Assembly: GCA_025980325.1 (NCBI GenBank)
Contig: JAICXQ010000002.1
Location: forward strand, 1-64,000
Direction of reading: 5' to 3'
Source: Frankiales bacterium
GTDB taxonomy: Bacteria; Actinomycetota; Actinomycetes; JAFAQI01
Length of the DNA stretch: 64,000 nucleotides
Shown here: piece after piece, positions 1 through 64,000 of the stretch
Numbering within the stretch: position 1 is the first letter of the stretch
Layout of the letters: the number at the start of each line of letters is the position of its first letter
Notes under the pieces: generated by a model
What the model was told of the DNA's origin: nothing
Seen by the model: the letters and a program-made list of their open reading frames with translations, nothing else
Database searches by the model: none
Translations under genes and position numbers: made by a program

Positions 1-95
1 CGACCCCCCGCCGCTGGCGGGCCCCCTGGCCAAGAGGGGGAGCGGGGCGCGGGGGGGCGGGCCCCCCGGGGGGGGGGGCCCCCCACCACCGATCC
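1..95. other. Low-complexity G/C homopolymer-rich sequence, probable contig-end or assembly artefact
   Basis: Dense runs of C and G (gggggggcgggccccccggggggggggccccccacc), unlike the rest of the window. Confidence 0.6.
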
Positions 96-98
96 GGT

Positions 99-1140
99 TC
101 AGACGTGCGGGGTGCCGAGGTACGGGAACGCGGCAGACAGATCGCCGTGCGCCCCGACACAGTCACCCGTGACCGCACCGGTCGCGTCCCGACCTGGGAA
201 CGGGTAACCACCGGTGACGATGTTGAGTTCGGTGTCGATGACGTCGTCGGCCAGTCCACGCCCGTTCAGCGGTCCAGCCGCGGCTGTCCCGGGTGAGTAG
301 GTGAGGATGTCCGGCAGCAACACGTGCGCGAGCCCGTCAGCCTGTGCCGGCGTGTACGCACCTTCGGCGTCGAGTGCGGAGAACTGCTCGAGCACACCGA
401 CGACGTTCGCGGAGAAGTCGCGGTAGTCGTTCACCGGATTGCCGGCGTTGAAGCGGTTCTTGTCGTTGCCCCGGTTGAACACCGTGTTGATCGCCGGCCG
501 TCCCATCCGGTCGATGCGCGTGCTGCCGACACTCGTCGTCGCCCAGTAACCGATGTGGTCGCCGAGCTCGTCGTTCGGGACTTCGAGCACGATGCTGTGC
601 ACGTTGAACGCCGCGAAGAAGTCGTTCGTGTTCGCGTCGCAGAAGTCCCGGCCCGTCTGCACACCAAGCACGTCCTGCTCGAACGCGCTGAGGTCGAAGA
701 AGAACGGATCGGAGCGCAACCCGGCGAACACTTCGCCGTCACCTTTGATCCCGGTCGAGGTGCCGGTCCGACCGGTGCCGAGGGTCACGCCGTGCGCCCA
801 CGACGCCGCGTTCGCGCCGGTGTATCGGGTCAGCGTCCACGACTGCCCGGTGCCGGTGCCGCTGCCCGGACTGAACCGCCAGACGTAGACGAGGTCCGGC
901 TGTGCATCACCGTCGCGGTCGATGTTCATCGCGTACGCGACATCCGCGCCGTAATCGACGGCGCCGCTCGCCGGGCCGGTGTTGAGCACGAGCGCAGTCG
1001 GGCCGGCCGGCCGGCGACGTGAGCCCGGGTGCATCGAGGTGGTCGGCGCCGACCGCGGGCGCGCCGCGGCTCAGCGTGACCAGTAACGCGGCGGGCATTG
1101 CCGCCGTAGAGATGAGTGCGAGGTAATAGCGCTTTCGCAT
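99..1140 (-). pseudogene. DUF4331-family secreted protein, frameshifted or internally deleted near 1005-1022
   Basis: Start and signal peptide MRKRYYLALISTAAMPAALLVTLSRGAPAVGADHLDAPGL lie in one frame (ATG at 1140). The rest (ALVLNTGPASGAVDYGADVAYAMNIDRDGDAQPDLVYVWRFS...) is in another frame, with the change inside GGCCGGCCGGCCGG. Confidence 0.7.
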
Positions 1141-1358
1141 GGCCTCCCCTTCCGTTGCCGCGATCGCGGATTGCTGCGGTCGGCGAGGAGGCTGTGCGCA
1201 TCGGCCCGCTGCCGCCGTGAAGGTGTTCGCGACGGCAGCAGCAGTTGGATTGCCTGCGCGGGCAAGATGATCAGAACGGGCTACCGCGCAGACGCGCGAG
1301 GGGCGCTCAGGCCGTGGCCTGGCGCCCCTCGGTTGCTGGTACTGAGTGCTCTGCGGGA

Positions 1359-2117
1359 TCAGGTTGCCGGCGGTGCCGGCGCGGTCGAGCCGTAGGCCAT
1401 GTTGAAGCCGTCGGTGTCCGAGTCCGGCACGGACGGGCTCGACACGATGCGCTGCTTCTGCACCATGATGCCGCTGTCGGCCGCGGTCAGGCCCGGGTTG
1501 CCGCCGTTGGCCGTACCCGGGTCGAACGTGTCCGGGCTGCTGTAGTGCGCGAGCGTCGCGACCCGACCGCCGATGCTCGGCGCTTCCTCGATCCACTCCA
1601 CCGACGCACCCGGGCCGCTGTAGCTCTGCTGCGTCGTGAACGACTGGCCGTTCGTCGTGTCGTTGATGGTGATGGTCCACGTGCTGCCGCTGCCCTTGGT
1701 GATCGACGCGGTCATGACGTCACCCGGGCGCACGGTGATCGAGCTGATCCGGGTCTCGGCGGCCGGCAGGATCTCCCACCACGCGTTGTAGTGCGCGCTG
1801 CCGCTGTAGTAGTCCGACTCCGTGCCGGTCTGAATCAGGCTCGAGTTGGTGAACCCGTCGATACCGACCCACGCGGACGAGTAGGTCGAGCCCGACGTCG
1901 GGCTGACACTCGGGACGACCCAGTGTGCGGTTGCGGAACTGTAGCTGCCGCTCTTGGCGTAACCCGACCAGTTGCTGGCAGACCAGCCGGCCGAGGTGGC
2001 GGCGCGGTTGTGAATCGCGGGACGGTGGAAGACCGCCGGCGAGGTCGCGACCGCGACCGGTGCGGTGGCGACGAGTGCGCTCGACGACGCGGCGACGAGC
2101 AGGAGAAAACGCTTCAC
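1359..2117 (-). CDS. Secreted G1 (A4/eqolisin) family glutamic endopeptidase
   Basis: SNWSGYAKSGSYSSATAHWVVPSV, AWVGIDGFTNSSLIQTGTES (Gln) and ASVEWIEEAP (Glu) motifs; GTG start at 2117 after a GGAGG RBS; signal peptide. Confidence 0.88.
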   Translation of the reverse strand: MKRFLLLVAASSSALVATAPVAVATSPAVFHRPAIHNRAATSAGWSASNWSGYAKSGSYSSATAHWVVPSVSPTSGSTYSSAWVGIDGFTNSSLIQTGTESDYYSGSAHYNAWWEILPAAETRISSITVRPGDVMTASITKGSGSTWTITINDTTNGQSFTTQQSYSGPGASVEWIEEAPSIGGRVATLAHYSSPDTFDPGTANGGNPGLTAADSGIMVQKQRIVSSPSVPDSDTDGFNMAYGSTAPAPPAT

Positions 2118-2210
2118 CAGACCTCCGAAAGACGACGTTGTGCTGAACGATGCGCACTCTGGCGTAAGTTGTCCGGTTCGTCCATCACCCGAACGTGCTG
2201 TATGCCTCAC

Positions 2211-2873
2211 CTAAATCGGTCGAAACCGGACATTGTTTCCATGACGGCTACCGGCGAGCAGGTCGGTCACCTCGTCGTCGCCGATCTGGGCGAAGTCGTC
2301 GTACCACTCGCCGACGGCGAAGAACGTGGCCGGTGAGAGCACGCAGACGACCTCGTCGGCGAGCGCCGCCATCCGGGCGGCGGCTTCGCGCGAGCAGACC
2401 GGTACGGCGAGGATCAGCCGGCGGGGTTGCCGTTGTCGCAATGCGCGCAACGCCGCTTCGGCGGTGACGCCGGTCGCGATCCCGTCGTCGACGAGAACGA
2501 CGTCGCGACCGTCGAGCGCCGGCAACGGCCGGTCGCCGCGGTACGCCTCGACGCGCCGGCAGAGCTCGCGCCGGGCCTGCTCGGCGAGACGGTCGAGTTG
2601 CTCGCGATCGACGCCGAGGCGCGCCGCGGTGTCGGTGACCACGAGCTGGTCGGACCCTTCCGCGATCGCGCCGATGCCGAGTTCTTCGTGTCCGGGCGCG
2701 CCGACCTTGCGAGCGACGAACACGTCGACCGGCGCATCCAGTCGATCGGCGACTTCGACCGCGACCGGGACGCCGCCGCGCGGCAACCCGAGCACGACGG
2801 GGGCAACCGGCGAGGTCTGCGCGAGCCGGCCCGCCAACTGCTCGCCGGCGTCGCGGCGATCCCGGAACCGCAT
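2211..2873 (-). CDS. Phosphoribosyltransferase-domain protein
   Basis: PRPP-binding motif VVLVDDGIATGVTAEAALRALR; LGLPRGGVPVAVEVADRL. Confidence 0.85.
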   Translation of the reverse strand: MRFRDRRDAGEQLAGRLAQTSPVAPVVLGLPRGGVPVAVEVADRLDAPVDVFVARKVGAPGHEELGIGAIAEGSDQLVVTDTAARLGVDREQLDRLAEQARRELCRRVEAYRGDRPLPALDGRDVVLVDDGIATGVTAEAALRALRQRQPRRLILAVPVCSREAAARMAALADEVVCVLSPATFFAVGEWYDDFAQIGDDEVTDLLAGSRHGNNVRFRPI

Positions 2874-2977
2874 GCCCGCAAGCGTTTCACCCGCGGCCCC
2901 CTCCCTGCCGCGGAATCAACCCGGGGTCAACCCGTGGGTTGACGCGCCGGGCGCCGTACGGCGGCAGCCTGAACCCC

Positions 2978-3490
2978 ATGACGACATTCGACTACCTGCT
3001 CAACATCGCACTCGTCGCGCTGGTCGTGCTGCAGCTGCGTGGCCGGCGCCTGGACCGTCGCGGCCTGCTCCTCCCCCTCATCCTGGTCGGCTGGGCGGCG
3101 ACCCAGTACCTGCACGGCATCCCGACGTCGGGCAACGACGGCGTGCTGGTCGCACTCGGGGTCGGGGCCGGCCTCACGCTGGGCATCGCGTCGGCCCGAC
3201 TGACCCGGCTCGACGTGGACGCCGAGGGTGTGCCGATCGCCCGCGCGACCATCGCGGCGGCCGCGCTGTGGGTCGTCGGCATCGGCGGGCGCATGGCGTT
3301 CTCGCTGTACATGCAGCACGGCGGGGCCCCGACGGTGATCCGGTTCAGCCAGGTCCACCACCTCACCGGCCAAGGCTGGGTGACCGGCATCGTGCTCATG
3401 GCCTTCGTCGAGGTCGTCAGCCGCACGGTGATCCTCTGGATCCGCTCGCGCACACTCGTCCTCGCCGGCCCGGCGTTGTCGGTTGGCTGA
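2978..3490 (+). CDS. Multi-pass membrane protein, unknown function
   Basis: Several hydrophobic segments; start MTTFDYLLNIALVALVVLQ. Confidence 0.65.
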   Translation: MTTFDYLLNIALVALVVLQLRGRRLDRRGLLLPLILVGWAATQYLHGIPTSGNDGVLVALGVGAGLTLGIASARLTRLDVDAEGVPIARATIAAAALWVVGIGGRMAFSLYMQHGGAPTVIRFSQVHHLTGQGWVTGIVLMAFVEVVSRTVILWIRSRTLVLAGPALSVG

Positions 3491-3506
3491 GTCGCGAGGT
3501 CAGCGG

Positions 3507-4655
3507 ATGATGGGCCGGTGGGGAGCAGCGGTGGCTGAGCACCCACCGGCCTTCGCCGCGGTGCCGCCGGTGCGCACGTCGTTGCGGCTGGTCTGGTTGG
3601 TCGGCCTCGTGTACGGCGTCGCTGCGGCGACCCATCCGGGTGCGAGCGGCCGGCACCTTGCGGCGGCGGTGCTGACCGCGACGACGGCGATCGGCTGGCT
3701 GTCGTGGCTGACGGCGCAACACCACCGGAGCATGCGGTTGAGCGTCGCCGGCGTCGCGGTGCTCGCCGCCAGTGGCGGAGTTCTCGTCGTCCTGAATCCG
3801 ATCGGCGTCGCGGTCGTCGGAGTCGCCGGCATGTGTGCTGCGGCGTTGCTCGACGTCGTACCTGCCGCGGTGTTGACGTCACCGGGAATCGTCGCCGCGT
3901 CGATCGCGGTTGCCGCCACCGGCCATAGCGCCGGCGTCATCGGCGGCGCGGCCAGCGGCGCCGCGGCCGGACTGGTCGTCGGCATGGGACGCCGGCAGAC
4001 GCAGGAACGGGTCCGGCAGGAAGCCGAGCTGGCGTTGGCGCGGCAACGCAGCGAAGTCGAACACGACCGCGCCGAGGTGTTGGAAGAGCGCAACCGGATC
4101 GCGCGCGAGGTGCACGACGTACTCGCGCACACACTGAGCGCGCTGTCGGTGCAGATGGAAGCGATCGGCAGCCTCGTCGACGACGGCGCGGCTGCCGGCG
4201 ATGTCCGCCGTGCCGTCAGCCGGTCGCGACGGCTGGTCACCGACGGGCTCGAGGAGACACGACGAGCCGTTCGCGTGCTGCGCGACGAACCCGTCGACGT
4301 CGCCGAGCAGATCGCGACCCTGAGCGCGGATGGCGACGCGACCTATCGGCTCGACGGCGAGGCACGTGCGATCGCGCCCGCTGCCGGATTGGCGCTGGTG
4401 CGAGTGGCACAGGAGGCGCTGACGAACGCGCGCAAACACGCTGCGGGAGCGGCCGTGTCGGTCGACTTGCGGTTCGGCCACGACTGCGTCGAGCTCGTCG
4501 TCGACAACGTCGCCAGCGGCCCGTCCGCGCTGGCAAAGACCGGTGCCGGTTACGGGTTGCAGGGGATGCGGGAGCGGATCGAGTTGGCCGGCGGCTCCCT
4601 CGACGCCGGACCGGATGAAGGTGGCTGGCGGGTACGGGCGGTCGTGCCGGCATGA
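3507..4655 (+). CDS. NarL/DesK-type sensor histidine kinase
   Basis: TM N-terminus; HisKA_3 EERNRIAREVHDVLAHTLSALSVQ; HATPase end GYGLQGMRERIELAGG. Confidence 0.88.
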   Translation: MMGRWGAAVAEHPPAFAAVPPVRTSLRLVWLVGLVYGVAAATHPGASGRHLAAAVLTATTAIGWLSWLTAQHHRSMRLSVAGVAVLAASGGVLVVLNPIGVAVVGVAGMCAAALLDVVPAAVLTSPGIVAASIAVAATGHSAGVIGGAASGAAAGLVVGMGRRQTQERVRQEAELALARQRSEVEHDRAEVLEERNRIAREVHDVLAHTLSALSVQMEAIGSLVDDGAAAGDVRRAVSRSRRLVTDGLEETRRAVRVLRDEPVDVAEQIATLSADGDATYRLDGEARAIAPAAGLALVRVAQEALTNARKHAAGAAVSVDLRFGHDCVELVVDNVASGPSALAKTGAGYGLQGMRERIELAGGSLDAGPDEGGWRVRAVVPA

Positions 4656-5290
4656 GGCTGCTGATCGTCGATGACCAGACGCTGATCCGCGACGGCCTGG
4701 TCACCATCTGCGAGCGGCTCTCCGACGTCGACGTGGTCGGCACCGCTGCCGACGGCGAGGAGGCGGTTGCGCTCGCGCGCGAGCTGTCGCCGGACGTCGT
4801 CCTGATGGATCTGCGGATGCCGCGCATGGACGGGATCGAGGCGACCAGACGCATCCGCGCCGAGCAACCGAACACTCATGTCGTGGTGCTGACGACGTAC
4901 AGCGACGACGAGTCGGTGCTGGCGGCGCTCGCGGCCGGCGCGCTCGGTTACCTCACCAAAGACGCCGGCCGGGACGACATCGGTCGAGCGCTCGCCGCGG
5001 CCGCACGCGGGCAGGCGTTGCTCGATCCGGCGGTGCACGCGCGGCTCGTCTCGTTGGTGGCCGCGCAACCGGCGGGCTCACCCAGCGGTGCGTTGCCGGA
5101 CGGGCTGACTGTTCGCGAGGCCGAGGTGCTCGCGTACATCGCCCGCGGCCTGTCGAACCAGGAGATCGCGGCGTCGCTGTTCGTCAGCGAGGCGACGGTG
5201 AAGACGCACATCAACCGGATCTTCGCGAAGACCCAGAGTCGCGATCGGGCGCAGGCGGTCACGTACGCGCACCATCACGGCCTTACCTGA
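4652..5290 (+). CDS. NarL/LuxR-family response regulator
   Basis: Receiver MRLLIVDDQTLIRDGL...DVVLMDLRMPRMDG; LuxR HTH LTVREAEVLAYIARGLSNQEIA; overlaps the kinase stop. Confidence 0.92.
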   Translation: MRLLIVDDQTLIRDGLVTICERLSDVDVVGTAADGEEAVALARELSPDVVLMDLRMPRMDGIEATRRIRAEQPNTHVVVLTTYSDDESVLAALAAGALGYLTKDAGRDDIGRALAAAARGQALLDPAVHARLVSLVAAQPAGSPSGALPDGLTVREAEVLAYIARGLSNQEIAASLFVSEATVKTHINRIFAKTQSRDRAQAVTYAHHHGLT

Positions 5291-6495
5291 TTCCGGAAGA
5301 GAACGACCGCGGCGACTCCCGTGGCGAGCTCGAGCGCGACGGTGATGTTGAGGAGGACTCTCGGATCGAATGCCTCGCCGAGGACACCGCCGAGCATCAC
5401 GCTGACGAGCAGGGCGGCGTTGCCGGCCGCACCGAACAGCGCGAACATCCGACCCCGATGGCTGTCGGGTGTCGCCTTCTGCAACACGGAGATGAACGCG
5501 ACGAATCCAGCCATCGCGGGGATTCCGAGCAGCACCTCGAGGATCAGGTAGTAGCCGAACCAGGTCGTGACGATCGGTCCGTTCCACTGAAGCAGTTCGA
5601 TGCACCCGGCCGCGAGCAACGACGCCTTGAGCAGCGTCTCCGGCGCGACGCGACGCCCGTACGCAGCGAGTACGAGACCGGTCGGCAGCGTGCCGAGGAC
5701 CTGGAAGCCGCGGAACACGCCGACGTCGTTGCTGCTGCGATGCAGATCGGTGACGAAGAACGCCACGATCAGCGCGAGCGCGATCCCCTGCGCGAGTTGG
5801 TTGAGTACGACGAGGACGAGGCTGGACGCAACGACCCGAGTTCGGCGCGCGAACCGGAGTCCTTCGAGCCACGGACGCCACGGCGCGCGAAGGGCAACGA
5901 CGGTCGAACGTGCCGGCTCGATTCCGGGAAAGCGAAGAACGAGAAGCGCGACCGCGGCGGCAAAGGTCGTCGCGTCGGCGACGACAAGACCGGGCAGCCC
6001 GTGAACCGACAGCGCGGCGCCCGCCGCGGAGGCTCCGATCAACTTGGCCAGGTCGCTCGCCACTCCGACCAACGTGTTGGCCGAGACGAGTTCCTGCTCC
6101 GTCAGCAACGAGGGCAGCAACGCTTGGCCGGCCGGGGCGGTCACCGTTGCGAGCGCGGCCTCGACCCCACTGATGGCGTAGACGATCCAGATGTCGCGTC
6201 GCCCGTGCACCGTCACGAGCGGCAGCAACGCGACGCCCTGGGCCGCATTCGCGATCGCCATCAGCGGCCGGCGCCGATAGCGGTCGACGAGCAAGCCACC
6301 GAACTGGCCGGCGACGAGCCCGGCCAGCAACTCGACCAGCATCGCGGTCGCTGCCGTCAACGTGGATCTCGTGAGTGCGTACAGGTAGATCGGGAGGCCG
6401 ATCGCGAGCAACCAGTCGCCGGTACCCGAGATGAGCTCGATCGCCGTCAGCCGCGCGACGCCGGGCCGCCGCAGCACGCCCCCGTCGATCGCCAC
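5275..6495 (-). CDS. MFS transporter
   Basis: About 400 aa, about 12 hydrophobic segments, MFS_3-like pattern. Confidence 0.82.
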   Translation of the reverse strand: MAIDGGVLRRPGVARLTAIELISGTGDWLLAIGLPIYLYALTRSTLTAATAMLVELLAGLVAGQFGGLLVDRYRRRPLMAIANAAQGVALLPLVTVHGRRDIWIVYAISGVEAALATVTAPAGQALLPSLLTEQELVSANTLVGVASDLAKLIGASAAGAALSVHGLPGLVVADATTFAAAVALLVLRFPGIEPARSTVVALRAPWRPWLEGLRFARRTRVVASSLVLVVLNQLAQGIALALIVAFFVTDLHRSSNDVGVFRGFQVLGTLPTGLVLAAYGRRVAPETLLKASLLAAGCIELLQWNGPIVTTWFGYYLILEVLLGIPAMAGFVAFISVLQKATPDSHRGRMFALFGAAGNAALLVSVMLGGVLGEAFDPRVLLNITVALELATGVAAVVLFRNQVRP

Positions 6496-6514
6496 GGGCC
6501 AATCCTGCCTTGAT

Positions 6515-8095
6515 CTACACGTGCAGTTCGAGTTCCTGGAAGACCATCAGGTCGAACCAGTCGGCGTTCTCGGCCGCGAGTTGTTGCCAAATCCGCAGCG
6601 CGACGCGACGGATGGCGACAGGTGTGCTCGCCTCGTGAAGCTGCCATCGCAGCGAGTGGAGCCGTTGCGCCATGTGCCGTGAGCGCGCGGCGTGCCGCTG
6701 CAATTCGGCGCTGTCGCGAAGCCCTGTGACCGCACCGGCGACTCCCGGGATCACGATCGCGAGAAACGCCATCAGCCGGTCGGCGCCCCGGTGCCAGTCT
6801 CCGGCGCCCGCGTCGTGGGCGAGGACGGCGAGGCAGGTCACGGCGAACAGCGTCGCGATGACCCAGGTGAAGACCGCCTCCGCCTTGCGCGACCGCCGCT
6901 CGGTGCCGGCGTAGTAGGTGATCTGCGGTTCGACCCACGCCTGCTCGAGGAACGCCTTGACGGCGTGCGCCGGGCACCGCGTGTCTTGCGGTGACGGCCA
7001 ACGGCGGACGAGCTCGAGGCATACGTGGCTCACCCAACGGTTGCCGGTCATGCGCTCGGGCGGACCCTCGATGGGGACACCCGCAGCGCCACCCTGAGTG
7101 GAGATCAGGTTCACGAAGAACATCGATCGCGCATTCTCGGCAAGGGCGCGGAACGTGAGCCAGTCCGCGTGCCATCGGCTACGCCGAGCAGTCACGACTG
7201 CGGTCAACAACAGCACCAAGACGAGCAACTCGCTGATCGACAACCAGTCGTTGCCCGGCGAGTACGTCAGCTCCACCGTCGCCAGCAGCACCGCTGTGGC
7301 CGCGCCGAGGAACAGCACCAGCCGGGCGTACCGCTCGCGCCGCCGCAGCCGCAGCGCCAGCGCGTCCGCGCGAGTGAAGACTGGCTCCGCCCAGCCGAGC
7401 ACCGGCTCGATCACATCACCGTCCAGTTGCGCGGCTGCGGCGGCGCGGTGAAGCTCCTGCGACCAGCGAGGTTCACCGGACGCGCGCCGTCCCTCGCGGT
7501 TGAGTTGTCCGATCCGGCGCAACGCACGAAAGTCGACCGGCCGTTTGTCGACGTCGAGATCGAAAGTGGTCGGGTCGATGCGATAGACCGCGGGCGCGTG
7601 CCGATGATGACGGGCTTCCTCGACCACCGCCGCGGTGCCGCCCTCGCGGCGCGGGCGGCTTTGGTCCAGTACCGCGACGAGGACGTCGCAGCTGTCGATG
7701 ATCGCCGTCCCCGCCGCGGCGTACGACTCACTGCTCGAACCCTGCGGCTCGATCTGCCGCATGCTGCTGGCGATTCCCAGCAACGACTCGAACTCGCGCA
7801 CCGATGCCTCGTCACCGAGCGTCGGCTTGTACTTCGCGACGGACATGGGCAACACAGCCGCGAGCAATGTTCCCGGTTCGCGCAAGACGGTCCGGGCAAC
7901 GTACTGATCCGGCCCTCTCGCCAATGCGGAGACCACCCCGAAACAAACGTCCGCGAAACCGGCGGCGGCCGCCTGCCTGCGCAGTCGCGCGATCACTTCT
8001 TCGACCCGGCGTTCGATTCCCGGATCGGCGACGGCGTCGCGGTGCCCGGTGATGCCGATCCAGATCCGGTACGGGATCGGCTCCCACTCCCCCAT
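6515..8095 (-). CDS. SLOG/LSDAT-like domain fused to SLATT/DUF4231-like multi-TM region
   Basis: N-terminus IWIGITGHRD...CFGVVSALARGPDQYVARTVL...IDSCDVLVAVLDQSRPRREGGTAAVVEEARH resembles a Rossmannoid nucleotide-binding SLOG fold; C-terminal half has two TM pairs followed by helices. Confidence 0.65.
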   Translation of the reverse strand: MGEWEPIPYRIWIGITGHRDAVADPGIERRVEEVIARLRRQAAAAGFADVCFGVVSALARGPDQYVARTVLREPGTLLAAVLPMSVAKYKPTLGDEASVREFESLLGIASSMRQIEPQGSSSESYAAAGTAIIDSCDVLVAVLDQSRPRREGGTAAVVEEARHHRHAPAVYRIDPTTFDLDVDKRPVDFRALRRIGQLNREGRRASGEPRWSQELHRAAAAAQLDGDVIEPVLGWAEPVFTRADALALRLRRRERYARLVLFLGAATAVLLATVELTYSPGNDWLSISELLVLVLLLTAVVTARRSRWHADWLTFRALAENARSMFFVNLISTQGGAAGVPIEGPPERMTGNRWVSHVCLELVRRWPSPQDTRCPAHAVKAFLEQAWVEPQITYYAGTERRSRKAEAVFTWVIATLFAVTCLAVLAHDAGAGDWHRGADRLMAFLAIVIPGVAGAVTGLRDSAELQRHAARSRHMAQRLHSLRWQLHEASTPVAIRRVALRIWQQLAAENADWFDLMVFQELELHV

Positions 8096-8211
8096 GGCAC
8101 GCCAGTTTCGCGCACGGCACGCAGCGTTGTGACGGCTTTTGTCGTATCCCGGCGCGGCGGGCCCTAACCGCCTACGCTGACCCGCAACGTGGGTTTCATG
8201 GGGGTGCCGGG

Positions 8212-9771
8212 ATGCGACTCAAGCGCCAGCACACGAGTCAGCTACGCGTCTTCATCAGCTACCGCCGGGACGATTCGTCGGGACAAACCGGACGGCTCGC
8301 CGACGGGCTGATCGCGCGGCTCGGGCGTCCTGCTGTCTACGTCGACGTCGACTCGCTGGCACCGGGACTGGACTTCGTCGACCAGATTCACAGCAGCCTC
8401 GAAGAAGCAACCGTCGTACTCGCGGTCATCGGCCCGACGTGGTTGTCGGCGAGGGGTCCGCGCGGGCGGCGCCTCGACGACGAGAACGACTACGTACGGC
8501 TCGAGATCGAGGCCGCACTGGCGCGTGACATCCCGGTCGTCCCGGTGCTCGTGCACGGCGCCGACATGCCGTCGCCGGCGGACTTGCCGCCCTCGATCAG
8601 CCGGCTGTCGTACCGGCACGCCTTCACATTGTCGGACAACAGCTGGACTCGCGACCTCGACGCATTCGTCAAGCAACTGCAGTTCTATTTCAGCGGCAAC
8701 AAGCATCGCCCGCTGGCCCGGGAGGCAGCCGCGGTCGCGAGCGAAGAGCATCCACACGTTCGGGCCCGCGGCAGTAGCCGGCGTTGGCAGGCTGCGGCCG
8801 TCGGGGTCGCTGCGCTGCTGGCCGGCACCGCGGTCTACGTCAGCGGCGTGGGCCGGGGGTCGGACACCCACGGGATCAAGACCGCAGGTCTGGACACTCG
8901 GCCGACACCGTCGTCGTCGCCCGGGGTCGTGACGACTGCGTTGAGGCTGCTGCCGGCAACGCTCAAGTTCTACGTCGGGCAGAAGGTTCAGCTCAAGCCG
9001 ACCGTCGCGGTAAGTGGCGGCCCTCCGCCGCCGGCGAGCGCGGCAATCTGGAGCACCGGCAACCCGCGCGTCGTTCAGGTCGGCAAGACCGGTCTCTTGC
9101 GGGCGATCGGTCCCGGCCGGACCACGGTGACCGTACGACTGGCCCAACTCCAGGCGACCGCCGTGGTGACCGTCGTCGCGGGCGCCAGACCGATGCCCGC
9201 GTCGAGCCCGACGAGTCAGCCGGTGATCGCGACGTCCGCACCGTCCGACCAACCGCCGACACTCGACGCGATCGGCGGGCAGAGCAACGACGAGGGAAGC
9301 AGCCCCCGGCTGACTCTCGGCGGGCACGATCCCGACGGCGACGCGCTGACGTATTCGGCGAGCGGGCTGCCGGCCGGCCTGCACCTGAGCGGGAGCGTCA
9401 TCAGCGGCACGATCTCGCCGACCGCCGCCAACGTGACGTCCGCCTACACGAGCCTGAAGTCAGCGGCGTTCACCGTCACGGTCGCCGTTCACGCGGGCGG
9501 GAAGTCCGCGACCCGACGGTTCACCTGGACCGTGCGCGATGTCGAGTTCGTCATGCCGAACTACGTCGGCTATTACGGCTGCAACGGCGACGCGAATTGC
9601 ACCGACCCGTCCAGCCTGCGCAACGTCAAGTACTACAACCATCACTTCACCTGCACCGTCACCAGCGATCCGAACCTGGTCGACACGATCGCCAGCCAGA
9701 GCCCGACCGCCGGCCGCACGTGGAACTGGACGGCGCAAGCGACGTTCAGCTACTACAGCTCCTCTTGCTAG
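8212..9771 (+). CDS. TIR-domain transmembrane protein with Ig-like and PASTA-like C-terminal region
   Basis: TIR: RVFISYRRDDSSGQTGRLADGL...VYVDVDSLAPGLDFVDQI...VLAVIGPTWL...DYVRLEIEAALARDIPVVPVLV; one TM (WQAAAVGVAALLAGTAVYVSGVG); BIG2-like segment; DPDGDALTYSASGLPAGLHL; Cys-rich end. Confidence 0.8.
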   Translation: MRLKRQHTSQLRVFISYRRDDSSGQTGRLADGLIARLGRPAVYVDVDSLAPGLDFVDQIHSSLEEATVVLAVIGPTWLSARGPRGRRLDDENDYVRLEIEAALARDIPVVPVLVHGADMPSPADLPPSISRLSYRHAFTLSDNSWTRDLDAFVKQLQFYFSGNKHRPLAREAAAVASEEHPHVRARGSSRRWQAAAVGVAALLAGTAVYVSGVGRGSDTHGIKTAGLDTRPTPSSSPGVVTTALRLLPATLKFYVGQKVQLKPTVAVSGGPPPPASAAIWSTGNPRVVQVGKTGLLRAIGPGRTTVTVRLAQLQATAVVTVVAGARPMPASSPTSQPVIATSAPSDQPPTLDAIGGQSNDEGSSPRLTLGGHDPDGDALTYSASGLPAGLHLSGSVISGTISPTAANVTSAYTSLKSAAFTVTVAVHAGGKSATRRFTWTVRDVEFVMPNYVGYYGCNGDANCTDPSSLRNVKYYNHHFTCTVTSDPNLVDTIASQSPTAGRTWNWTAQATFSYYSSSC

Positions 9772-11342
9772 AAGTTCGGCGTCGGGTATGCGCCGGACCG
9801 CGGCCACGCATTGTTGGTGAGGTGCACGTCCCAGAATCCGCTCGCGCCGTCGGTGTACCAGATGTCGCCGCGGGCGGGATCGAACGCCGCCGATGACATC
9901 GCGTGCGAACCACCCGACGGCGGCATGTTGAAGTAGGCGACCTCACGCGGGTGGTACGGGTCCCGAATGTCGAACACCCGCAAGCCGGAGAGGATCATGC
10001 TGCACGCGACGATGCCCGGATCGTTCTGCCGCGGCACGGCGCAGTAGTGCGCGGCGTATCCCTGGGTGCCGCTGTTCGCGCCGGGATCGTTCTGCTGATC
10101 CGTCGCACGCTCCTGCGGGTTGTGCACCGCGAGCCGGATGCGGCTGATGACCTTCGGCTTGCGTTCGTCGCCGATGTCGATGATGCGCGCGGCGCCGACG
10201 CTGCTGTCGGGGTTGTACTGGAACACGTTCGAGCTGAACTCGTCGAACTCGATCAGGTACTTGTGGTGCTTGATCGTCACCGGGATGACGTTCTGCGGAA
10301 TGCTGATCTCCGGCCAGGTCAGCTTGGCGATGACCGGCACGTCGGCGGCCGGGCTGGAGATCGTGCGGTTCTGGATCTTCGAGATATCGAGGATGACCAG
10401 GCCACCGGTGCGGCTGTCGTTGCCGAAACCGGAGATCGAGGTGAAGTAGTTGCAACACGGCGCCGCGAGGTACGCGCGGTTGCCGTCCGGCGAGATCGCC
10501 ATGCCGTGGGAGCCGTACGTCTCGGTGTGCCAGATGATCCGCGGCAGCGCGGGATCGGTGAGGTCGATCGCGGTGATGCCTTCGCGCGCGGTCGCCGTCG
10601 CCCAGAACGTGCGGCCGTCGGGTGAGAATCCGCTCTCGTGGCCGAGCGGGCCGATCGGCAGCGAGCTCTCGAACACCGGATGGCGGCAGTCACTCGCGAC
10701 GCTGTAGACGTCGACGATCCCGACCTGCGTCGCCGGTGATCCTGCGTCCGCGACGAGCAGGCCGACCTTGGTGTTGAGCCGCAACGACTCGTGCGGCGTG
10801 TCCATCGCCGGCGTCGTGAGGTTCGCCGTCATCACCGGCTTGCGCGGGTTCGACATGTCCAGCACGTACGTCCCGGCGGGGTCGCCCTTCGCCGCGTCGG
10901 TGGGGAACAGCAGCGTGCTGTCGTAGAACGCGCAGACATGGCCGTGCTTGTCGACGTAACGCGCGACCCGGTAGCCGCCCGAGTTGCCGAAGTGCGAGAC
11001 CTCGACCGCGTTGCACGTGTAGCCGATCGCGGCCCGGCCGTCGGTGTAGTCCTTCGCCGGCACCCGGCCCTGCCAACTCGTCTCCGGATGCGACCCGCGG
11101 CCGCACTTCGCCTGCGGCGTCGAGCCGAGCTTGAGGTTGCGCGCCACGTCGAAGTACGGCGGCACCGGGGTGTGCTCGGTGACCATCCAGTTGACGTCGT
11201 TGGCCGGCGTGTGCGCCGCCGGCGCCGGCGAGCCGGCGCCGATCGCACCGAACGCGCCGGCGGACAGGCACGTCACTCCGACCGCGGCGAGCCCGATCAG
11301 GACGGAACGCCGGTCCAGCACAGCAGCAAGGAAGGCGGTCAT
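9768..11342 (-). CDS. Secreted LVIVD-repeat beta-propeller protein
   Basis: Repeated GTYVLDMSNPRKP, ITAIDLTDPALPRII, GLVILDISKI, LRVFDIRDPYHPREVAYF; N-terminal signal/TM MTAFLAAVLDRRSVLIGLAAVGVTCLSAGAF. Confidence 0.8.
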   Translation of the reverse strand: MTAFLAAVLDRRSVLIGLAAVGVTCLSAGAFGAIGAGSPAPAAHTPANDVNWMVTEHTPVPPYFDVARNLKLGSTPQAKCGRGSHPETSWQGRVPAKDYTDGRAAIGYTCNAVEVSHFGNSGGYRVARYVDKHGHVCAFYDSTLLFPTDAAKGDPAGTYVLDMSNPRKPVMTANLTTPAMDTPHESLRLNTKVGLLVADAGSPATQVGIVDVYSVASDCRHPVFESSLPIGPLGHESGFSPDGRTFWATATAREGITAIDLTDPALPRIIWHTETYGSHGMAISPDGNRAYLAAPCCNYFTSISGFGNDSRTGGLVILDISKIQNRTISSPAADVPVIAKLTWPEISIPQNVIPVTIKHHKYLIEFDEFSSNVFQYNPDSSVGAARIIDIGDERKPKVISRIRLAVHNPQERATDQQNDPGANSGTQGYAAHYCAVPRQNDPGIVACSMILSGLRVFDIRDPYHPREVAYFNMPPSGGSHAMSSAAFDPARGDIWYTDGASGFWDVHLTNNAWPRSGAYPTPNF

Positions 11343-11520
11343 ACGAGGGTGTTTCCCCCCTCGCGGCCGGTTTCCCTTCTCCGGCGGCACCGTTACTCCT
11401 ACTACTTTCTGTCGTTGAGTATGCAGGAGGCGGCCGCGGGTCCGTCGAAAACTACCTGCGCTGCCTCCGGCCGCTCGCCCACTGGCAGCCATTTGCCCAG
11501 GTAAGTCAAGGAGTATCGAC

Positions 11521-13983
11521 GTGCGCGTCCCCCACCGTGGTGTGATCTCGCTGGTCTCGGCCGGCGTCCTTGCCGCATCGGCCGTTGCCTCGTTCGCCAC
11601 CGCGTCGGCGCCTACGAAGGCGACCGCGCTCGTGCGCACGAAGGCCGTGCTGCCCGGACTCGCGCACGCGACCTCGCTCGGCGCCGCTCCCGGCAGCATG
11701 CGCCTGACCATCGGCCTCGGCCTGGCCCACCCGGACCCCGCCGGCGAGCAGGCGGCCTACCGCGCGCTCTACGACCCGAAGAGCCCGGCGTACCGGCACT
11801 TCCTCACCCCGGCGCAGTACGACGCGCGCTTCGGCGTGCCGGCCGCGACGGTCCGGGCGGCCGAGGCATGGCTTCGTTCCGGCGGGCTGACGAACGTCAG
11901 CGCCGACTCGACCGGCGACTACGTGACCGCGTCCGGGACCACGGCACAGCTCGCGAAACTCATGCACACCAGCTTCGGCCTGTTCCGCGCCGGCACGGTT
12001 CGCTTCGTCGCCAACACGATCGCGCCGGAGGTGCCCGCGTCGCTTCCGGTCACCGGCGTCCTCGGGCTCGACACGCTGCACCGTTCGTACACGCCGTCGC
12101 AGGTGCACGCGATCAACCGCTCGAACGGCGTCGCCGACAAGGCCGTTCCGGCCGCGCCGGCGCCGTACACCGGTTTGCTCACCCCGCAGAACATGTGGGG
12201 CATCTACGACATGCCGAACAGCAACATGGGCCAGGGCCAGTCGGCCGGGTTGTTCATGGAGGGCTACACCAACAGCGTCATCGCGAACCTGCGGGTGTAC
12301 GAGCGCCGGCACTCGCTGCCGCAGGTGCCGGTTCGCGTCGTGCGCGGCGGCACCGGCGACGACAGGGCGTTCGGCGACAACACCGACGCGATCGAGTGGT
12401 ACCTCGACAGCGACGCGATCACCGGCGTCGCGCCGAAGCTGCGCGAGCTCGACCTGTACACCGCGACCAATCTCTTCGACGTCTCGGTCGGCAAGGACTT
12501 CGCGGCCTGGGCCAGTGATCCGCGCGGGCCGTTGCAGATGAACGCGTCGTTCGGCGAGTGCGAAGCGAGCCCGGCGAACCCCGTCCTCGGACCGCTCGCG
12601 CAGCCGCCGTTCTACTACGGCAGCGAGGCCGGCGACGAGCTCGAAGCCGTCGCCGAGCCGGTGCTCATGCACGCCAACCTCGAAGGCCGCACGCTGTTCG
12701 CGTCGACCGGCGACACCGGCGGTTCGTGCCCGGCGATCGTCGTGCCGGTGCTCGGCGCCGGCAACGGCATCACTCCGCAACCGGTGCCCGAGCAGAACTA
12801 CCCCGCGGTCAGCCCGCACGTCACCGCCGTCGCCGGCACCGTCGTCGAGACCGCCGGTCAGCCGCAGCCGAGCCAGCCGGCGCGCCGCGCGACCGAAGAC
12901 GGCTGGACCTACAGCGGTGGCGGCTCCAGCTTCTACATCTCCGAGCCGGCGTACCAGACGAAGGTCGCCGCGGTGAACCGGCCGTGCGTCGTCAACCCGA
13001 GCGGCACGCCGTACTCGCCCGGCACGATCTGCCGCGGCGTCGCCGACATCGCGGACATGTCCGGCACGGTGTTCTCCTACGAGACGACCAACACGCTGAA
13101 CTCGAACTTCTACGACATCGAGCAGGACATGACCGACAGCTCGGAAGGCGGCACGAGTCTCGCCTCGCCGCTCGCCGTCGGGATGTGGTCGCGGATCCAG
13201 GCCGGCGCGCCGTCGGTCAAGGGCCTCGGCTTCGCGAACGAGACTTTCTACCGGCTCGGTCTCGGCAAGAACTACCACCACGACTTCTACGACATCACCC
13301 AGTCGGAGACCCAGGGCGGCAACTTCTACTACCAGGCCGGACCGGGCTGGGACTACGTCAGCGGCTGGGGGTCGATGGACGTCCGCAACATCATGGCGGA
13401 CGTCGACCACCGGCTCACGCCGTCGCACCCGAATCGCGTCGTCAACCCGCCGATGACACTGCGCGGCTGCGCGACGATGACGAGCCCGGCCAACAACGCC
13501 AACAACGCGCTGGACCCGATGCAGCAGGACTCCAGTCTCGACATCCGTTCCGCGAGCCTGCGCCAGCACGGCAACGCGCTCGTCGTCACGATCAGCGGAC
13601 CGACGTTGTCGACCTCCGATCCGGCCGGGGCGAGCGGTGGCGCGGACTTCATCGAGACGTGGACCGTCGGTACGACGACGTACTTCGCCGAGGCGACGAT
13701 CGATGCGCAAGGCAACGTCACGTATCACGACGGCATCTCGACCGGCGGGTACTCGCAGAAGAACACGATCAGCGGCAGCTTCGCGCAGCACACGATCACG
13801 ATGACCGTTCCGTTGCGTGACGTCGGCAACCCGGGCCGCGGCACCGTGCTCGCGTACCCGTACGCGTTCGCGCAGTACGGATTGTCCGGTCCGACGGTCG
13901 TGACGAACCCGCTGTACTTCACCGAGGACGTCGCGACCGCCGGTCAGCCGGCGCAGGGTGTGGTGCTCGGCAGCCGCTGCTGA
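11521..13983 (+). CDS. S53 family peptidase (sedolisin/kumamolisin-like) with pro-domain
   Basis: Pro-domain AYRALYDPKSPAYRHFLTPAQYDARFG; catalytic regions DAIEWYLDSDAI and GGTSLASPLAVGMW; signal peptide. Confidence 0.88.
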   Translation: MRVPHRGVISLVSAGVLAASAVASFATASAPTKATALVRTKAVLPGLAHATSLGAAPGSMRLTIGLGLAHPDPAGEQAAYRALYDPKSPAYRHFLTPAQYDARFGVPAATVRAAEAWLRSGGLTNVSADSTGDYVTASGTTAQLAKLMHTSFGLFRAGTVRFVANTIAPEVPASLPVTGVLGLDTLHRSYTPSQVHAINRSNGVADKAVPAAPAPYTGLLTPQNMWGIYDMPNSNMGQGQSAGLFMEGYTNSVIANLRVYERRHSLPQVPVRVVRGGTGDDRAFGDNTDAIEWYLDSDAITGVAPKLRELDLYTATNLFDVSVGKDFAAWASDPRGPLQMNASFGECEASPANPVLGPLAQPPFYYGSEAGDELEAVAEPVLMHANLEGRTLFASTGDTGGSCPAIVVPVLGAGNGITPQPVPEQNYPAVSPHVTAVAGTVVETAGQPQPSQPARRATEDGWTYSGGGSSFYISEPAYQTKVAAVNRPCVVNPSGTPYSPGTICRGVADIADMSGTVFSYETTNTLNSNFYDIEQDMTDSSEGGTSLASPLAVGMWSRIQAGAPSVKGLGFANETFYRLGLGKNYHHDFYDITQSETQGGNFYYQAGPGWDYVSGWGSMDVRNIMADVDHRLTPSHPNRVVNPPMTLRGCATMTSPANNANNALDPMQQDSSLDIRSASLRQHGNALVVTISGPTLSTSDPAGASGGADFIETWTVGTTTYFAEATIDAQGNVTYHDGISTGGYSQKNTISGSFAQHTITMTVPLRDVGNPGRGTVLAYPYAFAQYGLSGPTVVTNPLYFTEDVATAGQPAQGVVLGSRC

Positions 13984-14001
13984 GCCGGACGTTTTGTTGC
14001 G

Positions 14002-14045
14002 GTTGTCCCAACTCGTGCAACGACTTTCGTTGCCAACCGGACAAC
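14002..14045 (+). terminator. Nested hairpin downstream of the S53 gene
   Basis: Inner perfect stem GCAACGA-ctt-TCGTTGC (14017-14033) inside outer GTTGTCC/GGACAAC; 19 nt after the stop. Confidence 0.55.
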
Positions 14046-14163
14046 TCGGGCCGCGCCAGTAGACAGCGGGCGACTTCCTGCCTCACTATCTCGGCACCGC
14101 CAGTTCTAACTACTTCCGCGTAGTCCCTATGGGCCTGCGTGCGTCTTCACGGGGAGGGCGTTC

Positions 14164-17100
14164 GTGCGTCGCCTACTGCACGTCCTGGTTTCGACTGCCA
14201 CCCTGACCGCCGCGTTCGCCGTCGCCGCGCCCGGGCTCACCGCGGCCGCGGCAGCGGCGGCGCCACCGGCCCAGTCGACGCATCAGTCTGCGCATCACTC
14301 GACACCCGCGGCGGCGACCGCGGCGGCACACGCCGGCGGGCATCGGGTGAGCCACCCGAACGGTGCGCTTCATCACAAAGGCGGCGACCTGACCGGCAAG
14401 CCCGGCCCGTTGCGCAGCGGCCACGCGACACCGCAGCCGATCCGCGGCGGCAACGGCGGCTGGGCGCCGTCGGATCTCTGGAGCGCGTACTCGTTGCCGG
14501 CGTGGCAGTTGGGCTACGGGCGAACGGTTGGCATCGTCGACGCGTACGACGACCCGACGGTCGAGTCGGACCTCGCGACCTATCGCTCGTTCTACGGCCT
14601 GCCGCCGTGCACGGTCGCGAACGGGTGCTTCCGTCGCGTCGCGCAGGACGGTTCGACGAACTACCCGGCGCCGGCTCCCGTGGACAACAACTGGGCCGCG
14701 GAGACCGCGCTCGATGTCGAGATGGTCTCGGCGACCTGCCCGAACTGTCACATCGTCCTGGTCGAGACGAACTCCGACTTCACCTCCGACCTGCTCGCCG
14801 GTGTCGACGAAGCGGTGAGCCTCGGCGTCAACTCGGTGAACATGTCGTGGGGTGCCGGCGAGTACCCGGGCGAGACGACCGACGACTCGCACTTCGCGCA
14901 CCCCGGCATCGCCTTCGTCGCGTCGTCCGGCGACTACGGCTACGGCCCGACCATCTGGCCGGCCGCGTCGCCGAACGTGTTCGCGGTCGGCGCGACCGAC
15001 CTCAACACCGACGCGTTCGGCAACTGGTACGAGACCGCGTGGGCCGGCAGCACGTCCGGTTGCAGCGTGTACGAACCGAAGCCGGCGTACCAGCACGACG
15101 GCGGTTGCAGCACCCGCACGACGACCGACATCTCGGCGGTCGGCGGCACCCCGTTGTCGATGTTCCTCACCTACCCGCAGAACGGCTGGTCGTCCGGTTG
15201 GCAAGGTGCCGGCGGCACCAGTGCATCGGCGCCGATCGTCGCCGGCATCCTCGTGCTCGCACCGCAAGACACGGCCGCGACCACCGGCCCGGGCAACTGG
15301 TACGCCTCCGCGTACACGCCCGGCGCGTTCTCGGTCAACGACGTCGTGGTCGGATCCACCGGCGCGTGCGGCAACTACCTGTGCAACTCCGGCCCCGGCT
15401 ACGACGGCCCGACCGGGCTCGGCACTCCGGACGGCTTACCGCCCTCGCTGAACAGCCGCGCGCCGTCAGAGCTGTGGGGCGCGTTCAACAGCGGCGAAGG
15501 CGGATCGAAGTCGTGTACGTCGGGCGATCCCGTCGTGTGCGCGACCGGCGACCTGACCGAGACGGCCACGGATCTCAAGGTTTCCGGCCGCGGCCGCGCG
15601 CTCGACTTCACCCGTTCGTACAACGCACTCGACGCCGCCGGCGCGTCCGCGCCGGATGCGCTCGGCTGGGGCTGGACCGACTCGTACGCGATGTCTCTGT
15701 CGACCGACGCGACGACCGGCGACGTCACCGTGCATCAGGAGAACGGCGCGACGGTCACGTTCACGCCGCAGGGCAGCGGCTACACCGCACCGGGTTGGGT
15801 GACCGCGAGCTTGCGGCACAACACCGACGGCACCTTCACCTACGCGCTGCCGAACCAGACCAGCTACGTCTTCTCCGCGACCGGCCAGCTCGTCTCCGAA
15901 AGCGACCGGAACGGCTACCTCACCACGCTCGCGTACGACGGCTCGGGCCGGCTCGCTTCGGTCACCGATCCGGCCGGCCGCGCGCTCACCTTCGGCTACA
16001 ACGCGAGCGGCCAGCTCGCCACCGTGACCGACCCGCTCGGCCGCGCGGTCGGCTACGGCTACGACGCGGCCGGCAACCTCACCAGCGTCACCGATCCGGC
16101 CGGCAACGTCACGCGCTACGGCTACGACAGCGCGCACCGCATGACGACGATGACCGACCCGCGTGGCGGCTTGACCACCAACGTCTACGACACCTCGAAC
16201 CGGGTCGTCATGCAGGCCGATCCGATGAACCGAGTGACAACGTTCGCGTACACCCCGACCACCACGACGATCACCGATCCGACCGGTGACGTGACGGTCG
16301 AGACGTACAACTCGTACCTGCAGCTCATCAAGGTCGTGCACGGCTCCGGCTCCGCCGACGAGAACACCGCGACCTTCACGTACGACGCGTACTCGGGTGA
16401 AGAGGCCTCCGCCACCGACGGCAACGGCCACACGACGTTCACGAGCTGGGACGCGCAGGGCAACGAGATCAACGTGACCGACGCGCTCAATCGCTACACC
16501 GCGGCCACCTACGACACGGCGAACGACCTGACCAGTGTCACCGACAACAGCGGTGTCACGACGACGTACAGCTACGACGGCAACCACAACCTGACCGGCA
16601 CGTCGACCCCGCTCGGCGGATCGTCGGGCACCGTAACGACGACGTACGGGTACGACGCCGCGCATCCCGGTGACATCACCTCGATCACCGATCCCGGCGG
16701 GCACGTCAGCCATCTGCGCTACGACCCGAACGGCGATCTCGTCTCGGTCACCGACGCGGACGGCAACGTCGCCAGCGCGACGTACAACGGGATCGGCTGG
16801 CGGACCTCGAGCATCAGCCCGAAGGGCAACGTCGCCGGCGCGAACCCGGCGGCATTCACCACGACGTTCGGCTACGACGCCGACGGGCGGCCGACGACCG
16901 TGACCGACCCGCTCGGCCACGTCACCCGCACCGGTTACGACGCCGACGGCAATCCGACCAGCGTCACCGACCCGCTCAACCACGTCACGACCTACACCTA
17001 CGACGCGGACAACGAGCGGACGAAGGTCACGAACCCGGACAGCACGAGCAGCAGCACGGGGTACAACGCCGACGGCCATCCGCTCACGCAGACCGACGGC

Positions 17101-19095
17101 AACGGCCACGTCACGAGCTACGCCTACGACGCGCTGAACCGGCTCGCCACGGTGACGGATCCGCTGCACCGCACGACGCGATACAGCTATGACGCGGCGG
17201 GCAACATCCTCACCCTCACCACGCCGGCCGGCGCGACGACGTCGTACGGGTACGACCTCGGGAACGAGCTGACGTCGATCACGTACTCCGACGGCCAGAC
17301 GCCGAACGTGACGTACAGCTACGACGCCGACGGCCGTCGCTTCCAGATGACCGACGGCAGCGGCACGACGACGTACGGGTACGACGCGCTCGGCCGGCTG
17401 ACCGGGCAGGTCGACGGCGCCGGCAACTTCGTCGGCTACGGCTACGACCCGGCCGGCCGGCTGACGACCCTGACCTACCCGACCGGGCAAGCGGTGACGC
17501 GCGGCTACGACGCCGCCGGCAACCTGACGTCGGTCACCGACTTCGGCGGCAACACGACGCACTACGCGTACGACGCGAACAGCAACGTCAGCACCGAGAC
17601 GCGGCCGAACTCGACCGCGGCGACGTTCGGTTACGACGACGCGAACCGGGTGACATCGATCGCCGACACCGGCCCGGCGGGCACGATCCTGAACCTGCCG
17701 TACACCTACGGCGCCAGCAGCCTGCTCGCGTCGGCCAACGTCACCGGCACGTCCCAACCGGTCACGCAGACCTACGGCTACGACAGCCGCGATCGGGTCA
17801 CCAGCGCGACCGTCCCGGTCAACACGAGCAACGTCGCGTCGGACTCGTACTCCTACGACGCGGCCGACGAAATCACGAAGATCACCGTCGGCGGCCAAGC
17901 CGCGACGACGCTGACGCACGACGCCGCGGACGAGCTCACGAGCGCGACGAACGCGGTCGGCACGACGGCATACACCAACGACCAGAACGGCAACCGCACG
18001 AAGATGGTCGACGCCGCCGGCAACACGACGACGTACACCTACGACCAGGCGAACCGCCTGACGAGCTTCAGCGGCCCGGCGCCGGGCGCGGCGAACACCG
18101 CGGGCGCGCCGCTCGTCGCGGCGTCGTACACCTACAACGGCGACGGCTTGCGGGTCGGCAAGGGCGTCACCGTCGACGGGGTCGGCGTGAGCCTTCCGTT
18201 CTCGTGGGATCTGTGTGCGACCACCCCGTTGCTTCTGACCGACGGGACCAACGAGTTCGTCTACGGCGCCGGTGACAAGCCGATCGAGCAGGTCAACAGC
18301 ATCACCGGCACGGTCACCTGGTTGCACACCGACCGGCAAGGCAGCGTCCGGGCACTCTCCAACAGCCTCGGCACCGTCACCGCGACGACGACGTACGACC
18401 CCTACGGGCGGACGATCAGCGCAACCGGAACGGCGACCAGCCCGCTCGGGTACGACGGCCAGTACACCGACTCCGAGTCCGGCCTCGTCTACCTGCGCGC
18501 GCGGTACTACGAGCCGGCCACCGGCCAGTTCCTCACCGTCGACCCGCTGGGCGCGCTGACCCGCCAGCCGTATGCATACGGCGGGAGCGATCCGCTCAAC
18601 ATGTGGGACCCGACCGGTTTGTGCAACGCCAACCCGTTCAGCCTGTCGTTCTGGACGCAGGGCAACTGCATCTCCGACGCGGCCGGCGCGGTCGGCGACT
18701 GGGTCTCGGCGCACGGCGACACGTTGGTCGACCTCGGTGCCGGCATCACCTGCATCGTCGCCGGTCCGGAAAGCTTCGGCGCCGCCTGCGTTCCGGCCGC
18801 GGCGATCGCGGCGGGGTACTCCACCTACACGAAGGTCAAGGAAGACATCGCGAACGGTGACGGCATCACGCAGATCATCGAGGACTCGCTGCTCAACGTC
18901 GCGAAGGCGGGCCTGTTGCTCACGCCGGCCGCCGTCGAGCAGATCGCCGAGCAGACCATCGCCGAGGAAGGCGCGGCGAACGTCAGCACCTGGCTCAAGC
19001 TGCTCAAGAGCACCGCGGGCGGCATCGACAACGTGCTGACCGTGGAGGGCCTGTCCAGCGATTTGATCAAGCTGCTGCCGTGCAGCCTGCAATGA
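14164..19095 (+). CDS. Secreted S53-like peptidase domain fused to RHS/YD-repeat protein with variable C-terminal domain
   Basis: Protease part ETALDVEMVSATCPNCHIVLVE, FVASSGDYGYG, GGTSASAPIVAGI; then many GYDxxGxLxxVTDP YD repeats; RHS core YLRARYYEPATGQFLTVDPLG...NMWDPTGLC; unique tail. Confidence 0.9.
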   Translation: MRRLLHVLVSTATLTAAFAVAAPGLTAAAAAAAPPAQSTHQSAHHSTPAAATAAAHAGGHRVSHPNGALHHKGGDLTGKPGPLRSGHATPQPIRGGNGGWAPSDLWSAYSLPAWQLGYGRTVGIVDAYDDPTVESDLATYRSFYGLPPCTVANGCFRRVAQDGSTNYPAPAPVDNNWAAETALDVEMVSATCPNCHIVLVETNSDFTSDLLAGVDEAVSLGVNSVNMSWGAGEYPGETTDDSHFAHPGIAFVASSGDYGYGPTIWPAASPNVFAVGATDLNTDAFGNWYETAWAGSTSGCSVYEPKPAYQHDGGCSTRTTTDISAVGGTPLSMFLTYPQNGWSSGWQGAGGTSASAPIVAGILVLAPQDTAATTGPGNWYASAYTPGAFSVNDVVVGSTGACGNYLCNSGPGYDGPTGLGTPDGLPPSLNSRAPSELWGAFNSGEGGSKSCTSGDPVVCATGDLTETATDLKVSGRGRALDFTRSYNALDAAGASAPDALGWGWTDSYAMSLSTDATTGDVTVHQENGATVTFTPQGSGYTAPGWVTASLRHNTDGTFTYALPNQTSYVFSATGQLVSESDRNGYLTTLAYDGSGRLASVTDPAGRALTFGYNASGQLATVTDPLGRAVGYGYDAAGNLTSVTDPAGNVTRYGYDSAHRMTTMTDPRGGLTTNVYDTSNRVVMQADPMNRVTTFAYTPTTTTITDPTGDVTVETYNSYLQLIKVVHGSGSADENTATFTYDAYSGEEASATDGNGHTTFTSWDAQGNEINVTDALNRYTAATYDTANDLTSVTDNSGVTTTYSYDGNHNLTGTSTPLGGSSGTVTTTYGYDAAHPGDITSITDPGGHVSHLRYDPNGDLVSVTDADGNVASATYNGIGWRTSSISPKGNVAGANPAAFTTTFGYDADGRPTTVTDPLGHVTRTGYDADGNPTSVTDPLNHVTTYTYDADNERTKVTNPDSTSSSTGYNADGHPLTQTDGNGHVTSYAYDALNRLATVTDPLHRTTRYSYDAAGNILTLTTPAGATTSYGYDLGNELTSITYSDGQTPNVTYSYDADGRRFQMTDGSGTTTYGYDALGRLTGQVDGAGNFVGYGYDPAGRLTTLTYPTGQAVTRGYDAAGNLTSVTDFGGNTTHYAYDANSNVSTETRPNSTAATFGYDDANRVTSIADTGPAGTILNLPYTYGASSLLASANVTGTSQPVTQTYGYDSRDRVTSATVPVNTSNVASDSYSYDAADEITKITVGGQAATTLTHDAADELTSATNAVGTTAYTNDQNGNRTKMVDAAGNTTTYTYDQANRLTSFSGPAPGAANTAGAPLVAASYTYNGDGLRVGKGVTVDGVGVSLPFSWDLCATTPLLLTDGTNEFVYGAGDKPIEQVNSITGTVTWLHTDRQGSVRALSNSLGTVTATTTYDPYGRTISATGTATSPLGYDGQYTDSESGLVYLRARYYEPATGQFLTVDPLGALTRQPYAYGGSDPLNMWDPTGLCNANPFSLSFWTQGNCISDAAGAVGDWVSAHGDTLVDLGAGITCIVAGPESFGAACVPAAAIAAGYSTYTKVKEDIANGDGITQIIEDSLLNVAKAGLLLTPAAVEQIAEQTIAEEGAANVSTWLKLLKSTAGGIDNVLTVEGLSSDLIKLLPCSLQ
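15860..18450 (+). repeat. YD/RHS repeat array in coding sequence
   Basis: Recurring ~20-aa units (YGYDAAGNLTSVTDPAGN) with recurring ggctacgacgc / gtcaccgaccc DNA; approximate bounds. Confidence 0.85.
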
Positions 19096-19226
19096 TGCTG
19101 ACCGTGTCGACACACGTGCAGGCCGCGGTGATTTCCTCCGGCTCCAGCTTCGGCGTGATCGGGTTAATCATCGCGGCCGGCATCGTGTGGTTCCTCGTGG
19201 CGTTGTGGTGGAAGACGCGCAAGTGA
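19092..19226 (+). CDS. 44-aa single-TM small protein translationally coupled to the RHS gene
   Basis: MMLTVSTHVQAAVISSGSSFGVIGLIIAAGIVWFLVALWWKTRK*; ATG overlaps the RHS TGA (ATGA); not in the supplied ORF track. Confidence 0.6.
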   Translation: MMLTVSTHVQAAVISSGSSFGVIGLIIAAGIVWFLVALWWKTRK

Positions 19227-19712
19227 CCTGACGGCGGCGGTCGCCTCGCGCGCGAGGCGGTCGCCGTCCTTCGGGCTGCGTCGCAACGCGGTCACCCGCC
19301 GGCTGCGACCGTTGTCGTCGACGACGAAGACGTAACCCCAGCCTTGCGCGATCCGGTTGCCGCGACGGAACTCGATCGAGCGCACCCGACCCGGCGGGAT
19401 GCGGCTGGTCGTGGTGACGTTGCGGATGACGACGGCGTCCGCCGTGACGAACAGGCCGGCGATCCAGTTGCGATACGCCACGAGCAACGTGATGCCGGCG
19501 AAGACAACGATCGCGATCGCGGGTGCTCGTTGCGCCAGCGCGACGACGAGGATGAGGCCGGCCAGCCCACTCAGCGACGCTGCCGCCTTCTTGCGGCCGT
19601 CGTTGCGGAAGGCGATGACTCCGGCCGCCGAATCCCCGTTGCGCACGAAGGCCAGTACAGCATCCGGCGCGTGACAACGCAGCTGTCGGCGGACGCGTCT
19701 ACCTGACGGCAA
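19164..19712 (-). CDS. PH-domain-like two-TM membrane protein
   Basis: Two TM segments then VTADAVVIRNVTTTSRIPPGRVRSIEFRRG. Confidence 0.6.
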   Translation of the reverse strand: MPSGRRVRRQLRCHAPDAVLAFVRNGDSAAGVIAFRNDGRKKAAASLSGLAGLILVVALAQRAPAIAIVVFAGITLLVAYRNWIAGLFVTADAVVIRNVTTTSRIPPGRVRSIEFRRGNRIAQGWGYVFVVDDNGRSRRVTALRRSPKDGDRLAREATAAVRSLARLPPQRHEEPHDAGRDD

Positions 19713-19732
19713 CCAGACCCGTGGGAGCGGTC

Positions 19733-20239
19733 ATGAAGATCAAGCGAGTTCTCATCGTCATCAGCGCCATCGTCACTGCGATCGCGATCGCGCTTCCCGC
19801 GGAGGCGCTCCCGACGTTCTCGATGACCGCCAAGTCGGCGGCCGACCCGAGCAGCCGAGTCACGCAACTGTGGCACCTCCGGACCGGAAACGACGGCACG
19901 TTCGACCGGATTGTCTTCGACGAGCGGATCTCGATGTCGGGCTACAGCGTCCGCTACGTAAGCCAAGTGCTGGCCGACGCCAGCGGCGCCGTCGTGCCGA
20001 TCAAGGGCCGGTACTTCCTGCGCGTCGTCATCTCCGGTGCGACGACCGGTTCGCTGCCCGGGCTTTCGTCGTCGATGCCGTCGATCGTCACGCCGTCGCT
20101 TCCCGAGGTCACGCAGATCCGCAAAGCCGGCGAGTTCGAGCAGGTCGTCTCGTACGGGATCGGGCTCAACCGCTACCGCGGCTTCCGGGTCTTCCGGCTC
20201 AGCTCGCCGACCCGATTGGTCATCGACGTCCTGCACTAG
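19733..20239 (+). CDS. Secreted AMIN-like domain protein
   Basis: DGTFDRIVFDERI...LNRYRGFRVFRLSSPTRLVIDVLH; signal peptide. Confidence 0.7.
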   Translation: MKIKRVLIVISAIVTAIAIALPAEALPTFSMTAKSAADPSSRVTQLWHLRTGNDGTFDRIVFDERISMSGYSVRYVSQVLADASGAVVPIKGRYFLRVVISGATTGSLPGLSSSMPSIVTPSLPEVTQIRKAGEFEQVVSYGIGLNRYRGFRVFRLSSPTRLVIDVLH

Positions 20240-21353
20240 CCGATTCGACGACCGATGCAGTGGCCAGCAGGAGCTCTTCGCCGCCGTGCGGTCCGACCAG
20301 TTGCAGGCTCGCCGGCACCGGTGAATCCTCGGTCCGCACGGGCTGCGCCGTACTCGGTGTTCCGGCCGCGTTGAACAGCGACACGTGCCGGGTGACGTCG
20401 ATGACGACGTCGAGAAGCGAGTCCGGCGTCAGCCCGTCGAGTCGCGGCGGGAAGACCGGCATCGTCGGCAGCGCGAGCAACTCGACCCGGTCGAACAACC
20501 GGCGTACCGACTCTTGCCACGTCCGCAGTTGTGCGCGCGCCGCCTCGACCTCGGCGCCGAACGCGGGAGCCATCGCGAGCATGCCGGCGACGTCCTCGCC
20601 GATCCCGCTCGGATCGGCTTCGGCGAGCTCGTGGTCGCTCGCCCACATCTCGCTGAAGTAGATCGCGGTGAACAGATCGGTGCCGGTCGCGAGTTCGACC
20701 CAGTCGATGTCGACGACGGTGAGTTCGGCGTCGCGCAGCGCCCGATCGATAGCAGTCTCGATCCGAGGATCGCTGTCAGTACGCACCCGGCCGACGGTCG
20801 TCGCCGGTGCGGGCGCCACGGCGAAACCCGGCTCGAGCAGTTGCATCCCCAGCACGAGACCGGCGATGTCGCGGGCCATCGGGCCGATCGTGTCGAAGCT
20901 CGGCGCGAGCGGCCAGACCCCCTCGCGCGAGACCCGCCCGTACGTCGTCTTCAGTCCTGCGGTGCCGCAACAGGCGGACGGGATTCGCACCGATCCGCCG
21001 GTGTCGCTGCCGAGCGCGACGTCGGCTTCGTCGGTCGCGACCGCGACCGCCGAACCGCTGCTCGACCCGCCGGGCATCAGCGCGGCGTCGATCGGGTTGA
21101 CCGGCGTGCCGAACCACGGGTTCGTGCCGGTCGGCAGCGCAGCCAGCTCGTGCAGGTTGGTCTTGCCGACGATGCGTACGCCCGCTGCCCGGGCACCGGT
21201 GAGGCATGCCGCGTCCGCTGCGGCGGGTTGCGCGATGCGTTCGAGCGCGCGGCAACCGGCCGTCGTGGGTACGCCGGCGACGTCGATGATGTCCTTGACC
21301 GCGAGCCGCGACCCGTCGCCGGTCGGGTCAAGTTTCGTAATGAAGGTGCTCAT
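20220..21353 (-). CDS. Amidase (amidase signature family)
   Basis: LAVKDIIDVAGVPTTAGC; MPGGSSSGSAVAVA; ALGSDTGGSVRIPSACCG. Confidence 0.93.
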   Translation of the reverse strand: MSTFITKLDPTGDGSRLAVKDIIDVAGVPTTAGCRALERIAQPAAADAACLTGARAAGVRIVGKTNLHELAALPTGTNPWFGTPVNPIDAALMPGGSSSGSAVAVATDEADVALGSDTGGSVRIPSACCGTAGLKTTYGRVSREGVWPLAPSFDTIGPMARDIAGLVLGMQLLEPGFAVAPAPATTVGRVRTDSDPRIETAIDRALRDAELTVVDIDWVELATGTDLFTAIYFSEMWASDHELAEADPSGIGEDVAGMLAMAPAFGAEVEAARAQLRTWQESVRRLFDRVELLALPTMPVFPPRLDGLTPDSLLDVVIDVTRHVSLFNAAGTPSTAQPVRTEDSPVPASLQLVGPHGGEELLLATASVVESASAGRR

Positions 21354-21379
21354 GCCGCATCATCTGCCAGGATCGCGGC

Positions 21380-22201
21380 ATGCGGCTAGTCGAGATCGTG
21401 CGTTACCCGGTCAAGTCGCTGCAGGGCGAGCGGGTTCCCAGCGCCGAGATCGAGCGTGACGGCCTGCGCGGCGACCGCCGCTGGGGCATCCGCGACGAGA
21501 CCACCGGCAAGATCCTGACGGCACGGCGCGCGCCCGAGTTGCTGTTCGCCACCGCCACGCTCAACGTCGACGGCACGCCGATCGTCACGCTGCCGACCGG
21601 CGTCACCTGCGATGGTCCGGGCGCCGACACCGATGCCGCTCTCTCCGCGTGGCTGGGCAAGCCGGTCCGCCTCGTCCCGGCCGTGAACGTGCCGATCGCT
21701 CGCGCGGAATTTTTCGCGGACGCGACCGACGACACGAGCGAGGCGGTCGAGTGGACGATGCCGGCCGGGCGTTTCGTCGACGCGCAACCGCTGCTGGTCG
21801 TGACGACGTCGAGCCTGCGGGCCGGCGCCGCGCTCTATCCGGACGGTGATTGGAACGTACGACGCTTCCGTCCCAACCTCGTCGTCGACGGTGCAGACGA
21901 CGGATGGATCGAAGACACGTGGTGCGGCCAGTCGACCGTCCGCATCGGCGACGTGCGGCTACTGCCGCAAGAGCCGTGCATGCGGTGCACGATGGTCACC
22001 CGGCCGCAACCTGATCTCGGCGAGGATCGCGACGTCTTCCGTACCCTCGCCCGCCACCACGGCGGCCGGTTCGGCGCGTGGACGGGCGTCAGCGTCGGCG
22101 GGATGGTCAGTGTCGGCGACGAGGTAGTGGTCGAATCCTTGATCGCGGCCCAGCGAGACGGCGTCGAAGCCGACAGCCGACCGGTCGAGCTCACCGAGTG
22201 A
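21380..22201 (+). CDS. MOSC-domain protein
   Basis: MRLVEIVRYPVKSLQGERV; RPNLVVDG; CMRCTMVTRPQPDLGEDRDVFRTLAR. Confidence 0.88.
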   Translation: MRLVEIVRYPVKSLQGERVPSAEIERDGLRGDRRWGIRDETTGKILTARRAPELLFATATLNVDGTPIVTLPTGVTCDGPGADTDAALSAWLGKPVRLVPAVNVPIARAEFFADATDDTSEAVEWTMPAGRFVDAQPLLVVTTSSLRAGAALYPDGDWNVRRFRPNLVVDGADDGWIEDTWCGQSTVRIGDVRLLPQEPCMRCTMVTRPQPDLGEDRDVFRTLARHHGGRFGAWTGVSVGGMVSVGDEVVVESLIAAQRDGVEADSRPVELTE

Positions 22202-22213
22202 ACGTCGGCTGCG

Positions 22214-22621
22214 TCACGGCAGCAGCGTCAGAGCGGTCGTGTGCCGTGGCCGCACGACCTGGAAGTGGCGCCGATCCAATGTCGCGACCTCGGTGACGCC
22301 GAGCCGTTCGGCCGCCGTCACGACCGATGCGTCGACCGCGCCCAACGGAAGGTCGTGGTAGCGCGCGGTGAGTTCGGCGATCCGCAGCCAATCGCCGGGC
22401 TCCACCGGCTCCGCGAGCAGAACCCCGGAGGCCAGGTCGCCGAGGAACCGCACCTCCGCCCCGGCACCTAGTCGGGACCCGATCAGGTACGCGACCTCGG
22501 TGATCACAAGTGTTGGCACGATAAGCGGACCTGGATGCGACTCCAACAGAGCGAGACAGGAGGCATGGTGCCGATCATCGGCGTCGACGTACGCATACAG
22601 CGGGCCGGCGTCGACGATCAG
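22214..22621 (-). CDS. PIN-domain (VapC-like) toxin with probable CTG start
   Basis: Translating upstream of the ATG ORF gives LIVDAGPLYAYVDADDRHHASCLALLESHPGPL; CTGA overlaps the antitoxin stop; later acidic residues GAVDAS, ATLDRRHF. Confidence 0.72.
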   Translation of the reverse strand: MIVDAGPLYAYVDADDRHHASCLALLESHPGPLIVPTLVITEVAYLIGSRLGAGAEVRFLGDLASGVLLAEPVEPGDWLRIAELTARYHDLPLGAVDASVVTAAERLGVTEVATLDRRHFQVVRPRHTTALTLLP

Positions 22622-22842
22622 CGCGATCCGGTCACCTCGTTGCGCAGGATCTCCTCGATCTGCTCCGAGACGTCCGAGTGACCGCTGCGGCCTGCGGCGG
22701 CCGCAGCCAGACGCCGACGACCGCCGACATGAGCTTCGATTGCTTCGCGGGTGAGTTCGGAGATCGTCATGTGCCGTCGAGCGGCCTCATGGCGCAAGCG
22801 CGCGTCGAGTTCCTCTGGCAGCTTGATCGTCGTGCGCACCAT
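22618..22842 (-). CDS. RHH (CopG/Arc-like) antitoxin of the VapBC-like module
   Basis: MVRTTIKLPEELDARLRHEAARRHMTISELTREAIEAHV; directly upstream of the PIN gene. Confidence 0.8.
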   Translation of the reverse strand: MVRTTIKLPEELDARLRHEAARRHMTISELTREAIEAHVGGRRRLAAAAAGRSGHSDVSEQIEEILRNEVTGSR

Positions 22843-22925
22843 GTATGCCAGCATACCATGCTTGTCCGCTTGATTTCGCCGGTCGACCACGCTCCCGATG
22901 AGAGTGGACACGCGCCTGATGCAGG

Positions 22926-23270
22926 ATGGGCGTCATGCGGAAGATGTCGCTCGACGGATTGGCCCGCGAACTACTCGACCGAGCTCAGGGTGGTCCGGGC
23001 CGCGCAGCCGAGACCGTGTTCGGCGGGCACGAGCAGGTGCTCCGGCAGACGGTCATCGCGCTCACCTCCGGGACATCGCTCGGCGAGCACGAGAGCCCCG
23101 GCGAGGCGACGCTGCAAGTGCTGTCGGGACGGGTTCGCCTGACCGCGGGCGACGACAGCTGGCACGCGCGCACCGGCGACCTGCTGCTGATCCCGCCGAC
23201 CCGTCACGCGCTCGTCGCGGACGAGGATGCGGTCGTGCTGCTCTCCGTTGTCAAGACCCGGTCCGCGTAG
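22926..23270 (+). CDS. Cupin-domain protein
   Basis: GEATLQVLSGRVRLTAGDDSWHARTGDLLLIPPTRHALVA. Confidence 0.82.
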   Translation: MGVMRKMSLDGLARELLDRAQGGPGRAAETVFGGHEQVLRQTVIALTSGTSLGEHESPGEATLQVLSGRVRLTAGDDSWHARTGDLLLIPPTRHALVADEDAVVLLSVVKTRSA

Positions 23271-23277
23271 ACGGCGC

Positions 23278-23314
23278 GGAGGGTGGACCCGCCACTCGGC
23301 GAAATCCACCCTCC
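23278..23314. terminator. Hairpin between convergent genes
   Basis: Perfect 10-bp stem GGAGGGTGGA ... TCCACCCTCC with 17-nt loop. Confidence 0.6.
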
Positions 23315-23370
23315 TGCCCAACACCCAGCGGCGCATGTCCCGAAGAGCAACATGCGGCCGCGCTTGCCGG

Positions 23371-23916
23371 CTAGTTGAACGCGATGCCGTCGAAGCTCAG
23401 GTCGGTGATCGAGTCCGTCGTACCCGGAGCCTGGTCGCCATCCGCGACGATGTCCGCGCCGGTCACCGTGGCGGCCGCCTCGGCCGACGACTGGATCTCC
23501 GACCACGTCTCGTACGTGCTGCCGTTGTTGATCGCCCACATGAGCTGCGAGCCGCTGCTCCCGAGGCCGCTGTTGGACGGGTATCCCCACAACGTGTTGC
23601 CGTCGCTCAACGTGACGAAGTAACGCGGCGAGCCCGCGGCGTAGTTGTCCGTCGAGAACGTCGGCTCGGTGGTTGCGCTAACCGCCGAAGCCGGCAGGTG
23701 ATGGAAGACCACGACCGCGAACGTCGAGCCGGAGTCCGAACCGAGGGTGAGATCGATCGCGGAACCCTTGCCGTTCGACCAGTGCGCCGACGCGCCGTCG
23801 GCGCTGGAGCTGAACGACACGTTGGGCGACGGGCTGGCCGACGCGCTGGTCACGACGAACAGCGTCGCGAGTGGGGCCGCAATCGCGACCGCCTTGAGAA
23901 TGTTGCGCTTGGACAT
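23371..23916 (-). CDS. Secreted protein of unknown function
   Basis: Signal peptide MSKRNILKAVAIAAPLATLFVVTSASA; ORF of 181 aa. Confidence 0.65.
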   Translation of the reverse strand: MSKRNILKAVAIAAPLATLFVVTSASASPSPNVSFSSSADGASAHWSNGKGSAIDLTLGSDSGSTFAVVVFHHLPASAVSATTEPTFSTDNYAAGSPRYFVTLSDGNTLWGYPSNSGLGSSGSQLMWAINNGSTYETWSEIQSSAEAAATVTGADIVADGDQAPGTTDSITDLSFDGIAFN

Positions 23917-24190
23917 GCTGAATGGCTCCTTTGCCGTCGATATCTCGGCGCCGGTTTCGCCATTGCTCCCTGCCAAGCCCCCGTGTGGCGACCAACTAAC
24001 ACTTGGCAGATCAACGCTCGCCATGCCCTGGATGGGCACTGCGTTCAGTCGACCTCAACACCCACGTCCGGATCCAGTGAATCGCGACACGATAGTTCCC
24101 GAATCAGCACGTATATCTAGTTTGCTCTGGCCGACACAGACCAGATCGGCAACGTCTTTTCCTAGTCTCGACGGACGGTCGTGCAGATGG

Positions 24191-26209
24191 TCAGCGTTGA
24201 GACGCGCCGCGGCGCATACGCCAGCCGAGCTGCGCGAGCTGGAGCCGGCGAGCGGCGCGCGCGGGCAGGAAGAAACCGACCCGACCGAGGCGCCGCCGCT
24301 CGTTGATCCACAATCCGAGCCGTGCCTGCGGCCGCAGGTACGCGGGCGTCAACGCGACCGACCCGGGCAGCCACAACCGTTTGCCTTCGTAACCGCGCCG
24401 CGTCGTCTTGTGCAGGAAGTCGCTGACCGCGATCGGCGTCGCCAGCAGGTTGCGCGACGACGCGAGGATGTCGTCCTCGTAGACGTACCGCCCCCACGCC
24501 TGCGCTTCCGCGCCGGTCGGCCGCAACCAGAACTCGGTGAGCACATCGGCGACCGCGGGTCGCAGATCACCGTGGCGCTGCGCGATGTCGGGGTCGAGCA
24601 CCCACTCGTCGACGAAACGGAAGACCGCCTCGCGATACAGATCCCACGGCCATGCGTCCAGCGTCGGATTCGTCGCGCTCGCGAGCACCGGCTCGACCCG
24701 ATCACCGGTACGGCGGAACCCGACGGTCACGCCGTGGTTCGCGACCGTGAACGTCTCCAACGGCCCGTACGCCTGCTCGAAATCGCCCGCGTACCCGGTC
24801 TCGGCGACCTCGTCGAACAGGTACCCCTTGACCACCGACGGATCCTGATGACCGTCGTCGCGCTTCATGTACCCGAAGAACCACACCCGGCGCAGCGGCG
24901 TCGCGTCCGCCGGCAGGTTCTCCGCCAACGCCTTCACGATGCGACCGGACCAACCGGTGTCGACGAGCGCGTACGGAACGCCGTCGCAGAAGCCCTCTTG
25001 ACGCAGGTAGTCCTGCAACAACTCGTGCAGTTCGACCGCGTGCCGGCGTACGTCGGCGGCCAGCATCGAGTCGGCGACGATGGCGTCGACCATCCACTTT
25101 TCGACGATCGCGTCGGGCGCGGTCGGTCGCGGCAACCGAGCCAGCGCCGCGCGCGCCTCGTCGTCGGCGAGGCCGAGGCGCTCGAGGACCTGCCCGATCG
25201 TGAGCCGATACATCGCCTTCCACGACCAGCTTGCCTCGTCGAGTCCACGCGTCGCTTGGCCGGCGCGGTGATAGACGGCGCGGCTGCCGTACAGGTAACG
25301 CAGGTCGAAGTCGAGCGCGAGGCGTTCGCAGAGCCGCTGCGCGATCAGGTACAGGATCTCGCCGTCGCGGGCGACGAAGTACAGCCGGCGGATCCCTTCC
25401 CGCGCTGCGTTGTTGAGCACCCACAGCACGTACGCCGCGAGGATCGGACCGGCAACGCCGGTGGCGACGTCGACGATCGGTCGCAACTCGGCCGGGGCTT
25501 CGATGCCGAGCCGCGCGAGCCGGGACGCGCCGGCCACCAGCGAACTCAGTCCACCGGTGTCGTTGCGATACCTCTCCCACGTGTGTTCGTACCGGTTCAG
25601 CGACGCGGCCGCGGCGTGTTGCGCGCGCAGCCCGAGCACTCGCGGGACGCGGACGTCGCTGCCCGCGTTGTCGCCGACGTGTCGAACGTCGCGCGCCGCC
25701 ACCTCGAGTTGCGTGACGATGTGATGGAAGAGCCGGCCGTCCGATTTCGTGACGCCATGGTCGGCGGAGACGAGGACGTCGTCGAGCAACTCGCCGAGCC
25801 CGGCTTGCGCGAGCAGACCCCGTACGACGTCGGTCGGCAGGTACATGTCCGACAGCGCGATCCGCTTGCCGTCGGCGGCCTTGAGCAGTTCGGCCGCGCC
25901 GGGCACGATCCGCGACAGCCGATGTTCGAGGTCGATCTCCATCTGCTGCAACCGCCGCGCGGATGTGTCGTCGAGGCCGAGGCTGACCGCGACTTCGTCG
26001 TAGATCCGGGTGAGCGTCGTTTCGCTGCGGTTACGCCGCGACCGTCGTTCGGCGGCGATACGTACGCGGGCGAACTCCTCCGCGCCGCAACGCGTCACCG
26101 CGGCGACGTCGGGGATCCGCCCCAGCAACAGGAACACCGAGGTCGGATCGCCGACCGCGCGCGTGATCAGCGTGTCGAAGACATCAAAGGTGTGAACCCG
26201 CGGGGTCAT
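24191..26209 (-). CDS. HAD-superfamily hydrolase-like large protein
   Basis: HTFDVFDTLITRAV HAD motif I; KRIALSDMYLP; FVARDGEILYLIAQRL. Confidence 0.7.
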   Translation of the reverse strand: MTPRVHTFDVFDTLITRAVGDPTSVFLLLGRIPDVAAVTRCGAEEFARVRIAAERRSRRNRSETTLTRIYDEVAVSLGLDDTSARRLQQMEIDLEHRLSRIVPGAAELLKAADGKRIALSDMYLPTDVVRGLLAQAGLGELLDDVLVSADHGVTKSDGRLFHHIVTQLEVAARDVRHVGDNAGSDVRVPRVLGLRAQHAAAASLNRYEHTWERYRNDTGGLSSLVAGASRLARLGIEAPAELRPIVDVATGVAGPILAAYVLWVLNNAAREGIRRLYFVARDGEILYLIAQRLCERLALDFDLRYLYGSRAVYHRAGQATRGLDEASWSWKAMYRLTIGQVLERLGLADDEARAALARLPRPTAPDAIVEKWMVDAIVADSMLAADVRRHAVELHELLQDYLRQEGFCDGVPYALVDTGWSGRIVKALAENLPADATPLRRVWFFGYMKRDDGHQDPSVVKGYLFDEVAETGYAGDFEQAYGPLETFTVANHGVTVGFRRTGDRVEPVLASATNPTLDAWPWDLYREAVFRFVDEWVLDPDIAQRHGDLRPAVADVLTEFWLRPTGAEAQAWGRYVYEDDILASSRNLLATPIAVSDFLHKTTRRGYEGKRLWLPGSVALTPAYLRPQARLGLWINERRRLGRVGFFLPARAARRLQLAQLGWRMRRGASQR

Positions 26210-27738
26210 GCCGGCACTCCGCTACTGAGCTCGGGACTACTGAGCTCCGGACTACTGGGCTGGGGTTCGATCGGGAACGGCGTCGGCTCTGCCGGTGCGG
26301 GCCGGCGCGCGGCTCGCCACAACACCTGGAACGGGCGCAGCGCGACGACGGCGGCGAGGCCGAGGCTGACGATCGCGGCGACGGCCGCGGCGGCGACGGT
26401 CGGCGCGGCCCAACCGGACCGTGCGCTCGACGCCACGAGGTCACCGACCCCGTGACCGGCGACGTACGCGATCGCGAAGACCACGACCGGCAATACGGTC
26501 ACGCGGCCGAGCGAAAGCCCGAGAATGCGCCGGCAGGCGAGCACGACGATCGTCGACTCGATCACCGCCATGCCGACCCACGCCAGCGCGCCCGCGGCGA
26601 TACCGCCGAGCGGCAGCAGCGCCGCCATCGACAGCATGAACCACGCCGTACAACCTGCGACCGCTGCGGCAGCGACACCGACGCGTCGGGCCGCGACGAG
26701 CAGGCCGACGCCGAGACTGTTCACCGGGCCGGCGATGACGAGCGCGAGCGCGATCGCCGCGATGGCCGCGACCGCGTCGTGCCAGCGATGCCCGAACACG
26801 ACGGGGACGATCCACTGCGCGGGTGCCGCGACGGTCGCCAGCACCACGGCCGTGACGGTGCCGGTGACGAGGAACCCGGACCGGACCTGTGCCCGCGCGC
26901 CGTCGTCGCGTTGCAACGCGCGGGCGCCGACCGGCACCGCGAGTGCGCCGACCGACTGGAACACCACGAACACGGGGCTCAGCACGCGGTACGCGAACTG
27001 CAGCAGCCCGAGGTCGCGGGTGCCGACGAGCAGCGAGACGAAGCTCGTCGTCGCGAGGTCGCGGACCGCCACCAGCAGGCTGAATCCCTGGAACGGCGCC
27101 GCTTCGCGCACCATCGCGCGCGCGGAAACCGGCACCCCGTCGTCGTGCGCAACCGGTGCGGTGCGCCGCAGCCAGAGCGCGACGACCGCGGAGTTCGCCA
27201 CCGCGCCGGCGAGGTCGCCGCCGACCAGCGCACCCGGCCCGCGGTCGACGAAGACCAGGCCGACCGCGAACGCGGCCTGCGTCAGCTGCCCGACGCCGTC
27301 GGCGAACGCGAGGCCGCGGAAGTCGAGAATGCGTTGCAATCCAACCCGAATCGGCAACGTCGACGCGCGCACCGGAAGCTTGACCGAGCTCAACACGACG
27401 AGCGGCGCGATCTGCGGCAGCACGAGCGCGGTCGCCGCGGCCATGACGACCATCGAGATGCCGAGGCCCACTTGCAGACGTGTCGCGGCGTGCAGTTGCG
27501 CGCGGGTCGGGTCGCCCGGCTGGCGCACCAGGCTGGTCGTCAGCCCGGCATCGATCAGCGTCATCGCGATGCCGGTGATGCTGAGCACGATCGCGGCCTT
27601 GCCGAGATCGCTCGGCACCAATAGCCGGGCGACGACGAGCGTCGACACGAGTGTCAGGCAGCGTTCCCACGCGGTGCGAACCGCGAGCGCGAACGCGGAC
27701 GTGAACACGCGTCGGGTCAGGTTGACGTGCCGGCTCAT
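26206..27738 (-). CDS. Wzx-type flippase / polysaccharide biosynthesis membrane protein
   Basis: MSRHVNLTRRVFTSAFALAVRTAWERCLTLVSTLVVARLLVPSDLG; many TM segments. Confidence 0.8.
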   Translation of the reverse strand: MSRHVNLTRRVFTSAFALAVRTAWERCLTLVSTLVVARLLVPSDLGKAAIVLSITGIAMTLIDAGLTTSLVRQPGDPTRAQLHAATRLQVGLGISMVVMAAATALVLPQIAPLVVLSSVKLPVRASTLPIRVGLQRILDFRGLAFADGVGQLTQAAFAVGLVFVDRGPGALVGGDLAGAVANSAVVALWLRRTAPVAHDDGVPVSARAMVREAAPFQGFSLLVAVRDLATTSFVSLLVGTRDLGLLQFAYRVLSPVFVVFQSVGALAVPVGARALQRDDGARAQVRSGFLVTGTVTAVVLATVAAPAQWIVPVVFGHRWHDAVAAIAAIALALVIAGPVNSLGVGLLVAARRVGVAAAAVAGCTAWFMLSMAALLPLGGIAAGALAWVGMAVIESTIVVLACRRILGLSLGRVTVLPVVVFAIAYVAGHGVGDLVASSARSGWAAPTVAAAAVAAIVSLGLAAVVALRPFQVLWRAARRPAPAEPTPFPIEPQPSSPELSSPELSSGVPA

Positions 27739-27751
27739 TCGTGGCGACCGT

Positions 27752-28522
27752 TCACGCGACCTGACGCAACGCGACGCGGGCGAGGCACCCGGCGAGTTCC
27801 TCGCCGACGACGCGATGAAGGTCGACCGACATGTGCAAGCCGTCCGGCAGCGGCGCACCGTGTGCCGCGACGATGTCGTCGAGCGGGAACACCGTGGCCC
27901 CGTTCGTCGCCGCGACCCGAAGGATCGCCGCGTTGACCGCGTCGATGCGCCGCAACAGCTTCGGGTTCAGGAACGGCGTCGGCGGCGCCGGCGGGTAGGC
28001 CGTCATCAGCACGATCCGGCTACCCGACTGCTCGCGAATGCGCTGGCACAACAGATCGAGCTCGGACTCGAACCGGCGCACCGGCATGCGCGACCAGCCG
28101 ACCGGCAGGCGGGCGTCGATCCGGCGCTCGATCGCGTGCAACGTCATGAGCAGCCGCCGGGTCCGCCGCCAGTACTTGTCGCGCATGCGGCTGCTGTGCC
28201 GGCGTGTGCCGAGCAGGTGCATCACGAGCCGGCGCGGGACGATCCGCGGGAACGTCTCGCCGAGACCGAACTGCAGGACGACGACGTCCGGTCGTTGCTG
28301 CGCCACCGCCGTCAGCCCGATGCCGACGTAGTCCTTGACCATCCCGTAGATCCGCGAGTCGTTGGTGACGTCGAACCGCTGCCCGTCCACGTTCTGCCGG
28401 GCGAGCACCGCCGGATACGTCGGGTACGGCTGGCCCTCCGGCCGCGGTCCGGTCACCAGGAGCGTGACCGACGCGCCGAACACGGCGACCGACAACGGCC
28501 GGCCCTCCTCGCGATCGCTCAT
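27752..28522 (-). CDS. SGNH/GDSL-like hydrolase
   Basis: VAVFGASVTLL; PDVVVLQFGLGE; LPDGLHMSVDLHRVVGEEL; ATGA overlap with the upstream gene. Confidence 0.65.
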   Translation of the reverse strand: MSDREEGRPLSVAVFGASVTLLVTGPRPEGQPYPTYPAVLARQNVDGQRFDVTNDSRIYGMVKDYVGIGLTAVAQQRPDVVVLQFGLGETFPRIVPRRLVMHLLGTRRHSSRMRDKYWRRTRRLLMTLHAIERRIDARLPVGWSRMPVRRFESELDLLCQRIREQSGSRIVLMTAYPPAPPTPFLNPKLLRRIDAVNAAILRVAATNGATVFPLDDIVAAHGAPLPDGLHMSVDLHRVVGEELAGCLARVALRQVA

Positions 28523-29379
28523 CGCATGACCTTCAGGTGACGCAGGCTGATGATCGCCCGCTCCGCCTCGTCGTTGAGCCGCTCGGTCTCGAGGTCCTGC
28601 AACTCGATGACGTGCATGAGCAGATCGAGGCGGTTGCGTTCGGCCGCCGCCAACGTCGGGTTGCCGACGTACGGCGTCAACAACGCCTCGATCGCGCGCC
28701 ACTGCGGATCCGTGCGGTGCCCGATCACGCCGAGACCGAACACGAGTGGCGTCGTCAGCAGGCCGAGTGACGGCTTCGCATCGAGTACGTCTTCGATCGC
28801 GGTGAGCACTCCGTTGCGAGGGCCGCCTTCGTGCATCGCGAACGCGAACGCGCCCTCGCCGCGGAAGCCATGACCTTCGGCCGCGAGCTCGGCCGAATCA
28901 GGAATGGCACCGCGGGTGAACGAATGCGGCCAGACGCCTTCGGGCGCAAGCCGGTCGGGTTCGTAGTACTGGTCGCGCCGGCCGCTCGGCCAGCCGACGT
29001 CGTGCATCACCGCGATCGTGTCGAGCGGCGCGCCGTCGGCGAAGATGGCCTCAACCTCGCCGCGGACGGTGACGTAGTTGTGGTCGCCGTCGACGACGTA
29101 AAGGCCGGCGTGCGGCAGGTCGGTGAGTGCGTCGGGCGAGTAACCCTCGACGATGCGGACGTTGCGATGTTCGCTCGCGAAAGCGCGCAGCAATTCCGAC
29201 GGCGCGGGTTCGACGACGTACAGCGTGCCGCCACGAGACGCGGCCGCGGTTGCGAGCCGGACCGACATTTCGCCGCTTTCGCTGCCGATCTCGACGACGT
29301 CGGGGCAGCCGGGCAGGCCGGCGAGCCGCTCGATCACGTCGGCGTAGAACGTCAGGGAATGCAGGAGCAACTGCGGCAT
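28519..29379 (-). CDS. Class I SAM-dependent methyltransferase
   Basis: DVVEIGSESGEMSVRLATAAASRGGTLYVVEP; GLYVVDGDHNYVTVRGE. Confidence 0.75.
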   Translation of the reverse strand: MPQLLLHSLTFYADVIERLAGLPGCPDVVEIGSESGEMSVRLATAAASRGGTLYVVEPAPSELLRAFASEHRNVRIVEGYSPDALTDLPHAGLYVVDGDHNYVTVRGEVEAIFADGAPLDTIAVMHDVGWPSGRRDQYYEPDRLAPEGVWPHSFTRGAIPDSAELAAEGHGFRGEGAFAFAMHEGGPRNGVLTAIEDVLDAKPSLGLLTTPLVFGLGVIGHRTDPQWRAIEALLTPYVGNPTLAAAERNRLDLLMHVIELQDLETERLNDEAERAIISLRHLKVMR

Positions 29380-29481
29380 CGCGGGCGTACTCCTCGCTGG
29401 GATGAGGACCGCAGGCGGCGCTTCCTTTCACGTGCCTGCTGAACAACTAACGGCGAAGCCCGCCAAATGTCGCGGTCCGGG

Positions 29482-29501
29482 CCCGAACCGTTGCGTTCGG
29501 G
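29482..29501. promoter_or_regulatory. Inverted repeat between the divergent glycan operons
   Basis: CCCGAAC-cgttgc-GTTCGGG, perfect 7-bp arms. Confidence 0.4.
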
Positions 29502-29638
29502 TGAGACTGCTGTGGCAGATGTCGGATATCGCCTGGTCTGGTTGGCCTAATCGCGACGGATTGTGAGCAATGGCGCGAGTTTCCCGGAATCGCTGCGTTG
29601 TCCGGTGAAACGAACGCAAGCCCAGGAGCTCAGCCAGC

Positions 29639-30526
29639 ATGACTTCGCGCATGTCATCACGTCCCCGGGGCGGCACCCTCGCGGTGCACCACCCGGCCGA
29701 CGTTCTCCCGCTGCCCGGAAACCTCGATCCGACCGGGCCGCGCGTCACCGTCGTCATCCCGACGAAGAACGAAGCGGCCAACCTGCCGTGGGTGTTCGAC
29801 CGGCTGCCGGCCGGGCTGGCCGAGGTCATCGTCGTCGACGCACACAGCACCGACGGAACGGTCGAGCTGGCACGAGAGCTGCGCGCGGACGTCGTGGTCG
29901 TCCAGCAGTCCCGTCGGGGCAAGGGCAACGCGCTCGCGTGCGCGTTCGCGGTCGCGACCGGCGACATCCTCGTCATGCTCGACGCCGACGGCTCGGCGCA
30001 TCCGGCGGAGATCGTGCGCTTCGTGCAGGCGCTCGAGGCCGGGGCGGACTTCGCCAAGGGATCGCGGTTCCTCGCCGGCGGCGGGAGCGCCGACATCACC
30101 CGGCTTCGCCGCTTGGGCAACCGCATGCTCTCGTGGCTGGTCAACCGCTGCTTCGGTACCGGATACACCGATTTGTGCTACGGCTACAACGCTTTCTGGG
30201 CGCACTGCCTGCCGTACCTCGAGCTTCCGTCGGTGACCGGCGACGAGGCGATGCGCGGCGACGGGTTCGAGATCGAGACGCTGATCAACGTCCGCGTCGC
30301 GCAGTCGCCGCTCGTCGTCAGCGAAGTCGCGAGCTTCGAGTCCCGGCGACTGCACGGCGTCAGCAACCTCAACGCGTGGCGCGACGGGTGGCGGGTGCTT
30401 CGCGTCATCCTCAGCGAGCGCCGGATGCGCAAGCCGCACCCGCAGGTGTTCATTCCGTTCCCGAGCGAACCGTCCATCGGCGAGCGAACGAAACGGCGAG
30501 TGGCGCTCGCCGAAGACGTCGCGTAA
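29639..30526 (+). CDS. Family 2 glycosyltransferase
   Basis: VTVVIPTKNEAANLPWVFDRLP; ILVMLDADGSAHPAEI. Confidence 0.9.
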   Translation: MTSRMSSRPRGGTLAVHHPADVLPLPGNLDPTGPRVTVVIPTKNEAANLPWVFDRLPAGLAEVIVVDAHSTDGTVELARELRADVVVVQQSRRGKGNALACAFAVATGDILVMLDADGSAHPAEIVRFVQALEAGADFAKGSRFLAGGGSADITRLRRLGNRMLSWLVNRCFGTGYTDLCYGYNAFWAHCLPYLELPSVTGDEAMRGDGFEIETLINVRVAQSPLVVSEVASFESRRLHGVSNLNAWRDGWRVLRVILSERRMRKPHPQVFIPFPSEPSIGERTKRRVALAEDVA

Positions 30527-30622
30527 GCCGCGAAACGGAGACTCCCCAGCCATGTCTCTTCTTCAGTCGCAACGGTTCTCGACCCTCGCCAATACCGGCG
30601 TCGCGGCGGGCGAGGGCCGAAG

Positions 30623-32515
30623 ATGGCGGTAATGACCGAGCTAGCCTCGCCGCCGCCGGTGACCCATCGCGCGCCACCGGGTCGCCGGCGCGGGCGGATC
30701 GCGATCGGATCGCTGTCGTTGCTCGCCGCCGTCGCCGGCGGCGTGACGCTCATCGTGGTCGCGTACGCGATGGCGAAGCACTCGACGACCGTCGCGCACT
30801 TCCACGTCTTCTGGCTCGGCTTCGCGCTCGTCCTGTTGCCGGTCGCGATCGCGGGCGGGCGCGCACCGGGCCGGTGGACCGCGGGCGTGCTGCTCGTCGG
30901 GTACGGCGCGATCACCATGCTGCCGAAGCTGCTGATGAGCCCGAACGGGCCGGTGTTCTTCGACGAGTTCGGCCACATCCGGCACGCGAACGACATCGTC
31001 GCGTCCGGCCATCTCAACGTCGCGAGTTCGTACCTGCCGATCCTTCGCGTGTATCCGGGCCTAGAAGTACTCACTGCGTGGTTGCACAACCTCACCGGAG
31101 CCTCCACGTGGCACGTCGGTCAGGCGATCGTCCTGGTCGCACACTGCGGCGTGCTGCTCGTCGTGCGCTGGATCGCGCGCATGGCCGGCCTCGGCGACCG
31201 GGCCGCGTTCTTCGCCGCGCTCGTCTACTCGCTCAACCCGAGCTTCATGTACTTCGACACGCAGTACGCCTACGAATCGCTCGGCCTTCCGTTGTGCTTC
31301 ACCGCGATCGCACTTGCCTTCGCGATCACCCGGACGCGATCGGTCCGCACCGGGCTGTTCTTCGTCGTCGCCGCGCTGGCCGCGGTCGGCGCGTGCATCG
31401 TCACCCATCACGTGTCGGCGGCCGTCATGGTCGTGATGCTCGAGCTCATCTCGCTGATCTCGCCGATCGCCGGCCGGCGGGCGGCGACACCGGTCGCGCG
31501 ATGGGGCGCAGCGACCGTTGCCTTCCTCGGCGTCGCCGGTCTTGCGTTGTGGGTCACCTTCGTCGCGCCGACGACGCTCGACTACATCGACCCGCACGTC
31601 CGCGGCGGCATCCGCGGCGTCGTCGAGATCTTCACCGGCCACTCGTCGACGACATCCGGATCGGCGCGCCATCAACTGTTCTCCGGCGCCAGCGTGCCGG
31701 CGTACGAGAAGGTGCTCGCGTACGTCGCGCCGCTGCTCGCCGGGCTTGCCGTGCTCGGTGCGTTGATCCAAGCGGTACGGGACCGGCGCGACTCGCGCCG
31801 CATCGTCATGGTCACCCCGTTCATCGCGCTGGCCGGGCTGTACTTCGTCTCGCTGCCGCTCGCGTTGACGGTCGACGGCGGCGAGACCGCGCACCGCGCG
31901 TGGGGGTACGGCTACCTCGGCATCGCGATCTGCGCCGCGTACGCCGCGCCGTTCTGGACCCGGTTGTGGGTGCTGCGCGCGCGCTGGGGTTGGCCGGTCG
32001 TCGGTGCGCTCGCGCTGGTCGCGGCCGGCATCGGAAACGTCGCGGCCGGCGAGAACGTGTCGTACCGCTTCCCCGGCCCGTACCAGTTCGGCACCGACAC
32101 GCGATCGCAGACGCCCGAGCTGCATCAACTCGCCGCGTGGATCCGCGCCAACTTGCCGCCGGACATGAAGGTCGTCACCGACCGGTTCACCGGCGAGATC
32201 GTCACCAGCGAGACGACGCTCGACGTGCCGAACCCCGACGAGTCGCGCGCGTACGGTCTCTACCGCGAAGGCGACGAGGCGTCGCCGTCGTTGCGCGCGT
32301 TCCTCGCCCAACACGACTTCCGCTACTGGATCCTCGACACGAGGATCGTCAGCGAATTGCCGGCCGGCAAGTTCTTCGAGGGGTACGCCGGACCGAACAG
32401 CGTGAACCAGGCCGCGTTGGCGGGAGTCGGCAATTCGAGCTTCCGGTCCCCGTCGGGTTTCCTGACCGCTGAGTATCGCAGCGCGCACTACGTCGTCCTC
32501 GTCATCGCACCGTGA
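30623..32515 (+). CDS. Integral-membrane glycosyltransferase-like protein
   Basis: About 10 TM segments; early luminal FDEFGHIRHANDI; large C-terminal soluble domain. Confidence 0.65.
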   Translation: MAVMTELASPPPVTHRAPPGRRRGRIAIGSLSLLAAVAGGVTLIVVAYAMAKHSTTVAHFHVFWLGFALVLLPVAIAGGRAPGRWTAGVLLVGYGAITMLPKLLMSPNGPVFFDEFGHIRHANDIVASGHLNVASSYLPILRVYPGLEVLTAWLHNLTGASTWHVGQAIVLVAHCGVLLVVRWIARMAGLGDRAAFFAALVYSLNPSFMYFDTQYAYESLGLPLCFTAIALAFAITRTRSVRTGLFFVVAALAAVGACIVTHHVSAAVMVVMLELISLISPIAGRRAATPVARWGAATVAFLGVAGLALWVTFVAPTTLDYIDPHVRGGIRGVVEIFTGHSSTTSGSARHQLFSGASVPAYEKVLAYVAPLLAGLAVLGALIQAVRDRRDSRRIVMVTPFIALAGLYFVSLPLALTVDGGETAHRAWGYGYLGIAICAAYAAPFWTRLWVLRARWGWPVVGALALVAAGIGNVAAGENVSYRFPGPYQFGTDTRSQTPELHQLAAWIRANLPPDMKVVTDRFTGEIVTSETTLDVPNPDESRAYGLYREGDEASPSLRAFLAQHDFRYWILDTRIVSELPAGKFFEGYAGPNSVNQAALAGVGNSSFRSPSGFLTAEYRSAHYVVLVIAP

Positions 32516-33693
32516 GGGTCCTGCTCGTCACGGACTTCTTCCCGCCGGTGCGCGGTGGGCTGGAAACACACGTCGACGATCTCGCCGCCGAGCTCGCCGA
32601 GCGCGGGCACGACGTGCACGTCGCGACCCTGACGCCGGACGCGACCGCAACGTCGCCGAAGGTGGACGTGCACGTCGTCACGACCGCGGTCTCCACGCTG
32701 GTGCGGCACGAGCGCGCCGACCGTCCGTTCCACCCGCCGCTGCCCGACCCGCGCGCGCGGGCGGCGTTGGGATCGCTCGTTCGCGAGCTGCGTCCCGACG
32801 TCATGCACGCGCACAGCTGGCTCGGCGTCTCACTCCCCCGGCGCGACCGGCCGCCGACGGTGTTCACCGCGCACGACTACGCGCTGGTCTGCCAGTTGCA
32901 CACGTTGCTGCGCACGAACGGCGAGCGGTGCAGCGGGCCGGCGCTGGGCAAGTGCATCGGCTGCGCCTCCCGCCGTTACGGCGCCGTCCGCTCGACCGCC
33001 CTCGCCGCCGCGACGCCGATCGGCCGCCGGTTGTTGCCCGCCGATCGGGTGCTGACGCTCAGCGAGTACGTCGCGTCGCGAATCGGTCCGTATCTCCGGA
33101 CGACACCGGTCGAGGTCACGGGCGGGTTCGTCCGCACGGCACGCATCGGTGACGATGTCGGGATGCCGGCGTTGCCGTCCCGCCCGTACGTCCTGTACGC
33201 CGGCGACCCCGGCGTGCACAAGGGGCTCGACGGGCTGCTCGACCTGTGGGCGGCGGCCGAGGTGCCGGCACCACTCGTCGTCGCGACGACGAAGCCGCTC
33301 CCTCGCGAGGTCGCCGGCGACGTCACCGTCGTCACGATGACCCGCGCACAACTCGCCGTCGCCCAAACTCGCGCCGCCGTCGCGGTCGTGCCGTCGTTGT
33401 GGGACGAGCCGTACGGGATGGTGGCGGTCGAAGCCCTCACCGCCGGCGTGCCGGTCGTGGCGAGCGCGGTCGGCGCGCTACCCGAACTCGTCACCGACAA
33501 CGTCGACGGCCTGCTGGTCCCGGCCGGCGACCGCGCCGCGTTGGCCGCGGCCTTGCGCAGCATCGTCGGTGACGACGAGCGTCGTACCCAGCTCGCCGCC
33601 GGAGCGCGACGCAACGCGGCACGATTCGCGGCCGCGAACGTCGTGCCGCGGATCGAAGCGGCGTACGTCGCCGCCGCGAAGGCGGCCGCATGA
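32512..33693 (+). CDS. GT4 family glycosyltransferase
   Basis: MRVLLVTDFFPPVRGGLETHVDDLAAEL; AVAVVPSLWDEPYGMVAVEALTAGVPVVAS. Confidence 0.9.
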   Translation: MRVLLVTDFFPPVRGGLETHVDDLAAELAERGHDVHVATLTPDATATSPKVDVHVVTTAVSTLVRHERADRPFHPPLPDPRARAALGSLVRELRPDVMHAHSWLGVSLPRRDRPPTVFTAHDYALVCQLHTLLRTNGERCSGPALGKCIGCASRRYGAVRSTALAAATPIGRRLLPADRVLTLSEYVASRIGPYLRTTPVEVTGGFVRTARIGDDVGMPALPSRPYVLYAGDPGVHKGLDGLLDLWAAAEVPAPLVVATTKPLPREVAGDVTVVTMTRAQLAVAQTRAAVAVVPSLWDEPYGMVAVEALTAGVPVVASAVGALPELVTDNVDGLLVPAGDRAALAAALRSIVGDDERRTQLAAGARRNAARFAAANVVPRIEAAYVAAAKAAA

Positions 33694-34406
33694 GTACGAC
33701 GATCGACCGGGCCCGCGCGGTCAAGCCGATCGACTGCTGGTGGACGGTCGCGGTCATCGACCCGGCTGCGGTACGGGTGCTGCCGTGGATCGTGCGGCGG
33801 CGTTCCATCACCCCGAACCGGATCACCGCGATCGCGTTCGTCGTCGGCGGGGTCAGCGTCGGGTTGTTCGCGGCCGGGCACCTCGTCGCGGGCGCGATCT
33901 GTTACGAGGCGCGGTTCTTTCTCGACTGTCTCGATGGCAAGCTCGCCCGCGTGCGCGGCGAGAGCTCGCCGTTCGGCGCGGCGTTCGACCGGCTCGCCGA
34001 CAGCCTGACGGTCCCCGCGGCGTATGCCGCGATCGGATGGACCCTGGCCGAGCGGCACGTGTGGTCGCACACCTGGGTGCTCGCGGTCGCGTTGATGGCG
34101 GCGATGGTCACGGTGTGCGAGCTGTCCCTCGAAGCGGCCAAGACGTCGGCGCATCACGTCGCGGCAGCCACACCGGCCGGGCCGGCACCCGGCGTCGTCG
34201 CGTGGATGCGCCGGCACCGGCTCACGTTGCGGCCGTGGACCGTCGAGGCGGAGACCGTGGGCCTGTTCCTCGGCCCGTTGGTCTTGTCCGGAGCTGCGCT
34301 CGCGGATCTGCAGTGGGCGATCGCGGCCGTCTACGTCGTCTTCGTCGCCGCCGACATCGCGCTGATGGGCAGGACGCTCACGTCGTCGGCCCGGATCTCG
34401 TCGTGA
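33690..34406 (+). CDS. CDP-alcohol phosphatidyltransferase family protein
   Basis: Signature DCLDGKLARVRGESSPFGAAFDRLAD matches DxxDGxxAR(x8)GxxxDxxxD. Confidence 0.9.
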   Translation: MSTTIDRARAVKPIDCWWTVAVIDPAAVRVLPWIVRRRSITPNRITAIAFVVGGVSVGLFAAGHLVAGAICYEARFFLDCLDGKLARVRGESSPFGAAFDRLADSLTVPAAYAAIGWTLAERHVWSHTWVLAVALMAAMVTVCELSLEAAKTSAHHVAAATPAGPAPGVVAWMRRHRLTLRPWTVEAETVGLFLGPLVLSGAALADLQWAIAAVYVVFVAADIALMGRTLTSSARISS

Positions 34407-35710
34407 CGGGCGTCGTCGTGATGCGCGTCGTCGTGGTGGATCGCACCGCGCAGCGCCATCACCGCGACCCAGACGCAGCCGGTCGCCTGGGCCGCCGTCC
34501 ACGACCAGCCGACCGCGTCGATGCCCCACGTCCGCAGCAGCACGGCCGCACCGCCGAGCGCGATCGCCGCCATCACGAAGTTGAGCACCGCGACCTCGAC
34601 CAGCCGGTGCTGCGCGTTGCGGATGCCGACGTAGCAGTTGGTCACCGCGTCGGCGAGGGCGCCGATCGCGAAGATCCGCAACAACATCGTGCCGTGCGCG
34701 GCGTACTCGTGCCCGAACACCGACAGGATCCGGCCCGCGAACACGAGGACCAGCACCGTCATCGGGATCAGCACGGCGGTCATCGTCGTCGCGGCGAGCC
34801 GGGTCTGCCGGCGCAGGTCCTCGCGGTGCGCGCCCTCGGCGAACAGCGCGAGCCCGATCGACGTCGACACGGTGAACAGGACGCCCGCGATCGACCAGGT
34901 GAAGTACACGTACGCGTTCTGCCGGGTGCCGAGGATCGCGATGACGAGCGCCGGAAACACGAACGGCGGCAACGAAGCGCCGAGCGAGCCGAGCTGGTAA
35001 CCGAGCATCGTGTGCCGGTGGACGAACAGCCGCCGCAAGCCGGAGCGGCGCGGCAGGGCGAGATGCATCCCGAGACGTTCGAGGATCACGATCGCGACGA
35101 TCGCCGACGCGAGCAACGCGACATCCCAGGTCCAGAGAATGCTGGCCGCACTCGGCCGGCGCAGCGCCAGCACCGGCAACAGCAGCAGGGCGATCTTCGC
35201 GACCGCGAAGACGAAGTTGCGACCGAACTGCCCGCTGCTGCGGCGCAGCGCGACGAAGCATCCGTCCAGCGCGACGCACGTCGTGCTCAACCCGCAGCCG
35301 GCGACGAACGCCGCCGCGACCGGCGCCTGCCGCAACTCGTGGAAGTGCGGCGCCCACGACGGCAGCACCGTCACGACGACGAAGCCGGCGACGACGCTCG
35401 CCGCGGTCGTCGTGACCAGGCCGCTGGAGAAGAACTGATCCAGCTCAGCCGGGTCGGTGAAGCGCGGCAACATCTGCACGTACGCGGGCGCCACGCCGAG
35501 GCTGAACACGAAGCCGACGAGGGTGAACGTGCTGATCGCACCGGCCGCGAATCCGACGGTCGAGCTGGACCAGCTGTGCGCCGCGATCAGCCAGTACGCG
35601 TAGCCGAGAGCGGACGTCATGACGGTGGTGCCCATCAGGAATCCGCTGTTGCGCAACAACGAGCGCCGCGCGACCGCCTGCAGCGGCCGGAGCAGCGGTC
35701 GCGGCGACAT
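34331..35710 (-). CDS. Polysaccharide flippase-like membrane protein with His/Asp-rich tail
   Basis: Many TM segments; start MSPRPLLRPLQAVARRSLLRNSGFLMG; tail HHDDAHHDDARHDEIRADD. Confidence 0.75.
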   Translation of the reverse strand: MSPRPLLRPLQAVARRSLLRNSGFLMGTTVMTSALGYAYWLIAAHSWSSSTVGFAAGAISTFTLVGFVFSLGVAPAYVQMLPRFTDPAELDQFFSSGLVTTTAASVVAGFVVVTVLPSWAPHFHELRQAPVAAAFVAGCGLSTTCVALDGCFVALRRSSGQFGRNFVFAVAKIALLLLPVLALRRPSAASILWTWDVALLASAIVAIVILERLGMHLALPRRSGLRRLFVHRHTMLGYQLGSLGASLPPFVFPALVIAILGTRQNAYVYFTWSIAGVLFTVSTSIGLALFAEGAHREDLRRQTRLAATTMTAVLIPMTVLVLVFAGRILSVFGHEYAAHGTMLLRIFAIGALADAVTNCYVGIRNAQHRLVEVAVLNFVMAAIALGGAAVLLRTWGIDAVGWSWTAAQATGCVWVAVMALRGAIHHDDAHHDDARHDEIRADDVSVLPISAMSAATKTT

Positions 35711-35778
35711 GCGGTGCTCCCTCGGGCGACGTTGGCCGGGCCGGACTGGATGGGTGGGCACGGGCGCCGGAGAGTGGC

Positions 35779-37005
35779 ATGACCAATCCCCCGACGACCG
35801 ACCAGCCAATATCGTCCTCTCCGTCCGGTTCGCCCGCAAGGACGGTCGGGGTGAACAAACGGCATTACTGCGTCGTCGGATCCGGTTGGGCGTTCACCAG
35901 CGGCGTGAGCTACTACACCTGCCGACTCACGCACGCGTTCGCCGACGACCACCCGGCCTCCGCGATCCTCATGCGCCGGCTGATCCCGCGGCTGTTCTAC
36001 CCGGGCCGCGCGCGGGTCGGCCGGCCGGTCAACAACCTCGACTACGGCGACCACGTCGCTGTCTTCGACGGCATCGACTGGTGGTGGCTGCCGTCGTTGC
36101 TGCGTGCGATCCGCTTCCTGCGCGCGCAACGGCCGGACGTCGTCGTCCTGCAGTGGTGGACAGCGGCGGTCGCGCACAGCTACCTCGTCCTCGTCCTCGC
36201 CGCGCGCCGGCTCGGCGCGACGGTCGTCGTCGAGTTCCACGAGACCGCCGACACCGGCGAACGCCGGCTGCCGTTCGTCAGCCGGTACGTCCGCGTCATG
36301 GGCCGGGCGATCCTGCGCCGCTGCGCCGGCGTGGTCGTGCACTCGGAGTTCGACCGGGCCGAGGTCGCGGCGCACTACCCGGTCGGAGACCTGCCGATCC
36401 GGGTAGCGCCGCACGGCCCGTTCGACCACCACGTCGGTGAGCCGGCGCCGATCGCGCGCGACAGCGACCGCGACAGCGACGACTTCACCGTGCTGTTCTT
36501 CGGCACGATCCGTCCGTACAAGGGCCTCGAGCATCTGGTCGAGGCGTTCGACTCGCTGTCCGGCGACGAGGTCGCACGGATGCGGCTGCTCGTCGTCGGT
36601 GAGCCGTGGGAGGGCTGGACCCGGCCGCTCGACCTCATCGACACATCCCGGCATCGCGACCGGATCACCCTCGTCGACCGGTACGTGCACGACGACGAGG
36701 TCGCGTCGTTCTTCGCGCAGGCCGACGCGGTCGCGCTGCCGTACCTGCGCTCGTCGGCGAGTGGCCCGCTGCACATCGCGATGTCCGCTGGCCTTCCGGT
36801 CGTGCTCACCGACGTCGGCGGGTTGCGGGCCGCGGCCGGTGACTACGAAGGCGCCGTCTGGGTGCCGCCGTTCGATCCGAATGCCCTGCGGGCAGCACTG
36901 CTCGAACTGCCGTCGCGGCGCGGCGAGCGGTACGCCGACCCGCGATCGTGGGCCGACACCGTCGCGGTGTACGACGAACTCGTGCGCGAGGCCGGGCGGT
37001 CGTGA
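35779..37005 (+). CDS. GT4-like glycosyltransferase
   Basis: FTVLFFGTIRPYKGLEHLVEAF; AVALPYLRSSASGPLHIAMSAGLPVVLTDVGG. Confidence 0.87.
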   Translation: MTNPPTTDQPISSSPSGSPARTVGVNKRHYCVVGSGWAFTSGVSYYTCRLTHAFADDHPASAILMRRLIPRLFYPGRARVGRPVNNLDYGDHVAVFDGIDWWWLPSLLRAIRFLRAQRPDVVVLQWWTAAVAHSYLVLVLAARRLGATVVVEFHETADTGERRLPFVSRYVRVMGRAILRRCAGVVVHSEFDRAEVAAHYPVGDLPIRVAPHGPFDHHVGEPAPIARDSDRDSDDFTVLFFGTIRPYKGLEHLVEAFDSLSGDEVARMRLLVVGEPWEGWTRPLDLIDTSRHRDRITLVDRYVHDDEVASFFAQADAVALPYLRSSASGPLHIAMSAGLPVVLTDVGGLRAAAGDYEGAVWVPPFDPNALRAALLELPSRRGERYADPRSWADTVAVYDELVREAGRS

Positions 37006-38060
37006 GGGTCGCGATCGTCGCCCCGAACTACGCGCCGGTCGTCGGCGGCGTCGAAACGGTCGTCACGCACGTCGCGCGCCATCTTGTCGCGCTCGGTTGC
37101 GAGGTCGAGGTGTGGACGCACCGGCCGCGCGGCCTCGCCGCGCGCGAGGATCTCGACGGCGTCGCCGTCCGCCGGTTCGTCACGACGCCGTCGGCGCGCT
37201 ACCCGCTGTCGCCGTCGTTGTGGCGGCACACGATCCACCACGCCCGCGGGTACGACGTCGTGCACGCGCACAGTTATCACTCGACGGCTGCGCTCGGTCT
37301 CGCGTTGCGCCGGGTGCCGGCGCCGGTCGTCGTCACGACGCACTACCACGGCGTCGGCCATACGCCCGCGGCGCAGGCGATGCATCGCGGCTACCGTCCG
37401 TTCGGAGCGCGGCTGCTCGCGCACGCCACCCGTGTCGTCGCGGTCTCGGCGGCCGAAGAAGCGTTGCTGCGCAAGGACTTTCCGTCGATCGCGGACCGGA
37501 CGGCCGTCGTCGCGAACGGCGTGGACACCGACCGCCTCGCCGCCGCGCAGCCGTGGCAGGACGAGCCGCCCACGCTGCTCGTGGCCGGGCGGCTCGAGCC
37601 GTACAAGCGGGTCGATCGGATCATCGCGGCATTCGGTCGGCTGCCGTCAGTCGGTCAGCTCGTCGTCGTCGGCGACGGTCCGGATCGCGGCCGGCTCGAA
37701 CGGTTGGCCGGGCCGAACGTGCGCTTCCTGGGCCGGGTCGGCGACGACGACCTCGCCCGCTGGCTCCTTACGGCGCGCGGCGTCGTCTCGCTGTCGGCGC
37801 ACGAGGCATTCGGTCTCGTCGCGGCCGAGGGCGTCGCGGCCGGTGCCCGCGCGGTGCTGTCCGACATCCCCGCGCACCGCGAAGTCGCGACGATGCTCGA
37901 CGCCGCGGCGACGGTGGTCGACGCCGGCGACCTCGACGCGGTCCGCGCCGCCCTCGCCGACGCGTTGGCGGCACCGAACGAAGGAGCGCGCGCCGTACGC
38001 AGTTGGCGCGACGTCGCGGCCGACTACCTGGCCGTTTACGAGCGGGCCGTCAGCCGCTGA
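37002..38060 (+). CDS. GT4 family glycosyltransferase
   Basis: VRVAIVAPNYAPVVGGVETVVTHVARHL (GTG start, GTGA overlap); LVAGRLEPYKRVDRIIAAF; VSLSAHEAFGLVAAEGVAAG. Confidence 0.9.
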   Translation: MRVAIVAPNYAPVVGGVETVVTHVARHLVALGCEVEVWTHRPRGLAAREDLDGVAVRRFVTTPSARYPLSPSLWRHTIHHARGYDVVHAHSYHSTAALGLALRRVPAPVVVTTHYHGVGHTPAAQAMHRGYRPFGARLLAHATRVVAVSAAEEALLRKDFPSIADRTAVVANGVDTDRLAAAQPWQDEPPTLLVAGRLEPYKRVDRIIAAFGRLPSVGQLVVVGDGPDRGRLERLAGPNVRFLGRVGDDDLARWLLTARGVVSLSAHEAFGLVAAEGVAAGARAVLSDIPAHREVATMLDAAATVVDAGDLDAVRAALADALAAPNEGARAVRSWRDVAADYLAVYERAVSR

Positions 38061-39561
38061 TCGTCGTGTCGTCGTAGCAGGCGCGGCCGCTTTCGTACGC
38101 CGCCTTCAGGTGCACCTGCACGGTGCCGGCACCGACCGGCGCGGCGCCGCTGACCGTGAGCTGCTGCCAGGTGTTCGACCCGGTGGCGACCGCCGACTCG
38201 ACCTGACCCAGATACACGCCGGTGCTGCTGAACCACGCCAGCGCGACTCGCTCCGAACCCGTCGGCAGCAGCCGGTCGACGTACGTCGTCACCGTGAAGC
38301 GCTCGCCGCCGGTGAGCACCGGCAGCTTCTGCATCACGGAAGGGACCGCTGCCGAATGACCGCTCGTCGCGCTGAAGCACACCGACTGCACACCGGTGCG
38401 GACGAGGTCGCCGGCAACCTGGCCGAGCCCGTCGGCTGCGTCGTACGGCGTCCAGTCGCCGAGCCGGGCGCCGCCGTTGTTGGTCTCGCGTTCGAACCCG
38501 CCGTCGAGGTCGTTGTCGACGACGCCGCCGAAGCTCTCCTTGACCACCGCGGCGGCCGGCTTCCAGGTGCCGTCGACGCGGCGCAGGCCGAAGTGGTACT
38601 CCGTCGGGTCGGGGTTGTTCGGGATGCCGGTCGCGGTGAAGTCGGTGTAGGTCCACGGCGCCGCGGGCGGGACGCCGAGCGCGACGGTCGTGCGTTCGAT
38701 CAGCCGGTAGAAGCGGGCCTGCGCCTCTTCGCCGGCGGCGCCGTCGGGGGTGGACAGACCGGCCTCGCCGACGAGGACCGGACGGCTGCCGGCGACCGAT
38801 TGCGCGGCGCGGATCACGTCGGCAGCGCCGGACGCGTCGCCGTAGTAGTGCACGTCGACGACGTCGATCGACGATGACGGCAGGTCGCCGAGCAACGTCG
38901 CGATCCCCGCAGTGCCGGTGCTGCCGGCGACGGTCAGCGTCCGCGGCACGCCGGCCAGCACGGTCGACAGGTACGGCATGAGTGCCTGCGCCCAGGCGAT
39001 CGCGCTCGCGTTGCCGATCGGGATCTCGTTCTGCAACTCCACCAACGCGATCGTCGGATTGCCCGACTGACCGGCGAGCAGGCTGCGCAGCCAAGCTTCG
39101 GAGCCGGCCACGTCGGCGTACGAACTCCACCAGTCGAACAGGGTGAGTTGCACGCCGAGCCGGGCCGATCGCGCGGTCGAGAGCAGGTCGCGGAAGTTCG
39201 CGAGCATCGTCGGGTCGACGGTCGGGTAACCGAGCGCACTCGGTTGCACGATCACGCGGACCGCGTTGGCGCCGAGCGAGGCGATCGCCTGGAAGTCGGC
39301 GGCTGAGCGCGCGTGCGAGTAGTGCGTCCACATCAAGGTCCAGCCCGCGTCGGCCGGGTAGTAGTTCATCAGCCGCAGGTGACTCACCGGGATTCGTGCG
39401 TTCGCGGTGCTACCGAAGGTCGTCGACGACGGCGCCTGCAACCTCAGATGTGACGCGGGAGCGGCGAGCGCCGCCGCGGTGCCGACCCCGCTGCCGACGA
39501 CGACCGCGGCGGCAAGAAACGCGCGCAGGAGTCGTCGCCGTGGCAGTGCGGTCGGGCCCAC
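38050..39561 (-). CDS. Secreted glycoside hydrolase (GH5/cellulase-like) with C-terminal carbohydrate-binding-like domain
   Basis: LGANAVRVIVQP; IALVELQNEIPIG; VDVVDVHYYG; VLVGEAGLST; signal/TM N-terminus. Confidence 0.75.
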   Translation of the reverse strand: MGPTALPRRRLLRAFLAAAVVVGSGVGTAAALAAPASHLRLQAPSSTTFGSTANARIPVSHLRLMNYYPADAGWTLMWTHYSHARSAADFQAIASLGANAVRVIVQPSALGYPTVDPTMLANFRDLLSTARSARLGVQLTLFDWWSSYADVAGSEAWLRSLLAGQSGNPTIALVELQNEIPIGNASAIAWAQALMPYLSTVLAGVPRTLTVAGSTGTAGIATLLGDLPSSSIDVVDVHYYGDASGAADVIRAAQSVAGSRPVLVGEAGLSTPDGAAGEEAQARFYRLIERTTVALGVPPAAPWTYTDFTATGIPNNPDPTEYHFGLRRVDGTWKPAAAVVKESFGGVVDNDLDGGFERETNNGGARLGDWTPYDAADGLGQVAGDLVRTGVQSVCFSATSGHSAAVPSVMQKLPVLTGGERFTVTTYVDRLLPTGSERVALAWFSSTGVYLGQVESAVATGSNTWQQLTVSGAAPVGAGTVQVHLKAAYESGRACYDDTTISG

Positions 39562-39693
39562 GGGTCGTAGCTTCGGCTCGAACTGGCCCAGACTGACGCG
39601 AATCCGAGCGAAATGGCCAAATGACCAGTCGTTCTGACTAACCCGCCGTAGTCACCGATAGCCTCGGCGCGTGCGCGGCGGGGTCGACCTTCG

Positions 39694-40428
39694 ATGATCG
39701 GCCTCGTCCTCGCAGCCGGTGCCGGCCGCCGGCTCGCACCGCTGACCGACGACCTGCCGAAGGCACTCGTCCCGGTTCGCGGCGACGCGGTCGGGATCCT
39801 CGACGTCACCGTCGCCCACTTCGCCACCGTCGGGTTGACCCGGATCGCGATCGTCACCGGTCACGCCGCGCATCGAGTCGCGGTCCGCGTCGCCGGCTGG
39901 GAGCAACAGCACGGCGTGACGATCGAGTTGGTGCACAACGACCACGCCCTGGACTGGAACAACGCGTATTCGCTGTGGTGCGCCCGCGAGCACTTCGCCG
40001 GTGGCGCGTTGTTGTGTAACGGCGACACGTTGCATCCGGTCGCGGTGCAACGGCAACTGCTCGACGTGCCGGGCGACACGGTGTGCCTCGCGATCGACCG
40101 GCACAAGACGCTGGGCGAGGAGGAGATGAAGGTCCGGCTCGACGACCAGGGGCGCTTGCTGCGGATCAACAAGGGTCTCGATCCTGGCTCCGCCGACGGC
40201 GAGTACATCGGCGTCACGTTGATCCCGAGCGCCGCCGCAAAGGCGCTGACGGCTGCGCTCGAAACCACGTGGCGCCGCGACCCACAGCTCTATTACGAGG
40301 ACGCGTACCAGGAGTTGGTGGACACCCGCGTCGACGTCACGTCGGTCGACATCGGGATCACCGAGTGGACCGAAGTCGACGACCATCGCGATCTGGCGCG
40401 AGCGCGGGAGATCGCATGCCGTTACTGA
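39694..40428 (+). CDS. Sugar/polyol-phosphate nucleotidyltransferase (cytidylyltransferase-like)
   Basis: MIGLVLAAGAGRRLAPLTDDLPKALVPV signature; LLCNGDTL. Confidence 0.88.
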   Translation: MIGLVLAAGAGRRLAPLTDDLPKALVPVRGDAVGILDVTVAHFATVGLTRIAIVTGHAAHRVAVRVAGWEQQHGVTIELVHNDHALDWNNAYSLWCAREHFAGGALLCNGDTLHPVAVQRQLLDVPGDTVCLAIDRHKTLGEEEMKVRLDDQGRLLRINKGLDPGSADGEYIGVTLIPSAAAKALTAALETTWRRDPQLYYEDAYQELVDTRVDVTSVDIGITEWTEVDDHRDLARAREIACRY

Positions 40429-41477
40429 CGCGGATGGTCGGCGTACCGCTGCTGGTCGACATCCGGCCGGGCGCGGTGGCCGCGCTCGCGCCACTGCTCG
40501 CGGACCATCGCATCTCCTCGGGCGGCCGGGTCGCCGTCGTCGTCGGACCGGGTCAAGGCGAGGCGATCGCGACATCGCTCGGCGAAGCACTCCCCGACGC
40601 GTCGGTCATGCGGGTCGAAGGCGGAACGATCGACGCCGCGCAATCGCTCGCCGCGCAACTGCGGACCGACTTCTACGACGCCGTCGTCGGCATCGGCGGC
40701 GGCCGGCTGCTCGACACGGTGAAGTGGTCCGCGACGCTCACCGGCCTGCCGATGGTCGCGGTCGCGACGAACCTCGCGCACGACGGCATCGCGTCTCCCG
40801 TCGCATCGCTCGCGCATGACGGGCGCAAGGGTTCGTACGGCGTGCAGATGCCGGTGGCGGTCGTCGTCGACCTCGACTACGTGCGGCAGTCGCCGGTGCG
40901 GATGCGCCGCAGCGGGATCGGCGACGCGGTCAGCAACCTGTCCGCGATCGCCGACTGGGAGCTGGCGAGTCGCGAACGCGGCGAGTCCGTGGACGGCATC
41001 GCGGTGACGCTCGCCCGTACCGCCGCGCTCGCGGTGCTTGCGCATCCGGGCACCGTCGACGACGACGAGTTTCTGGTCACACTCGCCGAAGGCTTGGTGC
41101 TGTCCGGTCTCGCGATGGCGGTCGCGGGCAACAGCCGGCCGTGCAGTGGCGGCGACCACGAGATCCTGCACGCGATCGATCACCTGTATCCGGGCACGGC
41201 GAATCACGGCGAGCTGGCCGGCGTCGGCGCGCTGTACTGCACGTGGTTGCGCGATGCGGACGGCGACGCGGCGACGCGACTGCGCGACTGCCTCGCCCGG
41301 CACGAGTTGCCCCGCGCGCCGGCCGACCTCGACCTGTCGGTCGAGCAGTTCGCCGCGGCGGTCTCACATGCCCCGGCGACGCGCCCTGATCGCTACACGA
41401 TCCTCGAACATCTCGACCTCGGCGAGCCCGACGTCCTCGACCGCGTCGACGCCTTCGCACAGTGGGCGCGCGGCTGA
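40416..41477 (+). CDS. sn-glycerol-1-phosphate dehydrogenase-like enzyme (AraM/EgsA)
   Basis: VVGIGGGRLLDTVKW; VAVATNLAHDGIASPVASL; SGGDHEILHAIDHLYPGTANHGELAGVGAL; overlaps the nucleotidyltransferase end. Confidence 0.85.
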   Translation: MPLLTRMVGVPLLVDIRPGAVAALAPLLADHRISSGGRVAVVVGPGQGEAIATSLGEALPDASVMRVEGGTIDAAQSLAAQLRTDFYDAVVGIGGGRLLDTVKWSATLTGLPMVAVATNLAHDGIASPVASLAHDGRKGSYGVQMPVAVVVDLDYVRQSPVRMRRSGIGDAVSNLSAIADWELASRERGESVDGIAVTLARTAALAVLAHPGTVDDDEFLVTLAEGLVLSGLAMAVAGNSRPCSGGDHEILHAIDHLYPGTANHGELAGVGALYCTWLRDADGDAATRLRDCLARHELPRAPADLDLSVEQFAAAVSHAPATRPDRYTILEHLDLGEPDVLDRVDAFAQWARG

Positions 41478-41658
41478 TCGCCCGCCGTCTCGCCCCAACC
41501 GTCCCGAATTCGACCGGAACGAAACGGGTCCGAGTAGTCCGCGCACTCCGGATAACTCAGCGCTAAGTAGGGATTTTGGGCCATAGACCTCGCGGGCCAC
41601 ATGGAGCAGCGTGAAGGCCGCAGATCGCAATGCCCATTGCGTCAGGGAGGGCGGCGTC

Positions 41659-42489
41659 ATGGACGCACCCAGCAAGGTCAGACGAGGACATCGAGCCGCG
41701 GTCATGTTGCTCGGCACGGGGGTGGCGTCGTTCGTATTCGCCGGCATCGTGGCGGCCGCGCCGGCAAGCGCTACGAAAGGCGGTGGCGGCAACGGCGGCG
41801 GCTCGTCCGCTGCTCCACCGGGCAACAACGCAACGATCAAAATCAACAACGTCCCGGTCGACAACGTCGACAACCAGCCGCACATCACCTGCCCGTTCCG
41901 GCTCTCGCTCTACAACTTCGACTCCGGAGCCGGCGTGAGCAACTCCGCGACGGTCACCTTCGTCGCGCAACCGCCGAGCGGACAGAACCTCGTGCTGCCG
42001 CCGTCGATCGGCGACTCGACGTTCACGTTCCCGGGCCCGAACGCCTTCCAGGACTACTCGTTCGACGCGCTCGCGCTGCAAGCCGCGCTGTTCAAGCAGC
42101 CGCAGCAGGGTTACCACGTCAAGGTCACGGTGAAGGTGACGTCGACCGGCGTGACGCACGGCAAGGGCAAGGGCAACGGCAACACCACCAAGGTGACCAC
42201 GAAGCACAAGGTCTTCTGGTTGACCTGCGATCCCGGCGCGGTAGTCACGCCGACGCCGACGCCGACGCCAACCCCGACGATCTCACCGACGATCACCGTG
42301 CTCGGCGAGAAGCACACCCGCAAGCCGCCGACGACTCACGTCTTGGGCCTCAAGGTCACCCGGTTGCCGTTCACCGGCATCTCCAGCCGCGCGCTGGCGG
42401 TGTACGGGCTGGCGACGGTGGGCTTCGTCTTCAGCGGAACCGGTCTGCTGATGTTTGCGAGACGACCGAGAGCCCAGTTCCTACGATAG
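41659..42489 (+). CDS. Secreted protein with LPXTG-type sorting signal
   Basis: Signal peptide; PTPTPTPTPT linker; LPFTG + hydrophobic segment + RRPRAQFLR tail. Confidence 0.78.
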   Translation: MDAPSKVRRGHRAAVMLLGTGVASFVFAGIVAAAPASATKGGGGNGGGSSAAPPGNNATIKINNVPVDNVDNQPHITCPFRLSLYNFDSGAGVSNSATVTFVAQPPSGQNLVLPPSIGDSTFTFPGPNAFQDYSFDALALQAALFKQPQQGYHVKVTVKVTSTGVTHGKGKGNGNTTKVTTKHKVFWLTCDPGAVVTPTPTPTPTPTISPTITVLGEKHTRKPPTTHVLGLKVTRLPFTGISSRALAVYGLATVGFVFSGTGLLMFARRPRAQFLR

Positions 42490-42495
42490 GGAAAC

Positions 42496-43284
42496 ATGCG
42501 TGACCCGATCGCGACGCCAAGGCACCGACGCCTGGCGTCGCGGTCGTGTCTGCTCCTTGTGTTGCTGACCGCTGCCGCCGGCTGTGCAGCGCACGCCGCG
42601 TCGCTGCCCCGCGAGCCCGCGGCGACAGCGCACCCGACCCCTACTCCGACGCCGACGCCGACGCCGAGCGGTTGGCAACTGTCGCCCGGCGAGAGCCTGA
42701 TCGCCGTCGCCAAGCACGCGGCGATCGACGTACGGACCCGGCCCGGCGGCCCGGTGCGATGGCACCTGCGCAATCCCAACGCAAGCGGTGCGCCAGTGAT
42801 CTTTCTCGTCCTGGCGCAACGCGGCGACGGCTGGAACGTCGGAGTCCCGGCCCGGCCGAACGGCGCGGTCGGGTGGCTGCGCGACAGCGACGTCGACCTC
42901 CAGATCGATCCGTACGAGCTGCGCGCGTCACTCGGCCGGCACACGCTGTCGGTGTACAAGGAGGGCCGGCGCATTGACGTGTTCCGGATCGGCGTCGGCC
43001 GCCCGAGCGCGCCCACGCCGACCGGGACGTTCTACCTGACCGAGCTGCTCGAGGCGGCGAACCCGAACACGCCGTACGGCCCGTTCGCCTACGGGACGTC
43101 GGCGTTCTCGGACGTCTTCAGCGAGTTCGAGGGCGGACCGGGACAGATCGGCGTGCACGGCACCAACGATCCGTCGAGCATCGGCCGCAACGTCTCGCAC
43201 GGCTGCATCCGGTTGGGAACGAAAGACATCCGCGCGCTGGCGCACATGGTTCCGGCCGGCACGCCGCTGACCATCTCGCCGTAA
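42496..43284 (+). CDS. L,D-transpeptidase (YkuD) lipoprotein
   Basis: Lipobox-like LTAAAGC; PTPTPTPTPTP linker; IGVHGTNDPSSIGRNVSHGCIRLG. Confidence 0.92.
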   Translation: MRDPIATPRHRRLASRSCLLLVLLTAAAGCAAHAASLPREPAATAHPTPTPTPTPTPSGWQLSPGESLIAVAKHAAIDVRTRPGGPVRWHLRNPNASGAPVIFLVLAQRGDGWNVGVPARPNGAVGWLRDSDVDLQIDPYELRASLGRHTLSVYKEGRRIDVFRIGVGRPSAPTPTGTFYLTELLEAANPNTPYGPFAYGTSAFSDVFSEFEGGPGQIGVHGTNDPSSIGRNVSHGCIRLGTKDIRALAHMVPAGTPLTISP

Positions 43285-43358
43285 CCTGCACCCGGCCACT
43301 TGTCAGCACGTCGGGTCGCTATCGAGCCGCGCACCTGCTGCTGACAAGTCCGGACGTT

Positions 43359-43565
43359 CTAGCTCTCCTCGCCCGCAGATCGCCCGTAGTGTCGCAACAC
43401 GTCGTCGTCGAAGTCCGCCCGCGAGATCGGGCGGATCCTGTTCAGCAACTCGAACGCGTCGTCGAAGCGTTGCTGTGATTCGGGCAGGTCGTCCTTCTCG
43501 AAACCGACGACCTGATCCTGGCGCTCGACCGGTCCGGAGTCGGTCACGATCTCCTTGAACTCCAC
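43359..43565 (-). CDS. Small acidic protein, unknown
   Basis: 68-aa ORF downstream of and codirectional with the TM-GAF-like gene. Confidence 0.5.
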   Translation of the reverse strand: MEFKEIVTDSGPVERQDQVVGFEKDDLPESQQRFDDAFELLNRIRPISRADFDDDVLRHYGRSAGEES

Positions 43566-43583
43566 GATCTACTCACCTTCTCC

Positions 43584-44306
43584 TTAGAGGTCGAGCGTCT
43601 TCGCGATGAGGTTTGCGAACCTCGGCAGATGTCCGATCGCGTCTGCCAATCGGTCGGCGGTCGGCGTCTCACGTAGGCCGTCGACATTGAGCACGAGCTT
43701 CGCGGCCGTGCCGTCCGAGGCGAACACCGGCGCGGAGAGGATCCATCGCAGTTCCGGGTTCACCTTCTCCAGTTCGGCATTGTCACCGATGTCGTTGCGG
43801 CCCCAACCGTCCTTCCAGATCGCGCGGTTGAGATTGCGGCTCGCGAACGCCGTCCCCGCGCTGCCGGAGCCGATGTCCATCCGAATGGTCCGTTCGCTCT
43901 CGTCGTTCATCTGGAACCACAGGTCCGCCACCATGCCGATGCGATTCGTGCCGGGCACCTGCGCGAACAGGTTGGCCCGGACGAGGCCGGCCGGCACGTC
44001 GACGATGTTGGCGACTTCGTTGGCGACCCCCGGTAGCGCGGCGTCGAACACCAATCGCTGACCGTCGTCGAGCGAGGCGGCAAGTTTCGCCGGATCGAGA
44101 CGCACCTTTCGCCGCCGCCGCGTCCCGTCGTTGCGCACGGAGTACCACAGCATGGCCCCGAAGACGAGGAGGATCGCGCCGACCGCGATAAGGCCGAGAC
44201 CGACGTGGTTGTTCGTGCTCTTGGTCGCGATCCCGGCGATGGCGCTAACCACACCGCCCGCGAGGCCGAAGATGCCGGCGTTCTTCTTTCCCGACTTACT
44301 CGGCAT
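43584..44306 (-). CDS. Two-TM protein with GAF-like C-terminal domain
   Basis: Two N-terminal TM segments; WKDGWGRNDIGDNAELEKVNPELRWILSAPVFASDGTAAKLVLNVDGL resembles GAF. Confidence 0.6.
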   Translation of the reverse strand: MPSKSGKKNAGIFGLAGGVVSAIAGIATKSTNNHVGLGLIAVGAILLVFGAMLWYSVRNDGTRRRRKVRLDPAKLAASLDDGQRLVFDAALPGVANEVANIVDVPAGLVRANLFAQVPGTNRIGMVADLWFQMNDESERTIRMDIGSGSAGTAFASRNLNRAIWKDGWGRNDIGDNAELEKVNPELRWILSAPVFASDGTAAKLVLNVDGLRETPTADRLADAIGHLPRFANLIAKTLDL

Positions 44307-44721
44307 CGTCTCCGGCCCCCTTGGGAAAGACGAACGCGTCCGGGAGCAGGTCGCGAGCCGATCGCTCCTCGACCCCGGCGGGTGATCGGAACACGACGAC
44401 CATGTCCGGGTTGAACTCGAGCATCACTTGCCGGCAGGCGCCGCACGGCGAGATGGGAACTCCGCTTTCCAGCGCCACCGCCAGCACCACCGGTCGTACG
44501 TCCTTGCCGAACTCGGCGACGGCGCGGAAGATCGCATTCCGCTCGGCGCACATCGTCAGCCCGTACGAGCTGTTCTCGACGTTGCAGCCGGTCACCAGCC
44601 GATCGTCCGCGGTGACGAGGGCCGCACCCACGTGGTAGTTCGAGTACGGCGCGTACGCATGCCCGGCCGCCTTCGTCGCGTCGTCGAGCAGCTGCTGAGC
44701 CCGGGCGTTGGGTGAAGCCAT
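44296..44721 (-). CDS. cdd: Cytidine deaminase
   Basis: HAYAPYSNYHVGAALV; GCNVENSSYGLTMCAERNAI; SPCGACRQVMLEF. Confidence 0.93.
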   Translation of the reverse strand: MASPNARAQQLLDDATKAAGHAYAPYSNYHVGAALVTADDRLVTGCNVENSSYGLTMCAERNAIFRAVAEFGKDVRPVVLAVALESGVPISPCGACRQVMLEFNPDMVVVFRSPAGVEERSARDLLPDAFVFPKGAGDDAE

Positions 44722-44762
44722 CACGACCCTCCAGGATGCGCGATCGCGAGTCTAGCGACGGG

Positions 44763-45386
44763 CTACGGCACGGACGGCGATGTCGCGCGCGAGCGCAACT
44801 CGACGATCCCGAGGATCGCCGCGCCGACGGCGATGACTGCCGCCGCCACCGAGTCGGCCGCGTCGAGGCCGGCATCTGTCAGTCCAAGTCCGGCGAGTGC
44901 GAGCAGCGCCGTCGTCGCGCCGACGACGGTGATGTGCGCGTCGACTCGTAATGCATGGCTCGGTACCCGCGGCGCCACGTGGTACTTGCGGGCCGCGATG
45001 AGTGGAAGCGCCAGCACCGACACCGCCGCGATCGCGAGGCTCGCCGGCGTCGGCGCGGCGGCCGCACCGGTGGCGAACCGGATCGCAGCGGCCACCGCCA
45101 AGCCGAGCGCCAACACGATCAGCGCCAGCGCGGCGACGAGATGGGCCACGCGTTCGGCGGCCGGGTGCTCGTCGTGACGGCGGAACCGCCAGACCAGGAC
45201 GACGGACGACGTCAAGTCGATCAGGACGCTGACGCCGGAGCCGGTAAGCGACAGGGATCGGGCCAGGACTCCCGCCACGATCGACGCGGAGCCGGCGGCC
45301 GCGCTCCACCCGATCGACGTCCACGTGATCCGCAGCGCGGCGCGAACCGGCCCGGTTCGTTCGCTCCGCGAGTCCCGCAAGGCCAA
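44763..45386 (-). CDS. Cation-efflux-like membrane protein
   Basis: About 5-6 TM segments; CDF-like SGVSVLIDLTSSVVLVWRF and ADSVAAAVIAVGAAILGI. Confidence 0.6.
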   Translation of the reverse strand: MALRDSRSERTGPVRAALRITWTSIGWSAAAGSASIVAGVLARSLSLTGSGVSVLIDLTSSVVLVWRFRRHDEHPAAERVAHLVAALALIVLALGLAVAAAIRFATGAAAAPTPASLAIAAVSVLALPLIAARKYHVAPRVPSHALRVDAHITVVGATTALLALAGLGLTDAGLDAADSVAAAVIAVGAAILGIVELRSRATSPSVP

Positions 45387-45574
45387 CCCCGTCTCTCGGC
45401 GCGCACCCGCGGCATCCTCGTTCCCGCACCCGACCCACCAGCGACATGAATCATGCTCCAGGACGCGGCGGTCCGTGCCGGGGCATCGCCGTCGACGCCG
45501 CCGTTACCGCTCTGGCCGTTCGGCAGACATGAGTGGGCCGGTTGCGAAACACTCGTTGCCGGAAGGCATCGGTG

Positions 45575-47428
45575 ATGCGGCGACAGTCGATGGCGCGATT
45601 CGTGACGACCGGGCTCACGGTCGCGGGTACGGTCGCGCTCTTCGCCGCGCCCGCGGCCGCCGCCGACCTGCCGCCGAGCGCGCTCGCCGGCACCTGGCAA
45701 CTCGACGTGACCGTCGTGTCCTTCGTGCCGAGCACGTCGCTGACGCCGCCGGACACGCCCGGCGGGACCAGCATCAACCCGCTCATGCCCGCGGTCGGCA
45801 GTCGCGGCACGATCTCGGTGACGTTCGCGCCGCGGTGCGCCGGCAGCGCCTGCACCCTCGACATGACGGCCGCGGCGGCGTCCCGCGGATCGTTCAACCA
45901 GACCGGCTACAGCCCGGTCGGGTTCGACCTTCCCGGCCCGGGTGAGGGGCCGAAGATCGGGCCCGGCGACGCGTTGCTGTTCCCGGGCTTCAGTGGCTTC
46001 GGCGGTCCGTGTCACGGCTTCACCCAGCCGTTCGAGTACTCGATCACCGCGTCGGTCGGCACCACGATCTCGGCCGGCCGCGCCGAGCACGTCGCGACGA
46101 TGCGCGGCAGCGAGTTCCTCATCGTCCGCGGAGCGGACTGCAGGACGACACAGCATGCGCGGGTCGACTTCACCGGTACCAACGTCACGTTCGCCGCGCC
46201 CGCACTGCCGGCAACGACACCCGCCGCCACACCTTCCGCGGCAACGCAGCACCATCCGGCCGCGAAGGGTCACAGCCTCGCCGCGCAACTCAACCGGCGG
46301 TCGGCGCTGGCCGCCGCGCTCGCGACGCCGGCGCGCGTGTTCGGCTCGCCGGTGCGTGACCTCGTCAACGTCGCGATCGCCCTCGCCGCGATGCTGTTCA
46401 TCACGTTCCCGGCGAACCTGTTCAACAAGACGTTCCAAGAAAACTACGACGACATCGTCGCGTTCTGGCACCGCGTTCTCGGCCCGGTCGGCGGCGCGCT
46501 CGACAAGTGGAAGCAGGCGCCGAGCGAAGTACGCCGGCGGCTCGGTTACGCCACGACCGTCGTCGTCGGAGCGGCGCTCGGGATGGAGCTCAACCCGGCG
46601 ACCGGACTCGATCTCGCCTCGTTGACGAACTTCCTCGCGACGATGGCGACGATCGTGCTCTCGACGTTGCTCGGCTTCGCCGTCGCGGTGTGGTTCCGGC
46701 GCCGGCGCGGCGTCGCCACCGAGGCGCAGGTGCACGGGCTGCCCGGCGGCCTACTCGTCGCCGCGGCGTGTGTCGCACTCTCGCGCGGCGCGCACTTCCG
46801 TCCGGGCTACCTGTACGGCGTCGTCGCGGCGGTCAGTTTCGCGGCCGCCCTGGGCAAGCGCGAGAACGGACAGCTCGTCGCGCTGTCGCACGCCGTGTCG
46901 TTCGCGGTCGCGATCGTCGCGTGGCTGCTCTGGATCCCGGTGAACGACGCGGCCGCGCACCACGGTTCCTCGCTCGCGCTGGTCGGTCTCGACGACGTGC
47001 TCGGCGCATTGTTCGTGGGCGTGCTCGTCGGCGGGACGATCCAGCTGATCCCGTTGTCCTTCATGCCGGGGCGAGCGCTCGCGTCGTGGCATCGCGGGGT
47101 GTGGACCGCGTTGTTCGGCGTGACGCTGTTCACGCTGCTGGCCGCGATGCTCAACCCCGCCGGGAGCAGCGTCCACCCCGGCCAGGCGTCGGTTGCCACG
47201 GCGGCGATCCTGCTGGCCGGCTTCGGCGGCGGCTCGGTGGCATTCGCCGCGTACTGGGCCCGCAAGCCGGCAAAGGTCGTCGTCCTGCCGAGCGCCGACG
47301 ACGCCGAGGTCGGGGCCGAGGTCGCGGTCGGCGTACCGGATCAGCGCGAGCCGGTGAAGGCCGCGCCGGCTACCGCTCGACGCCGAGCACGATCTGGCTC
47401 GGGTACTGCGCCGACGAGTAAACCGTAA
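45575..47428 (+). CDS. Large secreted/membrane protein, unknown
   Basis: Signal peptide, ~200-aa extracellular part, then about 8-9 TM segments. Confidence 0.7.
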   Translation: MRRQSMARFVTTGLTVAGTVALFAAPAAAADLPPSALAGTWQLDVTVVSFVPSTSLTPPDTPGGTSINPLMPAVGSRGTISVTFAPRCAGSACTLDMTAAAASRGSFNQTGYSPVGFDLPGPGEGPKIGPGDALLFPGFSGFGGPCHGFTQPFEYSITASVGTTISAGRAEHVATMRGSEFLIVRGADCRTTQHARVDFTGTNVTFAAPALPATTPAATPSAATQHHPAAKGHSLAAQLNRRSALAAALATPARVFGSPVRDLVNVAIALAAMLFITFPANLFNKTFQENYDDIVAFWHRVLGPVGGALDKWKQAPSEVRRRLGYATTVVVGAALGMELNPATGLDLASLTNFLATMATIVLSTLLGFAVAVWFRRRRGVATEAQVHGLPGGLLVAAACVALSRGAHFRPGYLYGVVAAVSFAAALGKRENGQLVALSHAVSFAVAIVAWLLWIPVNDAAAHHGSSLALVGLDDVLGALFVGVLVGGTIQLIPLSFMPGRALASWHRGVWTALFGVTLFTLLAAMLNPAGSSVHPGQASVATAAILLAGFGGGSVAFAAYWARKPAKVVVLPSADDAEVGAEVAVGVPDQREPVKAAPATARRRARSGSGTAPTSKP

Positions 47429-49211
47429 GGACTCCGCCGGTCGAGTTGGCCGCCTGCGGTGCGGGTGCGGTGGCGTGCGGCTCGTCGGCGCTCTGCAGCG
47501 CCAACCGAAGCGTGTCCCCCGCCGGGATCTGAACAGCCGTCGGGAAGATCTCGACGTCGAGCTCGTACACCGATCCCGCGGTGACCGGCAGCACCGACGC
47601 ACGCGTGTCCGGGTGCCACGGCTGGATCATCAGCCCGTCGCGGAACACCGACTTGTGCGGGTCGACCTTGCGCAGCGAGAGGACCTGCCAGCCGCTGGTC
47701 AGCGGCGTCGAGGTGCCGCTCGGCGACACGTCTTCGAGCCGCGCGGTGACGAACCCGTCGGTCGCGGTGGTCGACACGAACAGCTTCGCCATCGACGTGC
47801 CGGCGAAGCGCATCGCCTTCGTCACCGGCAGGTCGTAGGTGATGCCCATCAGGTCGTTGACTCGGTGGTCGCCGGTGCAGAGTTGTTCGTTGTTCGGCAC
47901 GACGCCGGCGGTCCACTGCGCGGTCGACTCCGAGCACACGCCGGCGACCGGTACGTACGGAAGGGTGCCGGTGCCGTCGGCCGGGTGCGCGCCGCCGAGC
48001 GTGCCCGCCGTCCCCGGCGTCGCGGTGCCGCCGAGACGCAACGTCGTGTACGACGTGTCGGCAGGCGGGTACGACGTCGCGCGCTCGTAGTGGCCGGCGC
48101 CGATGCGCCAGAACGTGACCGGCGCGATGTCGGTGTTCATCGACGGATCGGCGACGCCGCGCAGGTAGTGGTCGAACCAGCGCAGCTCGAGGTCGTTGAG
48201 GCTCGGCACGCCGTCGGTGGGAAGGCCGGCGCCGCTCGACGCGTCGAGGTGCGTCCACGGTCCGATGAGAAGTTTCGTCGGGACGCCGCGGGCCCGCAAA
48301 GCGTTGTACAGCAACGGTTCGCTGCGCTGGAACAGGTCGTACTCGCCGCCGACGACGAACGTCGGCACGTCGATCTTGTCGACGATGTTGAGCGGTGTGC
48401 GCACCTGGTAGAAGTCGCCGTCGAACGCGCCGTCGTACTCGCCCATCTGCTGCCCGGTCGCCGCCGACGCGGTCGCCTCGGTCTGGAAGTTGAGGATGCC
48501 CTGCGCGTGATCCGCGAGCGCCTGGCCGGCCTCCTGCGGGTCGCTCTGACCGGACGCGGGCAGCAGGCCGGCGCCGGTGACGAGGCCGAGCCAGAACGGG
48601 ATGAAGCCGGTGTCGACCTGGCCGCCGGAGACGGTGACGTCGCGGTAGGCGTCACCCATCGGCACGATCGGGAACATCGCCTTGAGGCCCTTCGGGTGGC
48701 AGGCCGCGGTGTAGAGCTGGTCGATCGCGCCGTAGGAGATGCCGTACAGACCGAGCACGCCGTTGCTGCCGGCGACCTTGCCGGCCCACGCGGCGGTCTC
48801 GCAGTAGTCCTTCTGCTCGCGCTGGCCGAAGCTGGTCCACTGGCCCTCGCTGGAGCCGGTGCCGCGGACGTCGACGATGACCTGGATGTAGCCGCGCTGG
48901 ATCAGGTAGTCGTTCTCGAAGTTGAGGCTGGTGGCTTCCTTGTTGTACGGCGTCTGCGTGAGCAGGACGGGGAAGGTGCCCTTGGCCGGGTTACCGCTCG
49001 CGTCGGCGGGGCGCAGGATGTTGGCCTCGAGAATCGTCCCGTCGTCCATGGTGATCGCCACGTTGGACTGCTTGGCCACGCCGTAGGTGGCCGCGCGCGG
49101 GGTCCAGGCTCTCGGCTTGGCGGCGCCGTGACCGGCCCCGGTCGTCGCGAGGACGGGAGTGGCCGCGGTCGCGGCGGCGAGGGCGAGAGCGAGGGCGACA
49201 CGAGCGCGCAC
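47370..49211 (-). CDS. CocE/NonD-type X-Pro dipeptidyl-peptidase-like hydrolase (S15)
   Basis: VILTQTPYNKE-like LLTQTPYNKEATS; RGTGSSEGQW; VLGLYGISYGAIDQL; signal peptide. Confidence 0.85.
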   Translation of the reverse strand: MRARVALALALAAATAATPVLATTGAGHGAAKPRAWTPRAATYGVAKQSNVAITMDDGTILEANILRPADASGNPAKGTFPVLLTQTPYNKEATSLNFENDYLIQRGYIQVIVDVRGTGSSEGQWTSFGQREQKDYCETAAWAGKVAGSNGVLGLYGISYGAIDQLYTAACHPKGLKAMFPIVPMGDAYRDVTVSGGQVDTGFIPFWLGLVTGAGLLPASGQSDPQEAGQALADHAQGILNFQTEATASAATGQQMGEYDGAFDGDFYQVRTPLNIVDKIDVPTFVVGGEYDLFQRSEPLLYNALRARGVPTKLLIGPWTHLDASSGAGLPTDGVPSLNDLELRWFDHYLRGVADPSMNTDIAPVTFWRIGAGHYERATSYPPADTSYTTLRLGGTATPGTAGTLGGAHPADGTGTLPYVPVAGVCSESTAQWTAGVVPNNEQLCTGDHRVNDLMGITYDLPVTKAMRFAGTSMAKLFVSTTATDGFVTARLEDVSPSGTSTPLTSGWQVLSLRKVDPHKSVFRDGLMIQPWHPDTRASVLPVTAGSVYELDVEIFPTAVQIPAGDTLRLALQSADEPHATAPAPQAANSTGGVLTVYSSAQYPSQIVLGVER

Positions 49212-49307
49212 GAGTACGAGCCCCTTTCCAGGTCGGCGGGTCCGGCAACCGGTCCAACGAACCGCTGTTACCCGCAGTTACGCCGTCGGGCTCCCTAATT
49301 CCTGCCC

Positions 49308-50471
49308 TCAAGTCACCGCGGGCGATGTTCCTTCGGCTGCCGCGAGATTGATGACCGGAGGCGCTCCGCCAAGCTCTTCACACATGAGTGCAAGCACCTG
49401 CCAGGAACGGGTACGCCCCGCATCGCCCACCGCCGCTCGTCTCGCTCGAGCTGCAAGATCAATAAGTTCCTCACGCGTCGGCGGAGCGGGCGGCGATCCG
49501 CGCAGCACCTCGGTCAGGCGCGCGTCGACCCCAGCGCGCACTGCTGACCGCATCGGCTCCTCCAGCGACGTCGCGACCGTCCATCGGAGATACCGAACGA
49601 CGCCGCGGTGCCTTGCGGGGGTAACCGCAAGCGCCTTCATGACCGCGCCCCAGCTCTCGGCTGGCTCGTCGTGGTTGCGCAGCGCTTGCCGCTGACGACC
49701 GTGGATGGCGCGCTTCAACACCATCAGAAATGACCGCATCGCGGGCGACGGAAGGCTCTGTTGTCCAGCTCCCGCCGCGGCAAAGTCTTCAGCCTCGCGC
49801 GACGCCAGCCAGAGCAGCAGCCACTGCGTGTGACGCTGCGGAAACGGCGGGATCTGTCGGGCGAGCGCTGTCAAGTCTTGTGCTGTGACGTCGGCCGTCA
49901 TCTCGGAAAGCCAGTGACGCAGCAGCCGCTCGACGAGTGTCCGCGTGAAGTCTTCCCCGAGCGGGTGCCGCCGCTCGATATCAGTGTCCGCGTATGCGTT
50001 GCGCGCGAGGCTGTGGAGCAACTCGACATCGACCACTCCGTCGGTTAGGTAATCCGACGGGAACGTTGCAACAGTTCGTTGACCGCCGCGCGTTGCCGCC
50101 ATACGCAGCGCGTGTCGGAAGGGGGCAGCAACGTGGTAAGCAGAGGTCAGAAAGAGATCAAACGCGTCGACGGCGTCGCGGGTGCGATACCCGGTCTCGG
50201 CGCCGCCCACGACGAACTCGTCGCCGATCAGCGCAAGCGGCGTATCTCCGAACTGACTAGCGACCCAGCTGCGGACTTGATCACGATGCAGCGCGTCGCG
50301 ACAGGCCGGGATCAGCACTTCGCGATCGAAAGCTGCTGCTGAGAGTTCCGAGCCGAAAGCCATGGGAGTGACGTTGTTCTTGCGCCGCGCGGGCCGCACG
50401 CCCGACGCGAGCGCGGTCGCGATCGTCTTGTCCGGGTCACGCTGATAGTCGATGAATGGCGTACGCGGCAT
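49308..50471 (-). CDS. Hypothetical protein, no recognised family
   Basis: Long ORF; plausible start MPRTPFIDYQRDPDK at 50471. Confidence 0.6.
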   Translation of the reverse strand: MPRTPFIDYQRDPDKTIATALASGVRPARRKNNVTPMAFGSELSAAAFDREVLIPACRDALHRDQVRSWVASQFGDTPLALIGDEFVVGGAETGYRTRDAVDAFDLFLTSAYHVAAPFRHALRMAATRGGQRTVATFPSDYLTDGVVDVELLHSLARNAYADTDIERRHPLGEDFTRTLVERLLRHWLSEMTADVTAQDLTALARQIPPFPQRHTQWLLLWLASREAEDFAAAGAGQQSLPSPAMRSFLMVLKRAIHGRQRQALRNHDEPAESWGAVMKALAVTPARHRGVVRYLRWTVATSLEEPMRSAVRAGVDARLTEVLRGSPPAPPTREELIDLAARARRAAVGDAGRTRSWQVLALMCEELGGAPPVINLAAAEGTSPAVT

Positions 50472-50654
50472 TGGTTTACTGTACGAAGTGAGGGCGCGTA
50501 CCGCGCCGTACGTCTGTCGACCAAGACTTGCGGTGCGGACCGAGGTAATACCGGGGAAACCGTACAGACGCCCCAACATCGCTGGCGTACGGCGCCGAGC
50601 ACCGTTCATGCTGCGTACACGCCGCATCCCCCGGCGGCACAAGGTGGAGCAGCT

Positions 50655-51707
50655 ATGACCCAGCACGCAAAGCCCTCATCAGACACAGGAGCCTCACCAG
50701 CCCCGCACGCGGTCAGTGTCACGCGTGGCCGGCGCCGGCCAGGGGTTCGGCAGCCCGAATCGGGTGCGCCTGCGCCGGCGCGACCGACCACTTCAGGGAC
50801 GATCAAATCGGGTTTCCAGTGGGTGGCCGCTGTGACTACCGCCACCGCACCGATCATCGGCGGCGGTGTCTACCTCGGAATCTCGTGGACCTATGAGCGT
50901 TTCGGCCTCTCGACCGAGCAAGTCGGGCTGGGGGTCACAACTGGTATGGCGCGCGCGCTCGGCGTTGTCGTTCTAGGTTGCATCATCGCGTCGGTCGCCG
51001 GCGTTCTCTGCGCTCCGCTTCTCGGATACGACCGCCTGCGCGACCGACTGCGCACCCAACAGTTCGATGCAGCCGCGATTCGCCGCCATCGTCGATTGGA
51101 GCTCAGCAGACGACGCGGCAGCGATATCGCCATGCGCGCGCTGTGGGTCGAATCATCCGCCACACTCGTGCTGGCAAGCGCGATCGGGTACGAAGTGCGC
51201 ACGGCGTTACTGGCGTCCGGGGCAGGTCCGGCCGGTGGCATCGCGACGGCGTTCCTCGTGATCTTCGCCGTGCTGTGCGCCCTTTCGCTCGCCCTCGCGG
51301 CGCACTGTGTGCTGCGGGTGATGCGGCCGGCACTCGTGACGTGGGACGTCCTGCTGCTGCTCCGAGCGAGGCGCCGATTCCGCCGCCACCCGCGCGGGAC
51401 CGTAGCGACGGTAATCCTCGCCGTGTGGCTCGTCGGGTGCGCTGTCTCGCTCGCCGCGGCGACTGCCGTCACGGTGCAGCTGCGTGCTGGTCAGCCGCCC
51501 GGAATCGTTGGCAGGATGATCGGCGTCTCGGCACCCTGCGTCGTCGTCGCCGATGCGCCCGGCGGGATCGACGGGAAGCCGATGCTCTGGCTGGGTCAGC
51601 ACGCAGAGCAGGATGTCTTCCTGGTTGACGGTCGCACGATCGTCCAGGTGAGGGCGGACCCGATTCAGGTGACATCGGTGGCGGACCGGCTCTGCGCCGT
51701 TCGCTGA
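50655..51707 (+). CDS. Hypothetical multi-pass membrane protein
   Basis: About 5 TM segments with a soluble C-terminal domain; divergent from 49308-50471. Confidence 0.6.
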   Translation: MTQHAKPSSDTGASPAPHAVSVTRGRRRPGVRQPESGAPAPARPTTSGTIKSGFQWVAAVTTATAPIIGGGVYLGISWTYERFGLSTEQVGLGVTTGMARALGVVVLGCIIASVAGVLCAPLLGYDRLRDRLRTQQFDAAAIRRHRRLELSRRRGSDIAMRALWVESSATLVLASAIGYEVRTALLASGAGPAGGIATAFLVIFAVLCALSLALAAHCVLRVMRPALVTWDVLLLLRARRRFRRHPRGTVATVILAVWLVGCAVSLAAATAVTVQLRAGQPPGIVGRMIGVSAPCVVVADAPGGIDGKPMLWLGQHAEQDVFLVDGRTIVQVRADPIQVTSVADRLCAVR

Positions 51708-51750
51708 CGGACGCGGGCCGACCAGCGCTACCGAGCGGACCCGGCACGGC

Positions 51751-53034
51751 ATGATGCACCACATGGCTGTCGACGTACTGGATCTTGCCGAGCGGCTCTG
51801 GGATGGACGCGCCACCGTCGACACCCATCATCCGGTCGGCGGCGGCGACGCGGCTCTCGTCGAAGTCGCCGACGGGGTCGCCTTCTGGCACGGCTTCTCG
51901 AACGTCACGGTCGTCGATACCGCCGCCGGCCTGGTCATCGCCGACAGTGGCGATCCCGTCTTTGCTGGGGTGCTGCACGAACGGGTCCGCGACTGGCGTC
52001 CGGATGCTCCGTTGCATTCGGCGGTGTTCAGCCACGGTCACATCGACCATGTCTTCGGGGTCGGATACTTCGACGCGGAAGCCGGCGAACGTGGGTGGCG
52101 ACGCCCGATCGTGTACGCGCAGGAGTCGCTGCCCGCACGCTTCGATCGTTACATTCTCACCGCGGGATACAACGCGACGATCAATCGGCGGCAGTTCGGC
52201 TTCGACGACCTGCAGTGGCCGATCGAGTATCGCTACCCGGACGTCACTTACCGCGACACGACGACCGTCGACGTCGACGAGCCGGTGACGTTGCACGCAG
52301 CGCGCGGCGAGACCGACGACCACACGTGGACATGGTTCGCCGACCGCAAGGTGCTGTGTTGTGGTGATCTATTCATTTGGGCCAGCCCCAACGCTGGCAA
52401 CCCGCAGAAAGTGCAGCGCTACGCCGCCGAATGGTCGGTTGCGTTGCGGACGATGGCAGCGCTCGATGCCGAGATACTGCTGCCGGGCCACGGCGTGCCG
52501 ATCGTCGGGACAGCACGCATCCGGCAAGCGCTCACAGATACCGCTGATTACCTCGACTCGCTGCACCAGCAGACCGTGGATCTGATGAACGCCGGCGCGA
52601 GCCTCGACACGATCCTGCACACGGTCGAGGCGCCTGCGTCCCTCGCCGATCGTCCGTACCTGCAACCGGTGTACGACGAGCCGGAGTTCGTCGTCCGCAA
52701 CATTTGGCGGCTGTACGGCGGCTGGTGGGACGGCAACCCTGCGACCTTGAAACCACCGCCGGAGTCCGCGCTGGCGACGGAAGTCGTGGCGCTCAGCGGC
52801 TTCGGCGCGATAACGGCACGGATAGAGTCGTTGCTGGCGAACGGCGACGACGAGTCGCTGCGGCTCGCCGGCCAGCTGGCGCAGTGGCTGGTGCAAGCCG
52901 ACGACACCTCGGCGGCCGCGCACGAAATCCGCGCCCGGGTGTACGCGACTCGGGTCGAAGTCGAACGGTCGACGATGAGCAAGGGCGTGTTCGGCTGGGC
53001 GCGACGCGAATCCGGGAACCGCGCCAGCCGCTGA
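51751..53034 (+). CDS. Metallo-beta-lactamase / alkyl-sulfatase-like hydrolase
   Basis: FSHGHIDHVFGVGYF metal motif; VLCCGDLFIWA; LLPGHGVPIVG; C-terminal sulfatase-dimerisation-like part. Confidence 0.85.
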   Translation: MMHHMAVDVLDLAERLWDGRATVDTHHPVGGGDAALVEVADGVAFWHGFSNVTVVDTAAGLVIADSGDPVFAGVLHERVRDWRPDAPLHSAVFSHGHIDHVFGVGYFDAEAGERGWRRPIVYAQESLPARFDRYILTAGYNATINRRQFGFDDLQWPIEYRYPDVTYRDTTTVDVDEPVTLHAARGETDDHTWTWFADRKVLCCGDLFIWASPNAGNPQKVQRYAAEWSVALRTMAALDAEILLPGHGVPIVGTARIRQALTDTADYLDSLHQQTVDLMNAGASLDTILHTVEAPASLADRPYLQPVYDEPEFVVRNIWRLYGGWWDGNPATLKPPPESALATEVVALSGFGAITARIESLLANGDDESLRLAGQLAQWLVQADDTSAAAHEIRARVYATRVEVERSTMSKGVFGWARRESGNRASR

Positions 53035-53200
53035 CCGACATCGGCCTGTCGAAGCGGTCGGGGTCGCCGCACGTTCTCTGGTCCTGGTGTGCCAGCAGTC
53101 CCCGTTGCGGGCGCAGACGTAAATGGCCACGTTGGGCTATCGACCCGGAATCGGACATTAGGGAAGAGTCGAGGGCAATCCACCTCCACCTTCCGGGAGT

Positions 53201-54973
53201 TTGCTCGTGCGCCTTGGGACCTCGCCCACCCTGTCCCGTCCGCGAACCGACGTCGTCGCCCGCCTCCGCTGGGCGGTACCGACCGTGCTGCTCGGGGCCG
53301 TCGTCGCCGCCGCCGTGGCACCGGCCACCTCGGCGTACGCGGACACCACCGTCCCGGCCGGCGCGCCGGCCGCGCCCGCGTCGGTCACCGTCGACGCCGG
53401 CCCCGGCAGCCTGACGATCGGCTGGACGCCGCCTGCGGTCGCCGGCGACACCCCCATCAGCGGGTACGACGTCGCCGCGGTCCCCGCCGATCCGGCGAAC
53501 GGCACCGTCCCCGTGACGGCGGCGACCGACGCCACGACCATCACGGCGACGCTGTCGGGGCTCACCGACGGCGTCGACTACACCGTGACGGTCGCGGCCA
53601 CGAACTCCGCCGGCAGCGGCCCGGCGGCCACCGCCGACGGCACCCCGCGGACGGTTCCGGCCGCAGTCGCCCTCACCGGCGTCTCGGCCGCGGACAGCTC
53701 GGCGACCGTGACCTGGCAACCGCCCGCCTCCGACGGCGGCGCCGCCGTGGCGGACTACGTCGTCACCGCCCAGCCCTCGGGCCGAACGGTCACCGTCGCC
53801 GCCGACGCCACGACCGCCTCGATCGGTGGCCTGGCCGACGGGTCGGCCACCACGCTTTCCGTGGCGGCGGTCAACGCCGCCGGGACCGGACCCGCGGCGA
53901 CGACCGCCGCAGTGACACCGCGCAAGCCCGCCAACCTGAGGGTCGCCGTCGCGCCCGCGCGGGTCGCGGTCTACGGCACCGCAACCCACATCACCGCGAG
54001 CCTGACCGACACGTCCGGCCACCCCATCGCGGGTCGGCGCGTCGTGCTCTACTTCCGCGTCCGCACCGGCACGTTCCGGGCCGCGGCCGGCGGCCTCACC
54101 GGCAGCACCGGCCGGGTCACCTTGAGCACCGTACTGCCGGCCAACGCCGAGTTGGTGCTGCAACATTTCGCCGACGCAGTAGCCGGCGTTCGGATCGCGG
54201 CGGGGAGCGTTCTGGTCGCGCACAAGCTGACCGAGTCGGCGCCGCGATCGATCCTCGTCGGCCAGTACGTGACGACGACCGGCTCGGTGTCGCCGCGTCG
54301 CGCGATCGGCTCGCCGGTCGAGCTCAAGCGCCTGATCGGGACGCGCTGGATCACCGTCGCGACCGGCAGGATGACGACCGGGACGGCGTACCGCGTCTCC
54401 TGGAAACCGGCGAGTGCGGGCACGTACGCCTTGCGCGTCGTCATCCCGACCGATGCATCGTTCACCGCGGGCTGGGGTCGCGGCTGGCGGCAGACCGTCT
54501 CGGTCGAGACGGTCGCGAGCATCGCCGCCGGCATCCTGCGCAACACCCGGATCACGCTGGCGACGGCACACGAGAGCGGCGTCCGCGACGACGCGACCGC
54601 GAAGGACGACATGTTGGCGCTCGCCGCGCATCACTGGGCGCCGCGGTCGGCGTACCAGAACGCGCCAGGTGGCAGTACGCCGGTTGACATCCGGTTGCTG
54701 CGCGCGTTGCGGGCGCTGGGCAGCAAGGCGCGGGTGACGGTGAGCGAGATCGCCGGCGGTAGCCACGCGGTCGGCTCGTCGCACTACCGCGGCGAGGCGA
54801 TGGACATCACCGTCGTCAACGGTGTCAGCATCGCCGGCGGCGGCAACTACTCGCTCGTCGCATCGGTGTGCCGCAGCTACGGCGCGAGCGTCGTGTACGA
54901 CCCGGCATACGACCCGTACGGCGGGCACGGCAACCACGTGCACTGCCAGTGGGGCGCCCTCGGCCGCGACTAG
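53201..54973 (+). CDS. Secreted FN3-repeat protein with C-terminal M15-like peptidase domain
   Basis: FN3: APASVTVDAGPGSLTIGWTPPA...GVDYTVTVAATNSAGSGP; C-terminus SSHYRGEAMDI...GNHVHCQWG (HxxxxxxD, HxH). Confidence 0.82.
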   Translation: MLVRLGTSPTLSRPRTDVVARLRWAVPTVLLGAVVAAAVAPATSAYADTTVPAGAPAAPASVTVDAGPGSLTIGWTPPAVAGDTPISGYDVAAVPADPANGTVPVTAATDATTITATLSGLTDGVDYTVTVAATNSAGSGPAATADGTPRTVPAAVALTGVSAADSSATVTWQPPASDGGAAVADYVVTAQPSGRTVTVAADATTASIGGLADGSATTLSVAAVNAAGTGPAATTAAVTPRKPANLRVAVAPARVAVYGTATHITASLTDTSGHPIAGRRVVLYFRVRTGTFRAAAGGLTGSTGRVTLSTVLPANAELVLQHFADAVAGVRIAAGSVLVAHKLTESAPRSILVGQYVTTTGSVSPRRAIGSPVELKRLIGTRWITVATGRMTTGTAYRVSWKPASAGTYALRVVIPTDASFTAGWGRGWRQTVSVETVASIAAGILRNTRITLATAHESGVRDDATAKDDMLALAAHHWAPRSAYQNAPGGSTPVDIRLLRALRALGSKARVTVSEIAGGSHAVGSSHYRGEAMDITVVNGVSIAGGGNYSLVASVCRSYGASVVYDPAYDPYGGHGNHVHCQWGALGRD

Positions 54974-55131
54974 AGCGGATTCGCATTCGCGAGTCGATCG
55001 GCACTGCATCAGCCCGCGGAGGCTAGACCTCGTCGGGTTGTTGGCAGCTTGTTGCAATGGCCAGATTTGGCCGCCCGATGTCCCTATCCGAACCCCGGTT
55101 GGTTGTCGCATCTTTCCGTTACGTCGGAGTG

Positions 55132-55156
55132 CGTGCCGCTAACGGGCGGCGGCACG
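55132..55156 (+). promoter_or_regulatory. Upstream hairpin of secreted paralog pair
   Basis: Perfect 8-bp stem CGTGCCGC-taacgggcg-GCGGCACG, about 83 nt before the ORF. Confidence 0.4.
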
Positions 55157-55238
55157 TCTCACCAATCGCGCCTCGCAGTGGAGCGGAGGGATCAAGGGGC
55201 TCGGCGCCCGGTTCGTCGACAACTATTGGGGGTTCACG

Positions 55239-55721
55239 TTGGCATCACATCTGAAGTTCCGGCGCCGGCTCGTCTTGGCCGGGCTCGCGGGCGTCATGTG
55301 CGCGATCGTCGCGGGTCCGGCATTGGCGTCCGCGGAACAATGGAACACCGTGTCCGAGGACACGTCTCCGACGCCAGGAGCGTGGAGACTGCAGCCCTAC
55401 GTTCGTACCCACAACACAAGCGGCCCGATCCAGTTCGAGGCAAACAACCTGAACGCTTGGTGCCGAAACAAGACGAACGGCAAGTCCTACTACTGGCTGC
55501 AGATGTGGAACTACGGCACGGGCGCGCCGATGTCGGGGACCGCGGTGCATGTCACCCAACCTGCCGCGACAGGGCAGAACGTCGTCTACACGATGGTCAC
55601 GAACATGCCGGCAGTGCTGAAGTTCCAGGACTACGAGGCGATGGACGCCGACTGCTACGCCGGCACCATCGGCGGCTTCGGTCAGGGCGGCATGCCGGTA
55701 ACCGGCCGGATGTATTACTAG
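55239..55721 (+). CDS. Small secreted protein, paralog A
   Basis: Signal peptide; EQWNTV, YVRTH, LKFQD, C-terminal MYY shared with the next ORF. Confidence 0.72.
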   Translation: MASHLKFRRRLVLAGLAGVMCAIVAGPALASAEQWNTVSEDTSPTPGAWRLQPYVRTHNTSGPIQFEANNLNAWCRNKTNGKSYYWLQMWNYGTGAPMSGTAVHVTQPAATGQNVVYTMVTNMPAVLKFQDYEAMDADCYAGTIGGFGQGGMPVTGRMYY

Positions 55722-55748
55722 CGATCCGACTCTTCAGGAGGAGCGACC

Positions 55749-56210
55749 TTGAAGCGCTTGATAGCAACTGCAGCCGCGGGCATCGTGTCTGCGTTCGTTC
55801 TGACGCCGCTGAGTGCAACGGCCGCGCAGTGGAACAACGTCAAAGACAGCACCTCGCACACCGTGAATGCGATCGTCATTCACACATACGTGCGCACGAA
55901 GACGACTCCGAGTTACATCGAGTATCAGCCCGACTACCCGGACACGGGCACCGACACCGCTTGCGACGACGGAAGCGGTGACGGCAAGGGCTACTACTTG
56001 CGGATCTGGGACACCAACAGGGCCACGTGGCTCGCTCTTACCGATTGGCGCCTCATCCAACCGAACATCTACGCGGACCCAGCAGGTGGCGGCCAGACGA
56101 TCACCACGTTGACCGGCTACGAGCCCGCCGGGTTGAAGTTCCAAGACGCCGACAAGGCGACGTGTTCGACGACCAAGTCCACGCAGTACACCGGACAGCT
56201 CTACTACTAA
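55749..56210 (+). CDS. Small secreted protein, paralog B
   Basis: Signal peptide MKRLIATAAAGIVSAFVLTPLSATAAQWNNV; YVRTK; LKFQD; ends LYY. Confidence 0.75.
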   Translation: MKRLIATAAAGIVSAFVLTPLSATAAQWNNVKDSTSHTVNAIVIHTYVRTKTTPSYIEYQPDYPDTGTDTACDDGSGDGKGYYLRIWDTNRATWLALTDWRLIQPNIYADPAGGGQTITTLTGYEPAGLKFQDADKATCSTTKSTQYTGQLYY

Positions 56211-56274
56211 GCCGAATCCGGGGTGGCGGTCCCACGGTGGGCCGCCACCCCGAGAACATCAGGGGGCAGGAATC

Positions 56275-56787
56275 GTGCCGGGAGCTCTCCGCGGTCTGAG
56301 ATCATCGCTGACGTATCTCGTCGTGTTCGTGGCCGCGTTTGCAGCGGTCAGCACAAGTTGGTACCTGGTCGCGTTTCAGCACCGGGCGCCGAGCAACCCG
56401 ACGTCATATGCGTCAGCAAAGGCCGAGTTCGACCGAACGACGAAGTCGTTGACGCTCCCCGCCGGTACGACGTGGCCGGCCAAACTCCGTTACCCACACA
56501 CCCCCGGCGCGACGTACGTCTTTTCGCCCGGGTTCGGCAAGCAGCAGGCACAGTTCTACTGGTACTGCGCCTGGAGCAGGGATTGGCTGTCCCGTTACGC
56601 GGATGGCACCGGCACCTACTCGTTGAACGAGATGAAGAAGGTCACGACCATGGACCTCTTCGAACGCGACTTCGACCTGACAACCCAGCAATACACCGAA
56701 CGTGAGCTGACGGACGCGCAAGCCGGCGACCCAAAGGCCCTTCGGACCGACGTCGACTTGAACTGCCCCCCACCGGTGACGAAGTAA
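56275..56787 (+). CDS. Single-TM anchored hypothetical protein
   Basis: GTG start; TM SSLTYLVVFVAAFAAVSTSWYLVAF; TYVFSPGFGKQQAQFYWYCAWSRDWL. Confidence 0.65.
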   Translation: MPGALRGLRSSLTYLVVFVAAFAAVSTSWYLVAFQHRAPSNPTSYASAKAEFDRTTKSLTLPAGTTWPAKLRYPHTPGATYVFSPGFGKQQAQFYWYCAWSRDWLSRYADGTGTYSLNEMKKVTTMDLFERDFDLTTQQYTERELTDAQAGDPKALRTDVDLNCPPPVTK

Positions 56788-56791
56788 GCGG

Positions 56792-57796
56792 CTACGCCGA
56801 CAGCCAGCCGCGGCGGATCGCTGCGGCGACGGCCGCAGCGCGGGTCTGCTCGCCGAGCTCTGCCATCAAGGCGGCGACGTCGCGGCGGATGGTTCGCACG
56901 CCGACGCCGAGGGAGCGCGCGATCGCCTCGTCCTTACGCCCTCCCGCCATCAGCTCGAGCACGCGAGCCGCGCGCCCGGAAGGCGCACCGTCCGGGCCGA
57001 CGACGAACAGCGGGGTCGCCTCGTTCCATAGTCGCTCGAAGAGGAACACACACATGTCGACGATCGTGCGGACCCGGATGAAGATGGCGCCGCGCGCTTG
57101 GTCGGCTGGGTCCAGCGGGACTACGACGACCTCGTTGTCGAACACCAGCATGCGCGTGGGGATCCGGTTGAGAACGCGTACCTGCTCGCCGGCAGCCGCG
57201 ACCGTCGTGAAGTAACGGAAGGTTTCTTCGTCGACGTCGAGAGTCTCGTGCGCGACGATCGTACGACCGGGAACGCCCCGGCGCAGCACGGCCAGGTCGT
57301 CTGCAAGGGACTTTGCTCGACCGGTGGCGTCGGTTTGTACACCATCGATGCTGAGTGTTGCGGTCCGCACCTCCCGAGACAACATCATCAGGCGATGTTG
57401 CGTCGCCTCGCGTCCTTCGACCACCTCGATCGGCAGCGCCGCGTCGATCCGCTGCCGTCCCTGCGCGTACTCCTGGGCAAGCGCCGGCAGCTGCGCGCGG
57501 AGGTCGGACAGTGCGGAGAGCCGGCCGGCGAGCTCACGCTGCTCGATGGCGACCGCATGCTCGATCGAGACCATCGGGTCGACGGCGGACAGACCAAGTT
57601 CAGTGCGCGCCGGCTCCACAAATCCGCGGATGCGCAGTTCCTCGACCGCGTGCTCGACCCGCTCGTCGTCGTATCCGGTCTTGGTACGCAACGCGACGAG
57701 ATCCAGATCGGGCCATCGCAGGAGCGTCTGCCACACCACGTCGGCGTCGGCAGACACCCCGAATACCCCGAGCGTCGGCTTGCCCTCCGCGGTCAT
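56792..57796 (-). CDS. LuxR/TrmB-like HTH transcriptional regulator
   Basis: C-terminal HTH AGGRKDEAIARSLGVGVRTIRRDVAALMAELG; N-terminal winged-helix-like TLLRWPDLDLVALRTKTGYDDERVEHAVEEL. Confidence 0.8.
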   Translation of the reverse strand: MTAEGKPTLGVFGVSADADVVWQTLLRWPDLDLVALRTKTGYDDERVEHAVEELRIRGFVEPARTELGLSAVDPMVSIEHAVAIEQRELAGRLSALSDLRAQLPALAQEYAQGRQRIDAALPIEVVEGREATQHRLMMLSREVRTATLSIDGVQTDATGRAKSLADDLAVLRRGVPGRTIVAHETLDVDEETFRYFTTVAAAGEQVRVLNRIPTRMLVFDNEVVVVPLDPADQARGAIFIRVRTIVDMCVFLFERLWNEATPLFVVGPDGAPSGRAARVLELMAGGRKDEAIARSLGVGVRTIRRDVAALMAELGEQTRAAAVAAAIRRGWLSA

Positions 57797-57867
57797 CGAA
57801 GAAGTATGCGGCGGTTGGAAGGCACTGTCACGGCGACGTGTCGGCTAACGCGTGGGTAGTTCCATGT

Positions 57868-57881
57868 AGTCAAATTTGACT
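57868..57881. promoter_or_regulatory. 14-bp perfect palindrome in divergent promoter region
   Basis: AGTCAAATTTGACT, AT-rich island between regulator and subtilase genes. Confidence 0.55.
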
Positions 57882-57955
57882 CCATTTAGGGATGTCCCAA
57901 GTCGTGGCGAGGTGGTGGGCTTGGTCGCAGTCGATATCAATCGCCCGATAAGGGG

Positions 57956-59611
57956 TTGACGGCCACGATGCGTGCACCGGTGCGGCGACACAGGGGTTGG
58001 CGGGCAGGCGCGCTGGCGGCATGCACATGCGTCGCACTCGCCGGATGGCCGGCGTTGGCGGGCCAGGTGAAGGTCACGCTGGCGCCGTTCATCGTCCAGG
58101 CCACGACGGACACCGTCGCGACCACGGCGGTCGATGCCGTCATCGCTGCCAACGGCGGTGTGGGCCAGGTCGTCGCCCCGCTGCCGCTGGTAAACGGTGT
58201 CCTTGCCAACCTGAGCACCGTCGAGGTCACGCAACTGTCCGTGAACCTCGCCGTCTCACCGGACGGGATGGTCCTGACGTCGATGGCGCCCACGAAGGGG
58301 GGCACGCCGCCACCGCCGCCCCGGCAACTCGACAACGTCTTCCCGCAAGTCACCGGCGCAGCAGCGGTCATCGCGAACGGCGACAGCGGTCAAGGTGTCG
58401 GCGTCGCAGTGGTCGACACCGGCATCGCGGACCTGCCGGACTTCGCCGGACGGCTTCGCCCCGGCGTGGACTTCACGACGGAGAGCAACCCGCACCTCGA
58501 CAGCTACGGACACGGGACGTTCGTCGCCGGGCTCGTCGCCGGCGACGGCTCGTCGTCCAACGGCGTCTACGTCGGCGAGGCGCCGGGCGCCGACCTCGTA
58601 CCGGTGAAGGTCGCCGGCAAGTCCGGCAGCACGACGGTGTCGACCCTGATTCGTGCATTGCAGTGGATCAAGGACGACGCCACCGACAACATCCGCGTCA
58701 TCAACATGTCGGTCGGCGCGATCCCACCCGGACCGACCTCGCTGAACCCGCTCGACCAAGCTGTCGAGACGATGTGGCAGGCCGGCTACGTCGTCGTGAC
58801 CTCTGCGGGCAACAACGGTTCGAAACCTGGCACCGTCACCTCACCAGGAGACGATCCTCTCGTCGTCACCGTCGGTGCGCTCGACGACAAGGACACGGTG
58901 ACGCCCGCGGACGACGCGGTGCCGAGCTTCAGCAGCAACGGGCCGACGTCGTGGAACGCATGGTGGAAGCCGGATCTGATCGCGCCGGGCAAGTCGGTCG
59001 TCAGTGTGATGGCACCGCGCTCGGTCATCTGGAACAACTTCAAGTCCGCTCGGGTCGGGACCACGAACTTCGTCGGCTCCGGAACGTCGTTCGCGGCCGC
59101 GATCACCAGCGGCGCGGCGGCGATGCTGCTCGCCCACGACCCCGCCGCCAGCCCCGACGACGTCAAGGCCGCATTGCTCACGACGACGAACGCCGGCCCC
59201 AATCCCCCGCAGGATCCCTTCCAGCAGGGGCACGGTGTTCTCGACGTCGCGCGCGCGATCGACGAGCCGGCCGTGACCATGGTCCAGGGCGTCAGTCTGA
59301 TCCCGATTCCGGTGGCCGGCGCGCCGATCCCGCTGCTCTCGACGCAGGTCGTCTCGACGTGGGCGACGGTCAACGTGACCGAGCAGGCGCTGTACCCGGC
59401 GCCGTACCCCTTCCCGTACGCCGGTGACGCGACCACGTCGCTGGACCCGGACCTGTCCACACCGCTGTTCCAATCCTCGGCGTGGAACTCCTCCGCGTGG
59501 AACAGCTCGGCCTGGAACTCCTCCGCGTGGAACAGCTCCGCCTGGAACTCCTCCGCGTGGAACAGCTCCGCCTGGAACAGCTCGGCGTGGAACAGCTCGG
59601 CCTGGAACTGA
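57956..59611 (+). CDS. Secreted S8 subtilisin-like peptidase with SSAWN-repeat tail
   Basis: Catalytic GVAVVDTGIADLP (Asp), DSYGHGTFVAGLVAG (His), GSGTSFAAAITSGAAAMLL (Ser). Confidence 0.93.
   Translation: MTATMRAPVRRHRGWRAGALAACTCVALAGWPALAGQVKVTLAPFIVQATTDTVATTAVDAVIAANGGVGQVVAPLPLVNGVLANLSTVEVTQLSVNLAVSPDGMVLTSMAPTKGGTPPPPPRQLDNVFPQVTGAAAVIANGDSGQGVGVAVVDTGIADLPDFAGRLRPGVDFTTESNPHLDSYGHGTFVAGLVAGDGSSSNGVYVGEAPGADLVPVKVAGKSGSTTVSTLIRALQWIKDDATDNIRVINMSVGAIPPGPTSLNPLDQAVETMWQAGYVVVTSAGNNGSKPGTVTSPGDDPLVVTVGALDDKDTVTPADDAVPSFSSNGPTSWNAWWKPDLIAPGKSVVSVMAPRSVIWNNFKSARVGTTNFVGSGTSFAAAITSGAAAMLLAHDPAASPDDVKAALLTTTNAGPNPPQDPFQQGHGVLDVARAIDEPAVTMVQGVSLIPIPVAGAPIPLLSTQVVSTWATVNVTEQALYPAPYPFPYAGDATTSLDPDLSTPLFQSSAWNSSAWNSSAWNSSAWNSSAWNSSAWNSSAWNSSAWNSSAWN
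59474..59608 (+). repeat. Nine tandem 15-bp repeats encoding SSAWN
   Basis: Degenerate (tcctcggcgtggaac) x9, ending immediately before the stop codon. Confidence 0.95.
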
Positions 59612-59624
59612 ACCGGGGGAATCG

Positions 59625-62411
59625 ATGCATCTGCCCTTGCTGGCGCGCTCGGTCGTCGCGACCGTCGTCGCCGCCGCAGCAGCGTCGCTCGCCGTACTGA
59701 CCCTGCACTACGGCGATGCGGGGTTCGGCCGCGTCGACATCCTCGTGCTGCTCGCAGCGATCGCGTCCGCCGCCTGGGCGTGGCCGCTGATCGTGTATCG
59801 AGGCAGCGCCTCCGAGGCCGTCCACGCCGACGAAGGGCTCATCTTCCTCGCGCTGCTCCTGCTCCCGCCGCGAGGTGTGCTGACGACGATCGCCGTGGCG
59901 GCCGCCGCCGGGCAGGTCAGGCACCGGCGCGGGTGGCTCAAAGCGGTGTTCAACTGGGCCGAAGTGATCGTCGCCTCGAGCGCCGCCGTCGTCGTCACGC
60001 AGGTGCTCGGAATTCATCTGTCCGGACGCGCGCACGGCACGGACCTCGCCATTGCGCTCGCCGGCACCGGTGCGTTCTTCGTGCTCAGCGCGGTGATCAC
60101 CGCGGGCATCATCGCGGCCACGTCGGAGACGACGCTGCGGGCGGCCGTGTTCGACGGCGCGGAGTTACGGCTGCTCGTGTGCACCGTCGGGTGCATCGTT
60201 GCCGCGCCGGTCGGGATGGCGGCGCGCTCTGCCGAGTGGGCGATCGCGCTGCTGCCACCCCTCTACGTCACGGCTCGCTGGGTCGTCGCGGGCCGGTTCG
60301 AAGCGCGTCACGACCGCGACCGGATGCTCGGCCTGTTCGACGCCACGCTCGCGGTGCATCGCCCGTTGGCTTCGGCCGACGTACGCGCCGAGCTGGGCCG
60401 GGTAGCCGGCGAGCTGTTGCGTTGCCCGGACGTACGGCTCTCCCCCGAGGCGCCGGCAGCGGCGGAGTTCAGCAGCTCGATCGCGGTCGGCGAGGCCACC
60501 GAGTGGCTGGCACTGTCGGGCCGGTCGCGGGCAGAGCCGTTCGACGGGGCCGACCGGCGTCTGCTCGACGCGTTGGCCGTCGTCGGCAAGTCGGCGTTGT
60601 CGCGTGCCGAGATGTACGCGCGAGTGAAGCGCCAAGGTGACGAGCTCGCCGCCATCATGGGCAGTCTCGCCGAGGGCGTCGTGGCATTCGGCATCGACGG
60701 GCAGCCGGTCTACGTGAACCCGGCGGGCGAGGCGCTGCTGGGCGCGCCGGCAGCGGTGATCACTCGAGCGGGGCCCCCGGATCCTTCGATCGACACCATC
60801 GATTTCGGTGTCGATCCCTCGTCGCTCATCGAGCGCCGGATCCTCGCGAGCATCCGCGACTCGTTGGCGGCTCCCGCGCAGCGCTGCCTGCAGGCGATGG
60901 CATCGGTCGGCGACGAATCGGCGGTCTTCGTACGCTTCGACGCAGCCACCTTCCCGGCCAGCTACACGTGCGCTCCGATCATGGACGGTTCGGTCGCCGT
61001 CGGCGCCGTACTCGTGTTCCGCGACGTCACCGAACGGGTCACGGCCGAAGAACAGCTCGCACATCACGCGTTCCACGACCAGCTGACCGGCCTTCCGAAC
61101 CGACGCCTGTTCTTGGATCGCCTCAGCCAGGCGCTGCTACGCGGCGAAGTCAACGGCAAGAGCTGCGCGGTGCTGTTCGCCGACATCGATCGGTTCAAGT
61201 CCATCAACGACAACCTCGGGCATCAGGCGGGCGACGAGCTCCTGCAGGAGGTTGCTCGCCGGATCAGCGCGGTCGCTCGTCCCGCCGACACCGTCGCTCG
61301 CTTCGGCGCGGACGAATTCACGATCCTCGTCGAGGACATCCGCGGCATCGAGGCGGCGCAGCAGCTCGCTGCCCGGATTCTCAACAAGCTCGCCGGACCT
61401 ATCCAGCTTTCGGAGAACCGCGAGGTCGTCGCGACGGTCAGCATCGGCATCGCGACGAACGAAGGGCAGCCAACCGCCGACGACATCTTGCACAACGGCG
61501 ATCTCGCGATGTCGCAGGCGAAGGCGACCGGCGCCGGCGGTGTGCAGTGTTACGACCCGGCGGCGATGCAGGCGCGGTCCGCGCACCGGTTCGATCTGGA
61601 GGCGGACCTGCGGGCGGCGATCGCGGGTGAACAGCTCGTGGTCCACTACCAACCGCTCGTCGACCTGCATGACGGCTTGGTGCACGACGTCGAGGCGCTG
61701 ATTCGTTGGCCGAATGCGAAGCACGGCCTGCGGATGCCGAGCGAGTTCATTCCCATCGCCGAGGAGTCCGGACTCATCCTGCCGTTGGGCCGCTTCGTCC
61801 TCATCGAAGCTGCCCGCCAAGCGCATCGCTGGGAGCAGAGCGGTGCGGTCGTCAACGTCGCCGTCAACCTCTCGCCTCGACAGTTCCAGGACGAGGACCT
61901 CATCCAGCAGATCACCGATGCGCTGCGGACCAGCGAGCTGCCGCCGCAGCGCCTATGCCTGGAGATCACCGAGAGTTTGGCGATGCAGGATCTCGATCTG
62001 ACGATCCGCACCCTCGCCCGGCTCAAGAGGCTTGGCGTGCACCTCGCGATCGACGACTTCGGCACGGGCTATTCGTCGCTCAACTACTTGAAGCGGTTCC
62101 CGGTGGACGAAGTCAAGATCGACCAGAGCTTCATCCGTGACGTCCGGCACAGCCCGGTCGACAGCGCCATCGTCGCCGCGATCGTGGGGCTGGCCGACGC
62201 GCTCGGTATGCGGACGGTCGTCGAAGGCGTCGAGGACGAGGTGCAACTGGCCAGGGTGCGCGAGCTCGGATGTGGCTTCGCCCAGGGCTACCTCGTCTCC
62301 GCGCCACAACCGCCGGACCAGCTGACGCCACTGCTGCTCGACGTTCCCCGGCCACGCAGCCGCCCGGTCATCGACCTCACCCGGATCGAACCTCGGCAGG
62401 GCATCAGCTGA
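59625..62411 (+). CDS. Membrane PAS-GGDEF-EAL protein (c-di-GMP turnover)
   Basis: Multi-TM N-terminus; PAS-like GVVAFGIDGQPVYVNPAGEALLG; HDQLTGLPNRRLFLDRL...RFGADEFTILVED; HDVEALIRW; LAIDDFGTGYSSLNYLKRFPVDEVKID. Confidence 0.93.
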   Translation: MHLPLLARSVVATVVAAAAASLAVLTLHYGDAGFGRVDILVLLAAIASAAWAWPLIVYRGSASEAVHADEGLIFLALLLLPPRGVLTTIAVAAAAGQVRHRRGWLKAVFNWAEVIVASSAAVVVTQVLGIHLSGRAHGTDLAIALAGTGAFFVLSAVITAGIIAATSETTLRAAVFDGAELRLLVCTVGCIVAAPVGMAARSAEWAIALLPPLYVTARWVVAGRFEARHDRDRMLGLFDATLAVHRPLASADVRAELGRVAGELLRCPDVRLSPEAPAAAEFSSSIAVGEATEWLALSGRSRAEPFDGADRRLLDALAVVGKSALSRAEMYARVKRQGDELAAIMGSLAEGVVAFGIDGQPVYVNPAGEALLGAPAAVITRAGPPDPSIDTIDFGVDPSSLIERRILASIRDSLAAPAQRCLQAMASVGDESAVFVRFDAATFPASYTCAPIMDGSVAVGAVLVFRDVTERVTAEEQLAHHAFHDQLTGLPNRRLFLDRLSQALLRGEVNGKSCAVLFADIDRFKSINDNLGHQAGDELLQEVARRISAVARPADTVARFGADEFTILVEDIRGIEAAQQLAARILNKLAGPIQLSENREVVATVSIGIATNEGQPTADDILHNGDLAMSQAKATGAGGVQCYDPAAMQARSAHRFDLEADLRAAIAGEQLVVHYQPLVDLHDGLVHDVEALIRWPNAKHGLRMPSEFIPIAEESGLILPLGRFVLIEAARQAHRWEQSGAVVNVAVNLSPRQFQDEDLIQQITDALRTSELPPQRLCLEITESLAMQDLDLTIRTLARLKRLGVHLAIDDFGTGYSSLNYLKRFPVDEVKIDQSFIRDVRHSPVDSAIVAAIVGLADALGMRTVVEGVEDEVQLARVRELGCGFAQGYLVSAPQPPDQLTPLLLDVPRPRSRPVIDLTRIEPRQGIS

Positions 62412-62749
62412 CCGCAGGGTGAGCCCGACGAGAACCGCTCATGGCACGGCACGCGCGGGTTCAAACGGACCCCTCGCGGAACAGGACGCGACACGACGCG
62501 TGTGGTGACAGCAACCGGGCTCGGCGTCGTCGCCGGTGTTTCCGCGATCCACGACATCCTTCTTCCGGCCATGGCGATGCCGTGCTGATTTGACTGGCGC
62601 CCGAGCGACACCGCGCAGCGTGGACGTCCGGTTATCGACCCGAGAGCCGGATATGGGCGGCTCAGCGCTCGGATGCGGCGACCGTGAGGCAACCGTCCTG
62701 GACAAATCCAGTCAAAGGCCTACGTTGGGAGTGATAAAGGTCGCGATTC

Positions 62750-63103
62750 ATGGGTGCCGATTGGTTTCTGGTCAGGATCGACGCGGTTGAGCAGGCCGCC
62801 GAGGCCGCCCGCGCCGCGCTCGGCCGCGCCCCCGAAGTACTCGAACCCGCACGTGCCGATCGGATCGCCGGTCGACCCCTCGTACAGATCGCGTTGGACC
62901 TCGCCAAGCGCGGCAGTGAGGCGCGGGCCGATGCCGCGCTCGCGTATCGGGGTTACGAACATGCGCTGTTCGAGCTGCGCGCGGCGGTGGTGCGGGCGCT
63001 CGTCGACGAGGAAGAACTGACGCTGTCCCAGCTCGCGCAGGCGATGGGAGTCACGCGCCAGACGGTCGCCCGCCTCTATCGAGCGGCTGGCCGGGACAAT
63101 TAG
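62750..63103 (+). CDS. Small HTH protein
   Basis: LTLSQLAQAMGVTRQTVARLYRAAG helix-turn-helix. Confidence 0.65.
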   Translation: MGADWFLVRIDAVEQAAEAARAALGRAPEVLEPARADRIAGRPLVQIALDLAKRGSEARADAALAYRGYEHALFELRAAVVRALVDEEELTLSQLAQAMGVTRQTVARLYRAAGRDN

Positions 63104-63174
63104 TCATTCCGGTTGGGTCGGCAGGGTCCTTCGACCCTTACCGCACTACGGACGTACCCGTCGACCGTGGACGG

Positions 63175-64000
63175 ATGTCACTGAAACAACGAAACCGGAC
63201 GACGCGTCCCGCGGACGCAGGACCTACGCCTCTGCCGCAACAGTCGGCGTTCACCGACGTCATTCACATGCCGCCGATTCGTGACGGGCTGGGTCAGGCT
63301 TCCCTTTGCCAGCCGATGCAGGCGAGCGGTGAGCGGTTCTGGCACGCCCATGTCGCACTGGGGTTCGCGATCCTGGCCGGCGAGGCCGGCGCGGCCATCG
63401 GTTACTTCGCGGCCAGCCCGACCGGGCCGTCGCGGGTGACGCTCGAGATCATCGCCGCCGGCGTCGCAGCACTCGCGGTTCTGGGGGTCTTGCTCTCCGG
63501 CCGGATCTCACGGCTGTCGTGGCGCGAGACGTTCGTCACCACAACCTCGGTCACGTCGACGTTCGTCCTGGCCCTGTGCGCGCATCTCGACGGCGGCCTC
63601 GAAAGCCCACTGCTCTACTTGAGCGTCCTGCCGGTCGTCTACCTCGCTTTGACGGCGTCGCCGAAATCGGTGTCACTCGCCGGCGCGGCATCGATCGCAT
63701 CAGTGGTCGGTGTCGGATTGAGCGATCCCCGGATACGGATCCCGCAGGAATCGCTGCTGATGCTGATGGCCATCGTGATCGGCACCCTCGTCCTCGTGAT
63801 CGGCTCCTCGATTCATCGGCACCGACTGCATACGGCGCACGCCGCGGTGATGGCGGAACTTTTCCGCCGCAGTCAGACCGATGACCTCACCGGATGCTCG
63901 AACTACCGTGCGTTCGAGGAGCGGCTCGCAGACGAGATCGACCGAGCGATCCGCTACGGCCGCCCGCTCAGCCTGATCGTCTGCGACGTCGACCAGTTTC
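63175..64000 (+). CDS. Membrane GGDEF-domain protein, 3' end outside the window
   Basis: Manual translation from ATG 63175: MSLKQRNRTTRPADAG..., several TM segments, then SQTDDLTGCSNYRAFEERLADEIDRAIRYGRPLSLIVCDVDQF; open to the window edge. Confidence 0.8.
   Translation, partial: MSLKQRNRTTRPADAGPTPLPQQSAFTDVIHMPPIRDGLGQASLCQPMQASGERFWHAHVALGFAILAGEAGAAIGYFAASPTGPSRVTLEIIAAGVAALAVLGVLLSGRISRLSWRETFVTTTSVTSTFVLALCAHLDGGLESPLLYLSVLPVVYLALTASPKSVSLAGAASIASVVGVGLSDPRIRIPQESLLMLMAIVIGTLVLVIGSSIHRHRLHTAHAAVMAELFRRSQTDDLTGCSNYRAFEERLADEIDRAIRYGRPLSLIVCDVDQF

What the first reader, a model, noticed from the sequence alone, without database searches (positions are those of the whole stretch)
6515..9771. 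Divergent SLOG-like/multi-TM gene plus TIR-receptor gene: candidate nucleotide-signalling system
Seen: two divergent ORFs about 116 nt apart, one TIR-containing and one with a SLOG/LSDAT-like N-terminus and membrane C-terminus. Known: in Thoeris, a TIR protein (ThsB) makes an NAD-derived signal sensed by the SLOG domain of ThsA; SLOG and SLATT 2TM domains were described by comparative genomics as parts of nucleotide-centred conflict systems. Inference: this pair could be a TIR-to-SLOG system with a membrane effector, arranged differently from standard Thoeris (SLOG N-terminal, TIR membrane-bound).
Basis: partly seen in the sequence, partly recalled or inferred. Interest (0 to 1): 0.8.

Follow-up and report, generated by a model that had tools for sequence, protein, structure and literature searches.

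The report
Membrane TIR receptor with SLOG-SLATT effector
Two neighbouring bacterial genes appear to form a small alarm circuit: a membrane receptor whose inner TIR part probably makes a nucleotide signal when something outside is sensed, and a partner that probably reads the signal and opens or damages the membrane; the parts are known, but this fused, outward-facing arrangement is an undescribed variant.

Summary
In detail: both ORFs are real, divergent, 116 nt apart, at the stated coordinates. Gene A (6515-8095, -) is a SLOG domain fused to two 2TM SLATT domains (SLATT_3 + SLATT_1). Its model's best PDB match is the SLOG protein YpsA; the cADPR-binding SLOG of Thoeris ThsA follows as a weak match. 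Gene B (8212-9771, +) is an N-terminal TIR with the putative catalytic Glu (E98), one TM helix and an Ig/cadherin-like ectodomain. The pairing is not chance: the only two other full-length gene A homologues found (about 30% identical, distant actinobacterial lineages) each sit beside a TIR membrane-protein gene, in tandem or convergent order; these genomes hold only 1-2 TIR_2 genes. In other actinobacteria SLOG and SLATT_3-SLATT_1 are separate neighbouring genes near FxsC (TIR-like), or SLATT_3-SLATT_1 lies beside a ThsB-type TIR. One caveat: a sister species keeps the TIR receptor but lacks gene A. In another, the same ectodomain sits on a Ser/Thr kinase, so it is probably a portable sensor. 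Verdict: a TIR-to-SLOG/SLATT signalling module, most likely a membrane-sensing, abortive, Thoeris-like conflict system; a new variant of a predicted kind, not Thoeris proper. Signal chemistry and trigger are untested.

The parts
6515..8095 (-). Gene A: SLOG-SLATT_3-SLATT_1 protein, 526 aa (predicted nucleotide-gated membrane effector)
7541..8074 (-). SLOG domain (aa ~8-185), with GxTGHR loop after strand 1 and GGT motif (aa 152-154)
   Evidence: AF2 model and Foldseek hits YpsA 2nx2 (E 2.5e-5) and, weakly, ThsA SLOG 7uxs; G17, G153, T154 invariant and H18, G152 nearly so in 27 SLOG sequences
7124..7384 (-). SLATT_3-like 2TM domain (aa 238-324), TM helices aa 259-277 and 285-303
   Evidence: NF033610 E 2.3e-6, below its cut-off; hydropathy; helical hairpin 226-332 in the model
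6551..6937 (-). SLATT_1-like 2TM domain (aa 387-515), TM helices aa 407-425 and 441-459
   Evidence: NF033634 E 8.2e-10, 38.8 bits against cut-off 41; helical hairpin 376-488 in the model
8096..8211 (.). 116-nt intergenic stretch from which both genes must be transcribed divergently; no sigma-70 consensus found
8212..9771 (+). Gene B: TIR-TM-ectodomain receptor-like protein, 519 aa
8248..8646 (+). TIR domain (aa 13-145); putative catalytic Glu E98 (codon 8503-8505) in YVRLEIEAAL
   Evidence: Pfam TIR_2 3.1e-12; aligned with C. elegans TIR-1; SARM1-like fold
8794..8850 (+). Single TM helix (aa 195-213), preceded by basic residues (positive inside)
8938..9147 (+). Big_2-like Ig domain (aa 243-312) of the ectodomain
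   Evidence: Pfam Big_2 E 0.004 in the window, 3.1e-6 in the sister orthologue; phmmer to the Big_2 protein 7quz; AF2 beta domain
9259..9768 (+). He_PIG/cadherin-like domain plus Cys-containing C-terminal segment; the same module sits on a Ser/Thr kinase in a sister species

Best explanation
Gene B is a membrane receptor: its Ig/cadherin-like ectodomain monitors the cell envelope or exterior (inferred). On triggering, the cytoplasmic TIR domain is activated, probably by clustering, and converts NAD+ into an ADP-ribose-type signal (inferred from fold and E98). The SLOG domain of gene A binds that signal (inferred from fold). This makes the fused SLATT_3-SLATT_1 helices assemble or open in the membrane, collapsing permeability so the cell stops growing or dies (inferred; follows the published prediction for SLATT domains). 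Shown here: the architectures, the folds, the retained Glu, and the non-random pairing of SLOG-SLATT fusions with membrane TIR genes.
For: SLOG fold with YpsA as best match and the 3'cADPR-bound ThsA SLOG as a weak one. SLATT_3 + SLATT_1 hits and four TM helices in all three homologues (profile hits tested for the window and G100). TIR with SARM1-like fold and the putative catalytic Glu in all three partners. Pairing 3/3: window divergent; G100 convergent, TIR with C-terminal TM helices; G562 tandem, TIR-TM-beta-propeller. These genomes carry only 1, 1 and 2 TIR_2 genes, so chance adjacency is about 5e-10. The split form supports the fusion: 13 of 20 strong SLATT_3 loci have a SLOG gene 82-617 bp from the SLATT match, several with TIR-like FxsC nearby, and three others have a ThsB_TIR gene beside SLATT_3. 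The portable ectodomain (on a Ser/Thr kinase in G003) supports a receptor role. Literature: SLATT predicted as an ADPr-derivative-regulated membrane effector, with TIR-SLATT neighbourhoods in phages (PMC9503650); ThsA SLOG binds 3'cADPR (PMC11204291).
Against: A sister species (G002) keeps an orthologous TIR receptor (55% identical overall) and the same convergent downstream gene but has no SLOG-SLATT anywhere in its 91%-complete genome, so the TIR works without gene A there, perhaps with its separate SLATT_3-SLATT_1 gene. Only three fused homologues were found in the several hundred actinobacterial genomes sampled. The gene orders differ, so there is no conserved operon. No defence-island context was seen around the pair. 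The SLATT hits are below curated cut-offs. The ThsA SLOG match is weak (E 0.16). NADase activity, ligand binding and pore formation are untested.
Confidence: 0.58

Rival explanations
1. Two parallel outputs rather than sender and receiver: the TIR depletes NAD+ by itself, and the SLOG-SLATT protein responds to another nucleotide produced by the same stress.
For: The same SLOG clade also occurs without any TIR close by, for example beside caspase genes, and TIRs can act as self-contained NADases (general knowledge).
Against: 3/3 adjacency with TIR genes that are nearly the only TIR_2 genes in those genomes; ThsB_TIR-SLATT_3 gene pairs elsewhere.
Confidence: 0.2
2. Gene B is a cell-wall or envelope-stress receptor of this genus, independent of gene A; gene A is a passenger inserted next to it.
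For: The TIR gene and the convergent gene 3' of it are conserved in G002 without gene A; the same ectodomain occurs on a kinase.
Against: The other two fused homologues, in distant lineages, are also beside TIR genes although those TIR proteins have quite different C-terminal parts.
Confidence: 0.15
3. The TIR is a non-enzymatic scaffold that recruits the SLOG-SLATT protein directly, without a diffusible messenger.
For: Many TIR domains act by assembly (general knowledge); both proteins are at the membrane.
Against: The putative catalytic Glu is kept in all the TIRs examined, and the SLOG nucleotide-binding motifs are conserved; SARM1 NADase fold.
Confidence: 0.07

Closest known systems
Thoeris type I (ThsB TIR + ThsA SIR2-SLOG)
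   Same: TIR protein beside a protein with a SLOG sensor; the ThsA SLOG is among the (weaker) structural matches; the TIR keeps the putative catalytic Glu
   Different: No SIR2; SLOG is N-terminal; effector is tandem 2TM SLATT; the TIR is a membrane receptor with an ectodomain; divergent genes
Thoeris type II (TIR + TM-macro ThsA, PMC11204291)
   Same: TIR signal predicted to act on a membrane effector with a nucleotide-binding domain
   Different: SLOG instead of macro domain; SLATT pairs instead of the TM-macro TM region
SMODS/SLOG-SLATT predicted conflict systems (Burroughs et al. 2015, cited in PMC7159879 and PMC9503650)
   Same: SLOG or TIR coupled to 2TM SLATT effectors; this finding is a direct realisation of that prediction
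   Different: SLOG and SLATT_3-SLATT_1 in one polypeptide, paired with receptor-like TIR proteins with variable C-terminal domains; whether that 2015 paper lists this exact form could not be checked (not held)
FxSxx-COOH (FxsB/FxsC/TPR) clusters of actinobacteria
   Same: Contain SLOG, SLATT_3-SLATT_1 and a TIR-like protein (FxsC) as neighbouring genes
   Different: Components are separate; radical SAM peptide maturase and KGGVGR ATPase are present; none in the window neighbourhood
IL-1R / Toll receptors
   Same: Ig-like ectodomain (IL-1R), one TM helix, cytoplasmic TIR
   Different: Reversed order (TIR N-terminal); analogy only, no homology of the ectodomains tested

Membership tests
Thoeris (type I) | Adjacent TIR protein (ThsB) | tested here: met
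   TIR_2 E 3e-12 beside gene A; not over the Thoeris ThcB4 curated cut-off (30.9 against 220 bits)
Thoeris (type I) | ThsA effector with SIR2 NADase domain | tested here: not met
   No SIR2 in hmmscan or model
Thoeris (type I) | SLOG domain that binds cADPR isomers | tested here: inconclusive
   SLOG fold found (best match YpsA E 2.5e-5; ThsA SLOG E 0.16); ligand binding not testable
Thoeris (any) | Protects from phage by abortive infection | not testable with these tools
   Needs experiment
SLATT effector family | 2TM SLATT domain by profile | tested here: inconclusive
   E 8e-10 and 2e-6, but 38.8 of 41 and 27.7 of 45 bits
SLATT effector family | Two TM helices per domain in a long helical hairpin | tested here: met
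SLOG superfamily | Rossmannoid fold with nucleotide-binding loop after strand 1 and GG[x]T motif | tested here: met
   YpsA as best fold hit, conserved GHR and GGT
TIR NADase | Catalytic Glu on the TIR fold | tested here: met
   E98, aligned with the Glu region of TIR-1; same in G002 and G562 by pattern, and an aligned Glu in G100; activity not testable

The most novel reading that the evidence does not exclude
Bacteria possess outward-facing TIR receptors, built like mirror-image IL-1/Toll receptors with exchangeable Ig, beta-propeller or other C-terminal modules, which make an NAD-derived messenger that directly gates a SLOG-fused SLATT membrane effector: an outside-in, Thoeris-like alarm rather than an intracellular phage sensor.
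Probability: 0.35. Interest if true: 0.8.

Novelty: new variant of a known kind. Interest (0 to 1): 0.6.

Why it matters
The characterised bacterial TIR immune systems that I know of sense phage inside the cell. A TIR receptor with an extracellular sensor and a SLOG-gated membrane effector in one two-gene unit would let a nucleotide messenger be tested as the link between envelope sensing and membrane collapse, and would put the long-standing prediction that SLATT domains are nucleotide-gated effectors within reach of a simple test, because ligand sensor and effector are one polypeptide.

Tried and rejected
Genome-contig scans and the viral-contig scan found no relatives: pattern seeding is too strict for 30% identity. 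Plasmids gave only SLOG-domain or TIR-domain matches (TIR neighbourhoods), phages no match to gene A. Two TIR plasmid loci showed no annotated SLATT. PDB sequence search of gene A gave nothing useful. PASTA for the last 70 aa of gene B was considered from sequence pattern but not supported by Pfam, and the model there has low confidence. No sigma-70 promoter in the intergenic stretch. Mixing SLATT-only rows into the MSA misaligned and was dropped. Burroughs 2015 is not held in the paper library, so its exact list of architectures was not checked. Chance adjacency was rejected.

Full report
Observation.

Gene A. hmmscan finds DUF4231/SLATT_3 and SLATT_1 signals in the C-terminal half. Four hydrophobic helices fall in two pairs. 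No Pfam model covers the N-terminus, but an AF2 model from a 27-sequence alignment (mean pLDDT 79.5, mostly 85-96 in the N-terminal domain) has the SLOG protein YpsA as its best PDB match (E 2.5e-5, target TM 0.66); the Thoeris ThsA SLOG with 3'cADPR is a weaker match (E 0.16, probability 0.89). The GxTGHR loop and the GGT motif are conserved. Gene A is therefore SLOG-SLATT_3-SLATT_1.

Gene B. TIR_2; phmmer matches C. elegans TIR-1 over the whole TIR domain; the model's TIR part matches SARM1 (target TM 0.84, 27% identity). E98 lies in YVRLEIEAAL, aligned with the TIR-1 Glu region; a matching Glu is present in the sister orthologue and in the partner TIR proteins of G562 and G100. One TM helix with basic residues on its N-terminal side predicts a cytoplasmic TIR and an external Ig (Big_2-like) plus He_PIG/cadherin-like ectodomain.

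Is the pair real? Searching 395 genomes of the class and 397 of the phylum (the two samples overlap) gave only two more full-length gene A proteins, each 29-31% identical to the window's. G100 has it 3 nt from a convergent TIR gene with C-terminal TM helices. G562 has it in tandem with a TIR-TM-beta-propeller gene about 42 nt downstream, plus a separate DUF4231/SLATT gene nearby. TIR_2 genes per genome number 1, 1 and 2, so chance adjacency in all three is about 5e-10 (rough: assumes random gene order, ignores other TIR families, and counts the window case that prompted the search). Orientation differs in each, so the association has been kept or re-made despite rearrangement.

Context in other genomes. 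Of 20 strong SLATT_3 loci in the class, 13 have a stand-alone SLOG gene of the same clade within 82-617 bp, several in FxsB/FxsC/FxSxx-TPR clusters whose FxsC is TIR-like. Three others (G204, G246, G248) have a ThsB_TIR gene beside the SLATT_3-SLATT_1 gene. In G612, ThsB_TIR, a caspase gene and a SLOG gene stand in a row. The window protein thus fuses what is elsewhere split, and TIR is the recurrent partner.

The counter-example. G002, same genus, has an orthologous TIR receptor (55% identical) and the same convergent downstream gene (48% identical), but no SLOG or SLATT on the 16 kb fetched and no gene A relative in the genome; it has one SLATT_3-SLATT_1 gene on another contig. G003 carries the same ectodomain on a Ser/Thr kinase. 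I read this as a portable sensor module and a TIR receptor that can have other outputs; it lowers confidence that gene A is its only partner.

Mechanism. Shown: architectures, folds, motifs, pairing. Inferred: external trigger, TIR clustering, NAD+-derived signal, SLOG binding, SLATT opening, growth arrest. The last steps follow published predictions for SLATT (PMC9503650, PMC7159879) and the ThsA SLOG precedent (PMC11204291). Phage defence is likely but not shown; no defence island was seen around the pair.

Known or new. Not Thoeris proper (no SIR2; far below the curated Thoeris cut-off). It belongs to the predicted TIR/SLOG/SLATT conflict network; the fused effector with an outward-facing TIR receptor is a variant for which I found no description in the papers searched, with the limit that the 2015 founding paper could not be read.

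Noticed in passing
L106:5338-7206 (-), genome G003: A Ser/Thr protein kinase carries the same He_PIG + C-terminal ectodomain as the window's TIR receptor: sensor shared between TIR and kinase signalling.
   Followed up: partly
L081-L086 (several genomes, SLOG next to SLATT_3-SLATT_1): SLOG and SLATT_3-SLATT_1 genes are a recurrent pair, several of them in FxsB/FxsC/FxSxx-TPR (peptide maturase) clusters.
   Followed up: partly
L047:3875-5732 (genome G612); also L045, L046: ThsB_TIR + caspase + SLOG genes in a row, resembling a caspase-effector Thoeris with a separate SLOG gene; caspase beside SLOG also in L045 (Pfam) and L046 (by eye).
   Followed up: partly
L090, L091, L093: ThsB_TIR gene directly beside a SLATT_3-SLATT_1 gene: TIR-SLATT systems.
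   Followed up: partly
L043:2621-3298 (+), genome G562: An extra DUF4231/SLATT gene lies just beyond the TIR gene of the G562 pair, a possible third component.
   Followed up: no
window 9768-11711 (-): Convergent gene overlapping the TIR stop; syntenic and 48% identical in G002, no Pfam hit.
   Followed up: partly
window 22214-22911 (-): PIN-domain toxin and ribbon-helix-helix antitoxin pair (VapBC-like).
   Followed up: no
window 14164-19095 (+): 1643-aa RHS/YD-repeat protein with an N-terminal protease-like region (by eye), beside a pro-kumamolisin-type protein at 11521-13983.
   Followed up: no
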